Positions 1 to 32,660 of a DNA stretch of 32,660 nt are shown in pieces. How positions within the stretch are numbered: the first letter of the stretch is position 1; each line of letters opens with the position of its first letter. This DNA comes from Candidatus Heimdallarchaeota archaeon (GTDB lineage Archaea; Asgardarchaeota; Heimdallarchaeia; Heimdallarchaeales; DAOWED01): assembly GCA_030638685.1 (NCBI GenBank), contig DAOWED010000181.1:1-32660 (forward strand), written 5' to 3'. The notes beneath the pieces are model-generated. The model was not told the DNA's origin. It saw nothing but the letters and a program-made list of their open reading frames with translations, and ran no database searches. Position numbers and translations under genes: made by a program.

Positions 1-87
1 CTTTCGGGGTTCGATTTGAAGAATGGAATCAAAATAATCTACGATGCTCGAAATGGTTTCACGAATCTGAGAAAACTTTTGTTGCAT
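1..87 (-). CDS. Possible 5' end of a CDS running off the left edge (MQQKFSQIRETISSIVDYFDSILQIEPRK...)
   Basis: Open minus-strand frame from ATG at 87 to the window edge; coiled-coil-like composition; divergent from the next ORF. Only 29 codons are visible. Confidence 0.3.
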   Translation of the reverse strand, partial: MQQKFSQIRETISSIVDYFDSILQIEPRK

Positions 88-177
88 CTCCTTTAATTTA
101 TTCTGAGTCCCAGAATCGAGCTGCTTTAAATTAATTAATGCTTGAAAATATCAATGTATGAAGATCCGGTGTGAGAA

Positions 178-654
178 ATGTCCAGAAAAAAACCAACTGA
201 AGAAATTGTTCCCCCACCTCTATCGCTTGAGGAACTAGAAGAAAAATTTCCAGCTTTAGCAACTGAGATGAAGGATGGAAAAGATCAAATGATTCCGTTA
301 CAAACAGAAAAGCCAGAAGATTTGAAGTCTGTTAAAGTTTCAAAAGAAAAGGCTCCAGCGGTAGAAAAACCACCCACAAAAAAAGAAGAAGTTCAACACC
401 AAGAGTATACATTGAGTGGTTATGTACCAAAAGCTGAAGATTTTATTCAACGTTGTTCAACCGTGGAGGAAGCAGAAGAGATTATCTCTTACCTTGAAAA
501 AAAAGAAGAATTGGATGCAGAACAAGCGAAAGCTCTTCGAGAAAAGCTTAAGGATGAAGGGTTATCTTCATTCGGGGATGCTAAAACCACAGGCCATTAT
601 GAGAGAATAACAAGTAGAGCTCATAAAAGAACAATCTTCAAGCCTAAAAAGTAA
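178..654 (+). CDS. Conserved archaeal hypothetical protein, DUF2095-like
   Basis: ORF track; N-terminal 'LEELEEKFPALATEM' and C-terminal 'DFIQRCSTVEEAEEIISYLEKKEEL..EQAKALREKLKDEGLSSFG' resemble the archaeal DUF2095 pattern as I recall it. Confidence 0.7.
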   Translation: MSRKKPTEEIVPPPLSLEELEEKFPALATEMKDGKDQMIPLQTEKPEDLKSVKVSKEKAPAVEKPPTKKEEVQHQEYTLSGYVPKAEDFIQRCSTVEEAEEIISYLEKKEELDAEQAKALREKLKDEGLSSFGDAKTTGHYERITSRAHKRTIFKPKK

Positions 655-690
655 AAGAAAAATAATTTTTCTGAACTCAAGTGAATTTTC

Positions 691-2322
691 TTATTCTGTT
701 TTTTCTTCCCTTGAGGTAATTTTTAGCTGAAACTTTGAGTAATCTTCAATGATGTGTTCTTTGTTAACGCCCATCTTAATACGATCCCATGGAAATTTTT
801 TATCAAGTGGATACTTATCAGGTAGAAGGTTATTATAATCCAAGCCATGCTTCTTTACAGCTGCTCTCCAAGCACCTAAGCCACCACCTTTTTCAGCAGC
901 AGAAACAAGTACAGGAGCTAGCTCTGTTCCAGCTAAGGAGGCAAAAGACTGAATATATGCCCATCTTTCATCAAAAATTTCATGACGAATTCCTTTAATT
1001 TCTCGAAGCATCTTTTCAAGTTTTTTCTTCTTTTTTCTAATCCCCGGAAGAGTCCAGAAGGGACCATATTGAAAAGAGGTATGTGGTTTTGGAATGAAGG
1101 GGTTGATACCAACAGTTAATCTTCCTCCAACAATTATTTTCTTGATTTCTTTCACGAAATCAACTATTTCAAGGAGAGATTCGTCTGTTTCCTCAGGAAG
1201 ACCATAGATAAAATAAAGCTTGAAAAGATGCATTCCATTCTCTTTTGCTAGTTTAATTGCAGAAAGAATATGCTGATTTGAGAGTTTTTTGTGAACTAAC
1301 TCTCGAGAATCATCACTCCCTGTTTCTGGAGCCAAAGTTAAAGTTCTTGCTCCTCCTCTTTTAATCAACTTAATTAATCTAGGAGTAACTGATTCAGCTC
1401 TTAATGAAGGAATAGTTACCTTTAGACCTTTTTCAACAATATACTCCACTAAATCTTCGAATTGAGGGTGAGAAGAAACGGCAGAGCCAAAAAGTGCTAT
1501 TTTGTCATAGAATCCTTGCTCAAATGCAGTATCAACTAATTTTGTTAACAAGGCAAAGCTTCTGTTACGAATTCGAGGTCTCATATGACCAAGTAAACAA
1601 AATCTGCACCTTGAAATACAACCTCTGTTGACTTCTACTAGAAAAGCTGAGCCAAAAATGGGATGAAACTTCTTGTCCGAAGAACTCACATCAGCAATTG
1701 TTTGATGGGTGGGAAAGAATGATTTATCCCACTCTCCATGGACAACATTGCACATTGTTATTTTTTCGTCCTTGTTTTCGGAAAGAGAAGTGACTTTTTC
1801 ACCAGAAACGAATCCTTCAACCTTTGCAAGAGCCTCAATTTTTTCCTTTTTAGAAGGTCTTGAAAGGGCTTTGATGAACTCCTGCTCTACCGGCTCAAGG
1901 TCTCCTATGAAAAAGAAATCAACAATGCTAGCAAGAGGGAAAGGATTTGAAGTTACTGTTGGTCCTCCAACGATAATTAAAGGATCTTCTTTTTTTCTGT
2001 TGTCTCTGAAAGGATTGATCCCTCCATCAATCATTGTCCTTATCAACCCTACATGATTGAGTTCATATTGTATTGTACAAGCAATAACATCCAGATTTTT
2101 TAAAGGTAGTTTACTTTCAATTGTAATTGGGCCTGTTTCTCGAGGAAAAATTCTCTCTGCAACAATCTCTTCACTTGAATTAAGAAGCCCATAGAGATAG
2201 TGAATTGCAAGTGAAGCCATTCCAGCTTGATATGATCCTGGGAAAAGAATTCCAACAACTGTTTCTTGAGTAATATTCTTACGAATTACATTGTGCTCAA
2301 CAAGTCCTTCCATATGATTCAC
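691..2322 (-). CDS. Radical SAM protein (B12-binding-like N-terminus)
   Basis: 543 aa; CxxxCxxC motif in 'NRGCISRCRFCLLGHMRPR', followed by TIM-barrel-like 'TLAPETGSDDSRELVHKK' and 'LYFIYGLPEETDESL'. Confidence 0.85.
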   Translation of the reverse strand: MNHMEGLVEHNVIRKNITQETVVGILFPGSYQAGMASLAIHYLYGLLNSSEEIVAERIFPRETGPITIESKLPLKNLDVIACTIQYELNHVGLIRTMIDGGINPFRDNRKKEDPLIIVGGPTVTSNPFPLASIVDFFFIGDLEPVEQEFIKALSRPSKKEKIEALAKVEGFVSGEKVTSLSENKDEKITMCNVVHGEWDKSFFPTHQTIADVSSSDKKFHPIFGSAFLVEVNRGCISRCRFCLLGHMRPRIRNRSFALLTKLVDTAFEQGFYDKIALFGSAVSSHPQFEDLVEYIVEKGLKVTIPSLRAESVTPRLIKLIKRGGARTLTLAPETGSDDSRELVHKKLSNQHILSAIKLAKENGMHLFKLYFIYGLPEETDESLLEIVDFVKEIKKIIVGGRLTVGINPFIPKPHTSFQYGPFWTLPGIRKKKKKLEKMLREIKGIRHEIFDERWAYIQSFASLAGTELAPVLVSAAEKGGGLGAWRAAVKKHGLDYNNLLPDKYPLDKKFPWDRIKMGVNKEHIIEDYSKFQLKITSREEKTE

Positions 2323-2358
2323 TTTCGCTTCATTTTATAATTGCATTTGAAATTGCTT

Positions 2359-3585
2359 TTAGTCCATATCTTTCGTGACTAAAGCTTCTGAAGGGTAAAT
2401 ATGTTTACCACTTTTAATCTTGATTCCTGGCATAATTTGAGTATTAGTTGAAGTTTTAACACGATCTCCCATTATCACTCCAAGTTTTCTGAGTCCAGTA
2501 TTTTCTTTCTTACCAGAAATATTCACCCAGATGTTGCCATTATCATGCCTTAGATTGGCAGTTATTGTTCCTGCGCCTAGATTACATTTTCTTCCGATGA
2601 TACTATCTCCTACGTAAGAGAGGTGAGCAGCATGGGTTCCTTTGTAAAGAATGGTATTCTTGATTTCACAAGCATTCCCCACTTTAACTTCTTCATCAAA
2701 AAAGGAAAAGCTACGAATATAACAATTGGGACCAATATCGCAGTTAGCACCTATGTAAACTGGTCCTTCAATATATGCTCCACTTCTAATTCTTGTTCCT
2801 GCGCCAATTTGGACTTTCCCAAGAAGATGTGCTCCATCTTCAATTATTGCATCCTCGCTGATTTGATAGTCTTCAGCTTCTATGCTCATTATTTTTTTGT
2901 TAGCTTCAAGTAGTGCCCAAGGTCTTCCTACATCAAACCAGTATTGGTCAATTTTAACACATTGAGCTACTTGTTCTTGAATGAACCCTTCTATTGCATC
3001 AGTTAATTCCAATTCTCCTCGAGGAGAGGGAGTTAAATTATCAATAAATTGCCAGATAGTAGATGGGAATAAATATATTCCTGCATTAATTAGGGCGTTA
3101 TCAACTTCTTCTTGTGGCTTTTCTATAATTGCTGTAAGCTCCATCTGATCATTATGAAAGAGTGCGCCAAAATTAGTGATATTTTCTCCTTCAAAACCAG
3201 AGATGAATGCTTTCTCTTTCTCTTCTAAAGCAAGTTTATGCATTTTGTTTATTATTTCAGTGTCAAAAAGAAGATCACCATAAATGACAAAGAAAGGGCT
3301 TTCCTTGATAAACTCACTAGCTCTCTTAACTGCATGACCTGTTCCTTTTGGTTCTCCCTGGGGGATAAATTCTATATCTGGATATTTTAAACCAATTTCT
3401 TCTTCAATTAACTCGCTCTGGAAATCAACTATTATCCCAATATCTGAGACCCCTATCGCAAGTAGAGCGTCTATAGATCTCTCTAACGGGCTTTTTCCAG
3501 CAATTTTAAGAAGAGGCTTTGGAACATTATCTGTTAATGGTTTAAGTCGTTTTCCAATACCCGCAGCTAAGATTAATGCTTTCAT
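2359..3585 (-). CDS. Bifunctional sugar-1-phosphate nucleotidylyltransferase/acetyltransferase (GlmU-like)
   Basis: N-terminal 'MKALILAAGIGKRLKPLTDNVPKPLLKIAGKSPLE' signature plus a C-terminal left-handed beta-helix hexapeptide region. Confidence 0.9.
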   Translation of the reverse strand: MKALILAAGIGKRLKPLTDNVPKPLLKIAGKSPLERSIDALLAIGVSDIGIIVDFQSELIEEEIGLKYPDIEFIPQGEPKGTGHAVKRASEFIKESPFFVIYGDLLFDTEIINKMHKLALEEKEKAFISGFEGENITNFGALFHNDQMELTAIIEKPQEEVDNALINAGIYLFPSTIWQFIDNLTPSPRGELELTDAIEGFIQEQVAQCVKIDQYWFDVGRPWALLEANKKIMSIEAEDYQISEDAIIEDGAHLLGKVQIGAGTRIRSGAYIEGPVYIGANCDIGPNCYIRSFSFFDEEVKVGNACEIKNTILYKGTHAAHLSYVGDSIIGRKCNLGAGTITANLRHDNGNIWVNISGKKENTGLRKLGVIMGDRVKTSTNTQIMPGIKIKSGKHIYPSEALVTKDMD

Positions 3586-3784
3586 GAGATAATAATTTCC
3601 TTATTTCTTTTGAAGCTTTGTTTTTGAAAAATAAAGGCGAAGAATTAATAATTAAAAGCAATAACTCAACATAAGACCATATCAAACTAACAAATTTGGT
3701 CTAGTGAAACTAAATATCAAATAAAACTAGTTCATGAAGTTAATTATCATGAAACTAATTTTACAGAAAAAAAGGTGAATAAAA

Positions 3785-4852
3785 ATGAAACCCAATTTCA
3801 TTGGACTTATTTCAGAAAATCATCCAGAGAAAGGAATACTTGTTCATATCGGTTATAAGGCCGATATCAACCAAGAACTAGAATTAATGGGGTTAGGAAA
3901 TGGATTGAAGTGGGTAAGAAATAAATCCAAAAGAATGAAAGTGGGAGCATTTGTGGATATTAATACTGCAATTTATGTTATAACATTACCATTAGAAGAA
4001 AATTGTCAGTTTAGAGCTAGATCAAGTCAGAAAGATTCAAGAATAGATGACTGGGAAGATGCAGAAACACATCAACTTGAGTTTGAGAAAAAAACCAGAA
4101 GTGTTTCAGTATCAAAAACGCTCATTCCGCTCAGAGAACCTCCTTTATTGACGATAGCTGAATTATTTGTAATATGGGAACAACCAGACGTAGAAATACC
4201 CGGAGAACTGGCAGAGATTTACGCTTGTGATTTTTATGAGAAGTATGAGTATGTTAATGGTGTACGTCATACTCCTGAAGAATCAGATGAAACAGAAAAA
4301 GAGGGAAAAGAGCCCAAAATTGAGCAAATTATGTTTGCTTTTGATGCAACTATAAGAGCAAAGGATGGAGTAATCATTAAGGATGAATTTCAACGAATGC
4401 CTTCCGAGGCGTCAATCAAGCCTAAGCAGACTATAAAAATATTAGAAAACGCTGCAATTTCAGATTATGGAGCAGAAACACACCTTTTACTGTATCATGC
4501 ATTATTGTACCTAAAAACCCCATTCAACAAATATTCTCTTGATTTACTCAGTGAACTTACTCATGGATTAAGATTTTTAATAAGAAAAGAGCACAAAAGA
4601 TCTATATGGAATATTATACGCCCAGTTTCTGCCTTAATGCACAGAACCGCTTTGTTAATAGTATATCAAAAAGAAGGGGAGCTCCCTCTTGAATTTATCG
4701 AAGAACAAAGAGGGGAAATACTTGAAGAAGTCAAGATAGAGTTGAAAAAGCTAAGGGATAATCTTTACCAGTCATCTCGTCTTACACCTAACTCTCAAAT
4801 AACTAATGACTTTCTGGCCTACGATCTTGAACTATTAAGAGAAATAATCTAA
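3785..4852 (+). CDS. Hypothetical protein, 355 aa
   Basis: Long ORF; no family recognised. Confidence 0.7.
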   Translation: MKPNFIGLISENHPEKGILVHIGYKADINQELELMGLGNGLKWVRNKSKRMKVGAFVDINTAIYVITLPLEENCQFRARSSQKDSRIDDWEDAETHQLEFEKKTRSVSVSKTLIPLREPPLLTIAELFVIWEQPDVEIPGELAEIYACDFYEKYEYVNGVRHTPEESDETEKEGKEPKIEQIMFAFDATIRAKDGVIIKDEFQRMPSEASIKPKQTIKILENAAISDYGAETHLLLYHALLYLKTPFNKYSLDLLSELTHGLRFLIRKEHKRSIWNIIRPVSALMHRTALLIVYQKEGELPLEFIEEQRGEILEEVKIELKKLRDNLYQSSRLTPNSQITNDFLAYDLELLREII

Positions 4853-4885
4853 TAATATTCCTCAGAGAATCGTGTTCAAAGGCGA

Positions 4886-6934
4886 TTAGTTTTCAGTTGA
4901 TGGTTCTGAACCATCAAATTGTCTGTGGAACATTGAACTAGCATCTACAAGTTTTGAGTATAATTCAACATAGCAAGATGCTAATGCCGCATGACTGATA
5001 TCAGATTGAAAGCGGTTATGAATATTCTCTTCGGTTTCTTCATTTTTGATCAATCTATAGAAGAATCCAGAGAATTGTTTTACGAAAACAATTATTGCAA
5101 CTGGGAATATGAAAATGAATTTTATGATAATTGCGAAGAAGGTTTTCCAAGGATTAGTTGGAGGAGTAGGTTCTTCAGGGATCAAAGGCAAGGCAGGCAT
5201 TTTTTGTTCAACTGCAGGAACTTTTGGTTCAACGGCAGGAATTTGAGCAAGAATATCGTCACTTACTTGTAATTGATCTATCCCCAAGCCTTCAACAGTA
5301 ACTACTACAGTATCTTTTCCAAGCACTTTATTCTTGAGATAATGCATCTTTGAAACAAAAATAATAGGGGAATTGTTCAAGGCAACGAGAATTTCTCTCC
5401 ATCGCATCTTATGGTATTCAACAAATTCATGCCTCGAAGTAGAACCAGCCTTAAAACGAAATTCTTCATAAACAACCTGAAAGTAAAGCCCTATACCCCA
5501 GAAAAGAACAACAAAAGGAGTGACAATTGCAGTGAAGAAATTCTTAATCCTTGTCCAGAATCTTTGAGATGGAGTATCGAGTTTGTACTGATCTTCAATA
5601 AATTGACGTACTCCAAAGGCAAGTCCAGTTGAGATTTCGGCGAAATCTGCATCACTTAAGAGTTCATGATATTCTTGTTCTTTTTGGACAATACCTTTCA
5701 TAGCACCGGCAATTAGAATAGCGTTAACCATATCAACTGGGGCTTGTCTGTAATCAATTTTTACATTAATTAATCGTAAAATGTCTTCTGCATCATTTTT
5801 TGGTATACCCATGGTTTCAGCAAAATTCTTTATGGCTTTTTTACGTCTCCAGAACATAAGTGGAAATTCAAGCTGATAAAGACTTAGTGCGAATTCTCTG
5901 GCTAATTCTTCCTTAATTGTTTCAAAGTTTAAATCACCAAGACCACCCCCAGTTTGTTTAACTAGGTCTCGAATTTTAGATCTCATCTGGGAAGGAATTT
6001 GGCTTGTATCTCTTGCCAAAAGACTATTTACCGAAGATTGAATGTCATTAAGTTCATTTTTTATTTGGCTTGAAAAATCTTGGAGGGTTTCAGCATCAAT
6101 AGGGGGCATATCCAGTAACATGAAACCACTTTTCGTTGCTAAAAAGGGAATACTGAAGAGTTGTTCAAGTTTCCAATAAATAGAAGCACCTCTATAGGCT
6201 CCTTTTTTTAAGCAGTAATTTTTGCACCCGCTAAAATAAGTGTAAACCGGACCAAAGAGGGTGGCTAAAAGAGAAATGACAACCGTAAATGACGATAAAA
6301 CAAGAACAATAATCCATGGGTTTTCAGCAAAAAATTCATTTTCCATTAATAATGGACCCACACCTAATAAAACAAGTATAGCGAAGGAAAGCCCATAATC
6401 AACTGTTTGCCCGATGGCTTTTCTTGCGGCATAACCTTTAGCAACTTGATCTTGTTGATTTTTGAGTTCACCCAGTTCTTCGATTGCTTCCATAGCCGCA
6501 GACCTTTCTCCGGAAATGAAAATGTCGGATATAGCAATTAAGAGCATTCTATAAGCAGTAATAATTGGTAATAGTTTTCTTACTTTCTCAGGAAATATGG
6601 TGTCTGAAATAATAAGAACAAGACGAGCAAATATGGCAATGAAGAATATTAATGGTAAAAACATCAAAAAGAAAAAGTGAAGGGATCTAACAAAAGAAAG
6701 CTTCAAAATCATCAATGATAAAATAATATCAAGTCCACCGATAATTAGTAGGAAAACGATGAGTAAGTAATAAAAAGAAGCCAATAATTCAGTTGAGATT
6801 GAGTTTGTTACCCAAATAACTGAAAAGAGAATTGTAAGATTTAACAATAGTAAAGCCAACGCTCGAATGATTATTGATGCTCTGTTATCGGGTTCTTGAA
6901 GTTGTTCGGTTGGATATGTTTTATTGTTTGCCAT
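4886..6934 (-). CDS. Large multi-pass membrane protein of unknown function, 682 aa
   Basis: Long ORF with several hydrophobic segments (N-terminal cluster, central pair, C-terminal 'FFAIIIKFIFIFPVAIIVFV'). Confidence 0.75.
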   Translation of the reverse strand: MANNKTYPTEQLQEPDNRASIIIRALALLLLNLTILFSVIWVTNSISTELLASFYYLLIVFLLIIGGLDIILSLMILKLSFVRSLHFFFLMFLPLIFFIAIFARLVLIISDTIFPEKVRKLLPIITAYRMLLIAISDIFISGERSAAMEAIEELGELKNQQDQVAKGYAARKAIGQTVDYGLSFAILVLLGVGPLLMENEFFAENPWIIVLVLSSFTVVISLLATLFGPVYTYFSGCKNYCLKKGAYRGASIYWKLEQLFSIPFLATKSGFMLLDMPPIDAETLQDFSSQIKNELNDIQSSVNSLLARDTSQIPSQMRSKIRDLVKQTGGGLGDLNFETIKEELAREFALSLYQLEFPLMFWRRKKAIKNFAETMGIPKNDAEDILRLINVKIDYRQAPVDMVNAILIAGAMKGIVQKEQEYHELLSDADFAEISTGLAFGVRQFIEDQYKLDTPSQRFWTRIKNFFTAIVTPFVVLFWGIGLYFQVVYEEFRFKAGSTSRHEFVEYHKMRWREILVALNNSPIIFVSKMHYLKNKVLGKDTVVVTVEGLGIDQLQVSDDILAQIPAVEPKVPAVEQKMPALPLIPEEPTPPTNPWKTFFAIIIKFIFIFPVAIIVFVKQFSGFFYRLIKNEETEENIHNRFQSDISHAALASCYVELYSKLVDASSMFHRQFDGSEPSTEN

Positions 6935-7078
6935 ATTATTCCCTTTTATGAGTATAGACTTACTTTTTTTAAAATGTTCTTACTACCTTTAAAACAATAT
7001 CTGTAAGTAAACTGAAAGACGATTAAAGTAACGTAGAGGCGATTAAGGAGGCAATCTCTAGAAATGGTACGTTTGAAA

Positions 7079-7118
7079 AACTAAAAAAATCAAAAAAGGC
7101 TTCTTGAAAAATTCAAGA
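7079..7118 (-). terminator. Candidate transcription terminator of the rps24e-rps27ae operon
   Basis: Perfect inverted repeat TCTTGAA-AAA-TTCAAGA (7102-7118); on the minus strand it is followed by GCCTTTTTTGATTTTTTT, downstream of the rps27ae stop. Confidence 0.5.
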
Positions 7119-7159
7119 GAAAGAAAAAGGTAAATTAAAAACTGAAAGTGGAAAAAAGA

Positions 7160-7300
7160 TTATTTATACTCAACTTTGTGGCATTTGCCACAATAAAATC
7201 TGTCTCTATGTTCTGCCATATAAACGCCAGGTCCACATTTTTCACATTGCTTTAAGACTGGTTTTCCGTCTTTGTAATATTCATTTGGTTTTTTTCCCAT
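7160..7300 (-). CDS. rps27ae: 30S ribosomal protein S27ae (46 aa)
   Basis: Not in the ORF track because it is short. Hand translation: [46 protein letters not shown]; CxxC...CxxC zinc ribbon of S27ae; directly downstream of rps24e. Confidence 0.95.
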
Positions 7301-7310
7301 AATAATCACT

Positions 7311-7616
7311 TTATTTTTCTTCTTCAACCAGCTTATTTCTTTTAAGCATATAAGGTGGTTCTACTGCTTTCATTGCTTCTTCATTCTCATAAATATAAAC
7401 TAGAGCCTCTGATCTTGCACCACCAAATTGACCTTGAATTTCTCTGAGGATCATTGTGTCTTTTTCTTTGTTTAATAGCGCACATAATCTTGAAACAACA
7501 ACTTCTCTACTTGGGATGGCACTTCCGGGGTGCTCAATTGTGAATTTAATTTCTTTTCTGGATAGAAGCGTATTGTCATGCTCATCTGTTATCTTGATTT
7601 CCATGTATTTCCCCAA
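7311..7616 (-). CDS. rps24e: 30S ribosomal protein S24e
   Basis: '[36 protein letters not shown]' and '[24 protein letters not shown]' are S24e-like. The likely start is the internal Met of MEIKITD. Confidence 0.95.
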
Positions 7617-7737
7617 TTCTCAAATAATTTGTGATTATTAAAAATGGATCGATCGTTCACAACCAGTTTTGAAACAGAATCATATTCATAAAAATGGCAA
7701 AATCGAGCAATTAATTAACAAATAGGTAGTTCTTTCA

Positions 7738-9030
7738 TTGATGACCGACGAGAAGGATTCCCAAGTAGAAACAAGTACAAAACCAGTAAAACGTAAACGT
7801 TCTGCTTACCAGCCCGAAATAAGTATAGGAACAATAGGCCAAGTAGATGATGGAAAATCAACACTAGTAGAGTCTTTTACTGGTCGTTTTCCAGACACTC
7901 ACTCCGAAGAGTTGGCAAGAGGAATTTCAATTCGTTTAGGTTATGCTTCTTGCGAGTTCAAATCATGTTCAAAATGTGAACCTCCAGGTAATTATACCAT
8001 GGAAAACAAATGCCCAAAATGTGGAGCTCGAACCAAACTCTTACGAAGAGTTTCTTTTGTAGACGCTCCCGGTCACGAAATTTTGATGGCTACAATGCTA
8101 ACTGGAGCTGCAATCATGGATGGAGCAATACTTGTTATTTCAGCAACGCATGATTGTCCACAACCTCAAACTAGAGAACACTTATCAGCTATCTCAGTTC
8201 TTGGAGTAAAAAATGTAGTAATAGCTCAGAATAAAATCGAACTAGTCTCACCTGAACGAGCTAAAGAAAATTATGAGCAAATTAAAGAGTTCATCAAAGG
8301 AACTATCGCAGAAGACGCCCCCATTATTCCTATAAGTGCAATGCATGGAGCAAATTTTGATTATCTTATTCAAGCAATCGAAGAAAGAATACTTACTCCC
8401 GAAAGAGATGCTACTCTCAGTCCTAGGATGGCTGTTGCTAGAAGTTTTGATGTAAATCGTCCTGGAACAGAACCCAATGATTTAGCAGGAGGCGTTTTAG
8501 GTGGATCAATTTCTCAAGGTCAATTTTCAGTAGGTGACAAAATCACTCTTCTTCCCGGTCTCAAAAGAAGACAAAAAGGCAAACTCGAATTTTTACCCGT
8601 TGAAACCGAGATAACAACTATCCAAATTGGTGATGGTCGAACTGTTGAAACAGCTGGACCTGGTGGCTTAGTTGCAATAGGCACAAAACTTGATCCTTCA
8701 ATGACACGTAGTGATTCCTTGGTTGGTTCTGTTATTTCTTTAGCAGATAAACCTAAAGTAATGAATAAATTTACTCTTAAGACTAATCTTCTTAAAAAAG
8801 TTGTAGGATTATCTACTCAAAGTACAGTATCCCCTCTCTACCAAAACGAAAACTTAATGCTTAATGTAGGCACCGCAACTACCATCGGCAATGTAACCGA
8901 TATTGGTTCAAAAGGGCTTGTTGAGTTTGTTTTAAGAGTTCCAGTAGCTTCTGACCCTGGGGCAAGAGTGGCTATTTCTAGAAGAATAGATAATAAACAT
9001 CGTTTGATTGGCTATGGAATTGTTCAGTAG
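7738..9030 (+). CDS. eif2g: Translation initiation factor aIF2 subunit gamma
   Basis: GTPase motifs (GQVDDGKST, DAPGH, NKIELV), 'DTHSEELARGISIRLGYA', zinc knuckle CxxC..CxxC, 'SFDVNRPGTEPNDLAGGVLGGSI'. Confidence 0.97.
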   Translation: MMTDEKDSQVETSTKPVKRKRSAYQPEISIGTIGQVDDGKSTLVESFTGRFPDTHSEELARGISIRLGYASCEFKSCSKCEPPGNYTMENKCPKCGARTKLLRRVSFVDAPGHEILMATMLTGAAIMDGAILVISATHDCPQPQTREHLSAISVLGVKNVVIAQNKIELVSPERAKENYEQIKEFIKGTIAEDAPIIPISAMHGANFDYLIQAIEERILTPERDATLSPRMAVARSFDVNRPGTEPNDLAGGVLGGSISQGQFSVGDKITLLPGLKRRQKGKLEFLPVETEITTIQIGDGRTVETAGPGGLVAIGTKLDPSMTRSDSLVGSVISLADKPKVMNKFTLKTNLLKKVVGLSTQSTVSPLYQNENLMLNVGTATTIGNVTDIGSKGLVEFVLRVPVASDPGARVAISRRIDNKHRLIGYGIVQ

Positions 9031-9038
9031 GTAACGAG

Positions 9039-9437
9039 GTGCTTATTTTTTCTGATCAAATTATTCTCTTTGATACTAATTTTTTACTTCCTTTTCCAAA
9101 AAACATTAATTTAGAGAAAGAGCTCGACAGAGTCTTTCCTGGCGGAAAAATAGTTATTCTTGATTTTATTCTAGATGAACTAATTGGATTAGCCAAAGAG
9201 AAAAGTTCAATTGGTCGTTCTGCAAAGCTAGGTCTTCAACTAGCTCAAAAGTGGACAAACATGGTTTCTGATGCAGAAGGCCCCACTGTTGATGATCGTT
9301 TAGTTGCTGCTGCACAAGATCTTAAGGCTATTATAGCCACTAATGATAAGGAACTGCGTAAAAAAGCTAAGCAAAAAGGTGTTCCTGTAATTTTCGTAAG
9401 GGGATATTCTCATTTTGAATTAGAAGGGCAAATTTAA
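9039..9437 (+). CDS. PIN-domain protein (FCF1/rRNA-processing type)
   Basis: 'ILFDTNFLLPF...ILDFILDEL...DDRLVAAAQDLKAIIATNDKELRKKAKQKGVPVIFVRG'; GTG start; immediately downstream of aIF2-gamma, a common archaeal arrangement. Confidence 0.88.
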   Translation: MLIFSDQIILFDTNFLLPFPKNINLEKELDRVFPGGKIVILDFILDELIGLAKEKSSIGRSAKLGLQLAQKWTNMVSDAEGPTVDDRLVAAAQDLKAIIATNDKELRKKAKQKGVPVIFVRGYSHFELEGQI

Positions 9438-9599
9438 ACAAAATCGGCAAAAAAGTTTCTCCTTCAAGAAAGGATTTCATTCTATGATGCCTTTTAATTA
9501 TTGAAAGTTTGAAAATTTGAAAATTTCAAGATAAACTAATCTCTATTAAAATACCTTACAAAAAGATGATTTTTCCCCCGGAAACTAAAGATTATAACA

Positions 9600-10049
9600 C
9601 TAAAGTGCCTCAATGATAGATTGATCACCGTATTCAACTATTTTTAAGTTGAGCTGAGCAGTATCTTCATTGATTGTGTTTCCACGCACCATTCTTCTTC
9701 TTCTGATACCTTTCGTACGAAGAACTTTGGTAATTCTTGTTTTATCTCTTCTTTCTTTGGTACCTCTTTTCCTTCTTGATCTATACCCTGTACTGGGTGT
9801 GATAAGGATCCTTTTTCTTAATCTACCTTCTACATCTCTTCTCATTGGAAAGCCATCAGCGTCAGAACCACCCGTTATTATCAATTTAAATCCGGGCATT
9901 CCTATACTATCTCCTTCAATAGTTTCTCCTATTTTCTTTCCGTAAAGAATCTTTGTATCTACTTCTTCAAGTATTTTTTTATGACATACGCCACGAGGTT
10001 TTTGCTCGGGATTTGCTATATTGAGAAAAATATTAACCATAATAATCAT
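9600..10049 (-). CDS. rps6e: 30S ribosomal protein S6e
   Basis: 'VNIFLNIANPEQ', 'GFKLIITGGSDADGFPMRRDVEGRLRKRILIT', 'RSRRKRGTKERRDKTRITKVLRTKG'. Confidence 0.95.
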   Translation of the reverse strand: MIIMVNIFLNIANPEQKPRGVCHKKILEEVDTKILYGKKIGETIEGDSIGMPGFKLIITGGSDADGFPMRRDVEGRLRKRILITPSTGYRSRRKRGTKERRDKTRITKVLRTKGIRRRRMVRGNTINEDTAQLNLKIVEYGDQSIIEAL

Positions 10050-10076
10050 CCATTTATTTTAACCAGATTTTTAGTT

Positions 10077-10664
10077 TTACGCATGAGATAATACTTTGGA
10101 CTTTCTTATCTCCAAAGACTTTAAGGGATAAATTTTTACTAATTTATCATAAATTTCTGCTTTGAACTCATTACTTAGAACACGCTCAACAAAACTTGGT
10201 AATCCATGTTCTTGTGAATACCCGTCCATTGAATCTACTACTATTTTTCTCATAGAACGTTGCTGACTTGACGAACATCTTGTTGGTGTTATACATGTTA
10301 CAAAAATTCTAACTCTTGATTTATCTTTAAGAACTAAATCTGATATACAATCTATTCTTGTTCGGTGATTTCTAATTTGAGCTCTAATGAAATCTCTTGA
10401 AATTTCATGTCCTGAAAACTGAGTTTCAGCTGTTTCACCAGAAACGCTTGTGATTTTAAATCTTAATTTTGTTTGCATATCTTCTACATTATCAGTAAGT
10501 TCCAAGAGTCCAATCTCTATTGATCTTCCAATTAAGGCTGAAGAATCGGCTGCTACAGTTTCACCGATATTTTTTTCACTAATGTAAGGAGGGGCAGTGA
10601 TGTTAAACCATTCTTTAATAGACCACTTATCGATTACTGAACCTCGTCTTCTACTTCTTGCCAT
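10077..10664 (-). CDS. rps3ae: 30S ribosomal protein S3Ae
   Basis: 'DKWSIKEWFNITAPPYISEKNIGETVAADSSALIGRSIEIGLLELT' and 'HRTRIDCISDLVLKDKSRVRIFVTCITPTRCSSSQQRSMRKI'. Confidence 0.95.
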   Translation of the reverse strand: MARSRRRGSVIDKWSIKEWFNITAPPYISEKNIGETVAADSSALIGRSIEIGLLELTDNVEDMQTKLRFKITSVSGETAETQFSGHEISRDFIRAQIRNHRTRIDCISDLVLKDKSRVRIFVTCITPTRCSSSQQRSMRKIVVDSMDGYSQEHGLPSFVERVLSNEFKAEIYDKLVKIYPLKSLEIRKSKVLSHA

Positions 10665-10887
10665 TTTGTTTTCTTTCCTAATCTGGTTTCTATATTTGAC
10701 CTAATCTAACTAGCATTTTTAAAAATGGTGATTTTTGTGATTTGAATCGTCTTCTTTAATTTGACTAGTTCTTCTTTTTTTTGGCTTTTATTGAATTTGT
10801 AAGAGAAATCTTGCTACTATGCAAAATTATTTTCAACCGTTAGGGTTGATACTTCTTTCTTTTTCTTTAATTTTACTGATTGGCGCT

Positions 10888-11157
10888 TTATTTTTGATCC
10901 AAATTATTGCATTGTGAAATAAGAATCAAATGTTGAATAATCTCATCCCAAGTATTCTTTAATCTGCCGAGACTGAATGAACCCGAAATAATAAGTTTCC
11001 AAGTATTATCTTCCATCAAAGTACTAAGCTTCATTCCTTTTGGAAGAATGTGATCAGGAGCTGTAACTTGAGAGAATAATTGGAGCATGTTTTCATCTAA
11101 AAGAACTTCCAGCTCACTTTTAATACTAATCACTTTTTCTAAACCTTCAAAACTCAT
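10888..11157 (-). CDS. Putative KEOPS subunit Pcc1-like protein
   Basis: 89 aa, lies between RecJ-like and S3Ae genes where archaea commonly carry Pcc1; 'LPKGMKLSTLMEDNTWKLIISGSFSLGRLKNTWDEIIQHL' is compatible with the Pcc1 fold pattern. Weak by sequence alone. Confidence 0.5.
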   Translation of the reverse strand: MSFEGLEKVISIKSELEVLLDENMLQLFSQVTAPDHILPKGMKLSTLMEDNTWKLIISGSFSLGRLKNTWDEIIQHLILISQCNNLDQK

Positions 11158-11174
11158 AAAATAACCTTTCAGCT

Positions 11175-12638
11175 TTACTCCGTTAGTTGTAAGGAAATTA
11201 TTTCGTTTAAGGCTTGAATAAATGGTTCTTCTAGCTCTTGAGCAATTCTTGCTCCAGCTGCAACGTTATGCCCTCCTCCTTCGTCACCAGCATTAATCTT
11301 GGCAAGTGCTTCTCTCATTGCCTGTCCTAGATCTAGTCCTCTTGCCACAAGTTCATTTGTTCCTCTTCCACTCATTTTTAGGGAGGAATCATCACTTAAA
11401 GCGGCCATAATTAGAGGTTTTGAAGGATCAATAATTCGATTACCCATGGCAATAGATGCGATTGTGCCAATAGCCGTATCTTTTATCTCAGTTTTAGCAT
11501 TGAGGTAGAACATACCATCGAACTCAGTGATTGATTCAATATTGTCTTCTAGAAAAATTAGAAAATCAGAGATTTCTCCACGATATTGATTGCTAATTTC
11601 AATTCCTTGTTTAAACACATAACCTCTATCACCCATACAAACGGCAATACCAATACTTGGTTTTCCTAGTCTACCGCAAGCATTCAAAAATGTTGAAAAC
11701 TCTCGAGCATCTCTGAGCGGTGAACCAAGTTCTTCATTGTTCAAAATATAATTAGGTCCAACTATTTTTTTGGCTTCATTAGGGGAAACGCCACCAAGAA
11801 TCATTTTCTTAACAAGTGCAGAAGTGAAAATAGTTCTCTCTTGCTTGGTAAGATCTGCAATTGTACGCCATCTATCTCCTTCTTTTAATGGGATACCTAT
11901 CTCTTTCAGAAATCTCACAGCATTATCTTCATTACCGGTAATATCCGGAATAAAGGGCTCTGTTGAATACTGCAGTATTCTATGAATGGGTCTGGTTTCT
12001 CTACCAAAGAGTCTAATACCTGTAAAAGAATTAAGCAAATTACTTTTTAGACCTTCTTCAACCATCATCTGATTAAGATTGGAGAACTTGTTTTCTTCTC
12101 CCTCTTGCCTGTCTCCAATAGCTCCTACTATACCTAATACTGCTAAATCATTATTTTTTGGATCAATTTCTTGAGCGAAAAAGAAGGCCAATCCTGCCCC
12201 TGAAATCTCGTGAGATGAATCAATCCCTACAAGGTGTGGATTCACATGAGCCCAGTTATCAACTAAAGGAGATTCATCATTTTCAATAGGGGGATGATGA
12301 TCAAGAATTATAACTGAACTGTCCTTAAACTTCTCCTTAAGACGAACAAATTGACCTGAACCAAAATCAGTAAAAATTATTCGAGGGGGTTGAAGGTCAG
12401 CAATACTTTCAATTATTTCATCTTCTAATTGTCTTTTAACTTGAACCTGAAATGGAATATTGGCCCTTGCAAGTGTTGAAGCTATTATTCCTCCAGCCGA
12501 TAAACCGTCGGCATCTAGATGAGTCACTATCAAAACGGGTGTCTCTTTATCATTAAGTAATTGCTCAGCGGCAAATCTAATTGCTGAAAATAGCTTTACT
12601 TCTTTTTCATCTAACTTCATTAAATTCATATCATTCAA
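11175..12638 (-). CDS. RecJ-like DHH/DHHA1 single-strand exonuclease/phosphoesterase
   Basis: 'THLDADGLSAGGIIAS' (DxDG), 'ILDHHPPIEND' (DHH), C-terminal 'GGGHNVAAGARI' (DHHA1). Confidence 0.92.
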   Translation of the reverse strand: MNDMNLMKLDEKEVKLFSAIRFAAEQLLNDKETPVLIVTHLDADGLSAGGIIASTLARANIPFQVQVKRQLEDEIIESIADLQPPRIIFTDFGSGQFVRLKEKFKDSSVIILDHHPPIENDESPLVDNWAHVNPHLVGIDSSHEISGAGLAFFFAQEIDPKNNDLAVLGIVGAIGDRQEGEENKFSNLNQMMVEEGLKSNLLNSFTGIRLFGRETRPIHRILQYSTEPFIPDITGNEDNAVRFLKEIGIPLKEGDRWRTIADLTKQERTIFTSALVKKMILGGVSPNEAKKIVGPNYILNNEELGSPLRDAREFSTFLNACGRLGKPSIGIAVCMGDRGYVFKQGIEISNQYRGEISDFLIFLEDNIESITEFDGMFYLNAKTEIKDTAIGTIASIAMGNRIIDPSKPLIMAALSDDSSLKMSGRGTNELVARGLDLGQAMREALAKINAGDEGGGHNVAAGARIAQELEEPFIQALNEIISLQLTE

Positions 12639-12741
12639 GCCAGTATCTTTTTTGAGTGTTTAGATTTGAATCGATAAATAACTGTCTTGAAATGATAACT
12701 AAAAAAATATTTTTGGGTGGGGAAGGCGTTGAATAGAGCTA

Positions 12742-13197
12742 TTATCTTAATAGAATAGCTGCTTCTTCAGGTTTATATCTCCATTTGGGTGGAAGAACAC
12801 CTTCTCTGGAGTAATATTTACCTAATCTTCTGATTTTGCTTTCAATTAAGGTTAACCCTCGTCTTGAATGAAGATCCTTTTTATTTTCAACCATGTGATT
12901 TCGTAAATTGTGGGCTTGTGCAATAAGATTCCTGATATCTTCAGGAATACCTGTCTTTACATCAGCTTCAATAAGGATTTGATTAACTTTCAAACCTGTT
13001 GCTAAACGGACGCTAGGGACACCAAAACTATCTCTAAGTGTCATTCCGATTTGGGCAGTAGAGCTTCCATGACGGGCTAAATCAACAATTTTCTTTTTAA
13101 TTTCATCAGAGGACATTTCGACCCATTCAGGATTTTCAGTGCGAGGGGGGCGAGTTGAGCCTGATTTCCCTTTAGCACGACTATGCATTCTTGCCAT
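12742..13197 (-). CDS. rps15: 30S ribosomal protein S15
   Basis: 'MARMHSRAKGKSGSTRPPR', 'HLHSRRGLTLIESKIRRLGKYY'-like core, 'KDLHSRRGLTLIESKIRRLGKYYSREGVLPPKWRY'. Confidence 0.96.
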   Translation of the reverse strand: MARMHSRAKGKSGSTRPPRTENPEWVEMSSDEIKKKIVDLARHGSSTAQIGMTLRDSFGVPSVRLATGLKVNQILIEADVKTGIPEDIRNLIAQAHNLRNHMVENKKDLHSRRGLTLIESKIRRLGKYYSREGVLPPKWRYKPEEAAILLR

Positions 13198-13353
13198 TTC
13201 TATTTTCTCCTATTAATCTAATCACAGAAATTGTTCTTTTAAAGTATGTTGATTACTTACCAATTGTGAAATGATCTTTTAGATAACTTCAGCATTGAAA
13301 CTTAATAAAAAACTCTACTCAAAACTCTTAATTGGTACTTTTTTGTCAGTCTT

Positions 13354-14280
13354 TCAAAAATCTAGTCCTAAATCTAAAGCGATAACTGAATGAGTAAGCG
13401 ATCCCATGGATATAATATCAATAGGTAAAGAAGCATAGTCCTTAAGGTTAGCTGGATTTATCCCTCCACTAATTTCTAAGATAACTTTTTTTCTCAATCC
13501 CTTCTCAACTAATGCTTTATGAATAAGCTGAATTTCCTCCGGTTGTATGTTATCAAGCATTATAATATCTGCACCCATTTCTGCGGCTAAAAGGGCGTCT
13601 TCCATTGTTTCTACTTCAATATCTATTCTTTTAGTAAAATCTCTATTCTCAATGGCAAGTTGAAGGGCCTTACTTACGCTTCCAGCAGCTTGAATATGAT
13701 TATCTTTGATTAGTAAACAATCAGATAAACTAAATCGATGAGTAGTTCCTCCAGCAATTTTAACAGCATATTTTTGATATTTTCTCAATCCTGGGAGTGT
13801 TTTTCTCGTTGCAGCTATTTTTGCTGTTCCGTTATTCTTTGCAACAATAGCAACCATGTTAGCAACTTGGGTTGCTATCCCAGACAAATGTGTCAGAAAA
13901 TTAAGCATTAAACGTTCAATCAGTAGTATCTCTCGAGTGTTACCGCCAAGTGAAAGGATCTTATCACTTTCAACTACATTACTTCCATCATTAATATGAA
14001 TTGTATAATCAATCCCTAGATAATCTAACACCTGAGAAATGATGGGTATTCCAGCAACGATGCCACTTTTTCTCGCTCTTAAAACCGCTTTTGTTTTATC
14101 AGTGGCTGGAATAATTGCTTCTGAGGTAACATCCCCGTATTGGGCATCCTCATGAAGCCAGTTTTCAACCTCTGAAATTGTGAGTCTGGGTGGTTTGGTG
14201 TCCATAGTTCTTAATTGGTTAACGTTTTGAAAAAAGTTATTATGATCAATTTTTTGATCAAATGAAAAACTACTGGTCAA
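13354..14280 (-). CDS. nadC: Nicotinate-nucleotide pyrophosphorylase (quinolinate phosphoribosyltransferase)
   Basis: 'WLHEDAQYGDVTSEAII', 'AATRKTLPGLRKYQKYAVKIAGGTTHRFSLSDCLLIKDNH', 'IEVETMEDALLAAEMGADIIMLDN'. The true start may be the internal Met (MDTKPPRL). Confidence 0.96.
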   Translation of the reverse strand: MTSSFSFDQKIDHNNFFQNVNQLRTMDTKPPRLTISEVENWLHEDAQYGDVTSEAIIPATDKTKAVLRARKSGIVAGIPIISQVLDYLGIDYTIHINDGSNVVESDKILSLGGNTREILLIERLMLNFLTHLSGIATQVANMVAIVAKNNGTAKIAATRKTLPGLRKYQKYAVKIAGGTTHRFSLSDCLLIKDNHIQAAGSVSKALQLAIENRDFTKRIDIEVETMEDALLAAEMGADIIMLDNIQPEEIQLIHKALVEKGLRKKVILEISGGINPANLKDYASLPIDIISMGSLTHSVIALDLGLDF

Positions 14281-14345
14281 AAAATCAATCTAAAGTGCTT
14301 CTAATAAAGAAAATCGATAAATTTAGTTATTAAATGTAACATTTC

Positions 14346-14366
14346 AAAACTAGCTTCACTAGTTTA
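14346..14366. promoter_or_regulatory. Inverted repeat in the nadC/nadX divergent promoter region (candidate operator)
   Basis: AAACTAG (14347-14353) - cttca - CTAGTTT (14359-14365); a TATA-like TTTAAATA follows at about 14394-14401 upstream of nadX. Confidence 0.4.
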
Positions 14367-14440
14367 TAACAGCAAAACGTTTGTTTAAATATCTCAAATT
14401 AAGGAAATAATTAGTTCTAAACTAAACGAAGGATTGCGAA

Positions 14441-15223
14441 ATGCTCAAAATAGCGATGATTGGTGCTGGTTCCATTGGTCAATCAATTATTGATCACTTT
14501 GTAGGAAAAAAGCAATTAGAAATTGCTTTAGTATACGATTTGAAAACGTCTTCTCTTGAAGAGGTTAACAAAAAGTATGGCATAGAAGTTGAATCTAATT
14601 TTGATAAGTTTCTCGCAAGAATAAAGGAAGTTGAGGTTTCACTCGTTGTAGAAGCAGCTGGGGTAGAAGCAGTACAATCTTTTTCTCTTTCAATCTTAAA
14701 TGAAGGAATTGATTTAGCTTTAATTTCAACTGGAATTTTCGGAAAGGAAGACTTTGCACAAGAACTGAAAGAGGTAGCTGAACAAAAAAATTGCAAAATT
14801 TACCTTCCATCAGGGGCAATAGCTGGACTAGATGGGATAAGAGCAGCTGCAGTTTATCCTTTAGAGTCAGTAGTATTAACAACTACAAAATCTCCTAAAA
14901 GCTTAGGAATCGAAGCAAAAGAACGAAAGCTTATTTTCAAGGGTACAGCTCGAGAAGCAATTGAAAAGTGGCCTAAAAACCTTAATGTAGGCGTTTCACT
15001 TGCAATGGCTGGAATAGGAATTGATGAAACACAGATAAAATTATTCGTGGATCCTTCAATCGAAGTTAATACTCATGAAATAGAGGCGGACGGCACTTTT
15101 GGACACCTTTCTATAGCAGTAGAAAGTTTCCCAAGTGAAATGAATCCAAAAAGTAGCATACTAGCTTCTCTTTCTATGATTAATTTATTGGAACGATTAA
15201 CCTCTCATATTATCTTTATGTAA
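14441..15223 (+). CDS. nadX: L-aspartate dehydrogenase
   Basis: N-terminal Rossmann 'MLKIAMIGAGSIGQSIIDHF', 'LPSGAIAGLDGIRAA', 'WPKNLNVGVSLAMAGIG'; followed by nadA. Confidence 0.92.
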   Translation: MLKIAMIGAGSIGQSIIDHFVGKKQLEIALVYDLKTSSLEEVNKKYGIEVESNFDKFLARIKEVEVSLVVEAAGVEAVQSFSLSILNEGIDLALISTGIFGKEDFAQELKEVAEQKNCKIYLPSGAIAGLDGIRAAAVYPLESVVLTTTKSPKSLGIEAKERKLIFKGTAREAIEKWPKNLNVGVSLAMAGIGIDETQIKLFVDPSIEVNTHEIEADGTFGHLSIAVESFPSEMNPKSSILASLSMINLLERLTSHIIFM

Positions 15224-15237
15224 CAACTGGTGATAAA

Positions 15238-16155
15238 ATGTCGATTGATTTAGTATCTGAAATATTACGGCTAAAAGAAGAGAAAGATTACGTTATTCTA
15301 TGTCATAACTACTCTTCCCCAACATTATATCCTATTGCAGATTATTTCGGGGATAGTTTAGGTTTGTCTAAGTTAGCTGCCAAAACATCAGCTTCTCGGA
15401 TAATGTTTATCGGAGTAACTTTTATGGCTGAAACGGCTTTAATTTTAAGTCCAGAAACCATGGTACAACAAGCTTCTTCCAGCCCCCATTGCCCAATGGC
15501 TGCTCAACTTAAGCAAGAACAGATTAAGGAGTTCATAGAAAAATATCCAGAAGCAGCAGTGGTTACTTACGTAAATACTAGAGCTGAAGCAAAAGCTCTA
15601 TCTGATGTGTGTGTGACTAGTGCAAATGCTGATCGAATTATCAGTCAGCTGGACGAACAACAAATTCTGTTTGGACCTGATGCTAACTTAGCTGCTTATG
15701 TTCAAAAAAGAGTTCCTGAGAAAGAAATTATTCCAATGCCTGGTCCACGAGGTGGTTGTTATGTTCATCGTCAATTTAAACTGGAACACTTCGAACAAGT
15801 TAAAGCACAGCACCCCGATGCAATTTCAATGATGCACCCTGAAGCTTCTACAGTCCTACAAGATACTTCTGACTATGTTCTCAGTACTGGCGGAATGGAA
15901 CGTCTCCCTACTGAAATTGATGCTCAGGAATTTATTGTTGGAACTGAAATAGGCATGGTTGATCGACTTGCTCATCTTTTCCCAGATAAGAATTTCTATC
16001 CCCTCTTCACCGGAGGAATCTGCTATCAACAAAAGAAAAACACTCTATACTCTCTTTATGAAGCAATGGCATTTGACAGAAATGTCGTTAGGTTAGATCC
16101 TGATATCCTATTACGGGCAACTGCTCCAATTGAGCGAATGTTAGAACTTTCATAA
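15238..16155 (+). CDS. nadA: Quinolinate synthase A
   Basis: 'LCHNYSSPTLYPIADYFGDSLGLSKLA', 'VTYVNTRAEAKALSDVCVTSANA', 'GPRGGCYVHRQF', 'HPEAS' motifs. Confidence 0.97.
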   Translation: MSIDLVSEILRLKEEKDYVILCHNYSSPTLYPIADYFGDSLGLSKLAAKTSASRIMFIGVTFMAETALILSPETMVQQASSSPHCPMAAQLKQEQIKEFIEKYPEAAVVTYVNTRAEAKALSDVCVTSANADRIISQLDEQQILFGPDANLAAYVQKRVPEKEIIPMPGPRGGCYVHRQFKLEHFEQVKAQHPDAISMMHPEASTVLQDTSDYVLSTGGMERLPTEIDAQEFIVGTEIGMVDRLAHLFPDKNFYPLFTGGICYQQKKNTLYSLYEAMAFDRNVVRLDPDILLRATAPIERMLELS

Positions 16156-16224
16156 TTCTATAAGAGTTTTTAACGATTTTTCACAAGAAGGAGTTTTTTT
16201 TAATCATTATTCAAGTGAGTTCCT

Positions 16225-16626
16225 ATGAGCGAATCAACCGAAGCAACAGAAACTAAACCTGCCTCTGACTGGACGCCTATCAAAAAAGAACTTAGGTATT
16301 TTTACTTTTTACCGTATATTATTACTGCTATTCTTAGCCCTTCAATACTTATCTTTGTCTTTAATTTTAATACCTCTAACTTTTTTTATATACTAAGTTT
16401 TTATCTTATGATGGGGTTGATTTGGCCCATTACTATTTTTGCTTGGCCGGCTCCTATGCTTTCTTTATTTCGCGCAGACCAATGGACTGATCTTATTATC
16501 TACAGTTTTGCTTTTGTAGTACCTATTGTTTCTTTTACAATGGCTTATTTTAATCATAGAGCGTATTTGACTAAAAAATTAGGATCCAAACCCTCTTTCC
16601 TAAAAATGCTTGATCATTACCTCTAG
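16225..16626 (+). CDS. Small multi-pass membrane protein
   Basis: 133 aa with about three to four hydrophobic segments; no family recognised. Confidence 0.65.
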   Translation: MSESTEATETKPASDWTPIKKELRYFYFLPYIITAILSPSILIFVFNFNTSNFFYILSFYLMMGLIWPITIFAWPAPMLSLFRADQWTDLIIYSFAFVVPIVSFTMAYFNHRAYLTKKLGSKPSFLKMLDHYL

Positions 16627-16681
16627 CATTTTCTTCTTTTATTCAAATTCTTTCTAACGGCTCATAGATGAAACACGCGTG

Positions 16682-16709
16682 GTTACTACCAAGGTAGTTA
16701 CGTAGTAAC
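16682..16709. promoter_or_regulatory. Overlapping inverted repeats (candidate operator)
   Basis: GTTACTACC-aa-GGTAGTTAC then GTAGTAAC; GTTACTAC/GTAGTAAC are exact reverse complements. Confidence 0.35.
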
Positions 16710-16828
16710 AATATTTATTAGTAATGGAGAGAATTGATAATATAACAAGTAAATGAATCAATGGAAAAACCGTTGAAATAGGGTGAAGTATGAAACATTT
16801 GCTTGTCATGAGGTAAAGGCGTGAGAAA

Positions 16829-18223
16829 ATGGGCATATTCAAATCAGTAGTAACACCAGTATCGGGTTTATGGCTCGCAAGTCTAGTGTGTGTAATAGTA
16901 TTTGCTTCATTAAGTATGGCAAATGTACAAAAGAATGAAACGATTACTATTCAACCAGAACTAGATCCAGTTAATGAAAGCTATAGAGAGTATCAACTAT
17001 TTACAGAGTCAACAGTAACATTACAAATAGCTATCTTTGCAATGAGTGACAATATGAAAAACGATCATATGGATGGTAGTACAACACTAGCTATTGCATT
17101 GGTAAGTGATGAAGCATATGATAATTGGAATAGATCTTTAACTCCGGGAAGTTATTCAGGAGAAGAAATCTTTGGAGGAATTTCACTTAGAATATATGAA
17201 GTAGAAACTTCACAACTAGTACGTTCATTTGAAACAAGTTCAGACTGGCATTTAATAATCTGGAATTTATCAGCAGAAGAGACAGCAGAAGTTTTCGTAG
17301 GTTATGGGAAAATACCACCCGTATTCCTTATTCTATTGGTAGTTTTTGCTGTATTATTCGGAATAACAACTACAATACTATCAATATTACTTCCAATAGC
17401 CATAGTAGTTTCAACAGTTAGTTTCTTTACAAGAGAAGATAGAAGGAAAAGATTAGCTTATTATGAAAAAATATCGGCAGAACAAAAGCAAAAGCCACCT
17501 AAAACGAAGAAAAGAACTGTGCAAGAACCTGTGGTAGAAACACCAGCTCCAGTATCAACTCCCGCAGAATCAACTCCAAGTCATTCACTTCCCCCAGAAG
17601 AAGCAATAGCTAAAGCAACACAACGAGCAAAAGCTGCAAAAGTTACCAAAACGGCAAAAAAGAGTCAAGAAGTTACATTTGCTGAAAAAGTAAGCAAACT
17701 GTATGACTCACTAAACTTCCAAGAAATGGTTGTTTTTGGAGTAGCAATAGCTTTAATGATCTTGGGATTTGTATTGGGAATAACCATCTCATGGATAATT
17801 TTTGGTCCATTAGCTTTTGTCAGTATTATTCTAGGAATGCTTTCATATGCCATGCTTAGTGATAGACAAAAACTTCAAAGAAACCTTATTTCACTGGTAC
17901 TTCTTCATGGTCGAATTACATTAAAGGAGGTATCAGACCTCTTAGGAGTTTCCAGCCCAAGAATAATCAATGCGTACTTGGATGTAACATATGATAATGA
18001 AGGAGTCCTGTACTTTGACACTCCAACTTCACTCTTTATTTCAGGGGAAGTATCGTCAGCTTCCATTTCTCAACAACCTCAAACAAGAGTGACTGAACGA
18101 GAAACAATAAATAGGCAAAGCACAACTTCAAATGGTAATGTATTAATTTGCAGTTATTGTGGTTATGAAAACAAAGATAAAGCAGTATTTTGTGCCTCTT
18201 GTGGGGCATCCCTAACAAAATAA
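16829..18223 (+). CDS. Membrane protein with C-terminal cytosolic winged helix and zinc ribbon
   Basis: N-terminal TM, mid TM, second TM pair ('VVFGVAIALMILGFVLGITISWIIFGPLAFVSIILGMLSYAML'), then 'LHGRITLKEVSDLLGVSSPRIINAYLDV' HTH and 'CSYCGYENKDKAVFCASCGASL' ribbon. Confidence 0.8.
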   Translation: MGIFKSVVTPVSGLWLASLVCVIVFASLSMANVQKNETITIQPELDPVNESYREYQLFTESTVTLQIAIFAMSDNMKNDHMDGSTTLAIALVSDEAYDNWNRSLTPGSYSGEEIFGGISLRIYEVETSQLVRSFETSSDWHLIIWNLSAEETAEVFVGYGKIPPVFLILLVVFAVLFGITTTILSILLPIAIVVSTVSFFTREDRRKRLAYYEKISAEQKQKPPKTKKRTVQEPVVETPAPVSTPAESTPSHSLPPEEAIAKATQRAKAAKVTKTAKKSQEVTFAEKVSKLYDSLNFQEMVVFGVAIALMILGFVLGITISWIIFGPLAFVSIILGMLSYAMLSDRQKLQRNLISLVLLHGRITLKEVSDLLGVSSPRIINAYLDVTYDNEGVLYFDTPTSLFISGEVSSASISQQPQTRVTERETINRQSTTSNGNVLICSYCGYENKDKAVFCASCGASLTK

Positions 18224-18257
18224 GTCCATCCCTCCCCAAAAACAGAAAATTAGAGAT

Positions 18258-19346
18258 GTGAAAAAAATGAATCCAGCAGCAACCGGTTTATCAGATGAAG
18301 ACCCACTAGTAACTTATATCAAATTACTAACAGGCTTTAACGGAAGTCAAGCTAAGGTATATGTTGCTGTAATTCAAGGGGAATCACGCCCAGAATTACC
18401 TGCAGGAGTAGAACTTGCTGGACTTGCAGGAGTTCCTCGTTCAAAAATCTATGGGATATTAAATGAATTAGAGTCATTACAAGCCATAGAACGCATTCCT
18501 TTTGAGAGTGGGGCTCGATATAGAGCGATGCCGTTTGATGAATACTTAGTTACCAAATATGATGCTTTCAAAGAAGCCCTTGAAACAACAAAATCTACAT
18601 TAAAAGAACTTCAAACATCAGGTTATTACAAGTCATGGGATGTTTTGGCAGTAATAAAACAAAACTTGAAAGCAAATGATCTGAACTACGACAAGTATCG
18701 TTTTCTAATTTCAAGCTCTGATGACGCACTAACACGCTTTCTTAAAGTACTAAGGGAAGAAGGACTAGATGTTGAAGATAAGTCTCGGTTTCCAGCTTAT
18801 TACTCTCTTTCATTTCCTGTAGGAAAAGAAGTCGTATTAGTGGGTACTTACAACGTTATGATATTACGACCATCTCCAACAGATTTAATGCAGAGCTCCA
18901 ATGAATTTGAAGCTTTAATACTTGAATCACCATTTATTGCCAGTTTAATTGAAAAATTTCTAGTACATCACAGAAAAGACCTACAAGTAGAGGGGTCTTC
19001 TCTATATTTTGGGTCTGAAGAAAGTGTACTTTATAGTTCTATTTCACTAACAGCAGTAGGAACAAGTGCGGTACCAGGGGAATCAGGTTTCCATTTTCGT
19101 TCACCAGCCAAACTGTATCTAACCTCGAGAAATCTTATTGTAGTAAACCCAGAAGGGCGTTTACAGTTTCCTTTATCCGTATTGAATCTAAAAGCAGAAT
19201 TGGATGAGAAAGATGCAACTTTTGCAAACATATCTTTCAATTACATAAATGGGAAACCGGGAGAATATCAACTTCAGTTATTCCACGATGCTTCTGAACT
19301 TGTCAACCTAATTAATTATATAGCTACTCATTCATCTTCCAAATAA
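18258..19346 (+). CDS. TrmB-like transcriptional regulator
   Basis: N-terminal TrmB-type HTH 'LTGFNGSQAKVYVAVIQGE...ELAGLAGVPRSKIYGILNELESLQAIERIPFESGARYRAMPFDEYL'. Confidence 0.75.
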   Translation: MKKMNPAATGLSDEDPLVTYIKLLTGFNGSQAKVYVAVIQGESRPELPAGVELAGLAGVPRSKIYGILNELESLQAIERIPFESGARYRAMPFDEYLVTKYDAFKEALETTKSTLKELQTSGYYKSWDVLAVIKQNLKANDLNYDKYRFLISSSDDALTRFLKVLREEGLDVEDKSRFPAYYSLSFPVGKEVVLVGTYNVMILRPSPTDLMQSSNEFEALILESPFIASLIEKFLVHHRKDLQVEGSSLYFGSEESVLYSSISLTAVGTSAVPGESGFHFRSPAKLYLTSRNLIVVNPEGRLQFPLSVLNLKAELDEKDATFANISFNYINGKPGEYQLQLFHDASELVNLINYIATHSSSK

Positions 19347-19394
19347 TTCACTTTGAAATTATTTTCTGAATTATATTCCAATAAATCAAGAGAG

Positions 19395-19423
19395 AAAAAG
19401 GCGCTCGCCTTTTAATATTTTAA
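19395..19423 (+). terminator. Hairpin/T-tract terminator downstream of the TrmB-like gene
   Basis: AAAAGGCG-ct-CGCCTTTT (19396-19413) followed by AATATTTTAATT. Confidence 0.55.
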
Positions 19424-19601
19424 TTAATCGGAGAGGTTGAGAGAGAACTAAATTAAGGGATAAAAAAAGAGAAAAGAAAAACAGTAAAGCAAAAGGATGT
19501 TTTTTTGTCTCAAGCGATGATTTATTTAAGCGTATAATCAGATTTCCTTATGTGGTCAGTAGTGGGAGCAATATAAGTTAAACTCACGAAATGACCGTAC
19601 G

Positions 19602-20204
19602 GTGAATCTGATGTATTATATAGCAACAATAAAAGACACCCTCAGGGTTCCTCCTAAGAGATTTGATGAGGACTTACGAGAAATCTTACTTGAGCTTGCA
19701 CGAGCCGCATTTGAAGAGCAAATTGACCCTGATCTTGGTTTTATTGTCGCCGTTTTAGGCGCAGAAGAAGTTGGTATGGGCAAAATTATCCAAGGTGATG
19801 GTGGTGCTTTTTATGAAGGGACTTTCAAGACTTTATGCTATTTACCCGCAGATGGTGAAATAGTTGAAGGAGAATGCACAGAAACAACCGATTTTGGTTT
19901 ATTTGTAAGAATCTCAACAATTGATGCACTATGTCATGTAAGTCAAATTACTGACGACTTTTTCTCATATTCTGCAAATACTGGCGTTTTACAAGGGAGA
20001 ACAAGCGGAAGAAAACTATCCGTCGGTGATAGAGTTAGAGGTAAAGTTATTGCTGTAGGGATCGGAAATAATAACATCAGAGTAGGGATAACCATGAGAC
20101 AAGCCGGTCTTGGTGCGATCGAATGGATCGACAAATGGAAAGAAGAAAACGAAGCTCGTCGGAAAAAACAAAAAGCTGGCGAAGCAGAAGAAGAGATTAA
20201 ATAA
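19602..20204 (+). CDS. rpo7: DNA-directed RNA polymerase subunit Rpo7 (E')
   Basis: 'MYYIATIKDTLRVPPKRF', S1 domain 'GEIVEGECTETTDFGLFVRISTIDALCHVSQI', 'GDRVRGKVIAVGIGNNNIRVGITMRQAGLGAIEWI'. The start is more likely ATG 19611. Confidence 0.96.
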   Translation: MNLMYYIATIKDTLRVPPKRFDEDLREILLELARAAFEEQIDPDLGFIVAVLGAEEVGMGKIIQGDGGAFYEGTFKTLCYLPADGEIVEGECTETTDFGLFVRISTIDALCHVSQITDDFFSYSANTGVLQGRTSGRKLSVGDRVRGKVIAVGIGNNNIRVGITMRQAGLGAIEWIDKWKEENEARRKKQKAGEAEEEIK

Positions 20205-20251
20205 TATTAATCTATTAAATTATATACTAATAAAATGGAGCACAATCAAAA

Positions 20252-20446
20252 ATGGCAAAAACAAAAGCATGTCGAAATTGTCACTTTGTGGTATTGAACA
20301 ACGTTAGCCAGTGTCCAGCTTGTAAAATGCACGACTTATCTGAAGATTTTAGTGGTTTAATAATAATCCTAGATCCAGAAAACTCAGAAATTGCACAAAA
20401 ACTAAACGTTTCTCGTGCAGGTCAGTATGCATTGAAAGTGCGTTAA
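20252..20446 (+). CDS. spt4: Transcription elongation factor Spt4 (RpoE'')
   Basis: 64 aa; CRNC..CPAC zinc finger, 'FSGLIIILDPENSEIAQKLNVSRAGQYALKV'. Confidence 0.95.
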   Translation: MAKTKACRNCHFVVLNNVSQCPACKMHDLSEDFSGLIIILDPENSEIAQKLNVSRAGQYALKVR

Positions 20447-20450
20447 GGAA

Positions 20451-21044
20451 GTGACGAGACAATTGTCTCAAAAAAAAACAACTTCAAATTTTATTCTATT
20501 AACTCCTAGAGATCTTAAACTAAAGGATTTTTTAATAATAGAGCTAAGGGCAGTTTTTGGAGAATTCATCAAAGGGGATGAAGAAAATCCAAAACTAATT
20601 GAATCTCAGTTGAAAGCTTTTTTTGAAGGAAAAGAGAAAATAATTTCAACAATTGGGGATATGTGCACACAAACGTTTGTTGAAATAGATTTAGTACCTG
20701 ATCTAAGTATAGTAGATGGGTTAACTCGAAGGAAACAAACGAAAAAAGTGGAGGTAAAGGGAGCAGAGAAAAGAAAACTAGCTAATCCTGCAGGTGTAAT
20801 AAATAAGAAAGTGTGGGAGGAAATAAGGAAACATTTCCAAGAGAAAGAAAAAAGAAAACAAATAATCATCGAGGGAGAGGAAGATTTGTTGGCACTAGCA
20901 GTAATAATAGAAGCACCGATGGGGAGTTACGTAGTTTATGGAGTACCCCCCATAAATGAGCAAAAAGAAGCAGGAATAATGATAGTTTATATCGATCAAA
21001 AAATCAAAAAGAAAATAAGTAAAATAATGACTCAAATGGAGTAA
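20451..21044 (+). CDS. GTP-dependent dephospho-CoA kinase (DUF359 family)
   Basis: 'IISTIGDMCTQTFVEIDLVPDLSIVDGLTRRK', 'NPAGVI', 'IEGEEDLLALAVIIEAPMGSYVVYGVP'; GTG start; located after spt4 as in many archaea. Confidence 0.92.
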   Translation: MTRQLSQKKTTSNFILLTPRDLKLKDFLIIELRAVFGEFIKGDEENPKLIESQLKAFFEGKEKIISTIGDMCTQTFVEIDLVPDLSIVDGLTRRKQTKKVEVKGAEKRKLANPAGVINKKVWEEIRKHFQEKEKRKQIIIEGEEDLLALAVIIEAPMGSYVVYGVPPINEQKEAGIMIVYIDQKIKKKISKIMTQME

Positions 21045-21134
21045 TAAGCAAGGAGATAGAAAATGAAGAAGATGTATACTTTTATAAAAACTGAAAAAAA
21101 GAAAAGAACGTGTCAAAAAACTACTAAGAAAGAT

Positions 21135-21143
21135 CATAAATAG
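21135..21143 (+). promoter_or_regulatory. Candidate TATA box for tRNA-Arg
   Basis: CATAAATAG about 25 nt upstream of the tRNA 5' end. Confidence 0.45.
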
Positions 21144-21163
21144 CGTTTTTGACGAGAATCTGA

Positions 21164-21262
21164 GTCCCTCTAGCTCAGCTGGATAGAGCGATGCCCTCCT
21201 AATGGCTTTTAAATCAGTCAGGTGTAAGGCATAGGTCGCGCGTTCAAATCGCGTGAGGGACG
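21164..21262 (+). tRNA. tRNA-Arg(CCU) with a 25-nt intron at 21202-21226 (position 37/38)
   Basis: Acceptor GTCCCTC/GAGGGAC, D-arm GCTC..GAGC, anticodon stem ATGCC/GGCAT, T-arm GCGCG-TTCAAAT-CGCGT. The spliced loop CTCCTAA gives anticodon CCT. Both splice bulges read TA^A. Confidence 0.92.
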
Positions 21263-21281
21263 CCTTGTTTTTTTTTAAAAA
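21263..21281 (+). terminator. T-tract downstream of tRNA-Arg
   Basis: CCTTGTTTTTTTTTAAAAA immediately 3' of the tRNA. Confidence 0.45.
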
Positions 21282-21350
21282 TTGACTCTTCTTCTTCTGA
21301 TTTTTCCCAAACTGCTCTCCCCTTTGATCCCAACGGATCACTTTGTTTTT

Positions 21351-21605
21351 TTATATTACTATAAATTTACTTGATCTCATGTCTAACAGGTATGGTATTC
21401 TCTCTAGCATCCCTGTTTCGACAAGCTGCTTTAGCACATGTCTAATAGTTCTTGGTGTAAGTGTGCAATGCTTGCTTATTTCTTTAGATGTAATTGGCCC
21501 TAGCTCTCTCACAATTTTGTATACTTTTGTTGCTGAGGGGGGCATTTCTGATAAAATTGCTTCATGAGTTTGAATTGGGGGGTTATATCTGTGTTCTACT
21601 GCCAT
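21351..21605 (-). CDS. Small winged-helix (MarR-like) transcriptional regulator
   Basis: 'SATKVYKIVRELGPITSKEISKHCTLTPRTIRHVLKQLVETGMLERIP' is a typical wHTH. Confidence 0.85.
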   Translation of the reverse strand: MAVEHRYNPPIQTHEAILSEMPPSATKVYKIVRELGPITSKEISKHCTLTPRTIRHVLKQLVETGMLERIPYLLDMRSSKFIVI

Positions 21606-21669
21606 ATTTCTCGCCTAAACCATTATTTTTTGCTGATATCTTTCTTTGAAATGATAACTATTTAAGATA

Positions 21670-21695
21670 TTCGCACAACTTTTGCGAAATTCGAA
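21670..21695 (+). promoter_or_regulatory. Tripartite operator-like site 1
   Basis: TTCGCA-CAACTTT-TGCGAA-A-TTCGAA, just upstream of a TATA-like element (minus strand CTTAAATAG at about 21656-21664) of the wHTH gene. Confidence 0.65.
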
Positions 21696-21836
21696 AAAAA
21701 TCCTCTCTCTGACTCTCCTTTTTTTGTCCATAATTGTTTTGTATTATTTGCCTATTTGTGACCTCATAGTTTTATTCTACTCCCTTTTTTTTCTTCCTTT
21801 TTCTAGAATACTTTTTATATGTGTAATTTCGAAATA

Positions 21837-21862
21837 TTCGAACTTCGCATAATTATTGCGAA
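21837..21862 (-). promoter_or_regulatory. Tripartite operator-like site 2
   Basis: Reverse complement reads TTCGCA-ATAATTA-TGCGAA-G-TTCGAA, the same architecture as site 1 in opposite orientation. Confidence 0.65.
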
Positions 21863-21976
21863 ATTAGAAAAACGGGTTTTTTTACGAGGAAAAAAGAAAA
21901 GGGGAATCCAATAAGTAGAAAGGAAGAATCACGAGAAAAAACTGGCGGGATGACACTAAAAAAAGGAGAAGAAAAA

Positions 21977-23530
21977 TTAAAGAAAGGACCGAACAACGGA
22001 TTGTAATTTAGAAACATTGCTGCCTGGGTATTGTTGGGTAATAATGGAAATAATTGTATCAAAGCCAATTTCAGAAATTAATGCTTCAAGTCGAAGTTTC
22101 TTAAGAATGCTTTTTGTAATTGGGCGTTTATTATCCCAAAAAATATAGCTAGTGTAAAATTGATGAGAAAGAGGGTGATCTAACAGTGTTTTTAACACTA
22201 TAGCTTCTTCAAAAGAAGAACACGAAAGAAAGTAGCAAGTATCATCAAAAACAACAGGTTTGTTATGTATAGGTGAAATAAGTCTGAAATTCAACTCCTT
22301 GTAAAAACCAGAGATAGCTATTTTCCATAGAGAAAAAGAGTATGGACCTACACCAAAAATTGAGAATAGTGGTTGATTATTATAGATGGAACTTTTTCGA
22401 TTAGACAAACGGTTTTTATTATTTTGTAAATACTTCCAAGTTAGAGGAGCAGTTTCTTTTATTATTGATGTGTCTTCCCCAATTACTTTTTGAGTAACAA
22501 TTAGCCAACGATCCGTTGATCTGGTACGATCTTTTGCAAGATCGCTTCCTGTAAGCAATGGAAAAAGGAAGTCTTCTTCTAATAATATATTATCCTCAGA
22601 AGAATTAGAATAGTGCTCTCCCTTTTTTACCAGTTTCATGACTTGGGAGCAGTCGTGTTTGATACCGGAACGCCATGTAAATCTAGAAGAACCTGTTAAG
22701 TGAGTTGTTTTATGGTAATTTTCCAAATTAGCAATAAGAACATCATCAATAATGGTGACATTCTGGTGAGGTAATGGAGCATCAAGTGAAGAATATATTT
22801 GAAAAGAAGGACTGCTTGGAGAAGAACTCTTTTTTGAAAATGTACAGAGAAGTAAACAAGATTGCACAGCAGCGTTGAAATGTTTTTTAGAATCAATTTG
22901 ATAGAGGCTAGCTGATGAGATTTGAATATTGTTTGAGTAAGCATATTTCAATACTTTTCGAGCAACAGAGATTTTGCATAGCATTGCTAAATACCCATTA
23001 AGAGAAGCTAACCCTTTCAAGAGTTGAATTAACATCCATTCTGAGATATCAAAATTACTACTTCCTGTCAATGCATCAAATCCTGAAAATTTATGAAGAT
23101 TAGACTTTGTTGGTAAGTTTGCTCCTCCAATAACACCAATTTCAGAATTAGTAACCCACGGTAAATTTCCAAGAATTAAAAGAGGTTCATTTTGGCGAAG
23201 AAGTAGATTTTCCCAGTCAACTTGAAAGAAATCAGCAACATGTATTTCGGTATTTATGCTATCTACCTTGAGAAGACGTTCTTTTGTTTGCTCAACATAA
23301 TTTGAATTTATTTCAAAACCAGCAATAGTAGCTTCTGGAAATGACTCAAGCGCTGCAATAATGAAGTTTCCTGTTCCACAAGTTGGTTCAATTATTGATG
23401 ATGGCTTCAAATTTAGCTTCGTTAATAAGTCGGTTATTTGAGTAGTTAACACCAAAGGTGTTTGAAAATCGCCATATATTTTCTGTTCTTTCTCATCATT
23501 ACTTGTGAGACCACTTTTGCTTCCTTTCAT
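21977..23530 (-). CDS. N6-adenine DNA methyltransferase (TaqI/Eco57I-like), apparently orphan
   Basis: Motif I 'IIEPTCGTGNFIIAAL', motif IV-like 'LILGNLPWVTNSEIG', 'LTGSSNFDISEWMLIQLLKGL', C-terminal target-recognition-like 'FLFPLLTGSDLAKDRTRSTDRWLIVTQK'. Confidence 0.85.
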   Translation of the reverse strand: MKGSKSGLTSNDEKEQKIYGDFQTPLVLTTQITDLLTKLNLKPSSIIEPTCGTGNFIIAALESFPEATIAGFEINSNYVEQTKERLLKVDSINTEIHVADFFQVDWENLLLRQNEPLLILGNLPWVTNSEIGVIGGANLPTKSNLHKFSGFDALTGSSNFDISEWMLIQLLKGLASLNGYLAMLCKISVARKVLKYAYSNNIQISSASLYQIDSKKHFNAAVQSCLLLCTFSKKSSSPSSPSFQIYSSLDAPLPHQNVTIIDDVLIANLENYHKTTHLTGSSRFTWRSGIKHDCSQVMKLVKKGEHYSNSSEDNILLEEDFLFPLLTGSDLAKDRTRSTDRWLIVTQKVIGEDTSIIKETAPLTWKYLQNNKNRLSNRKSSIYNNQPLFSIFGVGPYSFSLWKIAISGFYKELNFRLISPIHNKPVVFDDTCYFLSCSSFEEAIVLKTLLDHPLSHQFYTSYIFWDNKRPITKSILKKLRLEALISEIGFDTIISIITQQYPGSNVSKLQSVVRSFL

Positions 23531-23604
23531 ATCCTTTCATACCAGCACCAAGGAACTATGTATTTGCTTGGAATAAATGTTAGATTTATTTACTTTTTGC
23601 TTAT

Positions 23605-24870
23605 TTATTTTTCTGCTAAGAGATAATTTAAGTTTGGCAAGAGAAACTCTTTTCCATTTGCAAAGTCTGAAAAATGAAAATGTTCGACGATCTCTACACT
23701 TTGGATATTTTCTATTTCATTCACGAAGTCCAAAATATCTGCTCTTTCATTGAAGAACCCAATGATAACAAGAGAATTATTTGGACTAATGCCGATTATT
23801 GTAACTCTGTCATCCTTATTCAATAAACTCATCTGTTTCACTAAATTATCTTCTAATGAAACAAATCCCTGTGTTTGAACAAAAGTTACTCTAATTGTAG
23901 CAATATATTCCAAATTAAGCTGTGACGCATCGATCATAAGACTAAGCCTATTCAATGCTTTTGAAGAAATAAGTTGTTTTTTTCGATAATCAAGAGCTCG
24001 ATCTGATATATTTACTTGGTCACTAAGTTTTGAGAGACTTAATCTCCCATTCATTTGAAGTGCAACCATGAATGATTTGAATATTTTATCAATAGAGATT
24101 TTCTCATTAAAACCTATCTCTGTTCCGTTTGGTAGATAATCTAGATAGTTTTTCAAATTTATCTGTAAATGTTCAATTCCGTAGTTTTCGTTATTGAGAT
24201 CTATAAGAAAGTGTCTGATGTTCTGGATACCTACATAGTTGGTCTGGAAATAACTTTTTAGAGTATCTCCCAAAGATACCAAATCATAACTTTCTTCTTC
24301 TTCTTCTTCAATTATTTCTTCTTCCTCATCAAACTGGAATAAAGCACTGCTATCATGAGGCGTTTTAATGCCAAATCCTGCCCCTTGATCAAAGTCTGAT
24401 TTTGCTCTTTCTTGAATTACTCTCATATTAGCAAATTGTTTCATATATGCCTCTGCAAAGAAAACAATTAGAATGATGCATTGTGTTCCTCCTCTTTTCC
24501 CTCTCTGAGCCTGTTTTACTCTTGTCTTTCCAATAATACCCACACTTGGTAAGTTTCTTAACTGACGAATAATTCTATTTACTGCGCCTGTAGTGTCAGT
24601 TGCAACAAAATATCCCCCAATCTCAAGCTCGTAAATACCTATTCCAGATATGTTCAACGCTCTGATATCGAATAATCCTGTAAATCTCTGAATGAGCGGC
24701 TCGTAATTATTTGAAGCGTCCCCTTTTACCATTTTATTTAATCTGGCTCTTATAGTTGATTCTTTAGATGCTTTTCCTTTGTATGATTCAGCTATTGAAA
24801 CTAATGTTTTTCCTCCGTCTTTGTAAAGCTCTGCAAGGATGTTTAAATCTAGCTCATCAACCGTTCGCAT
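23605..24870 (-). CDS. Two-part winged-helix regulator (Lrp/AsnC-like), 421 aa
   Basis: N-terminal 'MRTVDELDLNILAELYKDGGKTLVSIAESYKG', second HTH 'ALQMNGRLSLSKLSDQVNISDRALDYRKKQLIS', separated by an acidic EEEEEIIEEEEEE-type linker. Confidence 0.6.
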   Translation of the reverse strand: MRTVDELDLNILAELYKDGGKTLVSIAESYKGKASKESTIRARLNKMVKGDASNNYEPLIQRFTGLFDIRALNISGIGIYELEIGGYFVATDTTGAVNRIIRQLRNLPSVGIIGKTRVKQAQRGKRGGTQCIILIVFFAEAYMKQFANMRVIQERAKSDFDQGAGFGIKTPHDSSALFQFDEEEEIIEEEEEESYDLVSLGDTLKSYFQTNYVGIQNIRHFLIDLNNENYGIEHLQINLKNYLDYLPNGTEIGFNEKISIDKIFKSFMVALQMNGRLSLSKLSDQVNISDRALDYRKKQLISSKALNRLSLMIDASQLNLEYIATIRVTFVQTQGFVSLEDNLVKQMSLLNKDDRVTIIGISPNNSLVIIGFFNERADILDFVNEIENIQSVEIVEHFHFSDFANGKEFLLPNLNYLLAEK

Positions 24871-25031
24871 TCATCATTTGTTCCTTCTATTTTTTTCTTG
24901 AATGTTATGTTGAGGACTCATTACTTTTTTCTTCTTTTTTGATATGAATCTCTCTTAGGCGCCTTAAATTTACTATTTTTATCATCGATCTACTTAATAA
25001 TAAAGAACTGATAGCTAAATTAGGCGAAAAA

Positions 25032-25724
25032 TTGATGAGTAAAACATCATGTGCAGTGCGACTGGAAAACGTAACTAAAACGTTTTATCTGAACAATCAA
25101 GAAATCAATGTTCTAAAGGAAGTTAGTTTTTCAATTGAGAAAGGCTCCTTAAACTCGATTATTGGAGCTTCAGGTTCCGGGAAAACTACACTGTTGAACA
25201 TTATTGGAGCCTTAAATATTCCAACATCAGGGGAAGTGTGGCTTGATAATGAAAAGATTTCAGAGATGTCCCCTAAACAATTGGCATGGATAAGAAGTAG
25301 AAAATTAGGATATTGTTTTCAATCATATAATCTAATACCCGTGCTTAATGCCTATGATAATATTGAACTACCATTGTTGATAACTAAAACACCACAAGAG
25401 GAAAGAAAGGAAAGGGTACAAGAGTTACTAGAACTGGTAGGTTTATCTCATAGAGATACGCACAAACCACACGAATTATCTGGTGGAGAACAACAGAGAG
25501 TCACTATAGCACGAGCTTTAGCAAACTCTCCAGAAGTTCTTCTTGCTGATGAACCAACTGGTGATCTTGATGAAAAAACTGGTGAGAGAATAATTTCATT
25601 GTTGTTAGACATTAACAAGTCCATTTCTCAGACATTAATTATGGTAACTCACGATAAGTCAATAGCTGACCTCACAGATAACATTTTTGAGATGCATAAT
25701 GGTAGATTGGTTGATCTCCACTAA
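25032..25724 (+). CDS. ABC transporter ATP-binding protein (LolD/MacB type)
   Basis: Walker A '[12 protein letters not shown]', signature 'LSGGEQQRV', Walker B '[12 protein letters not shown]', H-loop 'MVTHD'. The start may be ATG 25035. Confidence 0.96.
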
Positions 25725-25845
25725 AATCAATTTTTTGAAGATAAGGCAAAAAACTTAAGAGCTGTTTGATGCGTTGAATATATCAATCGGTTACTTTAAG
25801 TAATATAATAATAGCTTAAAATAGTAAAAGAAGACGTGTTATAAT

Positions 25846-26226
25846 ATGGGATCAGGTGGTACTTTACTCGGTTCATTGATGCTCGGTGCATCTTTATTTA
25901 TTGGTGGCTTCAGTTTGTTTATCTTTACAAATTGGCACATCCCACTACTTTTCGTAGTTCTCGCTGGAATAATTGGAGGCATGTTTTTGGGCTCAATACG
26001 CTCAAGAAAAGCCCGTGTTCGTAAAAGTGTTAAGAATGAATATATTGCCTATTCTGGTCTTTCAATAGCCGTTATTTTCGGATTATCAATCTACTTTTTA
26101 TTATTTGAAAAAGAATCAATGCCAACAAAAGATTTTTCTTATCAAATTGTTACCGCATTAAACCTATTAGGTGCTGTTCTTGGCTATTTAGGAACAACTT
26201 TAGTTATAGCAAATATGGTCGATTAA
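25846..26226 (+). CDS. Small integral membrane protein
   Basis: 126 aa, about four TM segments; 1 bp from the next ORF. Confidence 0.7.
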   Translation: MGSGGTLLGSLMLGASLFIGGFSLFIFTNWHIPLLFVVLAGIIGGMFLGSIRSRKARVRKSVKNEYIAYSGLSIAVIFGLSIYFLLFEKESMPTKDFSYQIVTALNLLGAVLGYLGTTLVIANMVD

Positions 26227-26227
26227 A

Positions 26228-27352
26228 ATGAGTACAACTCTAAATTCTAACTCTTTCTGGTCTTTATATAATTTCATGGAATGGCAAAGGATACTATTAA
26301 CAGCCGTATTTGCTGTTCTTACATTCGCTTTTGGATTTATTGAAGAATTAACATTTGAAATCCCCGTCCCTCCTGATGCACTTTCCTTTGCATTAGCATT
26401 TCTCTTAATCGGGGTCGTACTGACTCAAAATGTAGTCTCTTCAACATTAATAGGATTAAGTTATGCTGTTTCCTATAACACTACCGCAGAAGGTTCACTT
26501 GTAGTAGCTAGCGCTTTAATACCCTTTGGTTTTGTAACAGCAATCGTTACAGTTTATCTTAGCACTGTAAAACTCAAAGCGAAAACACTAAACATCTTTT
26601 TAATGCTCTTAACTATAGTATTCACCATTGTTTTTGCCTATCTGAGCTATGAAGCATATGATCATTCTGGTGAATTAGGAAATACATTATTGGCTAGAGG
26701 CGGTTTAATGAATGATTTACCAATCTATGATCTAGTCGCAATTGTAGGAGTATTAGTAGCTTTATTTTTCCTTTATTTCTTCTTCGTGAAACAATCAACA
26801 ATGATCTCATATGGGGCTGCAAGAAACTTTCAATGGATTGGTTCTTTCATAGTGATAGGAAGTGCAGCAGCTTATTATGTCGCTCTTTACCTTTCAAAAT
26901 ACGCTTATGAACAAGCAAGACTAACTGGAATACTTGGCTCAGCAAATGTGGCTTTCATTAATGATTCATTCTTGGGAGGTGGAAGTGCTGATATAATTGT
27001 AACTACAGGTTATGTTTCTATCTTCCATTTGACAATAATTGTATTTCTAGGCATGACAGTAGGAGCATTATTCTTTATCTATGGAAAAGGTGGTGGAACA
27101 ATGGGTGCATCTTCAATGGGTGAATCAGCTGTAGGAATAGGTCCTTTCTTAGGTATTTTGGCAACTATTGTTTTCTTCACAGATCCAGTTCGTGAATTCT
27201 TATCAAGTGATGCCGAGTTTACATTAACATCTGTTGTACTATTTCCACTTCTAACAACTTTCTGGTTCTATGCAACTGTTAACATTGCAATTGCCATGTT
27301 TTGTTTATGGTTTATTTCAATGATTTTGGGTAAACACTCAGAAATAGATTAA
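26228..27352 (+). CDS. Polytopic integral membrane protein, 374 aa
   Basis: Roughly nine to ten hydrophobic segments; no family recognised; tightly linked to the upstream ORF. Confidence 0.75.
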   Translation: MSTTLNSNSFWSLYNFMEWQRILLTAVFAVLTFAFGFIEELTFEIPVPPDALSFALAFLLIGVVLTQNVVSSTLIGLSYAVSYNTTAEGSLVVASALIPFGFVTAIVTVYLSTVKLKAKTLNIFLMLLTIVFTIVFAYLSYEAYDHSGELGNTLLARGGLMNDLPIYDLVAIVGVLVALFFLYFFFVKQSTMISYGAARNFQWIGSFIVIGSAAAYYVALYLSKYAYEQARLTGILGSANVAFINDSFLGGGSADIIVTTGYVSIFHLTIIVFLGMTVGALFFIYGKGGGTMGASSMGESAVGIGPFLGILATIVFFTDPVREFLSSDAEFTLTSVVLFPLLTTFWFYATVNIAIAMFCLWFISMILGKHSEID

Positions 27353-27417
27353 GAAGCAAATTAACCTGTCTGATTTCTCCTCCTCTATTTTTTTTCAAAT
27401 TTTTAAGTGCTAGTCTA

Positions 27418-28545
27418 GTGAACTTAATAAAGAAAAGAGCGCTCAAAAGCATAATGAAGGATTTACTTCTAGCTGGACTTGATGTTTCGTCATTATACAC
27501 TTCAGATAAAATTGAGAAAAATAATACATCAATTATTGATTTTAATGGGTCAGAAAATGCAAGAAAAAAATCCAGTAATCACTTTTCAATAATTAGAGCT
27601 GATGGAACAATTGCGGAAAGAACCTATTATAATTCATTAGGCCACTATCTTGTTCAGTTAGTAGATACAATGGTAAGTGAAAAAGAATTTAGTTACGTTA
27701 TTCCTGGCTCGGGATGGGATCTCTCACTTGAAAGTTCGATAACAAATGAATCCATCTTTGGTGAAGCAGAGTTGATAGGAACATCTGTTAAAAATTTCAT
27801 AAAAAGTAGATCATTAAAATACTCCTCAGATGAGATAAATAAACAAGGATTGGAAACGGTACCAATTAGTAGTGAAACAATAAATGAGAGTGTTTCAGTT
27901 GTCTTATCTGATTTTACATTTTCATCCAACCCCTTTTCCAGTTCTTTACAATTATTATCTGAATTGAGCTCATTTCAGACCGATAAAGAAATAATCAATT
28001 TAGGCTCCTTGAACAGTTCAAACAAACAATTGTTGTCATTACTCTATTACGTTACTGAAACAACAGTAGAATGTGTTATTATGTCGAGTTATGAGCATGA
28101 ACTTAGAGATAATGGTTTGATTATGAAAAGAATTCTTAAGGACACCAAAACAATTGAAACAACAGATCCATTGCATAGCGTACTTCCGCTGCTTGAAGAA
28201 CTCACTTTAAAGCTAGGGTGGTTAGGTTGGGGTCAAGTTGATTTAATCCAAAATAATGAATCAACTCTGAAGATCGTTGCACTTTATCCTTGGCCCACCT
28301 CTCTTTGTCATGGAATAAGATGGGCAGGGCTTGATCCTTTAGACTGGCAAATAAGATCGCTTAATGATGAAAAGTTAGATCCACCAACCCTAAAAAAAGA
28401 ACTCTACCATACACTTCTGTACTCCCGCAGAAATACTTTATCCACTTTACCAAAGGAGAAGAAAGTTGAACTAGTAGAAGTGCATCAAACAGGAACACCA
28501 ATACCCTCAAATATGGTTTCAACTCAGTATCTTTCAGATTATTAA
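27418..28545 (+). CDS. Divergent ATP-grasp-like protein (tentative)
   Basis: 375 aa; 'SYVIPGSGWDLSLESSI...ELIGTSVKNFIKSRSLKYSSDEINKQGLETVPI' and 'LGWLGWGQVDLIQNNESTLKIVALYPWPTSL' resemble the layout of COG2232-type ATP-grasp proteins. Could start at an internal Met. Confidence 0.45.
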   Translation: MNLIKKRALKSIMKDLLLAGLDVSSLYTSDKIEKNNTSIIDFNGSENARKKSSNHFSIIRADGTIAERTYYNSLGHYLVQLVDTMVSEKEFSYVIPGSGWDLSLESSITNESIFGEAELIGTSVKNFIKSRSLKYSSDEINKQGLETVPISSETINESVSVVLSDFTFSSNPFSSSLQLLSELSSFQTDKEIINLGSLNSSNKQLLSLLYYVTETTVECVIMSSYEHELRDNGLIMKRILKDTKTIETTDPLHSVLPLLEELTLKLGWLGWGQVDLIQNNESTLKIVALYPWPTSLCHGIRWAGLDPLDWQIRSLNDEKLDPPTLKKELYHTLLYSRRNTLSTLPKEKKVELVEVHQTGTPIPSNMVSTQYLSDY

Positions 28546-28672
28546 AACAATAAAACGATCCATTTAAGTTTGAAAGGTAAATGAAACATTTTAAAAGCCT
28601 TTTGGCATAAATTAATATCTATAACCTTTTAGTATTGGAATGTTCATATAAAATATAGCCATCGTGATGTAA

Positions 28673-30751
28673 ATGAATAAATCTGAATCTATACCAGCAA
28701 TTAATTTACTGGAAATATTGAAAAAACCTACTGGGGCAACTAATGAACAACTAGAAGCAATTCTTGGTTCTTTATTACTTTCTCGAGAAATAAATATTTC
28801 AAAAATTGCAGTTAGTTTAGATTTAACACCCGATGATGTAGTTTTTATCATTGAAAAGGGAGAAGAGCATAATCTTTTCTCAGGTAGATTCTTACGTTCA
28901 AGATACGTAGTAGAGAAGTACAAGTGTGCTGTTCTCATGGATAATGCGTATATACCACAAGAAGGTCTAGACATATTGGGATATCTTTCTGGAAGAAGAA
29001 ATATGGATATCTCAGAAATAGGGAGTCTATTCAAATACACAAAAGATGAGGTTTTGCAATCGTTATATTTCTTTGTTACTCACGGATATCTATCAGGACG
29101 AATGAAAAAATCAAAATTAGAAGTACTACAAGTTGTTCCTCCATCAAGTCTAACCTCCCGTTCTGAAACCCAGATGGATTTAGATAGAGAAATCATAGGT
29201 TATTGTATATTGAGAAAAAGAGTTTCTCTAGATGAATTAGTTAAAGTGTTTGATGTAACACATATACGTTTATTCCGAGATGTATTTGGTTACTTCTTAA
29301 GGGATTTAGTAAGAGGGTCAATTGATGTTTCTAAAAAAGTTATGCGAACACCAGAAATATTGATCAAACTAACTTCTCTTAAAGACCTTGAAGAAACCCC
29401 AACATTCGACGCCATTTCTTCTCGAGAAAAACTTGTTTGTGGGGTGATTCAGATGAGGAAAACTATTACTCTCTCGCAAATTGGCAAGATTATTTTGATG
29501 AATAAAGACGAGTTAATTGAAATATTGTCTTATTTTTCGTTAACAAGATTTCTTTTAGTTCAATTAACTTCAAGAGATGAAGTTCATCTCGTTGCGGAAA
29601 GACGAATTACTTCAACCAGATCATTATCTGATCTTAAATCTCTAAGTATCTTTAATTATGGAGCCCTTGTTGGAATTTTAACAACAACACCTAATATCTC
29701 AATAAAGAAAATATCCCAAAAAATGAGGCAACCCCCAATTGAAGTTCTTTTGGGGCTTACTACTCTTATTAATGAAAAAATCATTCAAGGAAGATTGTCT
29801 CCTGACCACTATTTCATCACTCAAAACATAAAAGCACAAGCAGGAGGCAGTGAACAAGGGTTAACTGAATGGGAACAAATTCTTCTTGGGATGTTAATCT
29901 CGCAAGAGAAAGCATCAGTAATATATCTCGCTGAAATACTAAAAATAAGCAGAGCAAAAGCACTTGAGTATTGTTATGAGTTTTTATCAAAAGGAGTGAT
30001 AAGGGGGCAATTACTTAATGAAAAAGATTTATTATTGCATGAACTTCCAAGAGCACCACCTCTAAACCAAGTAGAAGATTTAGCTTTAGTATATAGAGAA
30101 ATTAGAGGGTATCTGATAATGAATGGCTCGGTAAAATCAAAGGATCCATTACCCATCTGGGAACTAAAACCCAAGGAATTTATGTTTATTCTTTTCAAAC
30201 TAGTGGGATCAGGTATGATTACTGTAATGGCAAATAACAAAGAAATTATTTATGAAGAACACCATAAAGCAACTCCAACAATTGCTCTAAGAGATATTGA
30301 CCCTTCTTATACTGTTATAAGTAACTATCTTGAACAAAAAGGAACAGCCTTATCAATAAAAGATCTGTCTCGAAGGTTAAACATGGATCAAAGACTGATT
30401 ATTAAAGCGTTAGGCCTTTTCGTTTCAGATGGTTATTATCCGTTGGGAAGAATCAGAAAGAATCGGTTCGATAAAGGTGGACCATTGATGAAAATTAGAG
30501 GGAAACCAAAGTGTTATCACTGCGGGAAAGAGATAGAAAATCCCGATCTTCCATGCTCTTCGTGCAGTAAGGCTTCACCAAAATGCTCTGTTTGTAGAGG
30601 TGCTTTGGTTACAACAGATAATATAGTTAGCTGTCCTCACTGTGAACATATGGCTCACAGAGAACACATAATACATTGGTTAAACATTCGTAGCAGTTGT
30701 CCCTTATGTAAAGGTCATCTTTCAGAAAGAAACTTGGTTGTGCACAATTGA
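28673..30751 (+). CDS. Tandem winged-helix protein with C-terminal zinc ribbon and RING-like domain, 692 aa
   Basis: About eight similar 60-70 aa wHTH-like units; C-terminal CYHC..CSSC ribbon and 'CSVCRGALVTTDNIVSCPHCEHMAHREHIIHWLNIRSSCPLC' (30584-30709). Confidence 0.8.
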   Translation: MNKSESIPAINLLEILKKPTGATNEQLEAILGSLLLSREINISKIAVSLDLTPDDVVFIIEKGEEHNLFSGRFLRSRYVVEKYKCAVLMDNAYIPQEGLDILGYLSGRRNMDISEIGSLFKYTKDEVLQSLYFFVTHGYLSGRMKKSKLEVLQVVPPSSLTSRSETQMDLDREIIGYCILRKRVSLDELVKVFDVTHIRLFRDVFGYFLRDLVRGSIDVSKKVMRTPEILIKLTSLKDLEETPTFDAISSREKLVCGVIQMRKTITLSQIGKIILMNKDELIEILSYFSLTRFLLVQLTSRDEVHLVAERRITSTRSLSDLKSLSIFNYGALVGILTTTPNISIKKISQKMRQPPIEVLLGLTTLINEKIIQGRLSPDHYFITQNIKAQAGGSEQGLTEWEQILLGMLISQEKASVIYLAEILKISRAKALEYCYEFLSKGVIRGQLLNEKDLLLHELPRAPPLNQVEDLALVYREIRGYLIMNGSVKSKDPLPIWELKPKEFMFILFKLVGSGMITVMANNKEIIYEEHHKATPTIALRDIDPSYTVISNYLEQKGTALSIKDLSRRLNMDQRLIIKALGLFVSDGYYPLGRIRKNRFDKGGPLMKIRGKPKCYHCGKEIENPDLPCSSCSKASPKCSVCRGALVTTDNIVSCPHCEHMAHREHIIHWLNIRSSCPLCKGHLSERNLVVHN

Positions 30752-30871
30752 GCTTCAAAAAGTGAAAAATACAGTTAATTTATTTTCATATTAAATAAAA
30801 GGTTAAAATTATAAGCTTGTAAACCAATATTCTAATTAGCACGAACGGTTGATTATGTTCAACGAGGTATA

Positions 30872-32660
30872 ATGATGTCTCAAAGTACAGTTGTCGATTC
30901 GAAATTAAATGTTTTTCCAGTAATCTATATTGATCTTTATCCTGGTGAAACCAGAACCAATGTTATTTCAAGTCTTGAAAGGCTTCTTGATTTTCTTGAG
31001 ACAAATACCTCTTTTCCATTTTCTTTTGCCTTTACTGTACCATCGATTATATCATTAAAAGAACACAAAAAAATTTTTTCAAGATTAAATGCCTTACTTA
31101 AAGAAGAAAGATGCTCATTGGTTGGTACCAACTATTCATCAAGTATGCACCGTGAAACTTTTCCAGCTAGACAATATCAAATCGCTTGGCCCAAAGAACA
31201 TTATAAAGAGGCTTTCGACATTGAGCCCAAGTTTTATTGGGTTCCTGACAACTTAGTTGATTCCGTTTCTTTTTCTATTCTTCAAGAGATAGGTTATACT
31301 CATTGTTTATTTGATCATAGAATTTATACTAAGTTGTTAAAACTATCTTCTGATGAAAATGATCAAAATAGCAAAACCCCAATCACGGGAATTTGGCCTA
31401 TAACAGATTTTCGCTTATTGGGTACTAGTGGGTTGGATTTAACCATTTATGGGACCTTCAGAAATTCAAGTTCTAATGTTCCATTCTTTCAGTCAATCCC
31501 TTCCCCTTCTAGATTGATTAATCGTTTACTTAAACAATTTCGAGAAGAAGCATCTGTATCAATACTAGGATTATATTTTGATTTAAATTGGTTCGATGCA
31601 CAATTCTATTTACCTACAAGTAATGGCTTCTCATCAGATTCGTTTCTTATAGATCTTTTAGATGAGCTTAAAGACCACGAAAAGATTAATTTTATTTCAA
31701 TTAAAGATGTGCAAGAAGCTTCAATAAAGGAATATACTTTATCAAACACTCTTCCAGCAGAAACTTTTCAGCTGCTTTCATGCTCATCTCTTTCAGGGAT
31801 TCATGATTGGAAAAAGACCCCCAATACAGTTTTTTGGCAGAAAAAAGCTTCTCTAATTGAAAAACAACTAGCTGAAGCTGAAGAAACCATTAGACAAATG
31901 ACTGCGGGTGAGGTAAGTGAAACTAGTGATAAAACTAGCGCTTCAGACCGGTTACTCAAGAATGCATGGGAGTTATTTCTAATCACTCAATCAAAATTAG
32001 GTTTTCTAGGCTCAGGGGATGTAAATGGTTTTCACAACGGAATTATTTTATATCATAAGAGATGGGAGCGAATGAAGTTGGCAATATTATACATGCAAGC
32101 AAGCATTTCAAAATTGATTTCACCATCTTCTTTCTCAACCTTTGAGGATTTACTGGGGATAGGCTCATTACAATTACATGCCGGTTCTCCAAAATTAAGC
32201 TTCATTCTGGCAACAAAGTATGGGGCAAGAATAACTCATTTGTTTAATAGAGAGACAGGAGTAGTATATACTGCAAATGACGTTCTAAGCGAAAGGAGTG
32301 ACTTCTCTTTTTCAGATGATGATATTGGCATTTTTGCAGACAGCTATAGTGAAATCGGTTTCCCATTGTACACATTAGCAAATGAACCATTTGCTTGCTC
32401 ACAGCTGACAAAAAATTCATGGATATTTACAAAATTGATCGCAAATGAATTGATTGTAACAAAACACTATGAATTGGATAACACAGAAGCGATCATAAAA
32501 TTAACTTATAGTTTTCAAAACATCCTTGAAAAGCCCATAACGGGTGAATTTGAAACCTATTGTTCATTTGCTCCAGATGCTTTTAGTGTACTAAAAGAGG
32601 GGTCAAACCTACTTGAAATGTCACTTGAGGAACAGGGAAGTAAAAAGATAGGAAGAATCA
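30872..32660 (+). CDS. GH57-like protein with DUF1926-like beta domain, partial (runs off right edge)
   Basis: Not in the ORF track because it has no stop in the window; hand translation is open from ATG 30872 to 32659. 'SDRLLKNAWELFLITQSKLGF..DVNGFHNGIILYHKRWERMKLAILYMQ' parallels the GH57 '...WHGxFGGxYLxxLR...' region; 'FILATKYGARITHLFNRETGVVY' parallels the C-terminal beta domain. Confidence 0.6.
   Translation, partial: MMSQSTVVDSKLNVFPVIYIDLYPGETRTNVISSLERLLDFLETNTSFPFSFAFTVPSIISLKEHKKIFSRLNALLKEERCSLVGTNYSSSMHRETFPARQYQIAWPKEHYKEAFDIEPKFYWVPDNLVDSVSFSILQEIGYTHCLFDHRIYTKLLKLSSDENDQNSKTPITGIWPITDFRLLGTSGLDLTIYGTFRNSSSNVPFFQSIPSPSRLINRLLKQFREEASVSILGLYFDLNWFDAQFYLPTSNGFSSDSFLIDLLDELKDHEKINFISIKDVQEASIKEYTLSNTLPAETFQLLSCSSLSGIHDWKKTPNTVFWQKKASLIEKQLAEAEETIRQMTAGEVSETSDKTSASDRLLKNAWELFLITQSKLGFLGSGDVNGFHNGIILYHKRWERMKLAILYMQASISKLISPSSFSTFEDLLGIGSLQLHAGSPKLSFILATKYGARITHLFNRETGVVYTANDVLSERSDFSFSDDDIGIFADSYSEIGFPLYTLANEPFACSQLTKNSWIFTKLIANELIVTKHYELDNTEAIIKLTYSFQNILEKPITGEFETYCSFAPDAFSVLKEGSNLLEMSLEEQGSKKIGRI

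Follow-up and report, generated by a model that had tools for sequence, protein, structure and literature searches.

A conserved winged-helix-array RING protein of Heimdallarchaeia, a predicted ubiquitin E3 ligase

The window analysed here is a stretch of 32,660 nucleotides that takes up contig C185 completely; it comes from a genome of the Asgard class Heimdallarchaeia (2.33 Mb assembly, 85.6% complete) that forms a family of its own within its order. Towards the end of the window lies an open reading frame for a protein of eight winged-helix (WH) units followed by a zinc ribbon (ZR) and a RING domain, which we call WH8-ZR-RING (Table 1). The frame and the repeat strings quoted for it in the initial annotation are present in the 692-residue translation. 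It is preceded, in this order, by the genes for an ABC ATPase, the membrane proteins c5 and c4 and an ATP-grasp-like protein, and a GH57-like frame follows. No Pfam match was obtained for c4; its AlphaFold2 model is of low confidence (pLDDT 61) and gave no Foldseek match below E 0.1. The first naming of the two flanking genes stands in part on direct evidence: the GH57-like protein is recognized by its own match, and the ATP-grasp-like protein only through a homologue (L124:7548-8849), which matches ATP-grasp_3 at 6e-25 and to which the window gene is related at E 8e-7.

Table 1. Genes and protein features around the WH8-ZR-RING gene (positions are those of the window).
Feature	Position	Strand	Remarks
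ABC transporter ATPase (LolD-like)	25032..25724	+	same-type ATPase adjoins orthologues in f2, f4
c5, small membrane protein, 126 aa, ~4 TM by eye	25846..26226	+	homologues near orthologues in f2, f3, f4
c4, polytopic membrane protein, 374 aa	26228..27352	+	homologues near orthologues in f2, f3, f4, f17
Divergent ATP-grasp-like protein	27418..28545	+	homologue near orthologue in f17
WH8-ZR-RING protein, complete ORF	28673..30751	+	ATG start, 692 aa; full-length orthologues 22-28% identity
WH unit 1 (residues 22-90)	28736..28942	+	AF2; unit-unit hhalign
WH unit 2 (residues 94-160)	28952..29152	+	AF2; unit-unit hhalign
WH unit 3 (residues 163-240)	29159..29392	+	AF2; unit-unit hhalign
WH unit 4 (residues 247-312)	29411..29608	+	AF2; unit-unit hhalign
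WH unit 5 (residues 327-390)	29651..29842	+	AF2; unit-unit hhalign
WH unit 6 (residues 397-458)	29861..30046	+	AF2; unit-unit hhalign
WH unit 7 (residues 470-534)	30080..30274	+	AF2; unit-unit hhalign
WH unit 8 (residues 542-604)	30296..30484	+	AF2; unit-unit hhalign
Zinc ribbon CxxC-x10-CxxC (residues 612-633; C614, C617, C628, C631)	30506..30571	+	ligands invariant, 24 orthologues
RING (residues 636-683)	30578..30721	+	ligands C638, C641, C654, C657, H662, H665, C676, C679
RING E2-contact-type residues V640, W669, P677; linchpin position K680			
GH57-like protein, cut by contig end	30872..32660	+	GH57 match 9e-8

Searching genome contigs with the single protein returned no related loci. A profile of the orthologues found 29 loci, for the most part in Heimdallarchaeota records, and the complete genome of Ca. 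Heimdallarchaeum endolithica is among the named records that carry an orthologue. Orthologues, either full-length or cut by a contig end, occur in nearly all of the 37 genomes of the Heimdallarchaeial order, two of which (G010 and G021) gave short matches only. Beyond the class there is one full-length homologue (G067, E 1.7e-93), and a genome of another family (G064) has a variant homologue that likewise contains WH units, a zinc ribbon and a RING. The orthologue alignment has 24 invariant columns, 12 of which are zinc ligands; the motif, residue and Pfam counts given below refer to a set of 24 orthologues. No description of an archaeal WH-array RING protein was found in Pfam or in the open-access library searched.

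The AlphaFold2 model (mean pLDDT 84.7, pTM 0.70), for which only the window and retrieved sequences served as input, consists of eight consecutive WH units followed by two zinc modules. In the model the WH folds span residues of about 24-83, 96-154, 165-236, 250-308, 329-386, 399-455, 472-530 and 544-600. The eight units are mutually homologous: profile-profile comparison of unit with unit by hhalign gave a probability of at least 75% in 55 of 56 ordered comparisons (median 95%), a level reached by none of 64 reversed-column controls (maximum 57%) and none of 85 unrelated-window controls (maximum 28%). The early count of about eight tandem units has thus become exactly eight, with the highest conservation in WH5 and WH6. 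In Pfam, PCI is the commonest WH match (16/24 members, and as strong as 3e-13 and 3e-14 in distant homologues), with scattered matches to TrmB, FeoC, DDRGK and TFIIE. The window protein itself scores 22.9 against PCI (PF01399; cut-off 22) over its whole length, with no single stretch passing, and the alignment covers the WH part alone (profile positions 34-60). We considered a PCI domain protein, in which helical repeats lead into a terminal WH, and set this assignment aside as the model shows WH after WH.

When the array was compared with the PDB by Foldseek, UFL1/DDRGK1 (8b9x) ranked first (E 3.6e-6, probability 1.00) with TM-scores of only 0.1-0.2, probably because the arcs curve differently. 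TFIIIC tauB and native UFL1 complexes (8ohd_A, 9gy4_E) occupied the next ranks, and RPC62 and SelB were also matched. A nucleic-acid- or ribosome-binding array resembling TFIIIC tau138, RPC62 or SelB, acting in transcription or translation quality control, would agree with the tauB, RPC62 and SelB matches, with the TrmB and TFIIE models that match some members and with the ribosome as the site of UFL1 action. We regard such a role as distinctly improbable, since the recognition helices are not basic, with a mean net charge near zero or negative in most units, PCI outnumbers the other WH matches and the RING is of the E3 type. The helix charge also disfavours a transcription factor array.

The two zinc modules were found exactly as the initial annotation had read them: the ribbon pattern CxxC-x10-CxxC is present, and the RING spacing C-x2-C-x12-C-x2-C-x4-H-x2-H-x10-C-x2-C, with a Trp after the His pair, is exact in 24/24 orthologues. 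No variation occurs at the twelve zinc ligands, W669 or P677, and the positions that are hallmarks of E3 RINGs are kept throughout the set (V/I640, W669, P677 and K/R680 in 24/24), the linchpin position 680 being mostly Lys instead of the commoner Arg. Every member matches zf-RING_2 (24/24). The best solved relatives in profile searches are RING-H2 E3s (Arkadia, RNF165, RNF24; E 1e-6 to 1e-9), followed by the ZR-RINGs of WDR19, WDR59 and WDR24. By Foldseek, the RING superposes on a human E3 RING/U-box entry (3lrq) with 1.0 Å over 55 columns (probability 1.00), and the alignment with IFT-A WDR19 (8bbg_A) spans the two zinc modules (88 columns, 24% identity); a cross-brace zinc geometry is predicted from these Foldseek matches. 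The domain thus counts among the true E3 RINGs of the RING-H2 type and has a relative in the RING of archaeal ubiquitin operons.

WH8-ZR-RING shares parts of this architecture with two groups of eukaryotic proteins. The first is that of GATOR2/SEA (WDR24, WDR59, MIOS) and IFT-A WDR19, in which a zinc ribbon is also followed by a RING, the two modules together aligning end to end with those of WH8-ZR-RING. However, these subunits carry a beta-propeller and an alpha-solenoid, whereas the model of WH8-ZR-RING has WH units only ahead of the ZR-RING, and we did not assign it to these coat subunits. The second is Nse1 of SMC5/6, which likewise combines WH domains with a RING. Nse1 contains two to three WH domains and a C4HC3 RING. 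An Nse1-like subunit of an SMC5/6-type complex, suggested by the combination of WH domains with a variant RING, would lack an explanation for the eight-WH array and the extra zinc ribbon; moreover, SMC_Nse1 (PF07574) is absent from the Pfam matches at E<=1, and the sixth ligand is His665 rather than Cys in 24/24 orthologues. SMC and kleisin genes were not seen among the recurrent neighbours examined. We regard this identity as very improbable and reject it. Of the initial proposal of an E3-like or SMC-associated scaffold, only the first half therefore survives, in the form of an E3-type RING and a UFL1-like array (8b9x).

The small RING of Caldiarchaeum acts as an E3, and its contacts with the E2 have been assigned to an invariant Trp and to hydrophobic loop residues (James et al.; PMC5654768). 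In a single-sequence phmmer search, WH8-ZR-RING matches the small RING encoded in Asgard ubiquitin operons (1.4e-12 and 3.7e-12), and the ligand spacing of two operon RINGs (L126, L127) is the same residue for residue. In one of them (L127) the small RING gene adjoins those for ubiquitin (PF00240), E2 (UQ_con 2e-33) and E1 (ThiF 1e-67), with a Vps23-like UEV protein and Vps4 in the vicinity. The archaeal operon RING (srfp of the Caldiarchaeum/Asgard operon; PMC5654768) shares with WH8-ZR-RING its RING sequence, the precise spacing of the ligands, the invariant Trp and the hydrophobic loop residues; both proteins occur with ubiquitin and E1, and srfp also with E2. Nevertheless, there are two clear differences. 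The operon RINGs consist of 76-103 aa, whereas WH8-ZR-RING has 692 aa with a ribbon and eight WH units, and its gene, unlike that of srfp, lies outside the ubiquitin operon.

A check of the window's genome for ubiquitin-system genes, recommended at the outset, found both ubiquitin and E1: a ubiquitin ending in GG (L128:5814-6050) lies beside a ThiF-type E1 (L128:6105-7187). The two UQ_con proteins of this 85.6%-complete assembly look UEV-like, and a canonical E2 was not found in it. Since strong UQ_con matches occur in 11/11 relatives searched, this absence probably reflects a gap in the assembly. Among 34 Asgard genomes picked for the presence or absence of the RING family, all 17 RING-positive ones have an E2 and the 17 RING-negative ones have none (Fisher 8.6e-10, a value that overstates independence because the genomes were chosen and 11 of the 17 negatives belong to one family). 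The association with E2 is one of the entire RING family rather than of WH8-ZR-RING itself, and the same contrast is seen inside a single family (f22).

The trio of ATP-grasp, WH8-ZR-RING and GH57 genes, whose conservation in related genomes the initial annotation had proposed to check, is not conserved as a functional unit. Elsewhere an ATP-grasp homologue occurs only in f17, and a GH57-like protein recurs weakly in f2, at a distance of several genes. What recurs instead are c4 and c5, joined by the ABC ATPase in three families. In f2, the WH8-ZR-RING gene is followed by one for a 107-aa protein and by the ABC ATPase gene about 360 bp away, and then usually by c5 and c4, whereas in an f4 locus (L056) ABC, c5 and c4 lie upstream. 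Two f3 loci with long upstream flanks (L071, L074) have c4 and c5 within about 5 kb, and a secreted PKD protein adjoins WH8-ZR-RING in 5/5 f3 loci. The f17 locus has c4 and the ATP-grasp homologue within 4 kb. The linkage is frequent, not universal, because another f4 locus (L061) has none of ABC, c5 and c4 within 8 kb. Profiles made from the f2/f4 cluster only find the window's c4 at 2.5e-26 and its c5 at 2.1e-13, and the c4 profile finds the f17 protein at 8.9e-13. Linkage is seen for c4 in five families (f1, f2, f3, f4, f17), for c5 in four and for the ABC ATPase in three. A later tally was made with enriched profiles that included some of the tallied members, whose E-values in it thus hold by construction. 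The recurrence of c4 and c5, which are without a known fold, and of the ABC ATPase therefore points to a membrane-associated role for WH8-ZR-RING. A gene for a JAB/MPN-domain (Rpn11/AMSH-type) protein with a likely C-terminal TM segment (L037:17077-17916, minus strand; JAB 4.6e-12) is of a type found about 7 kb from WH8-ZR-RING in several Heimdallarchaeaceae.

The same linkage to membrane-protein genes would suit a purely structural role, in which the zinc-ribbon-RING serves as a dimerization or assembly module and the WH array builds a membrane-associated complex with no ligase activity. The ZR-RINGs of GATOR2 and IFT-A, including WDR24 and WDR19 (8bbg_A), match over both zinc modules in about the same register, and some of them act structurally, the SEA RINGs as heterodimers (PMC9646525). 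We nevertheless find such a role unlikely: the beta-propeller and alpha-solenoid are absent, the E2-contact positions are all invariant or conservatively replaced, the RING family and E2 occur either together or not at all in the sampled genomes and the RING resembles that of the operon E3.

The reading that we prefer, with a probability of roughly 0.7, is that WH8-ZR-RING is a RING-type ubiquitin E3 of the Heimdallarchaeial ubiquitin system, its activity being predicted, with a WH arc that binds partners or substrates. The zinc ribbon would brace the C-terminal RING that follows it, and the RING would recruit the E2~ubiquitin thioester, which V640, W669, P677 and K/R680 would hold closed. The eight PCI/UFL1-like winged helices would form a rigid arc that serves as a protein-binding scaffold, not a DNA-binding array, and positions a substrate or partner complex, possibly at the membrane (a c4/c5/ABC complex). 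Ligase activity, E2 binding, the choice of substrate and the membrane location of substrates or partners are thus what we infer.

A precedent for a WH-repeat E3 scaffold is given by UFL1/UFBP1, which activates its E2 via WH domains alone (PMC9627666). This UFM1 E3 (UFL1/DDRGK1; PMC9627666, PMC10937380) shares tandem PCI-like winged helices with WH8-ZR-RING and is its best Foldseek match, although UFL1 is without a RING. The resemblance is one of fold, not of UFL1 membership: PF09743 (E3_UFM1_ligase) matches 0/24 members at E<=0.01, and UFC1 has no match in the window's 85.6%-complete genome. A distant homologue from another class (L125:7284-9272) reaches 25.5 bits against PF09743 (cut-off 23.2) and also matches PCI, RPC82 and TFIIE. 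Homologues of UFL1 and DDRGK1 have been reported in Asgard archaea as the origin of these proteins, with a suggested UFM1-independent role (PMC10183829), and they may include WH8-ZR-RING members. It is conceivable, though quite unlikely in our view, that WH8-ZR-RING represents an ancestral WH-scaffold ligase that used ubiquitin, one of a large and diversified pre-eukaryotic set of Asgard RING E3s, and that UFL1/DDRGK1 arose from it by loss of the RING and a switch to UFM1.

Accounts of the archaeal ubiquitin system have centred on a single small RING, and the multiplication of E3s has been tied to the evolution of eukaryotes (PMC5654768). As a conserved E3-type protein of about 690 aa with a UFL1-like scaffold across one Heimdallarchaeial order, WH8-ZR-RING suggests large, specialized ubiquitin ligases in relatives of eukaryotes, beyond the single small RING studied. 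If ZR-RING proteins are active ligases, substrate-selecting E3s predate eukaryotes. This idea is directly testable, since ubiquitin and ESCRT proteins of Heimdallarchaeia have been produced in recombinant form (PMC9192718).

ZR-RING modules are numerous in Asgard genomes: a single genome has as many as 27 within the class and 33 within the phylum (33 matches in G110, 27 in G044, 20 in G038, 18 in G007 and 2-3 in family f8); the f9 genomes listed have no match at E<=1e-6. These numbers amount to a large lineage-specific expansion. The modules sit on membrane, solute-binding, leucine-rich-repeat and winged-helix proteins. At several loci (L076, L077, L078, L080, L081, L085, L089, L090, L092), a ZR-RING forms the C-terminus of long proteins that have signal- or TM-like segments at the N-terminus; these include an extracellular solute-binding protein (L085, SBP_bac_5 1.7e-37) and proteins with CARDB-like ectodomains, and they look like putative transmembrane E3-like receptors in Heimdallarchaeia. 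One ZR-RING module lies in a 3558-aa open frame in Asgard family f20 (G080:C7:443672-443920, minus strand). The window's own genome encodes two further proteins of interest here. One (L132:1-3030, plus strand, contig C131), at least 1010 aa long, carries leucine-rich repeats and, at its C-terminus, a RING-like module from which the His ligands have been lost. The other (L002:751-1683, plus strand, contig C184) has 311 aa, in which a helical-repeat-like stretch separates an N-terminal TM segment from a RING whose ligands are similar; its gene lies upstream of a RadA-like recombinase gene.

Several further proteins resemble parts of the UFM1 pathway. Two from Heimdallarchaeaceae (L100:1501-2085, minus strand, and L101) are E2-fold-like and match UFC1 weakly, in Pfam at 1.4e-5, which narrowly passes the cut-off, and in the PDB at E about 0.03; UFC1 has been reported as exclusively eukaryotic, and they may be another type of E2. 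In f2, apparently winged-helix proteins of about 250-270 aa (L096:1210-2016, minus frame; L097:1225-2022 and L098:1279-2034, plus strand) score over the cut-off for PF09743 (UFL1) and are candidates for the reported Asgard UFL1/DDRGK1. A 582-aa protein of f5 (L099:1303-3048, plus strand) combines WH-like units with several CxxC zinc modules and has a UFL1-like match (E 3.2e-4); on contig G041:C13, its gene has UQ_con and ubiquitin-like matches close by.
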